From positions 1 through 64,000 of the forward strand of contig JAIXTG010000329.1 in the NCBI GenBank assembly GCA_027484285.1: a stretch of 64,000 nt of DNA. Direction: 5' to 3'. A program made the position numbers and the translations under genes. The notes under the pieces are model-generated. The model was given only the letters and a program-made list of their open reading frames with translations. It ran no database searches and had not been told where the DNA came from. The DNA comes from Oxalobacteraceae bacterium (lineage in GTDB: Bacteria > Pseudomonadota > Gammaproteobacteria > Burkholderiales > Burkholderiaceae_D). Positions 1 through 64,000 of this stretch are shown here, piece after piece; the stretch's first letter is position 1; each line of letters starts with the position of its first letter.

Positions 1-119
1 GCCTGGTTGCAGCGTGTGCGTTCGCGTCAATCAGGTCAAAACCAAAAGACGACACTACGCATGTAGAACTGTCTGTAGAGTACTTCTGGACGCGGGTTCG
101 ATTCCCGCCGCCTCCACCA
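1..119 (+). ncRNA. ssrA: tmRNA (ssrA), 3' end only; 5' part lies outside the window
   Basis: Characteristic tmRNA 3' region ending ...GGACGCGGGTTCGATTCCCGCCGCCTCCACCA (T-arm plus CCA). Confidence 0.9.
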
Positions 120-125
120 ATAATG

Positions 126-158
126 AAACCCCAACCGTTCTCGGTTGGGGTTTTTTCT
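126..158 (+). terminator. Rho-independent terminator after tmRNA
   Basis: AAACCCCAACCG-TTCT-CGGTTGGGGTTTTTT stem-loop with T tract. Confidence 0.9.
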
Positions 159-497
159 TGCCCGATCGCGCCGGTTCCCGCGTGTTGTTGGGGGCTCCTG
201 CGGAAGCCTGCGGACTTCGCCGGTCAGCCTCCCAGCCCGTTCCGGGCCACATTCCACTCTCTCTTAGCCATTCCTCGCTCCGACCTCGCTCCCTGAAAGT
301 TGCCCGAAGTCCGCAAGGGCCACAAGTCAGCGCCATACAGATCAAAGGGTTACGCGCGGACGAATCAAGCGGTTGGATTGCAGCATCGGGTGGCGAAGGA
401 CACGCTGCGGGTGCGTTTCGTCGGTAGTTATCGAGAACTACCGACATGTCGCAACGCGAAAGTACGTGCTTGGATGGTGGCTAAGATAAGGAACCTC

Positions 498-527
498 TTG
501 TCAGGACAATGTCCGGACGAGTACAAT
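498..527 (+). promoter_or_regulatory. Promoter/operator of the TA pair
   Basis: TTGTCA (498-503), 18-bp spacer, TACAAT (522-527); palindrome GTCCGGAC (511-518) within the spacer. Confidence 0.5.
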
Positions 528-559
528 AAAGGAATCCAATATCAGTCCGGAGGGGCACC

Positions 560-838
560 ATGAGCACCCTGAATCTTTCCAAGACCGAACGCATTGACGT
601 TCGTGCCAGCACGCCGGTCAAGCAGCTGCTTCAAGAAGCCGCACGCGCCTGCCACAAGAACGTCAGCGAGTTCCTGCTCGACGCGGGCGTGACGGCGGCC
701 GCGCAGACGCTGGCGGATCGTCGCCAGTTCGTGCTGGACGACACACAGTGGCAGGCCTTCCAGGAGGCGCTGGACCGCCCGGTGCAAAGCAAGCCGCGTC
801 TGAAGAAGTTGCTGCGTGAACCTGGGGTGCTGGATTGA
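560..838 (+). CDS. DUF1778 (TacA-like, RHH) antitoxin
   Basis: MSTLNLSKTERIDVRASTPVKQLLQEAARACHKNVSEFLLDAG is typical DUF1778; stop overlaps the next gene. Confidence 0.85.
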   Translation: MSTLNLSKTERIDVRASTPVKQLLQEAARACHKNVSEFLLDAGVTAAAQTLADRRQFVLDDTQWQAFQEALDRPVQSKPRLKKLLREPGVLD

Positions 839-1338
839 GCAATGACTACTCGCCCGTTCGCAAGCTGGCTGCAACGGATCAGGTCGATGCGTTCGACTGC
901 GGCCAGGCCGCGCTGAACCAGTTCCTGCAGCGCTACGCGCTCGTCAACCAGAAGGCCAACAGCGCGCAGACCTATGTCTGCTGCCAGGGTGACGTGGTGG
1001 TCGGCTTCTACAGCCTAGCCGTTGGTAGCGTCGATCCGGAAGCCACGCCGTCGAGAGTGATGAAGGGGCTGGCGCGCCACCCGGTGCCGGTCATGATCCT
1101 GGCCCGGCTCGCCGTGGACAAGGAGCATCAGCGTAAAGGTCTGGGCCAGGCCTTGCTCAAGGATGCACTGCTGCGCACCGCACAGGCCGCCGACATTGCG
1201 GGTATCCGCTGCCTGTTGGTCCATGCCAAGGACGACGCAGCACGGCAGTGGTACGAATCGTGGGAATTCGACCCCAGCCCGACTGATCCGTACCATCTGT
1301 TCCTGATGCTCAAGGATCTCAAAGGCATGTTGAGCTGA
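835..1338 (+). CDS. GNAT N-acetyltransferase toxin (TacT-like)
   Basis: GNAT motifs (LARLAVDKEHQRKGLGQALLKDALLRT), coupled to the DUF1778 gene. Confidence 0.85.
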   Translation: MSNDYSPVRKLAATDQVDAFDCGQAALNQFLQRYALVNQKANSAQTYVCCQGDVVVGFYSLAVGSVDPEATPSRVMKGLARHPVPVMILARLAVDKEHQRKGLGQALLKDALLRTAQAADIAGIRCLLVHAKDDAARQWYESWEFDPSPTDPYHLFLMLKDLKGMLS

Positions 1339-1355
1339 GGTGGTGTCTCCACCTC
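1337..1355. terminator. Hairpin between convergent genes (bidirectional terminator-like)
   Basis: GAGGTGG-TGTCT-CCACCTC. Confidence 0.5.
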
Positions 1356-1785
1356 AGAGTCCGACTCTCTCCCGCTGCTCATCCCACAGCGCTGGCGGAT
1401 CAACCGCCAGATCAAACAGCGTGACGTGGTTCGGCAATTCGTCGTCCAGGATGGCCGCCACGATGTCGGGTGCCAGCGTGGTCAGGTTGACCATCCGGCT
1501 GACGTAGCTGTTGTCGATCCCCTCCCGCGTGGCGATTTCCTTCAAGGACTTCGCTTCCCCCGATTCCAGCATCGCCAGCCAGCGGTGACCCCTGGCCAGC
1601 GCCAATTGAATGGAGGTCGGTGCCACGTCCCATGGTCTGACCGGTGCAGTCTCACCGTTCGGGAGAGTGACCAGCTTGCGGCCGCTGCGCCGCTTGATCT
1701 GGATCGGCACAGACAGAGTTAGCCGGCCATCACTCGCCTCAACGATGTCCGGCTCGCCAGTTTTCTGGATGCGGATGTCGCTCAT
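1354..1785 (-). CDS. Small HTH/ParB-like protein of the recombinase-DUF2924 module
   Basis: LKEIATREGIDNSYVSRMVNLTTLAPDIVAAIL is a KorB/ParB-like HTH; overlaps recombinase stop. Confidence 0.6.
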   Translation of the reverse strand: MSDIRIQKTGEPDIVEASDGRLTLSVPIQIKRRSGRKLVTLPNGETAPVRPWDVAPTSIQLALARGHRWLAMLESGEAKSLKEIATREGIDNSYVSRMVNLTTLAPDIVAAILDDELPNHVTLFDLAVDPPALWDEQRERVGL

Positions 1786-3137
1786 GCCAACGCCTCCGCT
1801 TGTTGCTCGACCGGCTCGGGACGCAGTTCAAGCACCAGCCGCTCGATGCCGTTGGCGCGCAATCGCACCTCGAGGTCATTGGGCGACACGATCACCTTCT
1901 CGACCAGCAATTTCACGATCCGGGTCTGCTCCGCCGGGAACAGTTGATCCCAAATCGCGTCGAGTCGGGTCATGGCCACGGTGATCTTGGCCTCGTCCAG
2001 CGTTGGGTCGAGCTTGATCGCTTGCGGCAGCATGTCGCCGAGCAGATTCGGGGCACGCAGGATGGCACGCAGTTGGTCGAGCACCGCCGATTCGAGTTCT
2101 GCGGCAGGCAGTCGCGGCAGACCCGAGGCGCCCGCGTGTTCCTTGGCGTCGCGCTGGGGCACGTAGTAACGGTAGCGTCGGCCATTCTTCTTGGTGGTGT
2201 GCCACGGCGACAGCGCACGGCCGTCGTTGCCGAACACGATGCCCTTGAGTAGATAGGGAACCTTGGCCCGCGTCGTGTTGCCCCGCACCCGGCCGTTGGT
2301 ATCGAGGATCGCGTGGACGCTGTCCCACAGTTCGCGGCTGATGATGGGCGGATGCTCGGCCTGGTACCACTGGTCCTTGTGCCGCAACTCGCCAAGGTAG
2401 GTTCGGTTGCTCAGGAGCTTGTAGATGTGACCCTTGTCGATCGGCCTGCCATCGCGGGTCTTACCGTCTTGCGTGGTCCACGTCTTCGACGTCACGCCAT
2501 CCAGTTTTAGCTCTTTAACCAGTGCGGTGCTGGACCCGAGTTCGACGAAGCGCTGGAAGATGTGCCGGATCAGCTTGGCCTCACGCTCGTTGGGCACCAA
2601 CCGCCGGTTCTCGACGTCGTAGCCCAGCGGCGGCACGCCGCCCATCCACATGCCCTTGCGCTTGCTGGCGGCGATCTTGTCGCGGATGCGCTCGCCAGTG
2701 ACCTCGCGCTCGAACTGCGCGAAGGAGAGCAGGATGTTCAGCATCAACCGGCCCATCGAGGTCGTAGTGTTGAACTGCTGGGTGACCGACACGAACGACA
2801 CGCCGTAGCGCTCGAACACCTCGACCATCTTGGAGAAGTCCGCCAGGCTACGCGTCAGGCGGTCGATCTTGTAGATGACGACCACGTCAATCTTGCCAGC
2901 TTCGATGTCCGCCATCATGCGCTGGAGCGCCGGGCGCTCCATGTTGCCGCCAGAAAAGGCGGGATCATCGTAATCGTCGGCGACCGGAATCCAACCCTCC
3001 GCGCGCTGGCTGGCGATGTAGGCGTGACCGGCATCGCGCTGAGCATCGATGGAGTTGTATTCCTGGTCCAGCCCTTCATCGGTGGATTTGCGCGTGTAGA
3101 CCGCGCAGCGCATGCGGCGCTTCAAGACTTCGCTCAT
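1782..3137 (-). CDS. Large serine recombinase (resolvase N-term, recombinase, zinc ribbon)
   Basis: YTRKSTDEGLDQEYNSIDAQRDAG..., IYKIDRLTRSLADFSKMVEVFERYGVSFVSVTQQFNTTTSMGRL; start ATG at 3137 chosen over upstream in-frame starts. Confidence 0.9.
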   Translation of the reverse strand: MSEVLKRRMRCAVYTRKSTDEGLDQEYNSIDAQRDAGHAYIASQRAEGWIPVADDYDDPAFSGGNMERPALQRMMADIEAGKIDVVVIYKIDRLTRSLADFSKMVEVFERYGVSFVSVTQQFNTTTSMGRLMLNILLSFAQFEREVTGERIRDKIAASKRKGMWMGGVPPLGYDVENRRLVPNEREAKLIRHIFQRFVELGSSTALVKELKLDGVTSKTWTTQDGKTRDGRPIDKGHIYKLLSNRTYLGELRHKDQWYQAEHPPIISRELWDSVHAILDTNGRVRGNTTRAKVPYLLKGIVFGNDGRALSPWHTTKKNGRRYRYYVPQRDAKEHAGASGLPRLPAAELESAVLDQLRAILRAPNLLGDMLPQAIKLDPTLDEAKITVAMTRLDAIWDQLFPAEQTRIVKLLVEKVIVSPNDLEVRLRANGIERLVLELRPEPVEQQAEALA

Positions 3138-3640
3138 CGACCACCTCTCTTCTTGGTGGCGGGCTTGGCCTTGGCGTTGGACGGTGGCTTGAGGCCAAAG
3201 AACAGCGGACCCGACCAGCGCATGCCTGTGATTTCGCGGGCGATCATCGAGAGGCTCGGGCACATGCGGCCCTGGAAGTCATATTGGCCGTCGGCGGTCG
3301 CGATCACGCGGTACTCGACGCCTTTGTATTCACGGACCAGCACCGTGCCTGCGGCCGGACGGTAGTCGCGGTCGCGCTTTTTCACCTTGCCAGTTTCGAC
3401 CAAAGATTGGATGCGACGCTGATTGCGATCCAGCAGATTGGCGTTGACCTTGCGGAACTCAAGCTCCTGCAGTCGGTAGGCAATCCGGCGTTCGAGGAAC
3501 TGGCGGTTGTGGGTGGGTGTGTCGCCACCGACCAGCTTCTGCCAGAGTGCCCGGATCTCTGCCATCGGCATCTCGGGCAGCCTGGCGATCTGCGCCGCCA
3601 CCGACGGCGGCGTGGAAAATAATGGTGTTTGTGTACTCAT
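3134..3640 (-). CDS. DUF2924 domain protein
   Basis: ARLPEMPMAEIRALWQKLVGGDTPTHNRQFLERRIAYRLQEL; overlaps recombinase start. Confidence 0.8.
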   Translation of the reverse strand: MSTQTPLFSTPPSVAAQIARLPEMPMAEIRALWQKLVGGDTPTHNRQFLERRIAYRLQELEFRKVNANLLDRNQRRIQSLVETGKVKKRDRDYRPAAGTVLVREYKGVEYRVIATADGQYDFQGRMCPSLSMIAREITGMRWSGPLFFGLKPPSNAKAKPATKKRGGR

Positions 3641-3855
3641 TTGGACTCCGTAGTTGTCTTGTTGACGGGGTCTGCATGAACGCGCTGGTTGCCAGAGAAG
3701 CCAAGCTCAAACTCGCTCGCTTCTGTCCTGGCTGCGGACTGTTCTGTGCCGGTGATACGCAGGCGTGCCAGGCCGTTGGCCAGCAACGACGCGATCTCGT
3801 GGCGACGCTGTTCCGGCGTCATCCGCTCCGGTGGTAGATGGTTGATTTGATGCAT
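3637..3855 (-). CDS. Small conserved protein upstream of DUF2924
   Basis: Short ORF overlapping the DUF2924 start: MTPEQRRHEIASLLANGLARLR. Confidence 0.6.
   Translation of the reverse strand: MHQINHLPPERMTPEQRRHEIASLLANGLARLRITGTEQSAARTEASEFELGFSGNQRVHADPVNKTTTESK
3669..3707 (-). repeat. Dispersed bipartite element, copy A
   Basis: Plus strand: GAACGCGCTGGT-TGCCAGA-GAAGCCAAGC; just upstream of the DUF2924 start. Confidence 0.75.
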
Positions 3856-3980
3856 TGGTGGCGGTCCTCTCGGTCAAACTCACATGCAGTGAAATTGTCC
3901 GGATGGACTGCCGCCGACACCATGAGGGAGTTTCGGAGCCGTGCGAACCGATGCGGGTTGCTGCGAAAAGCAGGTCCCTT

Positions 3981-5201
3981 TTAGCTCGCCAGATGACGGG
4001 CGAGGATGGTCTTCATCAACGAATTGCCTGGCTGGGTGCTGGCGATCATGTCCCGGATCTGCTCGTTGACCTGCTGGGTTGGCAACCCAGCGTTCTCCGC
4101 CGCCTGCGTGACTGCCGAATAAGCATCGAGCACATCAGCGCCGGTGATCTCATAGCCGTGTCCAAGAGAGATCCAACGCAACGCGGCGAGGCCTGCGGCG
4201 AGCGCGAATGCTGGCTGCTTCTCGGCGTAGTCACGGGCAGCGCGCGTCAGCGTGCGTGGATCGGTCGGGCTGCGCGTGCCCAGCTCGATCGCCGCATTGA
4301 ACAAACCCGCATCCTTGGCAGCGGCGAACCACTTGCCCTCGGCGCCAGGCGTGCTGGCTACCAGGTCGCGTAGGATCTCTTCCGGCTGCTTATGGGGATA
4401 CTTCTTGGCAATGGCGCGAAACGTCGCCAGGTTCGTTGTGCCCTGATTCGCCTCGATGGCGTAGCGGCGGTAGGCCTCGTCGAGCAAGCCCGAGGACAAC
4501 AGGATTTCTTCGCAGGCCTGGGCAATCTGCCAGCCAGGATCATTGAGACCGCGCGACTCCTCGGCATAGCGGATCGCCTCCGCCTTCCTGCCCATCGCTG
4601 CCAATGCCTTCACGCCCCAGCGCCGATCGTGCCACCACTTGAACCGCGCCTTGTCGAGTAACGCCAACAGTTCCTGGTGGCGGCCCGCCGCGTACATCGA
4701 TGCTAGGCAAGCGCTGGTGCCTTTGAAAAATCCATGTCCGGAAGCCTTCGGGCTCCACACGCTCTCGACGACCGGTAAAAACTCATCGGCCCAGTGCGAC
4801 GCCAGTTCCGGCGTCACGCATAACTCTCCCCAGTAATCGCCGAGCACTTCGATGTAGGGTATCTCGTCTTCCTGCAGCGCTTGCCACAAGCGTCCGAGCC
4901 AGCGTAGTCGCAGCTTCGGCTCGACATCGGCCTTGGCAATGATCGGCACCAGTGCGTCGATGGCCTTGTTGACCGCCGAGCCCAGGGCACCCGAGGAACT
5001 ATCAACCTGCTCGAGCGCCGGGGACAACTTTTCGAGGAGTTGCACCGCACCCTCGGCCGCGAGCAGCGGCTCCTTGCGCGCGACCTGCTTGATTTCCGCG
5101 AGGGCTTCCTTGATACGCTGAATTGGCGTATCGGATCGCCAGCCGAAGGCGTGACGACGGAAGCGGGAACTGAACTGCCATTTGTGCGCGCTCACGACCA
5201 A
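3981..5201 (-). CDS. Hypothetical protein, helical TPR-like (406 aa)
   Basis: Long ORF in operon with ImmA/IrrE and XRE genes; helical repeat-like composition. Confidence 0.7.
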   Translation of the reverse strand: MVVSAHKWQFSSRFRRHAFGWRSDTPIQRIKEALAEIKQVARKEPLLAAEGAVQLLEKLSPALEQVDSSSGALGSAVNKAIDALVPIIAKADVEPKLRLRWLGRLWQALQEDEIPYIEVLGDYWGELCVTPELASHWADEFLPVVESVWSPKASGHGFFKGTSACLASMYAAGRHQELLALLDKARFKWWHDRRWGVKALAAMGRKAEAIRYAEESRGLNDPGWQIAQACEEILLSSGLLDEAYRRYAIEANQGTTNLATFRAIAKKYPHKQPEEILRDLVASTPGAEGKWFAAAKDAGLFNAAIELGTRSPTDPRTLTRAARDYAEKQPAFALAAGLAALRWISLGHGYEITGADVLDAYSAVTQAAENAGLPTQQVNEQIRDMIASTQPGNSLMKTILARHLAS

Positions 5202-5212
5202 TTCCTCATGAT

Positions 5213-6124
5213 CTATCGCACAGGGTACTGGCCGTTGCGGATGAATCGATCAAAGGTATCCTCCTCTGCCTCTTCATCATCATGCCGAGGCCGTTGCCAT
5301 TCGGCGTCGGGCATCAACAGCAGCGTCAGAGTGTAGTCGTACTGCCCCGCCACCCGGGTCATTTCAGTGACGGGCATGCTGGTGGGTTCGCGTGGAAACC
5401 AGTCCTGTGCTCGGCCCGTCTGTTGATCGCCTGCATCCCAGCCGTTGTAGCTGTGAGCCAACGCTTGTCGAGGCAACTCGATGGTGTTCTTGCGGGTGGC
5501 GAAGTAAGCGCCGGACCGTAGTGCCGCCTCGTTCGACTTGGCCCACAGCATGTGATCATCACGGCTGGCCACCAACACGGCGCGCTTCGGGGCGATTTCG
5601 GTCCAGCGCAAGGCTGCAGCCGTCAGCGAAACGCCGTAGCGATCCGCGCAGTGACTCAGCAGATCGAAGCTGATCGACTGCCCATCCACCTGGCGCCGGA
5701 AGTCGTCCAGCGGCATCAGCAGGGTCGAAGCAAACAAGTCCGCTTCTGACTCGATGTCGCGCTCGTTGTTGTCGCCCGTTTCGATGTCGCCGTCGCCGCA
5801 CTCGAATAGGTCCCGCTGGTGGCGGTGCAGGATGTAGTGGCCGAACTCATGCGCGATCGTGAAGCGCTTGCGGCCCTCCGAAGGGGTGGCACTGTTGTAT
5901 AGGAGCAGCCACTTCGAGCGCGCCTTATTGGCTTTCAGCAGACCATCGAAACCGTCGAGATCTTCGCCCTGGACCTTGTCGATCGGCGAGTCTGAAAAGC
6001 ACTGGCGGGAATACTCCAGCGCCAGCTCGTCAACCTTGACCGGAAAACGATCCGCACCGAGCACCGTGTTGAGCATGGACGAGATGCGATTGGCCTCGGC
6101 CATGGGCTTCTTCGCCTCCGTCAT
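5213..6124 (-). CDS. ImmA/IrrE family metallopeptidase
   Basis: KRFTIAHEFGHYILHRHQ contains HEXXH zinc site. Confidence 0.9.
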   Translation of the reverse strand: MTEAKKPMAEANRISSMLNTVLGADRFPVKVDELALEYSRQCFSDSPIDKVQGEDLDGFDGLLKANKARSKWLLLYNSATPSEGRKRFTIAHEFGHYILHRHQRDLFECGDGDIETGDNNERDIESEADLFASTLLMPLDDFRRQVDGQSISFDLLSHCADRYGVSLTAAALRWTEIAPKRAVLVASRDDHMLWAKSNEAALRSGAYFATRKNTIELPRQALAHSYNGWDAGDQQTGRAQDWFPREPTSMPVTEMTRVAGQYDYTLTLLLMPDAEWQRPRHDDEEAEEDTFDRFIRNGQYPVR

Positions 6125-6441
6125 TCATCTTCCCAGGCATCGAGGATCTTGCGGATCTTCTTTTTGTCCGGCTCCGACATGGTTTTGTACTTGCGGAAGA
6201 AGGCCTCGTCGAGCACTTCCTCGTCCGGGGTGGTTGCCGACTCGGTCAGCAGGAACTCCGTGGTGACCTCAAGGACGGCGGCGATCTTGCCGATCTTCTC
6301 GGCCGATGGCTTTGGGTCGTCTTTGTTTTCCAGTTCCCAGATGTAGCTCTTGCTGGAGTCGGTCAGTTCGGCCAACTGTTCCAGGCTGAGCTTCTTTTGC
6401 TTCCGCAGTGCGCGGATCTTGTCCCCCAGGGGCGATGGCAC
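6121..6441 (-). CDS. XRE-family transcriptional regulator (candidate prophage repressor)
   Basis: GDKIRALRKQKKLSLEQLAELTDSSKSYIWELENKDDPKPSAEKIGKIAAVL; GTG start at 6441 inferred. Confidence 0.85.
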   Translation of the reverse strand: MPSPLGDKIRALRKQKKLSLEQLAELTDSSKSYIWELENKDDPKPSAEKIGKIAAVLEVTTEFLLTESATTPDEEVLDEAFFRKYKTMSEPDKKKIRKILDAWEDE

Positions 6442-6486
6442 CGGTATTTCCTCATTTGTTGGCTTCAATCCTAAAATAATACCACT

Positions 6487-6562
6487 GTACCGAACGAATT
6501 CGTACCTGCTTGACAAACCTATAACCGCTCCGCGACAATCTAAATCGTTCGGTACACCGAAC
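6487..6562. promoter_or_regulatory. Divergent promoter/operator region
   Basis: 11-bp perfect inverted repeat GTACCGAACGA (6487-6497)/TCGTTCGGTAC (6545-6555), extra half-site ACCGAAC (6556-6562), TTGACA (6510-6515)-18 bp-GACAAT (6534-6539). Confidence 0.6.
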
Positions 6563-6645
6563 TTCATCGGTCTGCACACCCCAACAAGAAGAAGGGGCCG
6601 TCGAGGCTGATACCAAGCCGATCCAAACCTTTGAGGGGTATGTAG

Positions 6646-7875
6646 ATGAACGATGCAGAAAACCTGAGCAAGCTCCTGGGCCACCTGCCACCGGCGGTGT
6701 TCCGTGAATTTATGGTGGATGAATTCGGCCTGGCCATGCCGGACGCGGACGCCAAGAAGCCCAAGAAAGAACAGCGTGAGCAGATGGAGGCTGTGCTCGC
6801 GGCTCTTGGGGTGGGCGAGCGGCAGCGGATCGAAGAAGTGGCCGAACGGATCGTGCTGCTGTCGGACGGCGCCGGCCAGGACGTCATCGACGGCTTTAAG
6901 GACGACATCTTCGATGACGCGGCCCGGGAAACCTTCGCAGCGATTCCGAACCAGTACGAGCGGGCGCTGTGGCTGCACGTCCATGAACCCGTGATCTTCG
7001 AGGAAGCCCTCAACGCCCGACAGGCCGACGTGTTCCGGCAAAGCGCCTCCTGCTACTCCGGTTTCATGGCACCTGCCAATCTGGTGGTACTCGACGACGC
7101 GACGGCCAAGGCGGCATTCCACCAAACCGTCGCCCAGCAACTCGGGTGCTCCGATGACGCGGTCGCGATCCAGATCTTCAAGCGTCTGCGGCCCGACACG
7201 CAGACCGGCGAGGATGTGGATCTGTACCAGATCAGCATCCATCACAACCGCCCACCGGAAATCATCGACTGCGTGCAGGCGAGCGAATTGGTGCCCCAGG
7301 AAGTGATCCGGGCGGTGTCTTCGCACATCACATACGAGCCGGCCAATGGGCACCTGGAGGTGCTGTCGAAAGATACGGCTGGCCGGGAAGCATTGGCGCG
7401 CATCGTGGCCGACTCCCTGCTGCAATCGCCCATCACCGGCGAGAAGATCCCGCTCAAACAATACGACTACCAGAGCTTGGCGGCGCCGCGAAATTTCGAT
7501 TTGTCCGGCGAGCCGGTAGCGTTCGTCAAGGTCGTCGAGCTCGGTTACGCCGCCGGAAATGGGCGGTCGCTCCTGGTGAAGATCTGGACCAAGGACGTCG
7601 ATGACATCTATGCGGCCGCCCGGTCGTTGATCGGCCCCGCCTTCGACTTCCGCGATCACCACCTCAACTACGCCAAGCTGTCCATCAAGCTGAAAAAGGT
7701 CGGCAAGGACCGCGCACGGACGATTACCGTGATCCTGCGTGACGACAACAAGTGCAACATCAAGACCAAGCGGGAAAAGGACCGGGCGCTGTGCGACCGA
7801 CTGCTGGCCAAATGGCATCTTGTGAAGGAGATCGGCCATGTCGTCGAAGCCCCTGCCGACACAGTCGCTGCTTGA
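6646..7875 (+). CDS. Hypothetical protein (409 aa)
   Basis: Long ORF divergent from XRE gene; overlaps next gene. Confidence 0.75.
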   Translation: MNDAENLSKLLGHLPPAVFREFMVDEFGLAMPDADAKKPKKEQREQMEAVLAALGVGERQRIEEVAERIVLLSDGAGQDVIDGFKDDIFDDAARETFAAIPNQYERALWLHVHEPVIFEEALNARQADVFRQSASCYSGFMAPANLVVLDDATAKAAFHQTVAQQLGCSDDAVAIQIFKRLRPDTQTGEDVDLYQISIHHNRPPEIIDCVQASELVPQEVIRAVSSHITYEPANGHLEVLSKDTAGREALARIVADSLLQSPITGEKIPLKQYDYQSLAAPRNFDLSGEPVAFVKVVELGYAAGNGRSLLVKIWTKDVDDIYAAARSLIGPAFDFRDHHLNYAKLSIKLKKVGKDRARTITVILRDDNKCNIKTKREKDRALCDRLLAKWHLVKEIGHVVEAPADTVAA

Positions 7876-8842
7876 ACTGATCGACCTGTTCGAGCAGTCT
7901 GGGCAGCCGATTGCCGACGGCGACGGACTGCGGCTTCGTGGGGTGCCCGGGTGGAGTGTCCTTGGACGGACATCTTTGACGCCGAAGCTGCTGGAGCAGT
8001 GGACCGACTGCGTCGGCTACGCCGGGAGTTACCCTGCATCGCTCGACGACGAACTTGTCAATGCTGACCTGACCGAAGATGAGCAGGCTGATCGGTATCG
8101 CTACCGCTGTCCTCAGACTTTTCGGTGGAAGTTTGTCCCCGCCGCCGAAGTCGCCGTCTACAGCGTTCGACCAGCAGCAATCCTGAGCACCATCGCCGAT
8201 CTCCTGGGTATCGCGCAGGCTCTGCGAAAAGGGATCGATGCGCCGCTGCTGGACGATGCCCTCTGGCATTTGGGGAAGGCACGAATCGGCCCCGCGCTGA
8301 CAGACGTCTGGCTCGTTCGCGGCTTGGCGCACTCCGTCGAAGAGGTATTTCGCCACTTCAGCCAGACAAGTCTTCCTGACCAGGGTCTGATCTTGTCGTC
8401 TGGCGGTGTATTGCCGCAGTTTGTGCGCCCACCTCGCAGTTACCGATTCGCATCGCTACGAGCTGCAATCGTCGACTACGTCGCCACGCCGTGCATCGAC
8501 ATGGATCTCCTGCATCGCATCCTGGCCGCTTCGCCCGATGGCGCGATCCGCCCCGTGTTGCCGGTGCACTTCGACGAGTACACCAACACGCTGACCATCC
8601 GCACCAAGACCAAGCCCTGGACGATCAAAGGAGAGCGTCAGGCTGCGGCAGTCCGCTACATGTTCGAACAGGCCATCAACGACAGATGGCTCCTTCCCGC
8701 TGCCGAAATTCTCGGTGCAGCCTATGCCGACAAGAAGACCGCTCGCAGCCAGCGCATGCAGAACCTGTTTAGCGGCAACACGGAGTGGGAGGACTACATC
8801 GACAACCCTGAGAAGGGAAAGTATGGCTTCCGCCGAGATTGA
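7838..8842 (+). CDS. Hypothetical protein (334 aa)
   Basis: Long ORF overlapping the 409-aa gene, followed by a terminator. Confidence 0.75.
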   Translation: MSSKPLPTQSLLELIDLFEQSGQPIADGDGLRLRGVPGWSVLGRTSLTPKLLEQWTDCVGYAGSYPASLDDELVNADLTEDEQADRYRYRCPQTFRWKFVPAAEVAVYSVRPAAILSTIADLLGIAQALRKGIDAPLLDDALWHLGKARIGPALTDVWLVRGLAHSVEEVFRHFSQTSLPDQGLILSSGGVLPQFVRPPRSYRFASLRAAIVDYVATPCIDMDLLHRILAASPDGAIRPVLPVHFDEYTNTLTIRTKTKPWTIKGERQAAAVRYMFEQAINDRWLLPAAEILGAAYADKKTARSQRMQNLFSGNTEWEDYIDNPEKGKYGFRRD

Positions 8843-8870
8843 CCGGCCACCAGTTGGCAGCAGCACGCAC

Positions 8871-8892
8871 AACCGCCTTCGGGCGGTTTTTT
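8871..8892 (+). terminator. Rho-independent terminator
   Basis: AACCGCC-TTCG-GGCGGTTTTTT. Confidence 0.85.
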
Positions 8893-9024
8893 GCTTTCTG
8901 GCCCCCGCTTTTCCCCGCAGAAGCTGCGCCCGTACATCAGCCCGTACATGGCGGCGGCAGACGCCCGCACAGGCCGACTTCGAAACTGACCTCATGAATT
9001 CGCAACAACCAGAAGGAGTGCATC

Positions 9025-9237
9025 GTGAGTGTCAAACATCTGAATCAAGGCCAACTGGCCGAACGCTGGGGAGTCAGCGAAGCCACGCTTGAGCGCTGGC
9101 GTTCCGAGGGAATCGGTCCGGTATTTCTGAAGCTGCAAGGTCGCGTCGCCTATCGCATCGAGGACATCGAAGCCTACGAGGCAGAGAGCCTGCGCAAGAG
9201 CACCTCTGAACGCGTCAATGCTGGAGGTGCGGCATGA
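9025..9237 (+). CDS. HTH (MerR/excisionase-like) DNA-binding protein
   Basis: LNQGQLAERWGVSEATLERWRSEGIGPVFLKLQGRVAYRIEDIEAYE. Confidence 0.75.
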   Translation: MSVKHLNQGQLAERWGVSEATLERWRSEGIGPVFLKLQGRVAYRIEDIEAYEAESLRKSTSERVNAGGAA

Positions 9238-9704
9238 ACCGTATCTCTCCCGATCAGGCATTGGCCACCCCAGCCGGTGAACTGGCTGAGCTTGCCAGCG
9301 AATCGCTGTTCCAGCTCAAAAACGACGCGACTGATCTTCTTTCCATGGCCAAGGCGATCGTCGAGCACGTCGATCGCGCACTGGACCTCAAGTACGCCGG
9401 CCGCGCTCACCAGCTGCGCCTGGCAGCCGGCAAAGACACCGGCGTCGTCCATTTCGACGACGGGCACGTCCGCATCACCGCCGATCTGCCCAAGAAAGTC
9501 GACTGGGACCAGAAGCGGCTCGCCGAGATCACCCGGCGCATCGCCGCCAACGGTGACGACCCGTCCGAGTACGTGGAGATCAGCTATCGGATCTCGGAAA
9601 CCAAGTTCAACGCGTGGCCCGAGTCGCTCAAGAGCGCCTTCGCTCCGGCACGCACCCTCAAGACCGGCAAGCCGGGCTTTCGTCTCGCTCTGCTTCAGGA
9701 GTAA
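9234..9704 (+). CDS. Phage hypothetical protein
   Basis: Overlapping ORF in early operon. Confidence 0.65.
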   Translation: MNRISPDQALATPAGELAELASESLFQLKNDATDLLSMAKAIVEHVDRALDLKYAGRAHQLRLAAGKDTGVVHFDDGHVRITADLPKKVDWDQKRLAEITRRIAANGDDPSEYVEISYRISETKFNAWPESLKSAFAPARTLKTGKPGFRLALLQE

Positions 9705-9709
9705 TCGCC

Positions 9710-10024
9710 ATGAAAACCAAACCTACGCTGCTCGAACTGCTGCGCAAGCAGCCGGAAATGTATCTCCGTGATCTGCCGGAAAACATCCGCATCCCGGCAC
9801 TGGACGGCAATCGCCCCGACGAAGTCGTGCGTCGCATCGAAGACGCCACCATTGATGACTTGGCATTCGCGATCCAGGGCATGGAGTCGGAATCCCGTCT
9901 GATCCATCGCCGTCTGAGCGGTCTGCGCGACCTGTACGAAATGGCCCGCAAGCGCGGCGCACTCGGCGTGACCACCGTCGCTGACGCGTTCGCCAGCATC
10001 AGCGCCGAGGAGGCCGGCAAATGA
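9710..10024 (+). CDS. Phage hypothetical protein
   Basis: ATG at 9710, overlaps next gene (ATGA). Confidence 0.65.
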   Translation: MKTKPTLLELLRKQPEMYLRDLPENIRIPALDGNRPDEVVRRIEDATIDDLAFAIQGMESESRLIHRRLSGLRDLYEMARKRGALGVTTVADAFASISAEEAGK

Positions 10025-10908
10025 GCCTCCCCATCATTACTGCAGACCAGCGCCTGGCCGAGCGCCGTGGCGTGAAGGGTGTGCTCGTCGGCAAGAGCGG
10101 CATCGGCAAGACGTCACAGCTCTGGACGCTGAAACCCACGGCCACGCTGTTCTTCGATCTCGAGGCTGGGGACTTGGCCGTCGAGGGCTGGGCGGGCGAC
10201 ACGATCCGTCCACGCACCTGGCAGGAGTGTCGTGACTTCGCGGTGTACATAGGCGGACCGAACCCAGCGCTGCGCGACGACCAGCCGTTCAGCCAGGCCC
10301 ACTTCGATGCTGTGTGTGCGCGCTTCGGCGATCCAGCCGTGCTGGACAAGTACGACACCGTGTTCGTCGACTCCATCACCGTGGCCGGACGCCTGTGCCT
10401 GCAATGGTGCAAAGGCCAGCCGCAGGCCTACTCCGAGAAGACCGGCAAACCCGACAGTCGGGGTGCGTATGGGCTGATGGGCCAGGAAATGATCGCCTGG
10501 CTGACCCACCTGCAGCACACGCGCGGCAAGAACGTCTGGTTCGTCGGCATCCTCGACGAGCGCCTCGACGATTTCAATCGCCGGGTGTTCTCGCTGCAGA
10601 TCGACGGCTCCAAGACCGGCCTGGAACTGCCCGGCATCGTCGATGAGGTAGTCACCCTGGCCGAGCTGAAGGCCGATGACGGCGCCAGCTACCGCGCATT
10701 CGTCTGCCACACGCTGAACGCATGGGGATACCCCGCCAAGGACCGCTCCGGGCGGCTCGATCCGATCGAAGAACCGCATCTCGGTCGGTTGATGGAAAAG
10801 ATCGCCGGCCCTGCCAGGCCCGCCGCCGAGCGACTCGACTTCGCGCGCCCCGTGCCATCTGCCGCGCCTGTCCCTAACACCGAATCCACTTCCACTCAGG
10901 AGTCCTAA
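10021..10908 (+). CDS. Phage ATP-binding protein (AAA_24-like, RecA/Sak4 type)
   Basis: Walker A GKSGIGKTSQL; followed by an ssDNA-binding-like gene and helicase. Confidence 0.75.
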   Translation: MSLPIITADQRLAERRGVKGVLVGKSGIGKTSQLWTLKPTATLFFDLEAGDLAVEGWAGDTIRPRTWQECRDFAVYIGGPNPALRDDQPFSQAHFDAVCARFGDPAVLDKYDTVFVDSITVAGRLCLQWCKGQPQAYSEKTGKPDSRGAYGLMGQEMIAWLTHLQHTRGKNVWFVGILDERLDDFNRRVFSLQIDGSKTGLELPGIVDEVVTLAELKADDGASYRAFVCHTLNAWGYPAKDRSGRLDPIEEPHLGRLMEKIAGPARPAAERLDFARPVPSAAPVPNTESTSTQES

Positions 10909-10910
10909 TC

Positions 10911-11513
10911 ATGACCTATTTCGATTTCAATTCCGCTTCCGAACAGACCTCTTTCGACCTGATCCCGAAGGGCACGCTGGTGCGTGTCCGCATGACCATC
11001 AAGCCGGGTGGCTTCGATGATCCGTCGCAAGGCTGGACCGGCGGCTACGCCACTCGCAACGACAACACCGGCTCGGTGTACCTGAACTGCGAGTTCGTTG
11101 TGATGGAGGGCGAGTTCGCCCGTCGCAAGATGTGGTCTCTGATCGGCCTGCACAGCCCGAAGGGCCCTGAGTGGGCGAACATGGGCCGCACCTTCGTCAA
11201 GGCGATCCTGAACTCCGCGCGCGGCGTTCATCCTGGCGACAACAGTCCTGCCGCGCAGAACGCGCGCCGCATCAGCGGGTTTGCCGACCTCGACGGCATC
11301 GAGTTTCTCGGCAAGGTCGACTGGGACAAAGACCAGAACGGCCAGGACAAGAGCGTTATCAAGGCCGCGATCACGCCCGACCACAAGGACTACGCCGCCC
11401 TCATGGGCGGGGCCGCAAAGCCTGCGGTGTCAGGGGCCGCCAACGGGTCGAACGCGTATGCCCAGGCTACGGGACGTGCCTCCGTGCCGGGTCGCCCGAG
11501 CTGGGCACAGTAA
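10911..11513 (+). CDS. Phage recombination-associated protein, possibly ssDNA-binding
   Basis: Position between the ATPase and helicase; composition resembles the phage DUF669-like class. Confidence 0.55.
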   Translation: MTYFDFNSASEQTSFDLIPKGTLVRVRMTIKPGGFDDPSQGWTGGYATRNDNTGSVYLNCEFVVMEGEFARRKMWSLIGLHSPKGPEWANMGRTFVKAILNSARGVHPGDNSPAAQNARRISGFADLDGIEFLGKVDWDKDQNGQDKSVIKAAITPDHKDYAALMGGAAKPAVSGAANGSNAYAQATGRASVPGRPSWAQ

Positions 11514-11526
11514 GGGGGACGCCGCC

Positions 11527-13203
11527 ATGATGCTTCGCCCCCGCCAAGCCCTGTTGGTCGAGCGCTCCCTGGCGGCTCTCGCCCAACACGGCAACACGCT
11601 GTCTGTTGGCCCCACCGGGTCGGGCAAGACCATCATGCTGTCGGCGGTGGCCGGCAGCCTGTTGGCCGAGCCAGATGCCAAAGCCTGCATCCTCGCCCAC
11701 CGCGACGAACTGACTGGCCAGAACCTGACCAAATTCGCTCGGGTGAATCCGGGCATCAGCACCTCCGTGTTTGATGCCAAGGACAAATCCTGGTCAGGGC
11801 GCGCCACGTTCGCGATGGTGCAAACGCTGTCGCGTGACAACCATCTCGCCGCGATACCAGCGCTCGATCTGCTGGTGATCGATGAGGCACACCATGCGGC
11901 ATCGGCGTCTTACCGTCGTGTGATCGATCGGGTGCTGGACAAGAGCCCGAACGCTCAGATCTTCGGCGTCACCGCGACACCTGCCCGCAGCGATGGCAAG
12001 GGACTGCGGGAGGTTTTCAGCAACGTCGCGGACCAAATCACGCTGGGCGAGTTGATTGCCTCCGGCCATCTCGTGCCACCCCGCACCTTTGTCATCGATG
12101 TCGGCGCCCAGGAACAACTGACGCGAGTTCGTCGCACGGCCACCGACTTCGACATGACGGAAGTCGAGGCCATTCTGAACAAGACGCCCATCACCGATGC
12201 CGTGATCCGTCATTGGCGCGAGAAGGCCGGCGACCGCAAGACGATCGTGTTCTGCTCGACCGTTGCCCATGCCGAGTGCGTGCGCCAGGCATTTCACGAC
12301 GCCGGGGTGCCTACCGTGATCGTGCACGGCGAGCTGTCCGATGCGGAGCGCAAGGCGCGCCTTGCAGAGTACGAGTCCGGCGCCGCACAGGTGGTCGTCA
12401 ATGTGGCCGTGCTCACGGAGGGCTACGACTTCACGCCTACGTCGTGTGTTGTTCTGCTGCGACCCAGCTCGCACAAGTCGACGCTGACCCAGATGATCGG
12501 GCGCGGCCTGCGCACCATCGATCCTACCGAGCATCCCGGCGTCATCAAGACCGACTGCGTGGTCCTGGACTTCGGCACCGCGACCTTGATGCACGGTTCA
12601 TTGGAACAGGACGTCAACCTCGACGGACACCAGCATCACGGCGAAGCGCCCACCAAGGACTGCCCGTCTTGTGAAGCCACCGTCCCGCTCGGTTGCCGCG
12701 AATGCCCGCTGTGCGGCTTCGTCTGGGAGAACGAGACCACCGAGGAAGGAGATGCGCTGGCCGATTTCGTGATGACCGAGATCGATCTGCTCAAGCGCTC
12801 CAACTTCCGCTGGTGCGACCTGTTCGGCTGCGACGACGCGCTGATGGCGACCGGCTTCAACGCATGGGGTGGCGTGTTCTTCCTGAATGGACGCTGGCAC
12901 GCCGTGGGCGGTGGCAAGGATCTGCAGCCACGCTTGCTGGCCGTCGGCGACCGCACCGTCTGCATGGCCAAGGCCGATGACTGGCTGAACGACCGCGAGT
13001 CGGCGGATTCCGCGCACAAGACCCGGCGCTGGCTGAACGAGCCGCCTACGCCCAAGCAACTGCAGTATCTGCCGCAGGCGCTGCGCGCCGACTTTGGCAT
13101 GACACGTTATCAAGCCTCGGCGCTGCTGTCCTTCCAGTTCAACAAGTCGTCGATTCAGCGCCTCGTGGTGGCTGCCAACGATGCCCACCGGGAGGCCGCG
13201 TGA
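11527..13203 (+). CDS. DEAD/DEAH-box helicase (SF2)
   Basis: GPTGSGKTIML, VIDEAHHA, TATPARSDGKGL, QMIGRGLR motifs. Confidence 0.9.
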   Translation: MMLRPRQALLVERSLAALAQHGNTLSVGPTGSGKTIMLSAVAGSLLAEPDAKACILAHRDELTGQNLTKFARVNPGISTSVFDAKDKSWSGRATFAMVQTLSRDNHLAAIPALDLLVIDEAHHAASASYRRVIDRVLDKSPNAQIFGVTATPARSDGKGLREVFSNVADQITLGELIASGHLVPPRTFVIDVGAQEQLTRVRRTATDFDMTEVEAILNKTPITDAVIRHWREKAGDRKTIVFCSTVAHAECVRQAFHDAGVPTVIVHGELSDAERKARLAEYESGAAQVVVNVAVLTEGYDFTPTSCVVLLRPSSHKSTLTQMIGRGLRTIDPTEHPGVIKTDCVVLDFGTATLMHGSLEQDVNLDGHQHHGEAPTKDCPSCEATVPLGCRECPLCGFVWENETTEEGDALADFVMTEIDLLKRSNFRWCDLFGCDDALMATGFNAWGGVFFLNGRWHAVGGGKDLQPRLLAVGDRTVCMAKADDWLNDRESADSAHKTRRWLNEPPTPKQLQYLPQALRADFGMTRYQASALLSFQFNKSSIQRLVVAANDAHREAA

Positions 13204-13622
13204 AATGTGCAGTCTGCTTCCGCAAAGCCAAGGGCTTCGGCTACTTCAATCCACGCCTGCCGCGCAGCGATCCACGCCGTTACTCGGACCGATGGGTGTT
13301 CTGCTCCATGCGCTGCCAGAACGCATTTTCACGACTCATGGTAAAGACCGGAGGTCACATGATCGACCCGAGTGACATGGAGCTGGCTGCTATGGCGTCC
13401 TGCCTGGCGCCGCTTGGAGAGTACGTCGGCGCCATCGGCATGCAGCGCCCGCTGGCGGACTACAGCAAAGACGAAGTGCTGATGCTGATCGACGTCGTGG
13501 TGACCGCCTACCAGGAACACATGCTCGTCGAGCACGCGCGGATGGCGGAGAAGGACCGCGCTTTTCTTGAGGAGCGACTCGCCCGCCAAGGCAAATCGGT
13601 TTCGACGGGGGTGCCGTTCTGA
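13200..13622 (+). CDS. DUF6511-like phage protein with N-terminal Cys pairs
   Basis: MKCAVCFRKAKGFGYFNPR...FCSMRCQNAF. Confidence 0.6.
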   Translation: MKCAVCFRKAKGFGYFNPRLPRSDPRRYSDRWVFCSMRCQNAFSRLMVKTGGHMIDPSDMELAAMASCLAPLGEYVGAIGMQRPLADYSKDEVLMLIDVVVTAYQEHMLVEHARMAEKDRAFLEERLARQGKSVSTGVPF

Positions 13623-14377
13623 TGCTGGACTTCAATCACCGCCCCAAGATCCACGAGCAGATCGGCGCGCTCATCGATACCGCGCTGAGCGCCGAACGTG
13701 ACACCCAACCCCGGCGCAACTATCTCGGCGCGTCGCGGTTGGGCGTTGCCTGCGAGAGGGCGCTGCAATACGAGTATCTGCAGACACCGGTCGATCCTGG
13801 CCGGGACATGCCAGGTCGCGTTCTGCGCGTCTTCGAGGTGGGCCATGTCCTCGAAGAATTGGCCATCCGCTGGCTGCGCATGGCCGGATTCGATCTGTAC
13901 ACGCAAAAGGCCAGTGGCGGTCAGTTCGGCTTTTCCGTCGCAGGCGGCCGCATCCAAGGCCACGTCGATGGTGTGCTGAACGGCGGTCCCGCAGCGCTAG
14001 GAATGAGCTATCCGGCCCTGTGGGAGTGCAAGACCATGAACGACAAATCCTGGCGGGACACGGTCAAGCACGGCGTCAGCAAATCCAAACCGGTTTATGC
14101 CGCGCAGATGGCCATCTATCAGGCCTACATGGAGGCCAGCGTTCCGGGCATCTCTGCGAACCCGGCGTTGTTCACCGCCATCAACAAGGACTCCGAAGAG
14201 ATCTGGTTCGAGCTGGTGCCGTTCGACGGCGGCCTGGCGCAGCGTATGTCCGATCGCGCGGTTCGGGTCATCACGGCAACGGACAGCCAGGAACTCCTGC
14301 CGCGCCATGCGACCACGCCAACGCATGTCGAGTGCAAGTTCTGCCCCTGGCAGGACCGCTGTTGGAGTTCGACATGA
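13622..14377 (+). CDS. PD-(D/E)XK-type (Cas4/RecB-like) exonuclease
   Basis: GHVDGVL...LWECKTMND...VYAAQMAIYQ...CKFCPWQDRC. Confidence 0.75.
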   Translation: MLDFNHRPKIHEQIGALIDTALSAERDTQPRRNYLGASRLGVACERALQYEYLQTPVDPGRDMPGRVLRVFEVGHVLEELAIRWLRMAGFDLYTQKASGGQFGFSVAGGRIQGHVDGVLNGGPAALGMSYPALWECKTMNDKSWRDTVKHGVSKSKPVYAAQMAIYQAYMEASVPGISANPALFTAINKDSEEIWFELVPFDGGLAQRMSDRAVRVITATDSQELLPRHATTPTHVECKFCPWQDRCWSST

Positions 14378-16563
14378 TGGCCGACAACATCATCTGGCTC
14401 GACTTCAATGACGCGCCCGAGCAGCGCGACGAACTGACCTCTGACACCGATGCCTTGCGCGCTGGCTTGCTGGATCGACTTGAGGCCGTCCTCCACTACC
14501 TGTTTCCGCAGGGGCGCATCCGGGGTGGCAAGTTCTACGTCGGTGATGTCGATGGCAACCCGGGTAAGAGTCTGGTGGTTGAGCTGGACGGACCACGGCG
14601 AGGCCTGTGGAAAGACTTCTCCACCGACGAGGGCGGCGACATCATCGATCTGTGGGCGCGGTCGCAAGGTCGCTCCGCCCGGGCAGACTTCCCTCGCATC
14701 GCTGGTGAGATCCGGCAGTGGCTCGGTCTTGCACAACCGAACATCACGCCAATGCGCCGCGATGTTCGCAGCGTGCCGATGGATGAACTCGGCGCTTACA
14801 CCGCCAAGTGGGACTATCTGTCACCCGAAGGCGAACTGATCGCCTGCGTCTACCGCTACGACCCACCGACGGGCAAGGAATATCGCCCCTGGGATGTCCG
14901 CGCCCGCATGTGGCGCGCCCCCGACCCCAGGCCGCTTTACAACCAACCGGCCATCGCGAAAGCGCGAGAGGTCGTCCTGGTCGAAGGCGAGAAGTGTGCG
15001 GCTGCGTTGATCGCCTCCGGCATTGCCGCCACCACCGCAATGAACGGCGCCAAGGCACCAGTCGACAAAACCGACTGGCGTCCATTAGCCGGGAAATCCG
15101 TGGTCATCTGGCCGGACCGGGATGCACCCGGTTGGGACTACGCCGAGAGCGCGGCTCGCGCTTGCGTGGTGGCGGGCAGCACATCCGTGGCCATCCTGGT
15201 GCCGCCCGCCGACAAGCCGGCCAAGTGGGATGCCGCAGACGCTGTCGAAGAAGGCTTCGACTGCGCGGCATTCATCGCCGAGGGTGACCGACGGATCGTA
15301 AAGGCTGCGGCTCCTTCTCTGCCTACCTTCACGCTCGGCGAACTGCTCGACGATAACTCACCGCTGCCACCCGATCTGATCTCTCCGCGCGTGCTGACGC
15401 CGGCTGGCATGTTGGTGTTCGGCGGTGCGCCCAAGGTCGGCAAGAGCGACTTCCTGCTGTCTTGGTTGGCGCACATGGCGGCTGGCGCTGTATTCCTCGG
15501 CATGCAGCCACCCCGTCCGCTGCGCGTGTTTTACCTGCAGGCCGAGGTCCAGTACCACTACCTGCGCGAGCGCGTGAAGGACGTGCGCCTGCCGTCCCAT
15601 CGGCTCTTGGATGCCCGCGCCAACTTCGTGGCCACACCGCAGTTGCGGCTGGTGCTCGATGACGCAGGACTGGCACAGGTGATCCCGGCGATCGCGCAGG
15701 CTTTCGGCGGCGAGCCTCCCGACATCATCGCCATCGATCCGATCCGCAATGTGTTCGACGGCGGCGACGCCGGCGGCGAGAACGATAACGGCGCCATGCT
15801 GTTCTTCCTGTCCCAGCGGGTGGAGCGCATTCGCCAGGCGGTCAATCCCGACGCTGGGATCATTCTTGCGCACCACACCCGGAAACTGGGCAAGAAGCAG
15901 TTCGAGGAGGACCCGTTTCAGGCACTGGCCGGCGCGGGAAGTCTGCGCGGCTACTACTCGACCGGGATGTTGTTGTTCAGGCCCGACGAGACCAGAACGA
16001 CCCGCCAGCTGATCTTCGAGCTGCGCAATGGCGCGGGTATCCCGCAACGGCACGTCGACAAGATCAACGGCGAGTGGCGCGAGGTCGATGCCAACGAGCG
16101 GCTGGTGATGAAGGACTACGGCGAGCGCTTGGATGCCGAGCGCCGCCGCAAGCGCGACGCCATCCTTCAGATCTTGTTCGAGGAGGCCAGCAACGGGCGA
16201 TGCTACACCGCCAATCAGTTCGCGGAGTCCTTCGAGGGCAAGGCAGGCCTGGGCGGCGAGCGCACCATCCGCGAACGCGTCTCCGCGCTCTCGACGCAGG
16301 GCTACATCAAATACTTCCGCAACGCTGCGGACTACGGTCTGCCGTCCAGCGGCCGCACCAAGTTCGGCTATCTCTGCGTCGAAGGCATGGTGCTGCGCAT
16401 GCCTGCGGGCGATGTCGACACGGCCACCGGCGAGTTGCCGATGCGCGAGTACACGGTACTCCCGACCCATTACAAGTGCCCGCATTCCGGCGCCTCGATG
16501 CCTGTCGAGAACCCCGACGTGTGGGTCTACCACGACGAATTGAACGACCCGGAGGCCTCATGA
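14374..16563 (+). CDS. Phage primase/helicase: TOPRIM-like N-term plus RepA/AAA_25 ATPase
   Basis: VVLVEGEKCAAALIASG; FGGAPKVGKSDFLLSWLAHMA; start ATG 14374. Confidence 0.8.
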   Translation: MMADNIIWLDFNDAPEQRDELTSDTDALRAGLLDRLEAVLHYLFPQGRIRGGKFYVGDVDGNPGKSLVVELDGPRRGLWKDFSTDEGGDIIDLWARSQGRSARADFPRIAGEIRQWLGLAQPNITPMRRDVRSVPMDELGAYTAKWDYLSPEGELIACVYRYDPPTGKEYRPWDVRARMWRAPDPRPLYNQPAIAKAREVVLVEGEKCAAALIASGIAATTAMNGAKAPVDKTDWRPLAGKSVVIWPDRDAPGWDYAESAARACVVAGSTSVAILVPPADKPAKWDAADAVEEGFDCAAFIAEGDRRIVKAAAPSLPTFTLGELLDDNSPLPPDLISPRVLTPAGMLVFGGAPKVGKSDFLLSWLAHMAAGAVFLGMQPPRPLRVFYLQAEVQYHYLRERVKDVRLPSHRLLDARANFVATPQLRLVLDDAGLAQVIPAIAQAFGGEPPDIIAIDPIRNVFDGGDAGGENDNGAMLFFLSQRVERIRQAVNPDAGIILAHHTRKLGKKQFEEDPFQALAGAGSLRGYYSTGMLLFRPDETRTTRQLIFELRNGAGIPQRHVDKINGEWREVDANERLVMKDYGERLDAERRRKRDAILQILFEEASNGRCYTANQFAESFEGKAGLGGERTIRERVSALSTQGYIKYFRNAADYGLPSSGRTKFGYLCVEGMVLRMPAGDVDTATGELPMREYTVLPTHYKCPHSGASMPVENPDVWVYHDELNDPEAS

Positions 16564-16578
16564 ACATTGCCCAATCGG

Positions 16579-16776
16579 CAGTTGGCAGCAGCGTTGCCAA
16601 CTGCACTCACGTCCTTGCCAACTACACGCAGTTGGCAAACCCCTGCCAACTGGAATCCCTGGCAAATCAAGGCGCTGCCGGAATTACCCCGCAGTTGGCA
16701 GTTGGCAACGCTGCCAACTTGCCAACTGGCGCAAACCCGCGTGGTTGCTGGACTTTCTCGCGTTCTCCAGTTGGCG
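16579..16776. repeat. Cluster of CAGTTGGCA / TGCCAACTG repeats in both orientations
   Basis: (C)AGTTGGCA at 16579, 16629, 16692, 16701 and CAGTTGGC at 16769; TGCCAACT(G) at 16595, 16616, 16644, 16712, 16720. Confidence 0.8.
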
Positions 16777-16792
16777 AAAACTCCCCTTCCTA

Positions 16793-16834
16793 CTACGTAG
16801 GAGAGGGACCCGAAGGTCCCTCCACCCTACGTAG
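16793..16834. other. Nested palindrome/hairpin
   Basis: CTACGTAG (16793-16800), GAGGGACC-CGAA-GGTCCCTC (16803-16822), CTACGTAG (16827-16834). Confidence 0.75.
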
Positions 16835-16877
16835 GGGGCTTGCCGGCCACCCCGGATCAGATCATCGGCGGCCATCC

Positions 16878-17339
16878 ATGCCCTCGATCCTGGCACTGGA
16901 TCTCGGCACCCAGACAGGCTGGGCGCTGCGCGACCGAGATGGCGCAGTGACCAGCGGATCGGAATCCTTCAAGCCGCAACGCTTCGAGGGTGGCGGCATG
17001 CGCTACCTGCGATTCAAACGCTGGCTCACCGAGATCAAGCAGTCCTGCGACGGCATCGACGCCGTGTACTTCGAGGAGGTGCGCCGCCACGCCGGGGTCG
17101 ATGCAGCCCACGCCTACGGCGGCTTCATGGCCCACCTCACCGCATGGTGCGAGCACCACCAGATCCCGTACCAAGGCGTCTCGGTGGGTACGATCAAGAA
17201 GCACGCCACCGGCAAGGGCAACGCGAACAAGGATCAGATGATCAGCGCCGCCCGGTTGCGTGGCCACGCACCGGCTGACGATAACGAAGCCGATGCCATT
17301 GCGCTGTTGCACTGGGCCATCGAGACGCTGGAGGTGTGA
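16878..17339 (+). CDS. RuvC-like Holliday-junction resolvase
   Basis: MPSILALDLGTQTGWAL...YFEEVRRHAGVDAAHAYGG...DDNEADAIALLHWA. Confidence 0.8.
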   Translation: MPSILALDLGTQTGWALRDRDGAVTSGSESFKPQRFEGGGMRYLRFKRWLTEIKQSCDGIDAVYFEEVRRHAGVDAAHAYGGFMAHLTAWCEHHQIPYQGVSVGTIKKHATGKGNANKDQMISAARLRGHAPADDNEADAIALLHWAIETLEV

Positions 17340-17340
17340 G

Positions 17341-17553
17341 ATGAAGGTTCCGACTCCCGCCTACCGCTGTGCCCTGGCTCGACTGCAACCCGATCCGCGC
17401 CCCGATCCGGAGCAGATCAAGCGTGAGGGCTGGCGCGACCAGCAGATCCTGGTGATCTCGCCCGACGACGCACGGCTCGACTGGGTCGAACGCGAACTGC
17501 TGCGCCGGATCGGCGATCGGCTGTACGGGGCGAAGGAGCGTCGACATGGCTGA
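17341..17553 (+). CDS. Phage hypothetical protein
   Basis: ATG at 17341 directly after RuvC-like stop. Confidence 0.55.
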   Translation: MKVPTPAYRCALARLQPDPRPDPEQIKREGWRDQQILVISPDDARLDWVERELLRRIGDRLYGAKERRHG

Positions 17554-17950
17554 ATGGACGATCGAAACCGTGGCCGACCGGTTCATCGAGGCCGCAAGAA
17601 CCGCCCACCGCCTTCCTCCGGTTCGCGTGCAGGGCTACTTCAACTGCTGGCCGGCGATCAAACGCATGCCATGGGAAAACCTCGGCGCAGAGCCACCGGT
17701 CTACCGCTTTCCTCCCGATCCTGTGGCCATCGACCGGATGCTGGAGACCATGCGGTGGGTCCAGTGGCTGGAAGAAGAACAGCGACACCTGGTCTGGATG
17801 CGGGCGCAGCGGTACCCGTGGAAAGAAGTCTGCTGCCGCTTCGCCTGTGATCGAACCACTGCCTGGCGTCGTTGGCAGGCGGCACTGGCGATCGTGGTCG
17901 AGCAGCTGCAAGCCGCGAGGAGACATGGAGCGACAGCCAATTCGCGCTGA
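17546..17950 (+). CDS. DUF6362-like HTH phage protein
   Basis: WTIETVADRFIEAARTAHRLPPVRVQGYFNCWPAI...WKEVCCRFACDRTTAWRRW. Confidence 0.7.
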   Translation: MAEWTIETVADRFIEAARTAHRLPPVRVQGYFNCWPAIKRMPWENLGAEPPVYRFPPDPVAIDRMLETMRWVQWLEEEQRHLVWMRAQRYPWKEVCCRFACDRTTAWRRWQAALAIVVEQLQAARRHGATANSR

Positions 17951-18214
17951 CGTTGCGTGTAGTTGCGAGCCGTTGCAAAGCCACTCGGAGTCCTGCGGAA
18001 CGCTGCGGGTTTTGACGCCTTTTCGGCGTGCAACATCCGGAGGTTTTTTCGCTAGTATTACAGCTAATCTCGCGAGCGAAGTACGTCTGAAGGCCACAGC
18101 ACAGTCTGTGGCCTTCGTCGTTTCCAGCCCGCGATGGCCACGCCCATTGCCACGGGTCCTTTCTGGCCACCAAGCCATGCGGGGGGCGCGAGCGCGGCGC
18201 TTTTTTAGCGTCAG

Positions 18215-18267
18215 GGTGCGAACCAAGGTTCGCACAGTTCGCAGTTCGCACCCCGCCAGTTCGCACC
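18215..18267. repeat. AGTTCGCA repeats with one inverted pair
   Basis: GGTGCGAACC-AA-GGTTCGCAC, then AGTTCGCA at 18236, 18243 and 18258. Confidence 0.75.
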
Positions 18268-18276
18268 AACCCCAAA

Positions 18277-18306
18277 AACCCGCCCACGGCTTGTCGTCGG
18301 CGGGTT
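18277..18306 (+). terminator. Hairpin upstream of methyltransferase genes
   Basis: AACCCGCC-loop-GGCGGGTT followed by TCTCTATTTT. Confidence 0.55.
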
Positions 18307-18328
18307 CTCTATTTTCAGGACACCCTCT

Positions 18329-19762
18329 TTGAATACGCTCAACGTCGAGTACCGCAAGGTCGAGGCGCTGATTCCCTACGCCCGCAATCCGCGCACACAT
18401 TCCGATGCGCAGATCACCAAGATCGCCGCTAGCATCGTCGAATATGGCTGGACGAACCCGGTCCTGGTTGATGGCGACAACGGCATCATCGCGGGCCACG
18501 GTCGTTTGGCTGCCGCACGCAAGCTGGGGCTGGATCAGGTGCCGGTGATCGAACTGGCCCATCTCACCACCGCGCAAAAGCGCGCCTTGGTCATCGCCGA
18601 CAACCGGCTGGCGCTTGACGCTGGCTGGGATGAGGAGATGTTGGCGCTCGAACTGTCGGAGCTTTCCGAAGCGGGTTTCGAACTGGCGCTGACCGGCTTC
18701 GAGAACATCGAGATCGATGCGCTGCTGGCAGATGCCACGCCCACCGAAGCAGAACCTGCGGCGCAGGATGGCGTAGACGCCGATGAACCCGATACGACCG
18801 ATAACGTACCTGACACGCCAGTGGTGGCGGTGTCGCGCGAGGGAGATGTCTGGGCCATCGGCTCGCACCGGTTGATCTGTGGCGACGCCACCGACCCAGC
18901 CGTGGTCGCCACGCTGATGCAGGGTGACACCGCGCAGCTTTGCTTCACCTCGCCGCCGTATGGCAACCAGCGCGACTACACCTCCGGCGGCATTGCCGAT
19001 TGGGATGTCCTGATGCGAGGTGTGTTCGCACATCTGCCGATGGCTGGCGACGGACAGGTGCTGGTCAATCTTGGGCTGATCCACCGCGACAACGAAGTCA
19101 TCCCCTATTGGGACGGCTGGCTGTCCTGGATGCGTCAGCTAGGGTGGCGGCGCTTTGCGTGGTACGTCTGGGATCAGGGGCCAGGCATGCCCGGCGACTG
19201 GCAGGGCCGATTGGCTCCCAGCTTCGAGTTTGTTTTCCACTTCAATCGCAGCACCCGCAAACCCAACAAGATTGTTCCTTGCAAGCACGCGGGCCTGGAA
19301 TCGCACCTGCGCGCTGACGGGTCGTCCACAGCGATGCGTGGTAAGGATGGCGAGGTCGGCGGCTGGACGCACAAGGGTCAGCCGACGCAGGACACCCGTA
19401 TCCCCGATTCGGTGATTCGCGTGATGCGCCACAAGGGCAAGATTGGGCAGGACATTGATCACCCGGCCGTGTTCCCGGTCGCATTGCCTGAGTTTGCCAT
19501 TGAGGCTTACACCGATTCGGGTGACGTCGTGTTCGAGCCCTTCGGCGGCAGTGGTACGACGATGCTGGCCGCGCAACGCACTGGTCGTATCTGCCGCAGT
19601 GTGGAAATTGCGCCGGAGTACGTGGACGTGGCCATCAAGCGTTTTCAGCAAAACCACCCCGGCGTGCCGGTCACGCTCATTGCAGGCTGTGGAATCAAAT
19701 CGGGCCAGTCCTTCGACGACGTGGCCACAGAACGGCTGGCGACCACGGAGGTAGAACAATGA
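18329..19762 (+). CDS. ParB-N domain fused to site-specific DNA methyltransferase (TSPPY type)
   Basis: PYARNPRTHSDAQITKIAASI...IAGHGRLAAARKLG; CFTSPPYGNQRDY; VVFEPFGGSGTTMLAAQ. TTG start. Confidence 0.85.
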   Translation: MNTLNVEYRKVEALIPYARNPRTHSDAQITKIAASIVEYGWTNPVLVDGDNGIIAGHGRLAAARKLGLDQVPVIELAHLTTAQKRALVIADNRLALDAGWDEEMLALELSELSEAGFELALTGFENIEIDALLADATPTEAEPAAQDGVDADEPDTTDNVPDTPVVAVSREGDVWAIGSHRLICGDATDPAVVATLMQGDTAQLCFTSPPYGNQRDYTSGGIADWDVLMRGVFAHLPMAGDGQVLVNLGLIHRDNEVIPYWDGWLSWMRQLGWRRFAWYVWDQGPGMPGDWQGRLAPSFEFVFHFNRSTRKPNKIVPCKHAGLESHLRADGSSTAMRGKDGEVGGWTHKGQPTQDTRIPDSVIRVMRHKGKIGQDIDHPAVFPVALPEFAIEAYTDSGDVVFEPFGGSGTTMLAAQRTGRICRSVEIAPEYVDVAIKRFQQNHPGVPVTLIAGCGIKSGQSFDDVATERLATTEVEQ

Positions 19763-21000
19763 GCGCGTCCTGGTTGGCAGACAAGATTGAGCAGTGGCCT
19801 ACAGCCAAACTGCTGCCCTATGCACGCAATGCGCGGACACATTCGGATGATCAGGTGGCGCAGATCGCCGCATCGATTGCCGAGTTTGGCTTCACCAATC
19901 CGATCCTTGCAGGCAGTGACGGCATCATCGTCGCTGGGCATGGACGCTTGGCCGCTGCGCAGAAACTTGGGCTTGAGATCGTGCCCGTGGTCGTACTGGA
20001 TCACCTGAGCCCGACCCAGCGCCGCGCCTTGGTCATCGCAGACAACCGCATCGCGGAGAACGCGGGCTGGGACGATGCGATGCTCCGGATCGAACTGGAA
20101 GCCTTGCAACTCGAAGGTTTCGATCTGGACATCACCGGCTTCGACGCCGACGCGCTGGCCGAACTGATCGCGGGCGACGAGCCGGACAATGAGGGACAGA
20201 CCGATGAGGATGCGGTACCGGAGGTTGGCGAAATTCCAATATCGCGCCCGGGCGATGTCTGGATCATGGGCCAGCACCGACTGCTGTGCGGCGACTCGAC
20301 CGTGGCCGAGAGCTACGACCGACTGATGCAGGGCGACGTGGCAGACATGGTCTTCACCGACCCGCCGTACAACGTGAACTACGCCAACAGTGCCAAGGAC
20401 AAGATGCGCGGCAAGGATCGCTCGATCCTGAACGACAACCTGGGTGACGGTTTCTACGACTTCCTGCTGGCAGCATTGACGCCCACAGTGGCGAACTGCC
20501 GGGGCGGCATCTATGTGGCGATGTCATCCAGCGAGCTGGATGTGCTGCAGGCCGCCTTTCGCGCCGCCGGTGGAAAGTGGTCGACGTTCATCATCTGGGC
20601 CAAGAACACCTTCACGTTGGGCCGCGCCGACTACCAGCGCCAGTACGAACCGATCCTGTACGGATGGCCCGAGGGTGCGCAACGTCACTGGTGTGGTGAC
20701 CGCGATCAGGGGGATGTCTGGAACATCAAGAAGCCGCAGAAGAACGATCTGCATCCGACGATGAAGCCGGTGGAGCTGGTCGAGCGGGCGATCCGCAATT
20801 CGAGCCGCCCGGGTAACGTCGTCCTCGATCCGTTCGGTGGTTCTGGCACAACGCTGATTGCGGCCGAAAAATCAGGTCGCGTCGCGCGACTGATCGAACT
20901 CGATCCGAAGTACGTGGATGTGATCGTGCGCCGGTGGGAGGACTTCACCGGCAAGCAGGCCACCCGCGAGGCAGCAGACCAGGAAGTGTGCGCCAGTTGA
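19759..21000 (+). CDS. ParB-N domain fused to site-specific DNA methyltransferase (DPPY type, probable N6-adenine)
   Basis: PYARNARTHSDDQVAQIAASI; VFTDPPYNVNY; VVLDPFGGSGTTLIAAEK. Confidence 0.88.
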   Translation: MSASWLADKIEQWPTAKLLPYARNARTHSDDQVAQIAASIAEFGFTNPILAGSDGIIVAGHGRLAAAQKLGLEIVPVVVLDHLSPTQRRALVIADNRIAENAGWDDAMLRIELEALQLEGFDLDITGFDADALAELIAGDEPDNEGQTDEDAVPEVGEIPISRPGDVWIMGQHRLLCGDSTVAESYDRLMQGDVADMVFTDPPYNVNYANSAKDKMRGKDRSILNDNLGDGFYDFLLAALTPTVANCRGGIYVAMSSSELDVLQAAFRAAGGKWSTFIIWAKNTFTLGRADYQRQYEPILYGWPEGAQRHWCGDRDQGDVWNIKKPQKNDLHPTMKPVELVERAIRNSSRPGNVVLDPFGGSGTTLIAAEKSGRVARLIELDPKYVDVIVRRWEDFTGKQATREAADQEVCAS

Positions 21001-21052
21001 ATGGCTGGCCGGGCTGCCTGGCATCTTCTTCCTCGGCGATGCGCCGGAGGAT

Positions 21053-21070
21053 GGGTATCCGCAATCTGCG
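21053..21070 (+). repeat. Left copy of an imperfect inverted repeat bracketing the cargo segment
   Basis: GGGTATCCGCAATCTGCG; 16/18 identical to the reverse complement of 27195-27212. Confidence 0.5.
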
Positions 21071-21203
21071 GTTTATGCCTAAACTGCTTGCTGCGGTGCA
21101 CCAAGGTGGTTTCCATTCCTTGCTCACCAAAAAATAGGTGAGCGGCTCAGATCGACCCAGAGTGGCCTTTCGCCTTTGGTCAGTAGCGCGACTGAAAGCA
21201 GCC

Positions 21204-21222
21204 GCCCAACGCAGAGTTAGGC
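21204..21222. other. attC-core-like sequence
   Basis: GCCCAAC-GCAGA-GTTAGGC directly after the stop of the 392-aa gene. Confidence 0.3.
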
Positions 21223-21223
21223 A

Positions 21224-22402
21224 TCATTCGGTTGACGGCGTCAGCGCTCCGGCAAGCTCCTCGACGGCTGCGGTAGCTTGGCTGCACAACGCGGCGAATT
21301 GTTCTGAGTACGTAGACGGCTTCTCGTCCCGATTTAGGATCTTGTGATCAGCATCGACTCGGAGCGCAGATACCTTACGAAGGACCTCCGACAGACTGCC
21401 AGGTAGCTTGAACTGCTGCTCAAGCAACGCCAGCAGCTGGCTGCTGCTGAGGGGGCGCTTTGACTGATGATGCACAAAGTCGGATGCAGACAACCCCAAC
21501 CTATTTTGGAGAATGTCCTTCATGGTCGCCTGAGAGAGTGCGTCGGGGCCAATGATCTTGTAGAGCTCGCTAGCGCAGTCGCAGAAGGACTTGTACGTTT
21601 GCTCAACTGGCGCGCGAAGGTGAACGTTCTCGAGTCGAGTGAAAAGCGCGCCGGGCGACACGATCGAGTTCAGAGATCGCATTGCGGCGATCAAATCGGC
21701 GATGGGGTCAGGGTACTCGACCCAAGATCCATCGTAGGTTCTGCCGAGAAAGGCCTGGAAGTTGGGATCGCTGGACTCCAAGTCTGGCTTTACCAGTTCA
21801 TGGGAGTGCCAGTACCTTTGCTCCAACACTCCCATGTCAGCAAGATCCTTGCAGATCGCAGTGACTGCAATTCTTCCGTCTCGAAGTCGGCATTTGCCAT
21901 ACCTGACATACAGATAACGATCGTCAACATCTTCCCCACGTGCGTTGATCTCTCCGCCGGCGAGACTGTCACTAATGTCGTACAGCTCCGGATGATCAAA
22001 GTAGCGAGATAGAACCTCCTCGGAGAAGAAGATGAGTTCAATCTGCTGAGTACCGAGGTGCAGTCTTACAACGTACTCGGTTAGGTTTTGTGCCGGTAGT
22101 TCAGAAGCGTAGAAGGCCCGACGCAGCGCGCCCCTGGAGGGGAAGAAGATGTGGGTCGTGAATGGCCTCTGGGTAAAGCCACCACTAGGTTTGGCGGGGT
22201 CGAAGCTCAGCGCGACCAGCTTTACGTCACGATTTAGGGTGCCATAGCCCAGATGCGCAAGCTCCTCAACCGCTGCCAGTGCTTGCTCATGTGACACCGA
22301 GAGCTTCTCAGCAATGGTGCTCGCGCTGGCGCCGCCGTGGTTGGCGAACCATTCGGCGAGCCCTTCATCAAGAACAAGTGTTTGGAAGTCAGTGAGGGAC
22401 AT
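21224..22402 (-). CDS. Hypothetical protein with N-terminal winged-HTH-like segment (392 aa), cargo gene
   Basis: Single long ORF: GGASASTIAEKLSVSHEQALAAVEELAHLGYG; opposite strand to phage operons. Confidence 0.7.
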   Translation of the reverse strand: MSLTDFQTLVLDEGLAEWFANHGGASASTIAEKLSVSHEQALAAVEELAHLGYGTLNRDVKLVALSFDPAKPSGGFTQRPFTTHIFFPSRGALRRAFYASELPAQNLTEYVVRLHLGTQQIELIFFSEEVLSRYFDHPELYDISDSLAGGEINARGEDVDDRYLYVRYGKCRLRDGRIAVTAICKDLADMGVLEQRYWHSHELVKPDLESSDPNFQAFLGRTYDGSWVEYPDPIADLIAAMRSLNSIVSPGALFTRLENVHLRAPVEQTYKSFCDCASELYKIIGPDALSQATMKDILQNRLGLSASDFVHHQSKRPLSSSQLLALLEQQFKLPGSLSEVLRKVSALRVDADHKILNRDEKPSTYSEQFAALCSQATAAVEELAGALTPSTE

Positions 22403-22568
22403 GCGGAATTGTGGTCTAGTACGTTTAATGAGCTAGGACGATCACTCACGATCACCATAGCACCTGACCACTTAGCGGTCGCTGACCAGCGTCCACTCCT
22501 GGCCGATAGCAGACGTCTATATTTGGCATAGATAGCACAACTTATTTCCCTCACAGGCACCCGCGACC

Positions 22569-22618
22569 ATGTCACAAAAATGACATCAACGAGTCATCAG
22601 GGTGTCATATCACGACAT
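22569..22618 (+). promoter_or_regulatory. Candidate Pho-box array upstream of the ptx operon
   Basis: ATGTCAC(22569) AAAA ATGACAT(22580) CAAC GAGTCAT(22591) CAGG GTGTCAT(22602) ATC ACGACAT(22612), compared with the CTGTCAT half-site. Confidence 0.55.
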
Positions 22619-22637
22619 TACCATCGCTGCAATTCAG

Positions 22638-22671
22638 ATTCGTAATCAGGTCATCATTTTTGATTACGAAT
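22638..22671 (+). promoter_or_regulatory. Perfect inverted repeat upstream of ptxA
   Basis: ATTCGTAATCA (22638-22648) - 12 bp - TGATTACGAAT (22661-22671). Confidence 0.6.
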
Positions 22672-22691
22672 TCAAATCTGCCGGAGGTGTC

Positions 22692-24373
<1,682 letters not shown>

Positions 24374-25183
24374 GTGAGCGACAGCATGCAAGCTGATTTT
24401 GGTTTGATTCTGGCCGAGCGCCAGCGCGTATGGAACCGCACGATACTGCAGTTTGCCGTTGTGCTGGCGATTGTGATCGGTTGCTGGTATTACGTCGGCC
24501 TATTTGATGCCGAGCGATTGAAGGATGGCATGCCAAGCCTGGTAAAAATTGCCGGCGAGATGTTCCCACCGAACTTCTCGCAGGCTGGCACCTGGGTCAA
24601 ACCGGTACTGGATACCTTGGCCATGAGTATCGCCGGCACGGCAATCGCGGTATTGCTATCCATTCCCTTAGGAGTGCTCGCCGCGCGGAATACTAGCCCT
24701 CATCCACTCGTGTATCAAGCCACACGCGGCCTGTTAAACGCTTTGCGATCGATACCCGAACTGATCATGGGCATCCTGTTCGTGGCAGCCGTTGGCTTCG
24801 GCGCATTGCCGGGTGTTTTAGCCCTAGGCTTACATTCGGTTGGCATGATCGCCAAATTTTTTTCGGAATCGATCGAACATGCCGATCCGGCACCGGTAGA
24901 AGCCGCGCATGCAGCGGGCTGCACGCCATTGCAGGTGATTTTTCATGGGATCTTTCCCCAAGTGCTTCCGCAAATGGCCGATACCGCGATCTATCGATGG
25001 GAATACAACTTCCGTGCTTCGACCGTGATGGGCATGGTCGGCGCCGGTGGAATCGGGTTCGAGCTGATGGGCTCTCTGCGCATCATGCAATACCAGGATG
25101 TCTCGGCTATTTTGCTGGTTATTTTAGGCATGGTTACCCTCGTCGACGCCTTCAGCTCCTTCCTGCGTCGCAAGTTCAAATAA
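24374..25183 (+). CDS. ptxC: Phosphite/phosphonate ABC transporter permease (PhnE family)
   Basis: ESIEHADPAPVEAAHAAGCTPLQVIFHGIFPQVLPQMADTAIYRWEYNFRASTVMGMVGAGGIGFEL. Confidence 0.92.
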   Translation: MSDSMQADFGLILAERQRVWNRTILQFAVVLAIVIGCWYYVGLFDAERLKDGMPSLVKIAGEMFPPNFSQAGTWVKPVLDTLAMSIAGTAIAVLLSIPLGVLAARNTSPHPLVYQATRGLLNALRSIPELIMGILFVAAVGFGALPGVLALGLHSVGMIAKFFSESIEHADPAPVEAAHAAGCTPLQVIFHGIFPQVLPQMADTAIYRWEYNFRASTVMGMVGAGGIGFELMGSLRIMQYQDVSAILLVILGMVTLVDAFSSFLRRKFK

Positions 25184-27099
<1,916 letters not shown>

Positions 27100-27194
27100 C
27101 AAAACGAATGTCTGCTTCTGGCCGAACGCAGTCATTTGGAGCAGGCAATACTACTAGGCCGTTTCGATACAGCATTGCAAAAGCACGAATCAAT

Positions 27195-27212
27195 CGCAGA
27201 TTACGGATAACC
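27195..27212 (-). repeat. Right copy of an imperfect inverted repeat bracketing the cargo segment
   Basis: Reverse complement GGTTATCCGTAATCTGCG, 16/18 identical to 21053-21070. Confidence 0.5.
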
Positions 27213-27223
27213 GCGCTGAGATC

Positions 27224-27337
27224 TCAGGGCAGTGCAATGCACATTACCAGCACAGCCTGCTCGATGGAGATGTCTGGACGCCGGTTGGCAGTCAGCCAAC
27301 GCAGTGCCTGCTCCCGTTCGGTGGCGGGCGTTTTCAT
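27224..27337 (-). CDS. Small phage hypothetical protein (37 aa)
   Basis: MKTPATEREQALRWLTANRRPDISIEQAVLVMCIALP; start overlaps preceding stop (ATGA-type). Confidence 0.5.
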   Translation of the reverse strand: MKTPATEREQALRWLTANRRPDISIEQAVLVMCIALP

Positions 27338-27699
27338 CAGGCAGCCAGCTCTTCGCAGATTTCGCAGTGGATCACAAAGCCTGTCAGGTAAGGCAGGCCG
27401 CGCGGGATGCCGTACTGCTTGCTGGTCTGGCGGCCAATCGTCCAGCCCATCCAACGTTGGGTGGCGGCCTTGATCGCATCCTGCAAGGCTTGGCCTTGGT
27501 ACAAGCCGTTCTGGACGTCGTCGGCAAAGTGGCGTCCGTGGCGGCTGTCGAGGAAGGTCCGCACCGATTCGAGGGGCTGGTACGTGGCGTCCGAAATGGT
27601 GTTCATGGCCAGGGGCCATGCGGCGCTGGCGTGTTCGTTCATCGTGCCCCAAAAACCCCAGGCTTCGTTCTGGGTGGTGGGGATCTGGTTGGTGGTCAT
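27337..27699 (-). CDS. Phage hypothetical protein
   Basis: MTTNQIPTTQNEAWGFWGTMNEHASAAWPLAMNTISDAT..., preceded by dispersed element copy B. Confidence 0.7.
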   Translation of the reverse strand: MTTNQIPTTQNEAWGFWGTMNEHASAAWPLAMNTISDATYQPLESVRTFLDSRHGRHFADDVQNGLYQGQALQDAIKAATQRWMGWTIGRQTSKQYGIPRGLPYLTGFVIHCEICEELAA

Positions 27700-27724
27700 G
27701 GTGTCTTCTCCGGGTTGATCGTTG

Positions 27725-27766
27725 CGACACCTGTAGTAACGCGCTGTTCGATTGAGAAGCCAAGCT
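27725..27766 (-). repeat. Dispersed bipartite element, copy B
   Basis: AACGCGCTGTT-CGATTGA-GAAGCCAAGC. Confidence 0.75.
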
Positions 27767-27796
27767 GTTCCTGGCCTCTTTCTCGATCAATTTCGC

Positions 27797-28156
27797 TTAC
27801 CCGAGACGGGCTACGTATCGGGCGTAATCACCGCCCTCGGGATTGACGTAGAGGTAAGGGCGTCCGGGAGCAGTGACCTCGACGCAGAGGTAGCCGTCGC
27901 CAGTGCCGCCACCCTTGCCACGCAGCCAGTCGCGTGACACCAGCAGGCTGCGCCCAAAGGCGTCGAATTCGGCAGGGGTGAGCTCCTTGGTCTCGGTGAC
28001 GTAGACATTGTGCTGGTCGCTCCCGCCCGGTTCGCCGAGGTCGGCAGGTTTGCGTGCAAACGGTAGGCGGATGCTCAACTCTTCGACCTGGAGGCTTTGG
28101 CCTGCGAACTGCAGAGTGCGTGGGGTGCGTTCGATGGTGATGGTCATGGTGCTCAT
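27797..28156 (-). CDS. Phage hypothetical protein
   Basis: MSTMTITIERTPRTLQFAGQSLQVEELSIRLPFARKPADLG..., preceded by copy C. Confidence 0.65.
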   Translation of the reverse strand: MSTMTITIERTPRTLQFAGQSLQVEELSIRLPFARKPADLGEPGGSDQHNVYVTETKELTPAEFDAFGRSLLVSRDWLRGKGGGTGDGYLCVEVTAPGRPYLYVNPEGGDYARYVARLG

Positions 28157-28187
28157 GGCGGTTTTCCTGGTTTGGCGTCGTCAATCA

Positions 28188-28229
28188 CGACATCTGTATG
28201 AACGCGCTGGTGGGGAGAGAAGCCAAGCT
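28188..28229 (-). repeat. Dispersed bipartite element, copy C
   Basis: GAACGCGCTGGT-GGGGAGA-GAAGCCAAGC. Confidence 0.75.
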
Positions 28230-28285
28230 ATTCATGGCTCCTCTCGCCATCTTTTTGGCTTCGCCGAAACTCGCTGTGCTCGTTT

Positions 28286-28849
28286 TCAGGCGATGCGGTA
28301 GATCCGCTCGCCACCCTTCGGCTTGTCCGAGACGATGTTCAGGCCGAGCTTTTTCTTGAAGGCTCCGGCGAAGGTGCCGCGCACCGTGTGCGCCTGCCAA
28401 CCGGTGGCGGTGCAGATCTGGCCGATGGTTGCGCCCTCGGGGCGTTGCAGCATCCGGATCACTTCGGCCTGCTTGCTGTTCTCGCGGGTGCGCGGCTTGA
28501 CCCACGTTGCTTCTGCGGCGGTTACGGCGGCTTCCAGTTCGGGATCGCTCGCGGCCGCAGGCGCGCCTTCAGCGTTGGCGATGATCCGGTCGAGATTGGC
28601 TTCGAACTGACCGATGCCCTTCCTGTTCACGTCGGGACGCGGAATGCCCAGGGCGTCGTAGCCCTCCGCAGCGACAAACCAGTCGGTGCCGTCGGTGGTG
28701 ATCAGTGCGCGGTTGAAAAGTCCGTCGAGCACCTTCTTGCGTGCGCCGCCTTTGATGTTGTCGGGGAACCAGTCGATCTTGCCGCTGGTGTGTTCAACCG
28801 CGTGGGCCAGGATCGCGTGCTGGGCAGGGGTCAGTTGAGTGGTGGTCAT
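28286..28849 (-). CDS. DUF3489 domain protein
   Basis: SKQAEVIRMLQRPEGATIGQICTATGWQAHTVRGTFAGAFKKKLGLNIVSDKPKGGERIYRIA. Confidence 0.85.
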   Translation of the reverse strand: MTTTQLTPAQHAILAHAVEHTSGKIDWFPDNIKGGARKKVLDGLFNRALITTDGTDWFVAAEGYDALGIPRPDVNRKGIGQFEANLDRIIANAEGAPAAASDPELEAAVTAAEATWVKPRTRENSKQAEVIRMLQRPEGATIGQICTATGWQAHTVRGTFAGAFKKKLGLNIVSDKPKGGERIYRIA

Positions 28850-28876
28850 TTGCTGCTCCTTCGGGGTCGTTGATCG

Positions 28877-28917
28877 AGTGACGTGATGAACGCGCTGTTC
28901 GGGAGTGAAGCCAAGCG
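28877..28917 (-). repeat. Dispersed bipartite element, copy D
   Basis: GAACGCGCTGTT-CGGGAGT-GAAGCCAAGC. Confidence 0.75.
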
Positions 28918-28939
28918 CTTCCTGCTTGGCTCCCGGCGT

Positions 28940-29116
28940 TCAATCGAGGAGGTAGAGGTCAGCTTCCGGAACAAGCTCCGTGTACCCGGCCCTGTGCAGG
29001 ACGACGACCTTGCCGTCCCGCCGGCCTTGCACCAGGCCAACCCTGCGTTGGCCCTTGGCGTTGTAGTAGGCGACCTGGTCGCCTTTCTTGGCGGGTTGGT
29101 TGATGGTCTTGTTCAT
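28940..29116 (-). CDS. Small phage protein (58 aa)
   Basis: MNKTINQPAKKGDQVAYYNAKGQRRVGLVQGRRDGKVVVLHRAGYTELVPEADLYLLD; absent from the supplied ORF track, preceded by copy E. Confidence 0.6.
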   Translation of the reverse strand: MNKTINQPAKKGDQVAYYNAKGQRRVGLVQGRRDGKVVVLHRAGYTELVPEADLYLLD

Positions 29117-29141
29117 CGCGTTCTCCTTTGGTTGATCGTGC

Positions 29142-29183
29142 TGACATCCGTATGAACGCGCTGTTCCCGATGGAAGCCAAGCT
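29142..29183 (-). repeat. Dispersed bipartite element, copy E
   Basis: GAACGCGCTGTT-CCCGATG-GAAGCCAAGC. Confidence 0.75.
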
Positions 29184-29234
29184 CAATCCGCAGGAATGAC
29201 GAACAAATGATTGAAGGTGCCCCGAAGGGGAAAC

Positions 29235-29783
29235 ATGGGTATTTCGATTCGTGCCTACGCACGCCACCGAGGGGTGTCCGATGCAGCGGTGCGCAAGGCC
29301 ATCGCGGCTGGGCGGATCACGCCGGAGGCAGACGGAACGATTGATGCCGAGCGCGTCGACCGCGAGTGGGCGCGCAACTCCGATGCGCCGCGCAATGGCA
29401 CGGCCGCCCGCGCGGTTAAGGTCGCCGTCCAGGAATCCAGCGGGGCCGAAAGAGACGGGCAAGCAGCCTCATTGGCAACATCCGCAGCAGGTGGCACGTC
29501 CTTGTTGCAAGCGCGCACGGTCAACGAAGTGGTCAAGGCGCAAACCAACAAGGTGCGTCTGGCCCGCCTCAAGGGCGAACTGGTGGATCGGCCACAGGCC
29601 ATCGCCCACGTTTTCAAGCTGGCACGCTCCGAACGCGATGCGTGGCTCAACTGGCCTGCGCGCATCTCGGCACAGATGGCAGCCAAGCTCGGCGTCGATC
29701 CGCACACGATGCACATCGCCCTGGAGGCGGCGGTGCGTGAGCACCTGCAGGAACTGGGCGAGATGCGCCCAAGGGTGGATTGA
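29235..29783 (+). CDS. Terminase small subunit-like protein
   Basis: Position directly before gpA-type TerL; HTH-like N-terminus. Confidence 0.7.
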   Translation: MGISIRAYARHRGVSDAAVRKAIAAGRITPEADGTIDAERVDREWARNSDAPRNGTAARAVKVAVQESSGAERDGQAASLATSAAGGTSLLQARTVNEVVKAQTNKVRLARLKGELVDRPQAIAHVFKLARSERDAWLNWPARISAQMAAKLGVDPHTMHIALEAAVREHLQELGEMRPRVD

Positions 29784-31741
29784 TGGACATGGACTACGAA
29801 GGCGCTGCCGAGATCGAACGCGCGTGGCGTGAAGGACTGACGCCCGACCCGCTGCTCACCGTGTCCGAATGGTCGGATCGCCACCGGACGCTTTCCAGCA
29901 AGGCGTCTGCCGAACCCGGGCGCTGGCGTACCAGCCGCACGCCGTACCTGAAGGCCATCATGGATTGCCTGTCGCCGACCTCGCCGGTCGAGCGTGTGGT
30001 GTTCATGAAAGCGGCACAGCTTGGCGCGACCGAGATGGGATCGAACTGGATCGGCTATGTGATCCATCACGCACCCGGCCCAATGATGGCGGTGTGGCCA
30101 ACAGTGGAGATGGCCAAGCGCAACTCCAAGCAGCGGATCGATCCGCTGATCGAGGAGTCGTCCGCACTGGCTGAACTGATTGCACCGGCGCGCAGCCGGG
30201 ATTCCGGCAACACCATCCTGGCCAAGGAGTTCCGGGGTGGCGTGCTGGTGATGACTGGAGCCAACAGCGCGGTCGGGCTGCGCTCGATGCCGGTGCGGTA
30301 TCTGTTCCTCGACGAGGTCGACGGTTATCCGTTGGACGTCGAGGGTGAAGGGGACGCGATCTCGCTGGCAGAGGCACGTACACGCACGTTCGCGCGGCGC
30401 AAGATCTTCATCGTCTCGACTCCGACGATTTCAGGGGCATCGGCTATCGAGCGCGAGTACGAGGCCAGTGACCAACGTCGCTACTTCGTGCCGTGTCCGC
30501 ATTGCTCCCACCGTCAGTGGCTGCGTTTCGAGCAGCTGCGTTGGGACAAAGGGCAACCGGAGACCGCTGCCTACATCTGCGAGTCATGTGACACCGCGAT
30601 TGCCGAGCACCACAAGACATGGATGCTGGAGCACGGCGAGTGGCGCGCGATGATCACCGATGGCACGGGCAAGACGGCAGGCTTCCACCTGTCGTCGCTA
30701 TACAGCCCGGTGGGCTGGCGTTCGTGGCGTGAGATCGCCGCTGCGTGGGAAGCCGCCGTCAGTAAAGAGTCGGGATCGGCCGCTGCCATCAAGACCTTCA
30801 AGAACACCGAGCTGGGTGAAACCTGGGTCGAGGAAGGCGAAGCACCGGATTGGCAACGCCTCGTCGAGCGGCGCGAGGACTACCCGGTCGGATCGATTCC
30901 TCCCGGTGGACTCCTGCTCGTGGGCGGCGCGGATGTCCAGAAGGACCGCATCGAAACCTCAATCTGGGCCTTCGGGCGCGGCAAGGAATCATGGCTGGTC
31001 GAGCATCGCGTCTTGATGGGCGACACCGCGCGGGATGCGGTTTGGAAACAACTGGCGGATCTGCTCGCGGAAAACTGGACGCACGCGTCCGGCGCGGCGA
31101 TGCCGCTGGCACGGTTCGCCTTAGACACTGGGTTTGCCACCCAAGAGGCCTATACCTTCGTGCGGGCCAGTCGCGACCCGCGCATCATGGCCATCAAAGG
31201 TGTCGCGCGCGGCGCGGCACTGATCGGGAGCCCCACCGCCGTGGATATATCCAAGGGCGGCAAGAAGCTGCGCCGAGGCATCAAGGTGTTCTCGGTCGCC
31301 GTCGGCATTGCCAAGCTCGAGCTCTACAACAACCTGCGCAAATCGGCAGATGTGGCCGAGGACGGTATCACCGCGATCTATCCGGCCGGATTCATCCATC
31401 TGCCGAATGTGGACGCAGAGTTCATTCAGCAGCTCTGCGCGGAACAACTCATCACGCGACGCGACCGGAATGGCTTTCCCATCCGGGAGTGGCAAAAGAT
31501 GCGCGAGCGTAACGAGGCGCTGGACTGCTACGTCTACGCCCGCGCAGCCGCTTCAGCGGCGGGACTGGATCGCTTCGACGAACGCCATTGGCGCGAGCTG
31601 GAGCGACAACTGGGGATGGCAGATCCGCCTGACCCCGTGACCACCACAACGACTGACGAGGCCACCCAACGCGGTGGCCTCGCTGTTTCTGCGCCCCGCA
31701 GCACCGGGCGACGAGTGATTAGGAGCCGCTGGCTCAGCTGA
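29783..31741 (+). CDS. Terminase large subunit (GpA family)
   Basis: LSPTSPVERVVFMKAAQLGATEMGSNWIGY, YLFLDEVDGYP, GFPIREWQKMRERNEALDCYVYARAA. Confidence 0.93.
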   Translation: MDMDYEGAAEIERAWREGLTPDPLLTVSEWSDRHRTLSSKASAEPGRWRTSRTPYLKAIMDCLSPTSPVERVVFMKAAQLGATEMGSNWIGYVIHHAPGPMMAVWPTVEMAKRNSKQRIDPLIEESSALAELIAPARSRDSGNTILAKEFRGGVLVMTGANSAVGLRSMPVRYLFLDEVDGYPLDVEGEGDAISLAEARTRTFARRKIFIVSTPTISGASAIEREYEASDQRRYFVPCPHCSHRQWLRFEQLRWDKGQPETAAYICESCDTAIAEHHKTWMLEHGEWRAMITDGTGKTAGFHLSSLYSPVGWRSWREIAAAWEAAVSKESGSAAAIKTFKNTELGETWVEEGEAPDWQRLVERREDYPVGSIPPGGLLLVGGADVQKDRIETSIWAFGRGKESWLVEHRVLMGDTARDAVWKQLADLLAENWTHASGAAMPLARFALDTGFATQEAYTFVRASRDPRIMAIKGVARGAALIGSPTAVDISKGGKKLRRGIKVFSVAVGIAKLELYNNLRKSADVAEDGITAIYPAGFIHLPNVDAEFIQQLCAEQLITRRDRNGFPIREWQKMRERNEALDCYVYARAAASAAGLDRFDERHWRELERQLGMADPPDPVTTTTTDEATQRGGLAVSAPRSTGRRVIRSRWLS

Positions 31742-31763
31742 CAGATGTGCCGATGAGGACACG

Positions 31764-31970
31764 ATGACTTACACCACTACTGAGCTCGACGCGTTGAAGC
31801 GTGCGCTGGCCACTGGCGAGCGCCGTGTGAGCTTCGGCGACAAAACGATTGAGTACCGCTCAGTCGAAGAGTTGCAGGCCGCCATTCGAACTGTCGAGAC
31901 AGAGATCGCCCGAAATTCAGGGAAAAGCCTCGTCCGTCAGTTGCGCGTCACGACCCGGAAGGCCACCTGA
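31764..31970 (+). CDS. Head-tail joining protein (gpW family)
   Basis: LDALKRALATGERRVSFGDKTIEYRSVEEL. Confidence 0.8.
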   Translation: MTYTTTELDALKRALATGERRVSFGDKTIEYRSVEELQAAIRTVETEIARNSGKSLVRQLRVTTRKAT

Positions 31971-33463
31971 TGAGCTGGTTCTCCAAACTTCGGCGCGGCA
32001 TGTTTGGCGGCCCGTCGCCGACTTACGACGGTATCGGCGGTGGTCGGCGAGCGATTGCCTGGCAGGTCGGAAATCCTGGTGCCGTTGCCGCGCTGGCCTT
32101 CACCCAGAACGAGCTCCGCGCCAAAAGCCGCGATCTGGTGCGACGCAACGCTTGGGCGGCCGCCGGCGTGGAGGCATTCGTCGCCAACGCGATCGGCACG
32201 GGCATCAAGCCGCAGTCGATGCTCGCGGACAACGCACTGCGGGAAGCCATTCACGCCCTCTGGTGGGACTGGTGCAGCGATGCCGACGCAGCCGGCTTGA
32301 CCGACTTCTACGGCCTGCAAGCACTCGCCTGCCGGGCAATGCTGGAAGGCGGGGAGGCACTGGTGCGGCTGCGCTATCGCCGACCCGAAGACGGTCTGGC
32401 GGTTGGCCTCCAGCTCCAGCTGCTGGAACCCGAACACTTGCCCATGACGATGAACCTGGAGCTACCTTCCGGCAACGTGGTACGGGCCGGCATCGAGTTC
32501 GATCGGCTCGGCCGCCGCGTCGCCTACCACCTGTATCGCTCGCATCCCGGTGATGGCGCCTTGGCGCCAATGTCCGGCACGGGTGGCATGGACACCGTGC
32601 GCGTGCCTGCCTCCGAGATCATCCACCTGTTCCGTCCGCTGCGTCCGGGCCAGATCCGGGGCGAGCCGTGGTTGGCGCGGGCGCTGGTCAAACTCAATGA
32701 GCTGGACCAGTACGACGACGCCGAACTGGTGCGCAAAAAGACGGCGGCGATGTTCGCGGGCTTCATCACCCGCCTGGCGCCCGAGGACAACCTCATCGGC
32801 GAAGGGCTGGCGGACGCCAACGGCGTGTCCCTGGCAGGACTGGAACCCGGGACCTTGCAGCTGCTGGAGCCTGGTGAGGACGTGAAGTTCAGCCAACCGG
32901 CTGACGTCGGAGCCAGTTATGCCGAGTTCCTGCGCATGCAGTTCCGGGCCGTCGCCGCCGCGATGGGCATCACTTACGAGATGCTCACCGGCGATCTGAC
33001 GCAGGTGAACTACTCGTCGATCCGCGCCGGATTGCTGGAGTTTCGCCGCCGCTGCGAAGCGATCCAGCATGGCGTGATCGTCCACCAGCTCTGCCGCCCG
33101 ATCTGGCGCGCCTGGATGGAACAGGCTGCGCTCGAAGGTGCACTCGATCTCCCGGGCTTCGTCGGACGCAAACGGGAATACCTGGCCGCCAAATGGATTC
33201 CGCAGGGCTGGCAGTGGGTTGATCCGAAGAAGGAGTTCGACGCGATGCTCACCGCAATCCGTGCCGGGTTGCTTTCGCGCTCCGAAGCCATTTCCGCCTT
33301 CGGCTACGACGCCGAAGACATCGACCGCGAGATCGCGGCGGACAACCAGCGGGCCGATGAGCTGGGGCTGGTCTTCGACTCGGACCCGCGCCACGACAAA
33401 TCGCCCGTCAACGCCTCGGCGACCGCCACTCCGGCTCCGCCGCAAGAACCCCAGGACAACTGA
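31970..33463 (+). CDS. Phage portal protein (lambda family)
   Basis: LVRRNAWAAAGVEAFVANAIGTGIKPQS; IHLFRPLRPGQIRGEPWLA; GDLTQVNYSSIRAGLLEFRR. Confidence 0.93.
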   Translation: MSWFSKLRRGMFGGPSPTYDGIGGGRRAIAWQVGNPGAVAALAFTQNELRAKSRDLVRRNAWAAAGVEAFVANAIGTGIKPQSMLADNALREAIHALWWDWCSDADAAGLTDFYGLQALACRAMLEGGEALVRLRYRRPEDGLAVGLQLQLLEPEHLPMTMNLELPSGNVVRAGIEFDRLGRRVAYHLYRSHPGDGALAPMSGTGGMDTVRVPASEIIHLFRPLRPGQIRGEPWLARALVKLNELDQYDDAELVRKKTAAMFAGFITRLAPEDNLIGEGLADANGVSLAGLEPGTLQLLEPGEDVKFSQPADVGASYAEFLRMQFRAVAAAMGITYEMLTGDLTQVNYSSIRAGLLEFRRRCEAIQHGVIVHQLCRPIWRAWMEQAALEGALDLPGFVGRKREYLAAKWIPQGWQWVDPKKEFDAMLTAIRAGLLSRSEAISAFGYDAEDIDREIAADNQRADELGLVFDSDPRHDKSPVNASATATPAPPQEPQDN

Positions 33464-33464
33464 T

Positions 33465-34784
33465 ATGCAGCTCGTACACCTGGCGTCCCGTCTCTACGGG
33501 ACGCCGCTTCTCATTGCGCGTTCGAAACTGGACGTGATCCTGTCCGTCCTCGGCCCGCGCATCGGATTGCCCGAGATCGATGCTGCCGTCCCGCTTCCCA
33601 CTTCGAAAGCCGGCACTGCGGTCGGGCAGCCCGGCATCGCGATCATTCCCGTGCACGGCACCCTGGTACGACGGGCGATGGGACTGGAGGCGGCGTCTGG
33701 CCTGACCTCCTATGGGGAAATCGCGGCACGCATCGACGCCGCGCTGGCGGACCCACAGGTCAGCGGCATCCTGCTCGACCTAGATTCGCCCGGCGGCGAA
33801 GCGGGTGGCGTGTTTGAGCTGGCCGAGCGGATTCGCGCCGCCAACGACATCAAGCCGGTGTGGGCGCATGCCAACGACTCGGCGTATTCGGCGGCTTACG
33901 CGATTGCAGCCGCCGCATCGCGCTTGACCCTGTCGCAAACCGCAGGTGTGGGCTCCATCGGTGTCATTGCGCTGCACGTCGACCAGTCCGTCAAGGATGC
34001 CAAGGACGGCGTCGACTTCACTGCGATCTACGCCGGCCACCACAAGAACGACTTTTCTCCCCACGCGCCGCTGTCGCCACAGGCGGCTTCCACCCTGCAG
34101 GCGGAAGTGGATCGGCTCTACGGAATCTTCGTCAGCCAGGTCGCGCAAATGCGAGCTCTGGACAGCGATGCCGTGCGGGCGACCGAAGCCAGCCTGCTCT
34201 TCGGCGAGGCTGCTGTGACGGCAGGCCTGGCTGACGCGGTGATGAGTTTCGATCAGGTCCTGATCGAGTTCTCCAACGCACTGGATGCGCAACGCCGGCT
34301 GACGACACCCAGTACGGGCGCCGCGAAGCGCGGCCCGCTCGCCCGTGCCTCGCCTGCTTCACGGAACGCACCCCCGCAGATTTCCAGCCAACAACAGTCT
34401 CATTTGGAGAAAACCATGACCGATCACGAACAGCAGCCCCCTCTGGACGAATCCGAGCCGGAGGTCACGCCAGACCCGGCAGACACCCCAGCGCAAGAAC
34501 CCACCACCCCGCCCGTGTCTGCATCGCTCGTCGGTGCGCACGCCAACGGCCGGATCGAGGCACAAGCCATTGCCGAGATCTGCCTGATCGCAGGCACGCC
34601 ACAGCGCACGGCGGAATTCCTCGCATCCGGGATGAACGAGGCCCAAGTCCGCCGCGCACTGCTCGAAGCTCGCGCTGAACAGCCGGAGATTGCCTCACGC
34701 ATCACCGCCGATGCGGGAACCACCGTGCAGCCGGAGAGCAGCCCGGTCGTTGCCGCCGTCAAGAAACTCGCCACGAAGGAGTAA
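33465..34784 (+). CDS. S49/ClpP-like head maturation protease
   Basis: ILLDLDSPGGEAGGVFELAERI...SAAYAIAAAASRLTLSQTAGVGSIGV. Confidence 0.9.
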   Translation: MQLVHLASRLYGTPLLIARSKLDVILSVLGPRIGLPEIDAAVPLPTSKAGTAVGQPGIAIIPVHGTLVRRAMGLEAASGLTSYGEIAARIDAALADPQVSGILLDLDSPGGEAGGVFELAERIRAANDIKPVWAHANDSAYSAAYAIAAAASRLTLSQTAGVGSIGVIALHVDQSVKDAKDGVDFTAIYAGHHKNDFSPHAPLSPQAASTLQAEVDRLYGIFVSQVAQMRALDSDAVRATEASLLFGEAAVTAGLADAVMSFDQVLIEFSNALDAQRRLTTPSTGAAKRGPLARASPASRNAPPQISSQQQSHLEKTMTDHEQQPPLDESEPEVTPDPADTPAQEPTTPPVSASLVGAHANGRIEAQAIAEICLIAGTPQRTAEFLASGMNEAQVRRALLEARAEQPEIASRITADAGTTVQPESSPVVAAVKKLATKE

Positions 34785-34787
34785 GCC

Positions 34788-35165
34788 ATGTCTGCCATTC
34801 AGGAAACCAACAACCTCGGTGATCTCCTCAAGTACGAGGCGCCGAATCTCTATTCACGCGACCTGGCCACGGTTGCTGCCGGTCAAAACCTGCAGCTCGG
34901 CGCCATCGTCGGCCGCGACAGTACGACCGGCAAGCTGAAAGCGCTCGACCCGGCCGCCACCGATGGCACTGAGAACGCGGTCGGCGTGCTCGCCGCTGAC
35001 GTGGACGCGACCCTGATCGACCGGGAAGACGCGCTGCTGATCTCCCGCCACGCCATCGTCGCCAGCCATGCCCTGGTGTGGCCGGTCGCCATCACCCCTA
35101 CCGAGAAGGCCACTGCGATCGCTCAGATCGAAGCGCGTGGCGTCCTCGTCCGAACCGCCGCCTGA
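34788..35165 (+). CDS. Head decoration protein (gpD-like)
   Basis: Size, composition and position between protease and capsid. Confidence 0.8.
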   Translation: MSAIQETNNLGDLLKYEAPNLYSRDLATVAAGQNLQLGAIVGRDSTTGKLKALDPAATDGTENAVGVLAADVDATLIDREDALLISRHAIVASHALVWPVAITPTEKATAIAQIEARGVLVRTAA

Positions 35166-35179
35166 ATTAGGAGACAACC

Positions 35180-36181
35180 ATGCAGAACCCTTTTACCAAT
35201 CCCGCGTTCTCGATGGCGGCGCTCACGGCGGCCATCAACATTCTTCCCAACCGTTATGGCCGCATCGAGGATCTCGGTTTGATGCCGGCCAAGCCGGTGC
35301 GCCAGCGACAGGTCATCGTCGAGGAGATGAACGGCGTACTGAACCTGCTGCCGACCTTACCGCCGGGCGCCCCGGGCACGGTCGGTGTGCGCGGCAAACG
35401 CACCTTGCGTTCGTTCGTGATCCCCCACATCCCGCATGACGATGTCGTCCTCCCGGAAGAGGTTCAGGGCATCCGCGCCTTTGGTTCGGAGACTGAAACG
35501 GAAGCCGTCGCGGGCGTCATCGCGCGCCACCTGGAGACCATGCGCAACAAGCACGCGATCACGCTGGAGCACCTGCGCATGGGCGCGCTCAAGGGCGTCA
35601 TCCTGGATGCCGATGGTTCCGTGCTGTATGACCTGTTCGACGAGTTTGACATCACGCCGCAGACCATCGCCTTCGATCTCGGCAACGCCGGCACGAATGT
35701 GAAGGCGAAATGCCTCGCAACCCTGGCCGCGATCGAGGACAACCTCAAGGGCGAATTCATGAGCGGTGTGCACTGCCTGTGTTCGCCCGAGTTCTTCTCC
35801 GCGCTGACGGGCCATGCCAAGGTCGAGAAAGCGTTCGAGAACTGGCAGCAGGGTGCCATCCTGATCAACGACGTGCGCCGTGGCTTCACCTACGCCGGCA
35901 TCACCTTCGAGGAGTATCGCGGGCAGGCCACCGATCCCACCGGCACCACCCGTCGCTTCATTGCGGCTGGCGAGGCCCATGCCTTCCCGCTGGGCACGGT
36001 GGATACCTTCGGTACCTACTTCGCGCCAGCTGACTTCAACGAGACGGTCAACACCATCGGGCAGACGCTGTATGCGAAGCAGGAGCCGCGCAAGTTCGAT
36101 CGGGGTACTGACCTGCATACCCAGTCCAACCCGCTGCCCATGTGCCACCGCCCAGGTGTGCTCGTGAAGCTGACGGTGTGA
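35180..36181 (+). CDS. Major capsid protein (gpE family)
   Basis: NPAFSMAALTAAINILPNRYGRIEDLGLM...VLPEEVQGIRAFGSETE. Confidence 0.92.
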   Translation: MQNPFTNPAFSMAALTAAINILPNRYGRIEDLGLMPAKPVRQRQVIVEEMNGVLNLLPTLPPGAPGTVGVRGKRTLRSFVIPHIPHDDVVLPEEVQGIRAFGSETETEAVAGVIARHLETMRNKHAITLEHLRMGALKGVILDADGSVLYDLFDEFDITPQTIAFDLGNAGTNVKAKCLATLAAIEDNLKGEFMSGVHCLCSPEFFSALTGHAKVEKAFENWQQGAILINDVRRGFTYAGITFEEYRGQATDPTGTTRRFIAAGEAHAFPLGTVDTFGTYFAPADFNETVNTIGQTLYAKQEPRKFDRGTDLHTQSNPLPMCHRPGVLVKLTV

Positions 36182-36465
36182 TGGTGCGCATCGAAGACTT
36201 CTACGACGCCGCTGGGCGGTCTGGCTTGCTGGTGGATGCGGAAATCGATGGCCACACTGTCGCTGTCGATTTCCGTTCGCCAGACGAGACCGTACTCGAC
36301 GGGCTGGCCCTGTCCGCCGACTACACGATCCGCTTCCCGGCCTCGACACAGCCGAGCCTGGCAGCAGGGCAGACCGTGACGATCGGAGCCCACAGCTACC
36401 GCGTCCGTGATATCCGCAGCATCGGCGACGGCAGCGAGCGGCGCGCCGACCTCACGCGACTCTGA
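36181..36465 (+). CDS. Head-tail connector-like protein
   Basis: Position; VTIGAHSYRVRDIRSIGDGSERRADLTRL. Confidence 0.6.
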   Translation: MVRIEDFYDAAGRSGLLVDAEIDGHTVAVDFRSPDETVLDGLALSADYTIRFPASTQPSLAAGQTVTIGAHSYRVRDIRSIGDGSERRADLTRL

Positions 36466-36475
36466 GGGACTCGGC

Positions 36476-36901
36476 ATGAATTCGATCCGCGAGCAGATCC
36501 TGCGGGCGGTTGCCGCACGCCTGAGCAGCGCCGTCGCGCCCGTGCCGGTGCTGCGCCACCCAACAACACCGGTTACGCGCGATACCGGACCCGCGCTCTT
36601 GATGTTCACCGAAGGCGACGCCATCACCGCGCACGCCAACAACCGCGTCGACCGAACACTGACGATTCGCTGCGTCGCGGTGGCGCGTGGCGAGGAGGCC
36701 TTCGACGTCGCGGACCGGCTGATCGTGGCCGCACATGCTGCATTGATGACCGATGCCAACGTCACCGGCCTCGCGCTCGCGATCCGGGAGATCGATGGCG
36801 AGTGGGATGCCGAGGACGCCGATGCCGGCGCCGTCGCGTTGCCTGCCCGCTACGAGATCCGTTACCGCACCAATGCCCAAGACCTCACCCAGACAGGATG
36901 A
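36476..36901 (+). CDS. Minor tail/tail terminator-like protein
   Basis: Position; MNSIREQILRAVAARLSSAVAPVPVLRHPT. Confidence 0.6.
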   Translation: MNSIREQILRAVAARLSSAVAPVPVLRHPTTPVTRDTGPALLMFTEGDAITAHANNRVDRTLTIRCVAVARGEEAFDVADRLIVAAHAALMTDANVTGLALAIREIDGEWDAEDADAGAVALPARYEIRYRTNAQDLTQTG

Positions 36902-36906
36902 CCTTA

Positions 36907-37083
36907 ATGACGCTTGAACTGATGAAACCCCACACCCACGCCGGAGTGCGCTATGCCCCCGGCGCGTACCTGGATGTCGACGAGGCCACCGCACGATGGC
37001 TGATCGACCACGCCGTCGCCCAGGAGGTCGCAGTGGCCGACGCCGCCCCGAAGCTCGCCACCCCCGTTCGTAAAGGAGACTGA
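36907..37083 (+). CDS. Small phage structural-region protein
   Basis: MTLELMKPHTHAGVRYAPGAYLDVDEATARWLIDHAVA. Confidence 0.6.
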   Translation: MTLELMKPHTHAGVRYAPGAYLDVDEATARWLIDHAVAQEVAVADAAPKLATPVRKGD

Positions 37084-37085
37084 CC

Positions 37086-37838
37086 ATGCCGTATTTCTCT
37101 GGACAAGGCCGTGTCTACATCGGCGCCCGCGACACCGCCGGCAACCCGCAAGGGCTGAACTTTGTCGGCAACGTGCCGGAGCTCAAGGTGTCGCTGTCGG
37201 TCGAAACTCTGGAGCACCAGGAGTCCACCAGCGGACAACGCCTGACGGACCTGCAGTTGATCAAGACCAAGAAAGGCGAATTCGCCTGCACGCTGGAAGA
37301 GCTGATCGCGGTGAATCTAGGCTTGGCGCTCTACGGCACGACCATCGAACAGGTTAGCGGCACGGTGACGGCCGAGGCACTGCCCAACCCGGTCACGGCG
37401 GGAAGCCTGTACCTGCTCGCCAAGCAGAACGTCTCCTCTGTGGTGGTCAAGGACGCCTCCGGCACGCCCAAGACGCTGCCCGTCGCCCAGTACAGCCTCA
37501 ATGCCAAGCACGGATCGCTGGTCATCAACGACAAGACGACGGGCGGCCCCTACGTGGAGCCGTTCAAGGTCGACTACGCCTATGGCGCGGCCCAATCGAC
37601 GGCGCTGTTCACCCAGCCGCTGCCCGAACGGTGGGTGCGTTTCGAGGGCTTGAACACCGCCGACAGCAACCGCGAAGTGGTGATCGACCTGTACCGCGTG
37701 GCGATCAATCCGGCCAAGGAGCTCTCGATCATCACCGAGGAGTTGCTCAAGTTCGAGCTTTCCGGACAGGTGTTGGCCGACACGCTCAAGCCGACTGCCG
37801 GCGACCTCGGCCAGTTCGGCCGCATCGTGCTGTTGTAA
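37086..37838 (+). CDS. Major tail tube protein
   Basis: Position before tail chaperone and tape measure; YFSGQGRVYIGARDTAGNPQGLNFVGNVPELKVSLSVETLEHQESTSG. Confidence 0.8.
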   Translation: MPYFSGQGRVYIGARDTAGNPQGLNFVGNVPELKVSLSVETLEHQESTSGQRLTDLQLIKTKKGEFACTLEELIAVNLGLALYGTTIEQVSGTVTAEALPNPVTAGSLYLLAKQNVSSVVVKDASGTPKTLPVAQYSLNAKHGSLVINDKTTGGPYVEPFKVDYAYGAAQSTALFTQPLPERWVRFEGLNTADSNREVVIDLYRVAINPAKELSIITEELLKFELSGQVLADTLKPTAGDLGQFGRIVLL

Positions 37839-37847
37839 GGAGCCGTC

Positions 37848-38249
37848 ATGACCCATTCCGATCTGGATGTGCTCGTGCCGCAGGCTCGGCTAATGGAAAT
37901 GGCCGGGCAGCGCCTTACCATCAGCCCGCTGGTGGTCGGCGAACTGCCGGCGATGCTCAAGGCCGTGCGGCCTTTTGCCGAGCAGCTAACTGGCGAACCG
38001 GACTGGCTCGCCTTGCTCTGTGATCACGGCGACGCTTTGCTGGCTGCGCTGGCGCTCGCCAGCCGTCAGCCGCGCGAATGGGTGAACGCCCTGGCGCTCG
38101 ACGATGCGATCACGTTGGCCGCTGCCGTGTTCGAGGTGAATGCCGATTTTTTCGTGCGCCGGGTCGCGCCGAAGGTCGGCGATCTGGCGCAGAGCCTGAA
38201 CGGACAAAAGAAAGGTCTGTCGGCTGGATCGACGCCGTCGCCCGCCTGA
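37848..38249 (+). CDS. Tail assembly chaperone (gpG-like)
   Basis: Between tail tube and tape measure; 3' end overlaps a -1 frame ORF. Confidence 0.75.
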   Translation: MTHSDLDVLVPQARLMEMAGQRLTISPLVVGELPAMLKAVRPFAEQLTGEPDWLALLCDHGDALLAALALASRQPREWVNALALDDAITLAAAVFEVNADFFVRRVAPKVGDLAQSLNGQKKGLSAGSTPSPA

Positions 38250-38461
38250 TCCGCAGCGGTCACCGCTACCCGGACATCCTGGGATACACGCTGGGCCAGG
38301 TGAACGCCTTCCTGTCGGCCGACGACCGTCTCGAATACGAGCGTCTCTCCATCCAGTTGGCGGTTATGACTGCCGCCGCCCAAGGCAGCCGCGACGGCAT
38401 CCGTCAGTTGCAGGCCGAACTCCATCAGGGAATGCGCGATGAAGATCGATCTGGTCGCTGA
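38205..38461 (+). other. -1 frame extension of the tail chaperone (gpGT-like), candidate programmed frameshift
   Basis: Open -1 frame KERSVGWIDAVARLIRSGHRYPDILGYTLGQVNAFL... without an obvious own start; A-rich CAAAAGAAAGG at 38205-38215. Confidence 0.6.
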
Positions 38462-39086
38462 GGGCCTGCTAGACCGGCGGCGTTTCAACGCTTGGCAGAC
38501 CAATACCCACAAGGCGATCCACGCGGCAGTTGCCCGCGCGATGCGTGACAGCGGCAAGGATATGGCCGAACAGGTCCGCGGCGAGATGCGCGCCAGCTTC
38601 CGAACGGCCAGCCCCAAATTCCTGCGCTCCATGCACGCCAATGTGTTCGACCGCAAAACCAATGCGTTCCCGGCCCTCTACCTCGGCTCGAAGGTGCCGT
38701 GGCTGGGCATCCACGAGCTAGGCGGAACGATCCGGGGGCGGATGCTGATCCCGCTGTTGCCTCAACACCGGCGCATCGGGCACAAGGCCTTCGCCCGGGT
38801 GATCGATGCGCTGATGCGATCCGGGAACGCCTGGTTCATCGAGAAGAACGGCCAGCAGATCCTGATGGCCGAGAACCTTGCCGAGAACGCCCGGCCGCTC
38901 ACGCGCTTTCGCCGCGCCGAGCGCGAACGCAGCGGCGCAAAGCGCCTGCGGCGCGGCCAGGAGATTCCCATCGCCGTGCTGGTGCGGCGCGTGAGCTTGA
39001 GAAAACGTTTCGACCTCAGCCGTGCGGTGCGGGTCGAGCTTCCCCGCCTGACGGCGGCCATCCGCAAGGCAATATCGAAGGTTTAA
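38439..39086 (+). CDS. DUF6441-like phage tail protein
   Basis: ASPKFLRSMHANVFDRKTNAFPALYLGSKVPWLGIHELGGTIRGRMLIPL. Confidence 0.7.
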   Translation: MKIDLVAEGLLDRRRFNAWQTNTHKAIHAAVARAMRDSGKDMAEQVRGEMRASFRTASPKFLRSMHANVFDRKTNAFPALYLGSKVPWLGIHELGGTIRGRMLIPLLPQHRRIGHKAFARVIDALMRSGNAWFIEKNGQQILMAENLAENARPLTRFRRAERERSGAKRLRRGQEIPIAVLVRRVSLRKRFDLSRAVRVELPRLTAAIRKAISKV

Positions 39087-39089
39087 ACG

Positions 39090-42000
39090 ATGGCGAACAA
39101 CCGCGCCCAGATCCTCATCACTGCAGTCGATGAGACCAGGCGAGCCTTCCAGTCGATCAATGGCAGTCTGTCGCAGCTGCGTGACCAAGCCGGCCAGGTC
39201 GGCGCCGTCCTGTCCCGCATCGGTGGGGCCATCGGGGTCGGGCTGGGCGTGCGCGAACTGGTGGAAGTTACCGACCAGTACAAGAACCTGCAGGCCCGGC
39301 TCAAGCTCGCAGTCACCTCCCAAGAGGAATTCAACCACGCCGACGCGGCCCTCTTTGAGATTGCTCAGCGCAACCGCGCGCCACTGGCAGAGACCGTCAC
39401 GCTCTACGCGCGGCTGGCACCGTCGGTGCAGGCACTGGGTCGTTCTCAGGCGGACGTGCTGGCGGCCACCGATGCAATCGGCCAGGCGGTGTCGCTTTCA
39501 GGCGCGTCCAGCGAGGCGGCAGCCGGCGCGTTAATGCAACTCGGGCAGGCCTTCGCCTCGGGTCAATTGCGTGGCGAGGAGTTCAATTCCGTCATCGAGC
39601 AAACGCCGCGACTGGCGCAGGCCATTGCCGACGGCATGGGCGTGCCGCTGGGCGCGCTGCGGGCCCTGGCGCAAGAAGGCAAGATCACCTCGGAAGCGGT
39701 GCTCGATGCTTTGCTCAAGGAGAGGGCGCGTCTGGCCGAGGAATACGCGAGCCTGCCCGATACGGTCTCGGGCGCGCTCACCCGTCTCAAGAATGCCTTT
39801 CAGCGTGCATTCGGCGAGCGCGATTCCAATTCGGGCCTCACGGCAGGCCTTGCGCAAGCTATCCAGCTCGTCGCCCAGCATCTGGAACTTCTGATCGATC
39901 TGGCCGGTGTCGTGCTGGTCGCCGCCTTCGGCCGGATGGCGGGTGCCTTTGCAACCAGCATCGCCGCCGCCCGCGCGGAGGCGGCGGCGCGGCTGGCCAA
40001 CCTGCGCACGCTCGAAGCCGAGGCTCTGGCGCGGGTGCGCGTGGCCGACGCCGCCCTGGCCCAAGCGCGGGCGCAAGGCCTCGCCACCAGCGCCCTGGTC
40101 ACCGACGCGGCCAAGGCCCGGCTGCAAGCCACCGCCGCAAGCAGTGCCGTGACGCAGGCCGTCGCGTCCACATCGCTGCTGGGGCGTGCGGCGGGGTTAT
40201 TGCGCGGGGCGCTGGCGCTCCTGGGTGGCCCCATCGGCTTGATCGTGACTTCGGTCACGCTGCTGGCGGGCGTGCTCTATTCAGCGCGCAATGCGGTGGT
40301 CGAGTTTGGTGGCAAGACCGCATCGATCAAGCAGATCGTTGTCGCCACCTGGGATCTGGTGGTCGAGAAGGTGGGCGAAGTCATCAGCGCCCTGGGGCGG
40401 CTGGTCGGTGCCAACGACCTCTCCTGGGCCCGCGTGCGCGAGGTGATGCTCGGCGCACTCAAAACCATCGGCACGGCGATCCGCACGATGGTCAATGGCG
40501 TCATTGGCGCGTTCAACGCGGTCGGCAGTGTCGCCGGGATCACGGCGGCCTTCCTGGTCGAGCGTTTCCGAAACGCATTCTCCGACATCGGCGATCTGGC
40601 GCAGGCCTTGGGTCAGGACGTAGCCGCTGCCTTCAGCGGCGACTTCTCGATGCAGTCGCTGCGTGCCGTCCTCGGCCGCCGACTTGGCGAGATGCGCGAC
40701 TTCGGCAAAGAACTGGCGGGGACCGTGCGGGACGCCGTCACGCGCGACTACGTCGGGGAAGCTGCTCAGGCCATCGCCGGTCGCATCCGACCTGAGCAAA
40801 CCCAACCCGGCGTATTCGGTCGCCCGCAACCACCGGCCAAGCCGGCTCCCGACAAGGGTGTCGAGGCCGCCAAGCTGGCCCTGGTACAGGCGCAGGCCGA
40901 GGCGGAATTCAAGATCCTCAAGGACGCACTGGATCGCCAGGCGCGGGAATTGGATGCGGCGCTCGAAGACCGGCTGATCTCGCTGAAGGACTACTACGCG
41001 GCCAAGACCCGGATCGAGCAGCAGGAGATCGATGCGGAAATCCGCCGCGCACAGGTGTCACTCATCGAGCAGCAACGTCTACAAAAAACCGGCAAGGACG
41101 AACCCACTCGCATCAAAGCGAAGTCCGAGGTCGCCAAGCTCGAAGCGGATCTCACGGTCCTCAACAACAAGCGCGCCGACGTCGAGGTCGCCAATGCCCG
41201 CAAAGCGGTCCAGGCTGAGCGCGAGTTGCGCGAGGAACTCGCCAAGGTTCGCGACGAACTGCTCGATCTCACCGGTACCGCAACCAGCCAGGATCGCCGC
41301 ACGGCCATCGAGCGCCAGTACCAGAGCCTGATCGCGCGGCTGCGCGCCGAGGGTGACACCGAGGGCGCGGCCACCGTCGGGAGGCTGATCGACGTCAAAG
41401 CGGCGGCGGCCGATCTGGCTGACTACGAGCGACAGTTCAACGATGCGCTCTCGCGGATGCGTGCCTCCGAGGAGTCGATCAACCTGCAGCGCCAATCGGG
41501 GCTGCTCTCGGAATCTCAGGCCCGCCAGCAGATCCTCTCGCTGCACCGACAGACCGGCCAATCACTTGATGCACTGCTGCCGCAGTTGGAGGCGAGCGCC
41601 ACAGCCATCGGCCCGGATGCCGTCGCCCGGGTACAAGCGTGGAAAAATGAAATCGCGCAGGTGAAGCTGGTGGTCGACGACGTGGCGATGGCCATCGACG
41701 GTGCGGTGCAGGACGGTTTCGCGCAACTGTTCCAGGACATCGGCAGCGGCGCCAAGTCGGCCAAGGAGGCGTTCGCGGATTTTGGTCGCTCGGTGCTGCA
41801 GACGATCAACCGGATCGCCTCGCAGAAGCTGGCCGAAGCCTTGTTCGGCAGCCTGATGGGGGGTGGCGCGGCAGGCAGTGCTGGAGGGCTTGGCGCGCTG
41901 ATCTCGTCGTTCTTCGGCTTTGCGTCGGGGGGCTACGTGACCGGTCCCGGCACCTCGACCAGCGATTCGATCCCGGCGCGGCTCTCGCACGGCGAGTATG

Positions 42001-42284
42001 TGGTCAATGCCCGTGCGGTGAGCCGGCTCGGTGTGTCTTTTCTGGACGCCATCAACGGCTTGTCTGCCGGACCTCGTGTGGCTGGCGGGCGCTTGGCCTT
42101 TGCCGCTGGAGGCCTGGTACCCGAAGCCCCGGCGCAGCCGGCCCCGGGCCAGAACATCCGCATCGTCAACGTCATCGACCCGGCGATGGCGGCCGATTAC
42201 CTCAACAGCAGCGCCGGCGAGCGCACGGTGATGAACCTCATCCAGCGCAACGCCGCGTCGGTGCGCAACATTCTGGGACGCTGA
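39090..42284 (+). CDS. Tape measure protein
   Basis: 1064 aa with TMP N-terminal domain (LKLAVTSQEEFNHADAALFEIAQRNRAPLAETVTLYARLA) and coiled-coil body. Confidence 0.93.
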   Translation: MANNRAQILITAVDETRRAFQSINGSLSQLRDQAGQVGAVLSRIGGAIGVGLGVRELVEVTDQYKNLQARLKLAVTSQEEFNHADAALFEIAQRNRAPLAETVTLYARLAPSVQALGRSQADVLAATDAIGQAVSLSGASSEAAAGALMQLGQAFASGQLRGEEFNSVIEQTPRLAQAIADGMGVPLGALRALAQEGKITSEAVLDALLKERARLAEEYASLPDTVSGALTRLKNAFQRAFGERDSNSGLTAGLAQAIQLVAQHLELLIDLAGVVLVAAFGRMAGAFATSIAAARAEAAARLANLRTLEAEALARVRVADAALAQARAQGLATSALVTDAAKARLQATAASSAVTQAVASTSLLGRAAGLLRGALALLGGPIGLIVTSVTLLAGVLYSARNAVVEFGGKTASIKQIVVATWDLVVEKVGEVISALGRLVGANDLSWARVREVMLGALKTIGTAIRTMVNGVIGAFNAVGSVAGITAAFLVERFRNAFSDIGDLAQALGQDVAAAFSGDFSMQSLRAVLGRRLGEMRDFGKELAGTVRDAVTRDYVGEAAQAIAGRIRPEQTQPGVFGRPQPPAKPAPDKGVEAAKLALVQAQAEAEFKILKDALDRQARELDAALEDRLISLKDYYAAKTRIEQQEIDAEIRRAQVSLIEQQRLQKTGKDEPTRIKAKSEVAKLEADLTVLNNKRADVEVANARKAVQAERELREELAKVRDELLDLTGTATSQDRRTAIERQYQSLIARLRAEGDTEGAATVGRLIDVKAAAADLADYERQFNDALSRMRASEESINLQRQSGLLSESQARQQILSLHRQTGQSLDALLPQLEASATAIGPDAVARVQAWKNEIAQVKLVVDDVAMAIDGAVQDGFAQLFQDIGSGAKSAKEAFADFGRSVLQTINRIASQKLAEALFGSLMGGGAAGSAGGLGALISSFFGFASGGYVTGPGTSTSDSIPARLSHGEYVVNARAVSRLGVSFLDAINGLSAGPRVAGGRLAFAAGGLVPEAPAQPAPGQNIRIVNVIDPAMAADYLNSSAGERTVMNLIQRNAASVRNILGR

Positions 42285-42286
42285 AC

Positions 42287-43258
42287 ATGGCATGGACTTC
42301 CGGAACGGCAACCAATGCCGCCGACCTCTTTAACAAACTGATCACCTTTCTGACCGCCGATGCAACCCTGGTCGCCGGGGGCGAAGCCTGGACGTTGCTG
42401 CGTCGCGACACCTTCGCGCTTGACGCCAAACGCGATCTGGTGGAGCTGCGCGGCCCAGGCTCCTCGGCAGGCGATGCGATCTATGTGCAGGTCTGTCTGT
42501 TCGCCGACGCGGCTGCACCCGCGTATTCCATCCGGGTTCTCGGCTCGCAATCGTGGCAAAGCGCCGTCTCGATCAGCACCCCGGAAGGCCAACCAGGCAG
42601 TCTGCTCTCGGGGGCCGGTTCGCTCGGCATCTTGCCGAGAATGCCGGTGTTCAACAGCGCGATCAGTTACTGGTTCGTCGCCAACGGCCGCCGCTTCATC
42701 GTCGTGGCGAAATCCTCGGCCTACTGGGGGGCGCTCTACGCGGGGTTTTTCCTGCCCTACGGCACGCCGTCGCAGTACCCGTATCCGCTCTTCATCGGCG
42801 CCAACACCTCGCGCGGCGACAACTATCAAAGTTCGGATCTCGATATCGCGGGCAGCGCGTTCTGGCGCAACGATGGTGAGTACGGCAGCTACAGCGCAGC
42901 TATCCTGCAGCCGAGCGGCGGCTGGGTCGGCACCAACCGCTTCGATACGAGCTACACCGGTCGCGCCTGGCCCTGGGCAATGTCGCAGGAGACCAGGAGG
43001 AACAGCGTAGGGCGCTACGACATGGGCAACCTCACGCAGTTGCCGAACGGCGCCAGTCCGCTACTGCCGGCCATCCTCTATGACTGCGGAACCTCCCGTC
43101 CCTTCAACGTCTGGGGCGAGCTGCAAGGCGTGTTCGCCGTGCCCGGCTTCGGGGTGGCCGCTGGCGACACCGTGACGGTGGCCGGCAAAGTCCATTTGGT
43201 CGTCCAGGCGGCGACTTCCACCAATGCGGCGCGCTTTGCCGCCATTCAACTGAACTGA
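42287..43258 (+). CDS. Phage structural protein (hypothetical)
   Basis: Long ORF in tail module. Confidence 0.7.
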   Translation: MAWTSGTATNAADLFNKLITFLTADATLVAGGEAWTLLRRDTFALDAKRDLVELRGPGSSAGDAIYVQVCLFADAAAPAYSIRVLGSQSWQSAVSISTPEGQPGSLLSGAGSLGILPRMPVFNSAISYWFVANGRRFIVVAKSSAYWGALYAGFFLPYGTPSQYPYPLFIGANTSRGDNYQSSDLDIAGSAFWRNDGEYGSYSAAILQPSGGWVGTNRFDTSYTGRAWPWAMSQETRRNSVGRYDMGNLTQLPNGASPLLPAILYDCGTSRPFNVWGELQGVFAVPGFGVAAGDTVTVAGKVHLVVQAATSTNAARFAAIQLN

Positions 43259-43279
43259 GAACTTGCTCGAGGCGATTCA

Positions 43280-44422
43280 ATGGCTTACATCACCGGCGCG
43301 TCGGCGGACATCAACACGCTGCTGACGGCGATCAAGAATTTTGCGGTCGCCAATGGCTGGACGGCCAACGCTACCGACACCTTTACGCTGACGTTCCCGA
43401 CCTATGGATCGACCGGTGGCGCGGCCCACGCCGGCACGACGTCGATGATTTCCTCGGTCAGCAGCTCCGATGCGTACCGGAATCAGTCGGAAACCAGCTT
43501 GACGGCGAACCGGGCCGTGTTGTCCAAGAACGGCGTGTCCTACCAGCTGTTCGCGGTCAATAAAAAGCTCTACAAGAACGGCGTCAACGGCACCTATGCC
43601 TGCCTGGAGGCCTGGGCGTGCGACGGCTTCGTCGCTGGCACCGCCGCCAACCTACAGACCAACAATCGAAAGTTCGTGATGGTCGGCCCGATGGCCACCT
43701 CGCTCTACGCCTACCACCTGTTCTCGAGCGGAGACTTCATCCATGTGGTGATTGAGGAGATGCCAGGGCGTTTTCGACACCTGTCGTTCGGTTTCATCAA
43801 CAAGTACGGCGCTTTTGCCGGAGGGCAGTACCTGACCGCAGGCTGCCCCATCGAGTCGTTCACGACAACGCCCAATGCGTTCAACACTTCAAATCACATG
43901 ATTCCTTTCGGTGCGAACGGCTTGGGACCGTCGAGGGCATCGCTTGCATCGAACGGTTATCCGGGTAGTTATGTCAGAGCCGACATCGATGGTTGGACGG
44001 TCGGTTGGCGGCTGATCTCGACCGGCTCGTACACGACGGAACAGTTGGACGCCTACGGGTGCTCAAGCTACGCCAATGCGACCAACAACCGCGCGGGCTA
44101 CATCGGGTCCGGGACCCAGAACTCCCTCAACACCCTGGCGCACGATCTGGCTTACCACTGCTCGCCGCAAAGCTACAACGGTCTGGCGCCGATGCTGCCA
44201 TGCTACGTGGGCGTCAATCGCACGCCCTACGTCGGCACTTGGACGCTGCTCGGCGAATTCCCCGATGTGCGCTTCCTGAACATCTCGAACTTCAACCCAG
44301 GCGACGAGCTGACCCTTGGCACCGACGTGTGGAAGATCTTCCCACTGTGGAACAAGGCCTACACGCTCGGGGCGGAACCGATCAGCTACGACTACGGCTT
44401 GGCTTACCGCAAGGTGGTGTGA
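43280..44422 (+). CDS. Phage structural protein (hypothetical), related to previous gene
   Basis: Long ORF; similar ends and architecture to 42287..43258. Confidence 0.7.
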   Translation: MAYITGASADINTLLTAIKNFAVANGWTANATDTFTLTFPTYGSTGGAAHAGTTSMISSVSSSDAYRNQSETSLTANRAVLSKNGVSYQLFAVNKKLYKNGVNGTYACLEAWACDGFVAGTAANLQTNNRKFVMVGPMATSLYAYHLFSSGDFIHVVIEEMPGRFRHLSFGFINKYGAFAGGQYLTAGCPIESFTTTPNAFNTSNHMIPFGANGLGPSRASLASNGYPGSYVRADIDGWTVGWRLISTGSYTTEQLDAYGCSSYANATNNRAGYIGSGTQNSLNTLAHDLAYHCSPQSYNGLAPMLPCYVGVNRTPYVGTWTLLGEFPDVRFLNISNFNPGDELTLGTDVWKIFPLWNKAYTLGAEPISYDYGLAYRKVV

Positions 44423-46105
44423 ATGCCTGACTTTGTCGGAGCCTTCACGTCAGGCATTCTGGGCGGTGCAGCGGCCGCAGGAATGAACGCCCTGTGGGAC
44501 AACGGTCGGCCCGCGTATTACGCGCCGACCACGGTCGTTGCGGCCATCGTCGTTGCCGTGGGCGTCATCACCAGCGGCCAGCCGTCGCCCGAGGCCCTGA
44601 TCACTCGGGCGGGCGCGCATTGCGGCGCCTTCTCGGACGACTACTACTACCGGATCTACCTACAGCCTTCCCGGATCGAGTTCGGCAACCTGGTGATCCC
44701 CAGTACCAAGACCGTCGAGATCTGGAACGCTTATCCCGACCCGGTGACGATCTTCCAGCTGGATGGCGACACCGAGGGCCTGTCCCTGGGGTTCTTCCCG
44801 CCCACGAGGCTGCGGGGGCTGGAGGACATCTTCTACGACGTCACGGCGACGCTCGATGGGCCGAGCTTCGTCGATACGTTGCTGAGGCTGCATTTCTCCG
44901 CTGGCGGTACCCGAGACCTGGCGATCAGCTATGGCCGCGTGCTGGTCATGGGCCTGCTGCACGATTGGCAAGGCGGCTTCACCGAGCGGCTGGAATGGCT
45001 CACCGACGTGCTGACGATGCGCGACGGTGGTGAGCAGCGGGTGCGGCTGCGGACCGATCCCCGGCGCTCGTTCGAGTTCGACGTGCTGGAGTACGGCAAC
45101 GGCGGGCAGCTTGATCTCTTGATGAACGTCTGGCAGTCGCGCGTCTATGCCGTGCCGGTGTGGACCGACAAGGCTTGGCTTGCGGCCGCCATCCATCCCG
45201 GCGACACGGTGCTGGCCGTGAGTACCACGGACCTGGACTATCACGCCGGTGGGCTTGCCATCGTCGGCTCAAGCGCTGGCGCCAGCGAGGCACTGGAAGT
45301 CCTGTCCCTGACCGCCGGGACGATCACGCTCAAGCGCCCGGCCTTGGGGAACTGGCCCGCAGGCTCCTGGATCGCCCCGGCCCGGCTAGGACGGTTACCC
45401 GCCCAGCAGACCGTGACCCGGCCAACGGCGGCGATCTCCCAGGCCAAATTGCGCTTCGAGCTGGAGGACCTGGCTTCGCCAGTGGCGGCGACGAGTTCAC
45501 CGATTCAGTACCGAGGCTACGACACGCTGCTGCTGCATCCAAACCGGGTCGAGGACGTCAGCATCGACTATCAGCGACTCGCCGATGTGTTCGACGTTGA
45601 GACCGGTACGCCTGCGGTGATCGACAGCCCGAACCGGCCCTTTATCGTGCGCCGCCACCAGTACCTGCTGCCAGACCGCACCCGGCTCACTGCGATGCGA
45701 GGCTGGCTCGCGGCCCGTGCAGGTCGTCAGGTGCCTTTCTGGGTGCCGACGTGGGAGCGTGGCCTCGAAGTCGCTCAGCCCTTCACCTTGGATGCAACGG
45801 AAATTCCGGTCCAGGCCAGAGGCTTCGCCACCTACTACCAGGCCATGCCCGGCCGGCGGGACGTGGCCTTTCTGCACAACAACGGCACCTGGTTCTTGCG
45901 ACGGATCACCGCTTTCGAGTTCGTGGACGGGGTCGTCGAGCGGATGCGGATCGACGCCGCGCTGGGTGTGGCCTGCGCGCCGTCCGATTTCCGGATCGTC
46001 TGTTTCCTGGAACTGGCCCGACTGGAGAGCGATGCCGTGGAATTTTTCTTCGAAACGGATCGTGTGGTTCGGGTGACTTTGCCTATTCGGAGCATCAACG
46101 GATGA
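44423..46105 (+). CDS. Phage tail protein
   Basis: 560-aa ORF overlapping the BR0599-family gene; tail operon position. Confidence 0.7.
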   Translation: MPDFVGAFTSGILGGAAAAGMNALWDNGRPAYYAPTTVVAAIVVAVGVITSGQPSPEALITRAGAHCGAFSDDYYYRIYLQPSRIEFGNLVIPSTKTVEIWNAYPDPVTIFQLDGDTEGLSLGFFPPTRLRGLEDIFYDVTATLDGPSFVDTLLRLHFSAGGTRDLAISYGRVLVMGLLHDWQGGFTERLEWLTDVLTMRDGGEQRVRLRTDPRRSFEFDVLEYGNGGQLDLLMNVWQSRVYAVPVWTDKAWLAAAIHPGDTVLAVSTTDLDYHAGGLAIVGSSAGASEALEVLSLTAGTITLKRPALGNWPAGSWIAPARLGRLPAQQTVTRPTAAISQAKLRFELEDLASPVAATSSPIQYRGYDTLLLHPNRVEDVSIDYQRLADVFDVETGTPAVIDSPNRPFIVRRHQYLLPDRTRLTAMRGWLAARAGRQVPFWVPTWERGLEVAQPFTLDATEIPVQARGFATYYQAMPGRRDVAFLHNNGTWFLRRITAFEFVDGVVERMRIDAALGVACAPSDFRIVCFLELARLESDAVEFFFETDRVVRVTLPIRSING

Positions 46106-46905
46106 CCTATCAGAACCAAGAAAACAGCCTCCATGCCGGCCAGCCGGTCGAGTTGTATCGCTTCGCGCTGGGGACCACCGTCTGGCGCTACACGTCAGCG
46201 CGGGATGCTGTGACCTACAACGGCGAGAAATACATCTCGGCGCCGATCCGGCGCTCGGAGATCGAGCAGACGCAGGAATTCGGTCGTGCGATGCTGAACC
46301 TGGAAGCAGCACTCGACATTGGCGTCGTACAGTCCTTCATCGTGACCCCGCCCGATGGCGTGCTGTCACTCACCATCTTTCGTCAGCACCTGTCCGACCC
46401 GGGTACGGAATTCATCACCTGGTGGAAAGGGCGCGTCGTGTCGGTGGTGTTCAGCGGCATCACGGTGCAGATGCGCTGCGAGCCGATTTTTACGACGCTC
46501 AAGCGTTCGGGACGCCGGGCGAACTACCAGATCAACTGTCGCCACCCGCTGTACCACGGCGGCTGCAAGGTCAACGCGGCCGACTACAAGACGGCCGGCA
46601 TCGTCGAGAGCGTGGCGGGGTTGGAGGTGACCGCCTCGGTCTTCCTGCCCAAGCCGATTGCCTGGTTCGTCGGCGGCCGGCTGATGGCCGCCGGGGCGCA
46701 ACGGATGATCGTCGCCAGCTCCGGCGGTGCGGTGACCCTCTCAGCGCCGATTCCGGGACTGAAGGCGGGCGACGCCTTCGAGGCCTATCCGGGCTGCGAC
46801 CACACGCTCGCGACCTGCGCCGCCAAGTTCGGCAACCAGCTGAACTACGGCGGCTTTCCTTACATCCCGGTAAAGAACCCTTTCACCGGGGACGCCATCG
46901 TTTGA
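46102..46905 (+). CDS. Phage BR0599/DUF2163 family tail protein
   Basis: RANYQINCRHPLYHGGCKVNAADYK...GCDHTLATCAAKFGNQLNYGGFPYIPVKNPF. Confidence 0.88.
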   Translation: MTYQNQENSLHAGQPVELYRFALGTTVWRYTSARDAVTYNGEKYISAPIRRSEIEQTQEFGRAMLNLEAALDIGVVQSFIVTPPDGVLSLTIFRQHLSDPGTEFITWWKGRVVSVVFSGITVQMRCEPIFTTLKRSGRRANYQINCRHPLYHGGCKVNAADYKTAGIVESVAGLEVTASVFLPKPIAWFVGGRLMAAGAQRMIVASSGGAVTLSAPIPGLKAGDAFEAYPGCDHTLATCAAKFGNQLNYGGFPYIPVKNPFTGDAIV

Positions 46906-46914
46906 GGATGTTCC

Positions 46915-47145
46915 ATGTGGCAATACCTGATCGTGTGGGTGATCACGACGGTTCTGTCGTCGCTGCTCGCCCCGAAACCCAAGACCACGACGCCGCAACC
47001 CGGCGATGTCGATGCGCCGGTCGCCGCGACCGACAGCCCGATCCCGGTGCTATTCGGTACGCGCACGATCAAGCAGCCGAACTGCGTGTGGTTCGGCGAT
47101 GTGCGGACAACGCCGATCAAGACCAAGGGGGGTGGAAAGAAATGA
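46915..47145 (+). CDS. Small tail-tip assembly protein
   Basis: Position; VAATDSPIPVLFGTRTIKQPNCVWFGDVRTTPIK. Confidence 0.65.
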   Translation: MWQYLIVWVITTVLSSLLAPKPKTTTPQPGDVDAPVAATDSPIPVLFGTRTIKQPNCVWFGDVRTTPIKTKGGGKK

Positions 47146-47381
47146 GCGAACAGCGCAGCAACCTTCAGATCGCCACCCACCTTGATGCCAAGGCGCTGGG
47201 CTATTGCAATGCTGGCCTGCGCCGCTGGTTTCCGCGCGACGGCGTGACTTTCGATGATTTTCGCCAACAAGGCGTGACCACTGGCTGGCTTCGGGCCACC
47301 GGGGATGCGATGGCCATCCGGCTGGCCGAGCACGTTGAGCAGCAGGCCCTTTCTATAACGAACGAGGGAGCCAAGGCATGA
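47142..47381 (+). CDS. Small phage protein
   Basis: Overlapping ORF in tail operon: MSEQRSNLQIATHLDAKALGYCNAGLRRWFPRDG. Confidence 0.55.
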   Translation: MSEQRSNLQIATHLDAKALGYCNAGLRRWFPRDGVTFDDFRQQGVTTGWLRATGDAMAIRLAEHVEQQALSITNEGAKA

Positions 47382-49600
47382 GCGGCGGCGGCAAAGGCAG
47401 CAAAAGTGTCACCGTCGGCTACCGCTACTACGCGGGAATGCATCTGGCGCTGTGCCACGGCCCGGTCGATTCGCTCAACAAGATCGTGGTCGGCGAGCGC
47501 ACGGCGTGGTCGGGGGCGCTGACGTCCAGTGGCCAGATTGCCATCAACCAGCCCGACCTGTTCGGCGGCGACGACCGCGAGGGCGGCATCGTCGGCGCCG
47601 TCGATCTGGTGATGGGCAACGCCTCGGACGGTCAGAACGACTACCTCGCCTCCAAGCTCGGCGCCAACGTACCGGCCTTCCGGGGAGTAGTGTCACTGGT
47701 GTTGCGTCAGCCGCAACTGTCGGCGATGAACCCTTACATCAAGCCGTGGAGCGCCGAGCTCACGCGGATCATCCGGCGATCCGACGGCTCGCCGCAGTGG
47801 TACTCGGACAAGGCGGCCATCGCCGGTGACATGAACCCGGCGCACATCATTTACGAGTGCCTGACCGATCGGACCTGGGGCCGGGGCTACAGCTCGGCCG
47901 AGATCGACGACGCCTCGTTCCGCGCCGCCGCCGACACGCTTTACGCCGAGAGCTTCGGCCTCTCGATCCTGTGGGACCAGCAGCAGGATATCGAGGCCTT
48001 CATCGAGCGCATCCTGCAGCACATCGACGGTTCGATCTACGTGAGCCCCCGCACCGGGCTGTTCACCTTGAAGCTGACCCGCGACGACTACGACCCGGCG
48101 ACGCTGCTGGAACTGAACCAGACCAACGTGATCCGACTGGAGTCCTTCGAGCGCACCTTGCCGGAGGAACTGGTCAATCAGGTCACGCTGTCCTATCACG
48201 ACCGCACGACCGACAAGAGTGTGTCGATCTCGGTGCAGGACATCGCCGGCATTGAACGGTCCCTGGGGGAAATCAAGGATGCCAAGGTCAGCTACGAGGG
48301 CGTGGCCAACGGCGCCTTAGCCGCACGCCTCGCAATGCGGGATCTGCGCCAGCTTTCGTCGACTCTGGCGAAGATCACGCTGGTGGCCAACCGCACGGCC
48401 GCCAGCCTCAACATCGGCGACGTGTTCAGATTCTCCTGGCCCGAGCTGCGGATCGAGCAATTGATCCTTCGGGTCGCGCAGATCAGCTACGGGACGCTGG
48501 CCGACGGCCGGGTGCGGATCACCTGCGTCGAGGACGTGTTCGGCCTGCCCGATGCCGTTTATCTCGCGCCCGCCGAGAGCGGCTGGGTCGATCCCCGGCA
48601 AGCGCCCATCGCCGCGAACTTCGTGTCGTTGAGCGAACTGCCGTACTGGACAATTGTTCATGAGATGACGGGCGAGTCGGCCGCCGCCCAGGCCGAGATT
48701 GATCCGAATGGCGGGTTCCTGTCCGTGTCGGCGGTGCGCCCCTCAGGTGCGGCGATCAACTACGCGGTGCTGACCCGGCAGGGATCGGCGGTCTTCGAGA
48801 AGATAGGCGTCGGTGATTTCATCCCGTCCTGCGTGCTGGCGAACGACATCGGGCAAACCGAGACGGTGCTGAACGTGCTCTACGGGGTCGATCTGGATCT
48901 GGTCACGCTCAACACCTACGCGCAGGTCGGCAGCGAGTTGGTCGCCGTGAAAGCGGTGAATGTGGCCGCCAGCACGGTGACGGTGGATCGGGGCGTGCTG
49001 GACACGGTACCGGCGAAGCATTCGGCCGGCGCCCGGCTGTACTTCGTCGAAGATGGGCAGTTCTACAACACGAGCCAATACCTGAGCGGTGAGACGGTGC
49101 AGACCAAGGTGCTGCCCGCCACCGGGATGGGCGTTCTGGCAGAGGCGTCGGCGCCGACGATCAGCTACATATTCGCCAAGCGGCAGATCCGCCCCTATCC
49201 ACCGGGGAAGTTTCGGGTCAACAACCTCGATTACAGCGTCAGCTACATCACCGGGGAGGTAACGGTCAGCTGGGCGCACCGCAGCCGGGTGCTGCAGACC
49301 GCCTATCTGGTGACGCAGGGGGAATCGAATATCGGGCCGGAACCCGGCACGACCTACACCGTGCGGATTTATGGCGAGGCGGGGACGCTCAAGCACACGG
49401 AAACAGGGCTGACCGGCACGAGCTGGACCTATCCGATGGCCACCGAAATCGCCGAGAGCGGCCTAAATCGCCCCCATGAAAAACTGACCGTCAAGGTCGA
49501 GGCAGTACGCGACGGCCACATCAGCTGGCAGGCCCAGCAAATCGACATCCCCGAGTGCCGGGGCTACGGGATGTTCTTCGGTGCAAGTTACGGGGAATGA
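47378..49600 (+). CDS. Tail tip/host specificity protein (gpJ-like)
   Basis: 740 aa; YRYYAGMHLALCHGPVDSLNKIVVGERTAWSG; last large tail gene. Confidence 0.8.
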   Translation: MSGGGKGSKSVTVGYRYYAGMHLALCHGPVDSLNKIVVGERTAWSGALTSSGQIAINQPDLFGGDDREGGIVGAVDLVMGNASDGQNDYLASKLGANVPAFRGVVSLVLRQPQLSAMNPYIKPWSAELTRIIRRSDGSPQWYSDKAAIAGDMNPAHIIYECLTDRTWGRGYSSAEIDDASFRAAADTLYAESFGLSILWDQQQDIEAFIERILQHIDGSIYVSPRTGLFTLKLTRDDYDPATLLELNQTNVIRLESFERTLPEELVNQVTLSYHDRTTDKSVSISVQDIAGIERSLGEIKDAKVSYEGVANGALAARLAMRDLRQLSSTLAKITLVANRTAASLNIGDVFRFSWPELRIEQLILRVAQISYGTLADGRVRITCVEDVFGLPDAVYLAPAESGWVDPRQAPIAANFVSLSELPYWTIVHEMTGESAAAQAEIDPNGGFLSVSAVRPSGAAINYAVLTRQGSAVFEKIGVGDFIPSCVLANDIGQTETVLNVLYGVDLDLVTLNTYAQVGSELVAVKAVNVAASTVTVDRGVLDTVPAKHSAGARLYFVEDGQFYNTSQYLSGETVQTKVLPATGMGVLAEASAPTISYIFAKRQIRPYPPGKFRVNNLDYSVSYITGEVTVSWAHRSRVLQTAYLVTQGESNIGPEPGTTYTVRIYGEAGTLKHTETGLTGTSWTYPMATEIAESGLNRPHEKLTVKVEAVRDGHISWQAQQIDIPECRGYGMFFGASYGE

Positions 49601-49615
49601 CACAAGGAGAATGAC

Positions 49616-49969
49616 ATGGCAGCACTGCAAGGCCCGAACCTGGGCGTGAACTACGGTTGGACCGCCCGCGAGTCGGGCTGGAACACCGGAATGGATGCCA
49701 ACCTAAAGCTGCTGGACGCCGTGCTGCAGTTGTCGGTGAAGTCGCGGGCGCAAGCCACGCCGCCGTCCACGCCAACGAACGGCGACCGGTACATCGTGCC
49801 TGCTGCCGCCACTGGCGTGTGGGCAGGCAAAGCCAACCAGATCGCGGTGCGCATTGCCGATGCCTGGGAGTTCCACTCGCCCAAGATCGGCTGGCTTTGC
49901 TACATCGAGGACGAGGCCAAGCTCTCGGCCTACAAGTCCACTGGCTGGAGCGCAGGCATCGCCATCTGA
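49616..49969 (+). CDS. DUF2793 domain phage protein
   Basis: ATPPSTPTNGDRYIVPAAATGVWAGKANQIAVRIADAWEFHSPKIGWLCYIED. Confidence 0.85.
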   Translation: MAALQGPNLGVNYGWTARESGWNTGMDANLKLLDAVLQLSVKSRAQATPPSTPTNGDRYIVPAAATGVWAGKANQIAVRIADAWEFHSPKIGWLCYIEDEAKLSAYKSTGWSAGIAI

Positions 49970-49992
49970 TTTCCCATCTTCGTACCCACCAG

Positions 49993-50015
49993 AAACCCGC
50001 CCACGAGGCGGGTTT
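49993..50015 (+). terminator. Stem-loop between tail and lysis genes
   Basis: AAACCCGCC-CACGA-GGCGGGTTT. Confidence 0.7.
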
Positions 50016-50034
50016 CGCATTTCTGGAGACCGCA

Positions 50035-50340
50035 ATGACCGAACCCGAACAACAACAGCCTGCGCTCGTCGAGAACATGCTCCTCTTGCGCCGCGAGGAC
50101 TTCGACGAACTGCTGGACCGCGCCGCTGAACGCGGAGCCGAGCGTGTCCTGACCCACCTTGGCCTGGAAAACGGCCACGCCGCACGCGACATCCGTGAGC
50201 TGCGCGACCTGCTCGAAGCCTGGCGCGATGCCCGCCGCACTGCGTGGCAAACCACCGTCAAGGTCATCACCACAGGCATCCTGGCCGCACTGCTAGTCGG
50301 TGCCGCCATCAAGTTGAAACTGATGGGAGGCCCGCAATGA
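50035..50340 (+). CDS. DUF6127-like membrane protein, lysis region
   Basis: LLLRREDFDELLDRAAERGAERVLTHLGLENGHAARDIRELRDLL plus C-terminal TM segment. Confidence 0.7.
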   Translation: MTEPEQQQPALVENMLLLRREDFDELLDRAAERGAERVLTHLGLENGHAARDIRELRDLLEAWRDARRTAWQTTVKVITTGILAALLVGAAIKLKLMGGPQ

Positions 50341-50813
50341 TCGAGACACTGCTTGGTGGCCTCCTCGGCGGGGCATTCCGTCTTGCACCTGAAATCCTCA
50401 AATGGCTCGATCGTAAAGGCGAACGTGGCCACGAACTGGCGATGCAAGACAAGGCGCTGGAGTTCGAGAAACTGCGTGGCGCGCAGCGAATGTCGGAAAT
50501 CGGCGCGGGTGCCGACGCGGCATGGAACGTCGGAGCCATCGAAACCATGCGCGAAGCGGTTCGCACTCAGGGCGAGAAAACCGGTGTGCGCTGGGCCGAT
50601 GCGCTGAGCTCCAGCGTCCGCCCGGTCATCACCTACTGGTTCATGGCGCTGTACTGTGCGACCAAAACAGCAACAGTCGCCGCCGCTGTGACAGGTGGCA
50701 CAGGCTGGGGCGTTGCCATCCTGTATGCCTGGACGGAGGCAGACCAAGCCCTCTGGGCCGGGGTGCTGAACTTCTGGTTCCTCGGGCGCGTATTTGACCG
50801 GGTGCGGCCGTGA
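50337..50813 (+). CDS. 3TM-type holin
   Basis: LRGAQRMSEIGAGADAAW...SSVRPVITYWFMALYCATK; next to lysozyme. Confidence 0.8.
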   Translation: MIETLLGGLLGGAFRLAPEILKWLDRKGERGHELAMQDKALEFEKLRGAQRMSEIGAGADAAWNVGAIETMREAVRTQGEKTGVRWADALSSSVRPVITYWFMALYCATKTATVAAAVTGGTGWGVAILYAWTEADQALWAGVLNFWFLGRVFDRVRP

Positions 50814-51277
50814 TCGAGGTGCCGAAGGCGGCCATCGAACTGGCCAAGCGCTTTGAGGGATTCGAGCGTAAGGTGAAGCGCGGAATCGAGATCACTGCCG
50901 TTCCCTATATCTGCCCAGCAGGGTTCTGGACGATTGGGTACGGCCATCTCTGCGATCCCAAGCATTCGCCGATCACGGAGGCAGAAGCTGAGGTCTATCT
51001 GGCGCGCGACCTGCAATCGGCACTCGCCGCGACGCTGCGCTACTGCCCGGTGCTGGCCACAGAGCCAGAGAGCAGGCTCGCTGCCATCGTGGACTTCACG
51101 TTCAACCTCGGGGCGGGGCGGCTGCAGACCTCGACGCTGCGACGGCGGATCAACCAACGAGACTGGGGTGCAGCCGCAACAGAGCTGCGTCGATGGGTCT
51201 ATGGTGGCGGCAAAGTGCTGCCGGGACTCTTCGCGCGACGAGAGGCTGAAATTTCCTTACTGGACACCAAAGTGTAG
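50810..51277 (+). CDS. Phage lysozyme/endolysin (GH24)
   Basis: ELAKRFEGFERKVKRG...PAGFWTIGYGH...VDFTFNLGAGRLQTSTLRRRIN. Confidence 0.9.
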   Translation: MIEVPKAAIELAKRFEGFERKVKRGIEITAVPYICPAGFWTIGYGHLCDPKHSPITEAEAEVYLARDLQSALAATLRYCPVLATEPESRLAAIVDFTFNLGAGRLQTSTLRRRINQRDWGAAATELRRWVYGGGKVLPGLFARREAEISLLDTKV

Positions 51278-51358
51278 GGCATCGAGTTTCTGCGGCGCGA
51301 ATACTTCATGCATCCCATCGCTATTCTTTGCCGATCCCCAGAAGTCCTCAACTCCAGA

Positions 51359-52513
51359 TCAGGCGCCAGGTTGCAACTCCACGCGCACTTCCCGTGGTTT
51401 ACCGGCCCGCTCAACTGACAAGACCACAACATCTCCTACCTTTCGGTCGTCAAGCCGTGCGAGCAGTTTGGCGACATCGTCGACGGGAGCGCCGTCTATG
51501 CCTGTGATACGGTCTCCCGGCACGATGCCTTCGGGGCCAACGGTGATACCGCTCAGCCCCGCCTTTTGCGCCGCTGAGCCAGGGGCGACACGGAGCACAA
51601 ACACGCCTTGGGTACTGGTCAGTGCCTGCAATCGGCGGTTGAGCTGCTCGTCTACCTCGATCCCAAGCGCCGGACGGATGTATTTGCCGGTCTTGATGAG
51701 TTGTGGCACCACACGCATGACCGTGTCCACCGGCACGGCGAAGCCGATCCCAGCCGATGCACCGGAAGGGCTGTAGATCGCTGTGTTGATGCCGATCAGG
51801 CGGCCGGCCGAATCGAGCAACGGCCCACCCGAGTTGCCGGGGTTGATGGCGGCATCGGTTTGAATCAGGTGTTCGATGGTCACTCCGCCAGATTCCCCGG
51901 GCAGCGATCGATCGAGCGCGGACACGATGCCGTTGGTGAGTGTCCAATCCAGGCCGAAGGGGTTGCCGATGGCGAACACCTTTTGTCCCACCTTGAGGTC
52001 TGCGCTGGTGCCGACCGGAACGGCGGGCGGGCGCTGGAAACCGACGCCGATTTTGAGCACCGCGATATCGTGGGCCGGACTCACGCCGACCAGCGCGGCT
52101 TGGTAATCGCGGCCGTCGGCCAGTTTGACAGTGGCCTCCGACGCCCCCTGAATCACATGAAAGTTGGTAACGACATGACCGGCGTCATCCCAGATGAAAC
52201 CCGAACCCGTCCCGCGCGGCACGGAAAAGACGTTGCGCGTCCAGACATCTTGTACCAGTTGGGACGTCGTGATGTAGACCACCGATGCCCGGGATTTCTC
52301 GAACAGTTCGATGGTAGCCTGTTCGTCAGCGGCCAGATCGCCACGCGGCGTGACGGTGCGCTCAGCGGCTTGGCGCGGGCTGAACCAGGCCTCGATGGCG
52401 GGCAGGAACTGCCAGAACAGCATGAGTGCGGCAACGCACGCAGTGATGAAGAGCCACCGCCGGACGAAATGATCCGGAGCTGGGCGTTGTGGGTAAGGAT
52501 CGTGGTAAGCCAT
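51359..52513 (-). CDS. DegP/HtrA-like trypsin-PDZ serine protease
   Basis: HDIAVLKI, TDAAINPGNSGGPLLDSAGRLIGINTAI, C-terminal PDZ; start ATG 52513. Confidence 0.9.
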   Translation of the reverse strand: MAYHDPYPQRPAPDHFVRRWLFITACVAALMLFWQFLPAIEAWFSPRQAAERTVTPRGDLAADEQATIELFEKSRASVVYITTSQLVQDVWTRNVFSVPRGTGSGFIWDDAGHVVTNFHVIQGASEATVKLADGRDYQAALVGVSPAHDIAVLKIGVGFQRPPAVPVGTSADLKVGQKVFAIGNPFGLDWTLTNGIVSALDRSLPGESGGVTIEHLIQTDAAINPGNSGGPLLDSAGRLIGINTAIYSPSGASAGIGFAVPVDTVMRVVPQLIKTGKYIRPALGIEVDEQLNRRLQALTSTQGVFVLRVAPGSAAQKAGLSGITVGPEGIVPGDRITGIDGAPVDDVAKLLARLDDRKVGDVVVLSVERAGKPREVRVELQPGA

Positions 52514-52536
52514 GGCGGGGGTTCCTTTCGAGTGAT

Positions 52537-53298
52537 TTAGCGCCAAAGGCCGCTCAGGCCCCGGCGTGGCGGGCGCATCGGGGCGAACGACCTTGGCGCG
52601 AGATATTCCGTTTGGAACGGCAGGGCCTGCGATGGCTGAGGCGCCAACGCCATCAGGCGCGCGATACGATCCTCTGTCGCCGGATGCGTGCGCAACCAGG
52701 ACGGTTCGGGATTCCCCCAGCCGGGCAACAACCAGGCTCGCCACGAGCGGCTCACCCGCTCGATCTTCGCCAGCGCCGAGGCGAGCCCGTGCGGATCTCC
52801 CGTCAGCTCTACTGCCATCCGGTCGGCATCGAACTCTCGCACACGTGACAGACCCAACTGTGCGAGCAGTGCCAGTTGCGGCGAAGCGGCCAACAACAGT
52901 AAGCCAATCCAGTTAATTTCTGCTGCACCGACCAGCAAGACTGGAATACTGATCAGGAGCGCGACCTGACCCAACAACGCCAGCAGGTTCGTGAGCCGGC
53001 TGATCGAATCGGCCAAGCCCATGACACGAAGATCTTCTTGAGCGATGTGCGCGACTTCATGCGCCAGCACGGCTTGCAGTTCGCGCATACTCAGGCTGCG
53101 GAGCAGGCCATCGGTGAGGGCAATGGAGGCAAGGCGCCTGGAGCCGGTGGCAAAGGCATTGACGATGTCGCTGGGCACATAGTACGGAACCGGCGTGTTC
53201 GGCAATCCTGCGCGAGCTGCGAGCGCTCGCAGCAACGACCAGATTGCGGGGGCTTCATCAGGGCGCAAGGGACGGGCGCCATACAGACGCAAGGTCAT
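52537..53298 (-). CDS. M48 (HtpX-like) metalloprotease; may extend upstream as a chimera
   Basis: LQAVLAHEVAHIAQED (HEXXH); in-frame upstream is a GGDEF fragment. Confidence 0.75.
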   Translation of the reverse strand: MTLRLYGARPLRPDEAPAIWSLLRALAARAGLPNTPVPYYVPSDIVNAFATGSRRLASIALTDGLLRSLSMRELQAVLAHEVAHIAQEDLRVMGLADSISRLTNLLALLGQVALLISIPVLLVGAAEINWIGLLLLAASPQLALLAQLGLSRVREFDADRMAVELTGDPHGLASALAKIERVSRSWRAWLLPGWGNPEPSWLRTHPATEDRIARLMALAPQPSQALPFQTEYLAPRSFAPMRPPRRGLSGLWR

Positions 53299-53376
53299 CG
53301 CGGAGGCGGCGACAGGTTCGATCAGCAGGGTCAATGCGCATGTTGCCAGTGCCAGCCAAAGGCCAATCTCGCCGAA

Positions 53377-53676
53377 CAGGATACGTTCGGCGATGAGGGC
53401 CGCGGCCGACTGGTTGGCTCCCATTGCAATCACGACGAACTCGTCGCCTGCCAGGCGCGCCAGGGTTTCCTCCTCTCGCAATGCGGCCTGAAACCGCCGG
53501 GCGATCTCGATGAGCGCCCGGTCGCCGATGGCGTGCCCCTGGGTGTCGTTGATCTCCTTGAAGCGGTCGAGATCCAAAAACAGAAGCGCCACCCGCTGTC
53601 CGTGGCGCTGGGCGCTCGCCAGCGCTTGCTTGAGCCGATCCAGGAACAACGCCCGGTTGGGCAGGCCCTGCAACGT
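53377..53676 (-). pseudogene. GGDEF diguanylate cyclase fragment
   Basis: LQGLPNRALFLDRLKQAL...FLDLDRFKEINDTQGHAIGD...LARLAGDEFVVIA; lacks both ends of a full domain. Confidence 0.75.
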
Positions 53677-53830
53677 GGTGGTGCGGGAGGACACGCCGGG
53701 GCTGAGCACCGTCGCGTTCATCGATCCGCAAACCATGGTCGCGTTGAGCGGCAACCCACAGGTGCGCGAGGTGGCCGATGACGCCGCGGCGCGGCTGGCT
53801 CGCGTGCGCGAACGCCTGGCGGCGGGATGA
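53672..53830 (+). pseudogene. DUF302 protein C-terminal fragment
   Basis: NVVVREDTPGLSTVAFIDPQTMVALSGNPQVREVADDAAARLARVRERLAAG stop; no start or N-terminal part. Confidence 0.65.
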
Positions 53831-53846
53831 GGAACGCGGACCGGCG

Positions 53847-54515
53847 TCAGCGGCTCAGCACCCACTTCGCCAGCGTATCCAGCTCGGCCGGCGTCAGTCC
53901 CGGGTACGGCGGCATCGGCACCGTGCCCCACTTGCCGGCGCCGCCCGCGCGGATGTTGGCGGCCACCTGCTGCAGCGCATCGGCCTTGCCGGCGTATTTC
54001 GCCGCGACCTCCTTGAACGCAGGGCCCACGACCTTCTGCTCGACGGCGTGACAAGCGGTGCAATTGTTGGCCTTCAGCAGCGCTTCGGGCTGCAGCGACG
54101 CAGCGGTAGTGGGGGTTGCCGGTGCAGCGGTCTTCGGGGGCGGCGCGGCGGCCACCATGGCGGGTGCCGGTGTGGCAGCGGTGGTCTGCTCGGCGCCGTA
54201 GGTCTTGACGAGGTAGTCGACCATTGCCGGAATGTCCTCGTCGGAGAAGGGCGCACCGAACGGGTGTTTCATCTTCTTCACCGTGGCTTCCCAGTAGCTG
54301 CGCGGGGAGGTGGACGGCTGGTACTGCACATATTGCGCCGAATGACAGGTCATGCAGTTCTGCTGCACCAGCCGGTAGCCCGGCAGCTCGCTGGGCTTGT
54401 ATGCGGCCGTCTCAGCGGGCAGCGTGATGTCCAGCGCGAAAGCGGCAGGCAGCGCGGCCGTCGCCGATATGATCCCCACGAGAACGCGCAGGCAGTAACG
54501 TTGTTTTGTGCTCAT
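53847..54515 (-). CDS. Di-heme c-type cytochrome (SorB-like)
   Basis: Signal peptide, CMTCH and CTACH motifs; next to SorA-like gene. Confidence 0.85.
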   Translation of the reverse strand: MSTKQRYCLRVLVGIISATAALPAAFALDITLPAETAAYKPSELPGYRLVQQNCMTCHSAQYVQYQPSTSPRSYWEATVKKMKHPFGAPFSDEDIPAMVDYLVKTYGAEQTTAATPAPAMVAAAPPPKTAAPATPTTAASLQPEALLKANNCTACHAVEQKVVGPAFKEVAAKYAGKADALQQVAANIRAGGAGKWGTVPMPPYPGLTPAELDTLAKWVLSR

Positions 54516-54526
54516 GCCTGTTCTCC

Positions 54527-55774
54527 TCATGCCGCGACGACGCGCGTGGTCTCGACGACGTTGCGCATGTAGCCGGCCGGGTTCCACAACGCGGACAGCG
54601 GCTGGCTTTGACCGATGCGGTTGACCGCGCGCACCTTCAGTTCATGAGCGCCTCGCTTGCTCGGCTTGAAGGCCACACTCCACTCGCGGAAGGAATACTT
54701 GCCCAAATCCTTGCCGAGCCGGGCTTCCGTCCAGGTGTGTCCACCATCGGCGGAGAAGGCGACTTCGGTGATGCCGAAGCCGCCGTCGAAGGCAATGCCG
54801 CGCACCACCGTCTCGCGCCCAACGCGCACCTTGTCGCCGTCGCGCAGGCTGGTGATGAACGAGCGCACGTTGAACCGGTTGATAGGCACGGTCTTGGCTG
54901 GCGCCTTGCCCGGCTCCACGCAGGCGCAGGCGTTGTCGGGAATGCGGTAGGCCGTACTCATCCAGAACCCGTCGAACGCCTTGTCCAGCACTTGAATGTC
55001 GGACAGGTGCTTGACCCAGTAGGTGCCGTAATGGCCGGGAACGATCAGCCGGACCGGATAGCCGTTGAGCATCGGCAGGTCCTCGCCATTCATCGCCCAG
55101 GCCAGCATCACCTCGCCGTCGAGCGCGTGGTCGACCGCGAGCGCCTTGACGAAGTCCGGGCTCTCGCCTTGCAGCGGCGGATGGTCCAGGCCATTGAAGC
55201 TCACCTGCACGGCACCGGCCTGCACGCCGGCCTTCTCCAACACTTTCTTCAGCGGCACCCCTGTCCAGCGTGCGTTGCCCATCGCGCCATTGGACAGCTG
55301 GCCGCCGTTGGCGCGCGGCGTGAAATGCCCGCGGCTGTTGCCGGAGCACTGGTTGACCGCCACCAGCTCCACCGGGTCGGCCAGACGCTTCAGGTCGTCC
55401 AGCGACAGCTCCAGCGGCGTGTTGACCTTGCCGCCCACGCGCAGCCGATAGCTTTGCGGATCGATCGAGGTGGGAATGCCGCTCCAGTGGTAGCGCACGA
55501 AGAACGCGTCGTTGGGCGTGATGACGCCTTCGTTGAAGACCGAAAACGGCGTCTCCAGCTGCGGCGGCCGGCTGGTCAGCAGGATCAGCGGGCGCTTCTG
55601 CGGAAAGGCCACCAACTCGCGCTCGCCATTGTCGAACGGCAACACGACGCGACCCGCAGTCGCCGCAAGCGCCTCGGCGGTCGGACCCATCAGGCCGGCA
55701 CCGGCGCCGATGGCGCCCAAGGTCTTCAGCACACGGCGGCGCGCAGGCCAGGGGGGGATGTCGTCACGCTCCAT
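54527..55774 (-). CDS. Molybdopterin sulfite oxidase family protein (SorA-like)
   Basis: VAVNQCSGNSRGHFTPRANGGQLSNGAMGNARWTGVPLKKVL; Tat-like RRVLKTLG N-terminus. Confidence 0.88.
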   Translation of the reverse strand: MERDDIPPWPARRRVLKTLGAIGAGAGLMGPTAEALAATAGRVVLPFDNGERELVAFPQKRPLILLTSRPPQLETPFSVFNEGVITPNDAFFVRYHWSGIPTSIDPQSYRLRVGGKVNTPLELSLDDLKRLADPVELVAVNQCSGNSRGHFTPRANGGQLSNGAMGNARWTGVPLKKVLEKAGVQAGAVQVSFNGLDHPPLQGESPDFVKALAVDHALDGEVMLAWAMNGEDLPMLNGYPVRLIVPGHYGTYWVKHLSDIQVLDKAFDGFWMSTAYRIPDNACACVEPGKAPAKTVPINRFNVRSFITSLRDGDKVRVGRETVVRGIAFDGGFGITEVAFSADGGHTWTEARLGKDLGKYSFREWSVAFKPSKRGAHELKVRAVNRIGQSQPLSALWNPAGYMRNVVETTRVVAA

Positions 55775-55811
55775 GTTTGTCTCCTTCTTCGAGTAGATGG
55801 GAAACCGCGCC

Positions 55812-57200
55812 CTATCGGGCGCTCACCAGAACTGCATTCGACGCCTGCGCCGCCGCATCACCTTCGACCACGAGAATCTGCGCGACGGAAGGCGTTTTCG
55901 ACGACATGGTGGTCACCGCGTCTCGCAGCGGGCCGATCACCGTGCCGTTGGCCGCCCCGACGGGGTTGGTCTTGAAACTCGCGATCGGCGAACGCTGGCT
56001 GCTCACATACACGTTGTACACCGTTTGCGGCTTGAGCTTGAAGAGGAAGACTTCCAGGGCGTCCACCAACCCCAGATTGCGCGCGACGACGAAGCCACGC
56101 GCTTCACCCGTCACGGCCTTGAGCGGGATGTTGATCGGCTCGCCATTGGCGCGCGGGACGAGATTGGCCGTGCCGGCGCCGCTTGGCGCGGCGTTGGACA
56201 CGTAGACCAGCGCCTGCGGGGCCTGCCCGACCGGGATGCGGGCGATCACCCGATCGGTGGCGGTGTCGATCACGTCCACCGCGTCACCGTTTTCCAGCCC
56301 CACGTACATGCGCGTGCCATCGTCGGATGGCCAGATGCCGTGCGGTAGCGCGCCCACCGGGATGGTGGCCAGCAGCTTGGGCGTGGCGTCGGTGGTGTAG
56401 ACCTTCACCACGTTCTCGCCGCCGATGGTCACGTAGGCCAGCGTGCCGCGTGCGGTCTTGGCGAACCCGAGGTGGTTGGTGATGAATCCGGTCTCGATCA
56501 CGCCCTTGACCTGAAGCGTATCGGTGTCGATGCGGGTCACCTTGCCCACGTCCTTGTGCGTCATCCACACTTCCTTGAAGTCCGGGGTTAACTGCAGGAA
56601 GGGCGAGAACGGGCTGACCACCGGGATGCGCTTGATCACCTTGCGCGTGGGCACGTCGATCACGTCCACCTCCGGCGTGAAGCTGTGCACCACGAAGGCG
56701 ATGTTCTTCTGCGGATGGAACAGCACCATGCCCGGCCCGGGCGCGGTTTCGATGCGGCCGACTTCCTTGAAGGTCGCGGCATCGATCACGGACACGTAGT
56801 TCTCGCCGCGCACGACCGCCCACACTTGCTTGCCGTCCGGCGTGAAGAAGGCTTCGTGCGGCGAGCGGCCGATGTAGGCGATGCCTTTGACCTGGTTGGT
56901 GGCGGTGTCGATGAAGGCCACCGAGTTGGAGCCGTTGGAGATCGCGATCAGCGTCTTGTGGTCGGGCGAGAACCCCAGGCCGTGGACGTTGAGCTCACCC
57001 TTGTACAGCGGCGACAGCACGTCCGGCCGCACGTTGCCGAGGCGAATCTGACCCAGCAGCGTGTTGGACGAAGGATCGATCACCGACACCGTGTTGGTGT
57101 TCTGATCGGCGGTGTAGACGCGATCAGCGGGGGCCGGCGCGGCCAGCGCGATGCCGCTGCACATCACCAGTTGCAGGGCGAGGAAGAGTCGTTTCATCAT
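55812..57200 (-). CDS. YVTN/YncE-type beta-propeller protein, secreted
   Basis: Signal peptide and repeats such as NTNTVSVIDPSSNTLLGQI; start 57200. Confidence 0.85.
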   Translation of the reverse strand: MMKRLFLALQLVMCSGIALAAPAPADRVYTADQNTNTVSVIDPSSNTLLGQIRLGNVRPDVLSPLYKGELNVHGLGFSPDHKTLIAISNGSNSVAFIDTATNQVKGIAYIGRSPHEAFFTPDGKQVWAVVRGENYVSVIDAATFKEVGRIETAPGPGMVLFHPQKNIAFVVHSFTPEVDVIDVPTRKVIKRIPVVSPFSPFLQLTPDFKEVWMTHKDVGKVTRIDTDTLQVKGVIETGFITNHLGFAKTARGTLAYVTIGGENVVKVYTTDATPKLLATIPVGALPHGIWPSDDGTRMYVGLENGDAVDVIDTATDRVIARIPVGQAPQALVYVSNAAPSGAGTANLVPRANGEPINIPLKAVTGEARGFVVARNLGLVDALEVFLFKLKPQTVYNVYVSSQRSPIASFKTNPVGAANGTVIGPLRDAVTTMSSKTPSVAQILVVEGDAAAQASNAVLVSAR

Positions 57201-57685
57201 CGGGTTCCTTGTGTCGTTTCGGTTGAGTGGGATGGGTGCGCCGCTGCGGCCTTGGCGGCGGCATCGTCGGCATGCCGTGCAAGCCAGGCCTGCATCAGTC
57301 GAATCTCGTTGCGCTGCTCGACAATGATGGACAGTGCAAGGTTGCGCAGTTCCGGGTCCTTGGTGGACAGCAGCACAGCCTTGGCCATGTCGATGGCGCC
57401 TTGATGGTGCGGGATCATCATCACGACGAAGTCGTGGTCGGGGTTGCCGTTCATCGGGGCGGTACGCATGCCGTGGTCCATGACCGCCATCGCGTCGTCC
57501 ATCAACTGGGCGAAGGACTTGGCGGTGCTGGCCACGAAGCTCGGCGGGGGCGGTGTCTGCGCTTCGGCCGCTGGGGAATGAGCATGCTGCGCCAGGGCCG
57601 GCAGGCTCGCCAGCATGGCCAGCGCCGCCATCGCCCACTGGCGGGCGGGTCTCGGTGATGTCATCTTGAAAGCGAGAGGCTGCAT
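57197..57685 (-). CDS. DUF305 (CopM-like) protein
   Basis: DHDFVVMMIPHHQGAIDMAKAVL. Confidence 0.85.
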   Translation of the reverse strand: MQPLAFKMTSPRPARQWAMAALAMLASLPALAQHAHSPAAEAQTPPPPSFVASTAKSFAQLMDDAMAVMDHGMRTAPMNGNPDHDFVVMMIPHHQGAIDMAKAVLLSTKDPELRNLALSIIVEQRNEIRLMQAWLARHADDAAAKAAAAHPSHSTETTQGTR

Positions 57686-57688
57686 GGA

Positions 57689-58531
57689 TCAGCTCGGTTG
57701 AAGTTGGGCGTAGACGGCCGTGGCGATGCGCGCCAGCTCGCCTTTGTCGATGCCGGCCGATAAGGCGTAACCGAACTTGCCGTCGATCCAATAGAACACA
57801 TTGACCGGCCCCTCCTGCGCGAAGCGGAAGCCGGTATCCTGATTGGATGCTTGCTCGTTCGTGACGTACAGCGTCAGGCGCTGCCCCGTGGTGTCGTGGT
57901 ACATGAACTGCGCCACCGGGCCGCTCGATCCGGGCAACAGGCGCCCGCCGATCAGTTCGTAGCCCAGTGCACCCAGCTTCGGGGGGCGGATCTTCGCGCC
58001 CAAGCGCTTGGACAGCCAGGCGACCAACTGGTCTTCCTGGTCGGCGCCGATCTCCACCGGTCGCCGCACGTCGGGGCTGTAGACCACGTGCGCGATGGCC
58101 GCTTGCCGCGGCAGGCTGCCGGCCGCCGCGTTGACGATGACCGCCGGCCCACGGGACGACTGCGCGAGCATCTCCGCGGTTTGCCATGCGCCGCGCCCCA
58201 CCCAGCCGGCGCCTGCGCCGAAGAACACCAACGCAAAGCCTGCCGCCACGCGTTCGAGCGACCAGCGCGACAGGCGTGCACCCGCGTGGCGTGCAGCGGC
58301 GCGCGTACGCGGCGCCCGGGCCGCGTGCAGCAAGGTGTCGGGGACGGCTTCGTCCAGCACCGCGCCGTACAGCGCCTTGATCGCCTGTTTGTCTTGCCGG
58401 TAGGCCTGCAAGCGCTGCGCCTCCTGCGGGCGCTCGGCCAGGTAGGTTTCGATCTCGGCGCGCCGGGATTCGGGCAACAGGCCGTCGACAAAGGCATGCA
58501 GATCCGCTTCAGTGATGGGCAACGGGTTCAT
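57689..58531 (-). CDS. Anti-sigma factor, transmembrane
   Basis: ITEADLHAFVDGLLPESRRAEIETYLAERPQEAQRLQAY; overlaps sigma gene. Confidence 0.85.
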   Translation of the reverse strand: MNPLPITEADLHAFVDGLLPESRRAEIETYLAERPQEAQRLQAYRQDKQAIKALYGAVLDEAVPDTLLHAARAPRTRAAARHAGARLSRWSLERVAAGFALVFFGAGAGWVGRGAWQTAEMLAQSSRGPAVIVNAAAGSLPRQAAIAHVVYSPDVRRPVEIGADQEDQLVAWLSKRLGAKIRPPKLGALGYELIGGRLLPGSSGPVAQFMYHDTTGQRLTLYVTNEQASNQDTGFRFAQEGPVNVFYWIDGKFGYALSAGIDKGELARIATAVYAQLQPS

Positions 58532-59055
58532 TTCACCACCTTCAATGCCGTGGGTTGGATGCGTCCCTCCATCACGCCGCGCAGGCGCGCGCGGCCACGC
58601 GACAGCCGCGACATCACGGTGCCCAGCGGCACACCGAGCGTGCGCGCGATCTCGTCGTAGCTCATGTCCTCCAGCGCCACCAGCAGCAGCACCTCGCGCT
58701 GCTCGGGCGGGAGCTGCCGCAGTGCAATTTCGAGATCTCTCATTTCGAGGCCGTCGGTCTGTGAAGCCCTGACCGGCGACGCCAGCGCTTCTTCGTCCAG
58801 CGGCACGGCTACCACGGCGGGCCGGCGGCGCTGGTCCACATGCAGGTTGTGCAGAATGCTGAACAGCCAAGCGCGCATGTCGCCGTCCGGCCGCCAGTTG
58901 TCGATGCGGGCCCAGGCCCGCTCCAGAGCGTCCTGCACCAGATCGTCGGCAGCGGCGTGGTCGCCGACCAGCGCGCGAGCGTAGCGCCGCAGGCGCGGCA
59001 GGGCCGCCACCATCAGCGCGCCCGCCTCGGTCAACGCCACGTCCTGGGCCTTCAT
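58528..59055 (-). CDS. ECF RNA polymerase sigma factor
   Basis: DDLVQDALERAW, LPPEQREVLLLVALEDMSYDEIARTLGVPLGTVMSRLSRGRARL. Confidence 0.92.
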   Translation of the reverse strand: MKAQDVALTEAGALMVAALPRLRRYARALVGDHAAADDLVQDALERAWARIDNWRPDGDMRAWLFSILHNLHVDQRRRPAVVAVPLDEEALASPVRASQTDGLEMRDLEIALRQLPPEQREVLLLVALEDMSYDEIARTLGVPLGTVMSRLSRGRARLRGVMEGRIQPTALKVVK

Positions 59056-59094
59056 CGCGCACCGACGCCGTTCGCTGCCGTCGCCCGTGGCTGC

Positions 59095-59523
59095 TCAGTA
59101 ACTGGCCACTGACAGTTTCGGATCGATCTGCCAGGTTTCGTTGACGATCTTGGCGTCGCGATAGGTCAGAACGTAGCGCACCTTGATCGGCTGCTTGCCC
59201 TCGAACTGCACGTTGGCCGTCACGGTGGCGCCCTTGGGGTTGGCCGATTCCTCCACCTTGTCGATCGACACCTTCAGAGTCCCTTGCGACTTGGTGAACT
59301 TCTCCCAGACCCCGCGGATCGCGTCAGCGCCCGCGTAGCTGCCATCCAGCGGACCACCGACCCAGGTGAGTTGGGCGTTGTCGGCGTAGCCCCGCATCAG
59401 CACGGCGAGGTCGCCCGAGCCGATGGCCTGAAAGTGCGTCCTGGCATCGTCGGCGGGCGCGGCGAACGCCGTGCTGCTGAATAGGGTCACGAGGGCAAAG
59501 GCTGTTGCGGTGAGTGGCTTCAT
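59095..59523 (-). CDS. SgcJ/NTF2-like secreted protein
   Basis: DARTHFQAIGSGDLAVLMRGYADNAQLTWVGGPLDGSYAGADAIRGVWEKF. Confidence 0.75.
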   Translation of the reverse strand: MKPLTATAFALVTLFSSTAFAAPADDARTHFQAIGSGDLAVLMRGYADNAQLTWVGGPLDGSYAGADAIRGVWEKFTKSQGTLKVSIDKVEESANPKGATVTANVQFEGKQPIKVRYVLTYRDAKIVNETWQIDPKLSVASY

Positions 59524-59628
59524 GGTCGGTGGTCCTTGTCGAAGGGTTGAAGAAATTGGGCTCGCATGAGGTATACGGGGGCGCGGGCCTGTTTATTCCC
59601 GCGCAACGCAACTTTGCTCCGGCGCGAG

Positions 59629-60675
59629 TCACCCCAGTCCATGGGTGACGGCTCTGTTCACGCCGTAGCCGCCGATCACCAGAAAGCCGAACAGCACCGC
59701 CGCCAGCAGCAGCGGCCTGAGCCCCGCCTGGCGGATGGCGCCCACATGGGTGCGCAGCCCGAGCGCGGCCATGGCCATCGCCAACAGCACCGTGTCCAGT
59801 TGCACCAGACGGGCGACCCACTGCGGCGGCAGCCACTGCATCGAGTTGATGCCTGCGGCAGCGATGAACAGCAGCGCGAACCAGGGAATCGTGATGCGGG
59901 CGACAGCACCCTGTCCTTCGGCGCGGTCGGCACGCGACAGCACCAGCAGAAAGGGCGCCAGCATCATCACGCGCAGCATCTTGACGATGACTGCAGTGGC
60001 CGCCGCTGACTCGCTGACGCTGCGCCCGGCCGCCACCACCTGCGCCACCTCGTGGATGGTCGAGCCCGCATACACACCGTAGGCCTGCTCCGACAGATGC
60101 AGGTACGGGTACAGCAGCGGGTACGCGAACATCGCCAGGGTGCCGAAGACGACCACGGTCGCCACGGCCACCGACACCTTATGTGCCTGCGCGCGCACCA
60201 CCGGCTCGGCCGCCATCACGGCGGCGGCGCCGCAGATCGCGCTGCCGGCGCCGATCAGCATCGAGGTCTGCCGGTCCAGCTTGAACACTCGCGTGCCCAG
60301 TTGCACCGCCAGCACAAAGGTCAACGTCACGATGGCAACGTCGATCACCATGGCCGCCCAGCCGACGGCGGCGATCTGCTGGAAGGTGATGCGAAAGCCG
60401 TACAGCACGATGCCCGCGCGCAGCAGCCGGTTCTTGGAGAAATCGACCCCGGCAGCCGTGTGCGCGGCGATGGCCGGAAAGAACGTGTTGCCGGCCACGA
60501 TGCCCAGCACGATGGCCAGCGTCAGCGCCGACAGGCCCCAGCGCCCCGCCCAAGGCGTCTGCGCCGCCACCATGGCGGCGGCGGCAAGTAGCCCCGCCAG
60601 CGCCAGGCCTTGCCACCAGGCACGCGTCCTCCAGGTCGGAGGCGCAGAGGTCGTGGCGGACAACGAGGTGGACAT
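59629..60675 (-). CDS. YeiH-family putative sulfate exporter
   Basis: Multi-TM; RLLRAGIVLYGFRITFQQIAAVG; SAICGAAAVMAAEPVV; STIHEVAQVVAAG. Confidence 0.85.
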   Translation of the reverse strand: MSTSLSATTSAPPTWRTRAWWQGLALAGLLAAAAMVAAQTPWAGRWGLSALTLAIVLGIVAGNTFFPAIAAHTAAGVDFSKNRLLRAGIVLYGFRITFQQIAAVGWAAMVIDVAIVTLTFVLAVQLGTRVFKLDRQTSMLIGAGSAICGAAAVMAAEPVVRAQAHKVSVAVATVVVFGTLAMFAYPLLYPYLHLSEQAYGVYAGSTIHEVAQVVAAGRSVSESAAATAVIVKMLRVMMLAPFLLVLSRADRAEGQGAVARITIPWFALLFIAAAGINSMQWLPPQWVARLVQLDTVLLAMAMAALGLRTHVGAIRQAGLRPLLLAAVLFGFLVIGGYGVNRAVTHGLG

Positions 60676-60806
60676 GGTCGGACTCCTTCACGGAAAACGT
60701 TGGCTGGCGCTTAGAGACCGCTATGAGCGCCGCGATGCACGTCAGCTTCCTGCATCTGGTACCATGAGTCCAATACATTCTTTTCAAGAAAACGTAACTT
60801 TAAGTT

Positions 60807-61721
60807 ATGCGACTGAATCTTCACCTGCTGCGCGTGTTCTTCACTGTGGCTGAGCTGCGAAGCTTCTCGCGCGCGGCCGAGGCCCTGTTCATCAGCCAGC
60901 CCGCTGTCTCCAAAGCCGTGCGCGAGCTGGAATGCCAGATCGGCCTACCCTTGCTCGAACGTGGCGCGGGCGGCCCCAAGAGCGCCCGGGGCGTGCAACT
61001 GACGCCGGACGGTGCGGCGGTGTTCGAGCATGCACGGGGCATCTTTGCGCTGGAGCGGGCCGCGATCGAAGACGTGCAGGCGCGCGTGGGGCTGCAGCGC
61101 GGTCGCCTGCGGGTGGGGGCCAGCACCACCGTGGGTGCCTACTGGCTGCCCCAACTGCTGGCGGACTTTGTGCATCGCCATCCAGCCGTCGATGTGCAAG
61201 TGGTTCAGGGCAACACGCAGATGGTCTGCGAGGCCCTGCTCGACTGCCGCATCGACATCGGTCTGGTCGAGGGCGATGTGCACGACCCGCGTCTTGCAGC
61301 GCACACGTGGCGCGAGGAGCCGCTGTGCGTCGTCGCTGGCGTGCACTCGCCGCTGGCGCGCAGCCGACGCCTCACCGCCGCCACACTGAGCAGCGAGATC
61401 TGGCTGCTGCGCGAGCCGGGCTCCGGCACCCGCGACGTGGCCGACCGGCTGCTGCACGAACTCGCGATCCGGCCACAGCGATGCATAGAGATCGGCAGCA
61501 ACGAAGGCATCGCCCGCGCCGTCGCGGCCGGCCTGGGGGTGGCACTGCTGCCGATGCGCGTGGTGCGCGAGCTGCTGGCGCTGCGTGAAGTGGCTGCCCT
61601 CAAGCTATCAGGCGCACCCAAGCTGGTCCGGCTCCTGTGGCGCGTGGAACTGAAGGGCCGTCCGCCGTCGCCGCTGGTGCTGGCCTGGCGTGAGGCGCTG
61701 GCGCGCCCGCTCGCGCACTGA
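60807..61721 (+). CDS. LysR-family regulator divergent from YeiH
   Basis: LHLLRVFFTVAELRSFSRAAEALFISQPAVSKAVRELE. Confidence 0.88.
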   Translation: MRLNLHLLRVFFTVAELRSFSRAAEALFISQPAVSKAVRELECQIGLPLLERGAGGPKSARGVQLTPDGAAVFEHARGIFALERAAIEDVQARVGLQRGRLRVGASTTVGAYWLPQLLADFVHRHPAVDVQVVQGNTQMVCEALLDCRIDIGLVEGDVHDPRLAAHTWREEPLCVVAGVHSPLARSRRLTAATLSSEIWLLREPGSGTRDVADRLLHELAIRPQRCIEIGSNEGIARAVAAGLGVALLPMRVVRELLALREVAALKLSGAPKLVRLLWRVELKGRPPSPLVLAWREALARPLAH

Positions 61722-61767
61722 CCGGGCGCGAGCGGGCCGCTCTGCTGTCGTTGCCTTCAGGAGTAGT

Positions 61768-61958
61768 CGTCTGAGCTGCGCGAGTTACTGGCACCAGATC
61801 GCATTCACAAGCTGACCGAGCAGGAGTTCGTAGATGCCGTTTCCCGGGTGCACGCGATCCGAGACCAGGCCGTCAGGCAGGGATACGAGCACTTGGTCTT
61901 GCCTGACCGACCGCAGGCCGGCGACGACAAGGTGGAAAAGTTCGGCGAGTGGCTCTGA
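61768..61958 (+). pseudogene. Gene fragment of a possible restriction locus
   Basis: Open frame without a start: SSELRELLAPDRIHKLTEQEFVDAVSRVHAIRDQAVRQGYEHLVLPDRPQAGDDKVEKFGEWL stop. Confidence 0.45.
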
Positions 61959-62294
61959 CGGCAGCGATTCGCGGAACGCGATCCGCAGCGACGACTGCCG
62001 AAGTGGCTTATTGCTTCAATCGCCGATTCGATCTTAAAACCACCCTCCCGCGCCTGATCATCGCAGCGGCGCGTACGTGCGCTTGCCCGTTGCAGATGAT
62101 CAGGTGGGCTGAGGGACATTGCTAATCAAGAGTACTTGTGGCGTCCCCTTGAAATCTACACACCAGGGCACCACATCGCAATTGTTTCCAAGCACCTGCA
62201 ACGATTGAGCAGCGAACTAACGGTAGTGTGCGGTGGGCTGTGAAAACCGCCCAGCGAGACGTCTTCGCGCTCGACGAGTTGGCGGCCTATTTAA

Positions 62295-63454
62295 GGAAGG
62301 TCTGAACAACTCCGCCCCATTGCGCGACAATGCCTCACCGTGATCGGGGTGAGTGCGATGCAGCTGTCGTTCGGTGATGCCGAGGGTCTGGGGAGCCGCA
62401 AGCGCACGCGGCGCGAGGTGTTTTTGGCGGAGATGGAGCAGGTGGTGCCGTGGCAGGCGCTGCTGGGTCTGATCGAGCCGCACTACCCGAAGATGGGCCG
62501 TCCCGGTCGCCAGCCCTATCCGTTGGCGACGATGCTGCGCATCCACTTCCTGCAGCAGTGGTATGCGCTCAGCGACCCGGCGATGGAAGAAGCCTTGTAC
62601 GACACGCCGGTGATGCGCCGCTTCGCGCAGTTGGGCGGGCTTGCCGACATCCCGGACGAGACGACGATCCTCAACTTCCGCCGGCTGTTGGAGACGCACG
62701 GGCTGGCCGAGAAGCTCTTCGAGCAGGTCAACGCCCATCTTCAGCGCAAGGGCCTGAGCCTGCGCAGTGGCACGATCGTGGATGCCACGATCATCAGTGC
62801 GCCGAGCTCGACCAAGAACAAGGCGGGCGAGCGCGATCCGGCGATGCACCAGACCAAGAAGGGCAACCAGTGGTTCTTCGGGATGAAGGCGCACATCGGC
62901 GTGGATGACGCGTCCGGTCTGGTGCACCACGTGGAATGCACGGCGGCGAACGTGGCCGACGTGACGCAGGTGTACAAGCTGCTGCACGGCCGGGAAGACA
63001 CGGTGTGCGGCGACAGCGGCTACACGGGTGCCGAGAAGCGCGAGGAGCTGCAGGACGTGGACGCCGGATTCCTGATCGCGGAGAAGCCGTCGAAGCTGCG
63101 TGCGATGAAGAACGAGCGCGAGCGGCGCTACGCCGAGCGGTGGGAGCGCTACAAGGCCAGTCTGCGGGCGAAGGTGGAGCACCCGTTCCGGGTGATCAAG
63201 CGGAAGTTCGGCTACACGAAGGTGCGCTACCGCGGCCTGGCGAAGAACGCGGCGCAGGTGCTGACGCTGTTCGCGCTGTCGAACCTGTGGATGGCGCGCC
63301 GGCGTTTGTTGCCGACGACGGGAGCAGTGCGTCCGTAAGGCGGGGAAACCCGCCAAAAACCGCCCTGCACGGGCGAAATCCGGCTCGAAAGCGACGCCAG
63401 GCCGGCGCCACGATGCCGCAATCCGGGCGGCAGAGCGGGTTGTTCAGACCTTCC
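62295..63454 (+). mobile_element. IS5-family insertion sequence
   Basis: GGAAGGTCTGAACAAC at the left end and its reverse complement at the right, flanking an IS5-type transposase. Confidence 0.9.
62358..63338 (+). CDS. IS5-family transposase (DDE)
   Basis: MGRPGRQPYPLATMLRIHFLQQWYALSDPAMEEALYD; GTIVDATIISAPSSTKN; VEHPFRVIKRKFGYTKVRYRGLAKN. Confidence 0.93.
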   Translation: MQLSFGDAEGLGSRKRTRREVFLAEMEQVVPWQALLGLIEPHYPKMGRPGRQPYPLATMLRIHFLQQWYALSDPAMEEALYDTPVMRRFAQLGGLADIPDETTILNFRRLLETHGLAEKLFEQVNAHLQRKGLSLRSGTIVDATIISAPSSTKNKAGERDPAMHQTKKGNQWFFGMKAHIGVDDASGLVHHVECTAANVADVTQVYKLLHGREDTVCGDSGYTGAEKREELQDVDAGFLIAEKPSKLRAMKNERERRYAERWERYKASLRAKVEHPFRVIKRKFGYTKVRYRGLAKNAAQVLTLFALSNLWMARRRLLPTTGAVRP

Positions 63455-63456
63455 TT

Positions 63457-64000
63457 AGCTCTGAGCCGGAGGACGAGGACCGCGCGATCCTGGCCATCAG
63501 GGGAGAGCTAGAGAAGCTGTTGCCGAACCAGCAACTTGACTTCTACTGGTCGCCGCTCCGTGAGGCCTGGTACGACGACAGCGAGGGCGCATCTGAGGGA
63601 GCGCCGCTGGAGGTCATCCAGCACAAGAAGCAGATCGTTCTTTTCGGGCCTCCGGGCACCGGCAAGACATTCCGCGCCAAGAAGCTGGCGGAGCGCGTCA
63701 TTCGATCTGCCGCCTTGAGCCAGATGGGGCCGGCTCTGTACTTCCAGTCTCAGTCCGTCATTGATGCGGCCATCCGGGAGAACGTCCACCGATTGCAGCT
63801 GCACCCGGCGTACAGCTACGAGGACTTCATCCGGGCGCTTCACATTTCCAGCAGCGGGGGCACCGAGTACCGGGCGGGCTACTTGCCCCGGCTCATCGAG
63901 GACATCGAGAAGAAGCCTCGCGCGGAGCGGCTGCCGCACGTCCTGATCCTCGACGAGATGAACCGTACCGACCTGAGCCGGATGCTTGGCGAATGCTTCT
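63457..64000 (+). pseudogene. McrB-like AAA+ GTPase (5-methylcytosine restriction), 5' side interrupted by IS5; continues past the window
   Basis: Frame absent from the ORF track (no ATG): SSEPEDEDRAILAIRGELEKLLPNQQLDFYW...QIVLFGPPGTGKTFRAKKLAERV...LHPAYSYEDFIRAL...VLILDEMNRTDLSRMLGECF. Confidence 0.75.

Follow-up and report, generated by a model that had tools for sequence, protein, structure and literature searches.

A conserved bipartite element ahead of small genes in a prophage lineage as a candidate per-gene promoter

We found that a bipartite element in a prophage region of an Oxalobacteraceae genome, repeated at a constant distance ahead of nearly every small gene in one block of a widespread prophage family, is genuine, of ancient origin and close to invariant over hundreds of phages. 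The original prediction had proposed a cis-regulatory role for the repeat, as a phage promoter, a repressor or activator site, or an RNA leader. This proposal is supported, since the element proved to be non-random, conserved and not a recent duplication, and among the three options the promoter now has the most evidence. Each copy would be the individual promoter, with a short leader, of the gene behind it, using a non-canonical -10 box and probably a phage-specific factor, a reading to which we give a probability of about 0.58.

The element and its copies in the window

In the window (the whole stretch of 64,000 nucleotides that was analysed), the pattern AACGCGCTGKT-N7-GAAGCCAAGC occurs without mismatches at 27738-27765, 28201-28228, 28889-28916 and 29155-29182 (copies B to E), as had been noticed from the sequence, and a fifth exact copy (A) at 3679-3706, ahead of a DUF2924 gene, raises the total beyond the four counted at first. 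Dinucleotide shuffles of the window (n = 100) gave 0 matches, even with up to three mismatches. All five copies lie upstream of minus-strand genes, and the close placement described for copies B to E was borne out: the distance from the G of GCTTGGCTTC to the ATG is 66 nt for copies A, B and E, 67 nt for D and 72 nt for C. Read in gene orientation, the window copies have the form GCTTGGCTTC-N7-AACAGCGCGTTCAT, with copy B ending in ...GTTACT instead. The proposed architecture of seven variable nucleotides followed by an invariant half stands as regards the 7-nt spacing. The true core is three bases longer than first noted (minus strand ...GCGTTCAT, in B GCGTTACT), and N7 is weakly biased, with C at position 11 in 62% and G at position 16 in 74% of sites. 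The consensus in gene orientation is [G]CTTGGCTT[C]-N7-AACAGCGCGTT[CA/AC]T, a bipartite core of 31 bp. The copies and the genes behind them are as follows.

3676..3706, minus strand: copy A, GCTTGGCTTC-TCTGGCA-ACCAGCGCGTTCAT; weight-matrix score 54.9; overlaps the 3' end of the small gene 3637-3855
3134..3640, minus strand: DUF2924 gene behind copy A (66 nt); Pfam PF11149, E 3.2e-40
1782-3137: serine recombinase gene, next after DUF2924; Pfam Resolvase/Recombinase
27735..27765, minus strand: copy B, GCTTGGCTTC-TCAATCG-AACAGCGCGTTACT; score 62.9; predicted transcription start near 27728
27337..27699, minus strand: 120-aa gene behind copy B; PHROG 8020, function unassigned there; ATG 66 nt from the first base of the element
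28198..28228, minus strand: copy C, GCTTGGCTTC-TCTCCCC-ACCAGCGCGTTCAT; score 56.0; predicted transcription start near 28191
27797..28156, minus strand: 119-aa gene behind copy C (72 nt to the ATG)
28886..28916, minus strand: copy D, GCTTGGCTTC-ACTCCCG-AACAGCGCGTTCAT; score 62.2; predicted transcription start near 28879
28286..28849, minus strand: DUF3489 gene (187 aa) behind copy D; Pfam PF11994, E 5.5e-32; modelled with AlphaFold2 and searched with Foldseek
29152..29182, minus strand: copy E, GCTTGGCTTC-CATCGGG-AACAGCGCGTTCAT; score 61.8; predicted transcription start near 29145
28940..29116, minus strand: 58-aa gene behind copy E

DUF3489 and DUF2924 are the only Pfam names among the five element-bearing genes of the window. 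A second prophage in the same genome (contig C77) carries five further copies.

Conserved peptides, read on the opposite strand as MNAL[FV]xxEAK or on the gene strand as LASxxNSAF or LGFxxxQRVH, were considered and rejected. Coding is not the reason for the conservation, because copy B and one of the C77 copies contain stops or lack a start, and because the third codon position is no less conserved than the first two. The end of the small gene at 3637-3855, before DUF2924 (ELGFSGNQRVHADP...), is simply an in-frame reading of element A, and this DNA element probably also accounts for the matching C-terminus in small proteins related to it.

Several other features of the region were recorded. 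At positions 1-119, next to the serine recombinase operon (1782-3137), lies the 3' part of a tmRNA gene (Rfam RF00023), the probable attachment site of the prophage. A phosphonate/phosphite uptake operon at 22602-27099 (PhnC, PhnD-type and PhnE-type ABC transporter genes), which also encodes a D-2-hydroxyacid dehydrogenase family protein and a LysR regulator, separates the phage methylase genes from the DUF3489 block and looks like prophage cargo; its gene order resembles that of ptxABCDE (phosphite oxidation). Within 16074-17339, a 146-aa stretch that had no Pfam match is 74-81% identical among the window phage, AcaML1 Gp18 (annotated as a putative polynucleotidyltransferase) and the second prophage, a high value for the lineage.

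Conservation across phages and inheritance with the downstream gene

An exact scan of one genome per species retrieved at least 119 stretches with the element, and IMG/VR at least 107. The hosts include many Beta- and Gammaproteobacteria and also Candidatus Nitrospira defluvii. With an iterated weight matrix we collected 592 sites in loci chosen by the motif, with 0 matches for the reversed matrix; the halves CTTGGCTT and AGCGCGTTnnT are near-invariant among these sites, their spacing being fixed by the search itself. Because the first site sets had been chosen by motif, an unbiased set was assembled by DUF3489 protein homology only (61-98% identity). The element was present in all 79 loci of this set, directly preceded the DUF3489 gene itself in 78 of them, and was on the DUF3489 strand at 249 of 249 sites, in agreement with the conservation expected in related phages. 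Nor is the motif random genome-wide, which would have spoken against the original prediction: the reversed pattern gave 0 matches both in 25 phage records and in the listed genomes of a survey of the same class (274 genomes), where DUF3489 was over the cut-off in seven, the motif was present in nine and both were found in five. Variants of the element include AGCGCCTT and GAGCGTTAAT. In a prophage of another genome (L253:782-2422), four of the five copies in the block have AGCGCCTT in place of AGCGCGTT; coevolution with a factor or local homogenisation could account for this.

A reading frame follows 509 of 527 sites, starting mostly 64-68 nt from the first G, and its start codon is ATG in 499 of the 509. 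These genes fall into 41 clusters, 25 of them with at least two members. About 25 unrelated small-gene families are represented, and the small genes are arranged in 69 distinct orders among 133 arrays. For phage AcaML1 (JX507079.1, L236:20791-22479), the annotated start of Gp30 lies upstream of the element at 21142 and is probably too long, and at 22274 another element, followed by a gene that the annotation lacks, overlaps Gp33 ('terminase small subunit') on the other strand.

The original prediction had left room for a recent duplication of one intergenic segment. This is refuted, because outside the core two copies from one phage resemble each other no more closely than copies from different phages do: identity between same-locus and unrelated copies was 38.9% versus 38.7% for N7, 31.0% versus 30.2% for the 40 nt upstream, and 40% versus 38% for the leader. 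Copies ahead of the same gene family at different loci were 55% alike in N7 and 56% in the leader, and the core halves were 90-98% alike in every comparison. The element is old, is inherited together with its gene and is maintained by selection.

Promoter-like signals, candidate factors and alternatives

The sequence around the core has the geometry of a promoter. Among non-redundant sites, 99% have a pyrimidine at position 36 and 84% a purine at position 37, and we infer that transcription would start at this Y-R step, 7 nt past the core. With position 37 as +1, TTGGCT falls at -35 to -30 and GTTCAT, after a spacer of 17 bp, at -12 to -7; the resulting A/C-rich 5' UTR would contain a Shine-Dalgarno site and measure about 29 nt. 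A-rich blocks with a period of 11.3 bp precede the core at about -4, -15 and -27, which places them near -41, -52 and -64 relative to the putative start. UP-element subsites lie near -41 and -52, and the A-tracts could act as an UP element or as bent DNA. The periodicity persists in 80 sites that lack any 5-mer of the hairpin arm described below (power 2.57 versus a permutation maximum of 0.92), and the phasing is also seen across downstream gene families. No sigma-70 consensus promoter was found in 27.1-29.4 kb, and a promoter must be located near copy E, because this copy lies in the ~120-bp gap between the divergent terminase small-subunit gene (terS) and the DUF3489 block.

Compared with sigma-70 promoters, which have a TTGACA-like -35 box and a spacer of 16-18 bp, the -35 box and spacer agree (TTGGCT-N17 in the main set, TTGA[CT] in remote relatives) and the -10 box does not: GTTCAT/GTTACT has the T at position 6 but also a T at position 2. 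Remote relatives come closer to an ordinary promoter. On the Agarilytica plasmid pSU2, whose DUF3489 is 25% identical, seven block leaders keep the same register with [AG]CTTGA[TC]...GCGTTAAT or looser variants, and the ATG is 61-71 nt off. Here CTTGA-N18-GCGTTAAT corresponds to a -35 TTGA(C/T), 17 bp and GTTAAT, the boxes of this type being TTGA[TC] and mostly GTTAAT. Two viral loci, probably of the same genus, share the pSU2 pattern (TTGA[CT]-N17-GTTAAT), and in Eleftheria terrae GAGCGTTCAT is kept while the upstream boxes differ, one of them being TTGACG. Such changes are what a diverging promoter would be expected to undergo. Several findings count against a promoter: the -10 box lacks the A at position 2 that sigma-70 needs, and AGCGCG is GC-rich; moreover, the ATG distance across families is narrower than a promoter alone requires. 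A phage-specific factor probably has to help RNA polymerase, given the poor -10 box and a core whose invariance far exceeds that of ordinary promoters.

Two kinds of phage protein are candidates for such a factor. All 25 motif-bearing phage records with a length of 34 kb or more carry a single DUF3489 gene, and all 25 also carry ParB-domain methylases; the methylases of the window are the second candidate:

18329-21000: two ParB-domain DNA methylases

The AlphaFold2 model of DUF3489 has two winged-helix domains (pLDDT about 85-94 each), whose relative placement is not defined (pTM 0.37). Foldseek matched the model to ArsR/MarR-like winged helices with weak E-values, Pfam gave weak HTH_23 and MarR_2 matches, and a PDB sequence search with the DUF3489 profile found no match. 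In the class survey, elements accompany all nine two-domain DUF3489 loci (in diverged form at two of these) and are absent from four loci whose DUF3489 protein is incomplete or of another kind. Alphaproteobacterial DUF3489 genes (two-domain proteins of Shinella and Paracoccus) have no element alongside, and the second prophage's own DUF3489 gene is without a copy. The co-occurrence of DUF3489 and the element may be explicable by common descent alone, as for the ParB-domain methylases. We tentatively regard DUF3489, a protein with modelled tandem winged helices whose own gene lies behind one copy, as the leading candidate regulator. It is a more speculative and rather doubtful proposal that the element belongs to a dedicated transcription system of one large prophage lineage, in which DUF3489 would read both halves and recruit RNA polymerase to a promoter with an abnormal -10 box. 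If this were true, the small genes of the shuffled arrays, the recombinase operon and the regulator's own gene would form one regulon, which would survive gene exchange between phages of different bacterial classes.

We also considered that the element is transcribed from elsewhere and acts within the 5' UTR, controlling translation or stability via a protein or small RNA in the manner of a start-associated sequence. The nearly constant ATG distance and the invariable sense orientation to the gene are consistent with such a leader, and so are hairpins predicted to overlap some copies:

27749..27785, minus strand: hairpin overlapping copy B; -16.8 kcal/mol, z -3.0
28213..28248, minus strand: hairpin overlapping copy C; -21.1 kcal/mol, z -4.8
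28900..28935, minus strand: hairpin overlapping copy D; -17.9 kcal/mol, z -2.1

The pairing in copy B is between GCTTGGCTTC plus part of N7 and the 3' end of the preceding gene's transcript. Hairpin potential is clear in B and C, weaker in D and A, and absent from E. A complementary arm was found in 55 of 186 non-redundant sites (~30%), compared with about 13 expected from shuffles, and pairing of N7 drops from 3.8 to 2.6 bases when N7s are swapped, above chance in this subset. The hairpin is therefore real in a subset of copies and is not the conserved feature; an obligatory RNA hairpin was rejected, as was any structure common to all copies. Rfam covariance models gave no match for the element over the gathering score, the phased upstream A-tracts are a DNA-level feature, and there is almost no space upstream of copy E for another promoter. 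Taken together, a purely RNA-level leader seems unlikely. The hairpin plausibly has a role at the 3' end of the upstream gene's transcript, although presumably not as the usual intrinsic terminator, since it has no U-tract. If each copy is a promoter, about 30% of them would have evolved an immediately adjoining upstream sequence that pairs with the -35 half and some of N7.

The strict conservation, the 25 of 25 co-occurrence with both candidate factors and the AGCGCCTT variant common to four of five block copies of one prophage would also suit an operator whose only role, beside a separate promoter, is to bind a repressor or activator of the phage, either DUF3489 or one of the ParB-domain methylases. 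In particular, two near-invariant half-sites about 20 bp, or two helical turns, apart would suit a two-domain DNA-binding protein. We consider this improbable: the block shows no separate promoter, the geometry of a promoter is present in the core itself, and the Agarilytica variant has promoter-like boxes.

The many gene orders, and the position of the first copy before the serine recombinase operon, raise the idea that the element is an exchange site for shuffling small genes, by homologous or site-specific recombination. Leader and N7, however, stay with the downstream gene family (56% and 55%, versus 38-40% otherwise), exchange requires neither strict ATG spacing nor phased A-tracts, and the homogenisation of copies within a phage that exchange would bring was not seen, which makes a recombination boundary very improbable. 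On the promoter reading, block genes would be gained, lost and reordered as units that carry the element. Finally, chance or recent duplication is negligible as an explanation: B and C share 74% identity across 88 nt of flanking sequence, but shuffles gave no matches, copies within a locus resemble each other outside the core no more than unrelated ones, and the element is conserved across many hosts.

The element provides one sequence tag for what would be a whole regulon of uncharacterised small genes in a very common, unstudied prophage lineage, and it flags genes and start codons that annotation misses. It also leads directly to a candidate regulator, DUF3489, and makes it a testable question how phages hold newly acquired small genes under common control despite reshuffling.

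Relation to known systems

The element family is not described in the databases and literature searched; a literature search with fragments of the element gave matches that, among those listed, were unrelated by title. Sigma-54 spacing, attC and LexA sites did not fit by inspection. Like sigma-70 promoters with UP elements, the element has a TTG box, a 17-bp spacer, a Y-R start and A-tracts near -41/-52; unlike them, it has a -10 box (GTTCAT/GTTACT/GTTAAT) with T in place of the A required by sigma-70 and a core that is almost invariant throughout, the 3' part of the spacer included. Integron attC sites are likewise intergenic, with a conserved end and a variable stem in an array of small genes. 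In contrast to these, the element lacks the RYYYAAC...GTTRRRY pair around a palindrome, its GTT being followed by CAT or ACT, and has no conserved left end; the majority of copies are without a stem, and the element is tied to the gene that follows it, not to the one before.

In T4-type phages, PeSL cassettes reportedly place an early promoter and a stem-loop between small hypervariable genes and are linked to gene shuffling. The element may resemble them, with a predicted promoter and, in a subset of copies, a stem-loop in the gaps between shuffled small genes. T4 early promoters are strong sigma-70 promoters, whereas the -10 box of the element is non-canonical; its stem-loop occurs in ~30% of copies, and the 3' arm of that stem-loop is the -35 half of the putative promoter itself.

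The SAS of Cluster K mycobacteriophages has the consensus GGGATAGGAGCCC, resembles a ribosome-binding site and lies immediately upstream of start codons; about half of the sites carry an added inverted repeat with a variable spacer (ESAS), a 17-bp imperfect repeat with a common consensus that adjoins the SAS, and their function is unproven (PMC3203893). Like SAS/ESAS, the element is short and asymmetric, has one orientation (249/249) and precedes many small unrelated phage genes. It differs in that its core lies about 35 nt before the ATG (first base 64-68 nt away) instead of forming GGGATAGGAGCCC at the start codon, in having a separate Shine-Dalgarno site and phased A-tracts, in its proteobacterial rather than mycobacterial hosts, and in a hairpin arm restricted to 55 of 186 non-redundant sites. 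By sequence and position the element is not a member of the SAS/ESAS family, but it works like one.
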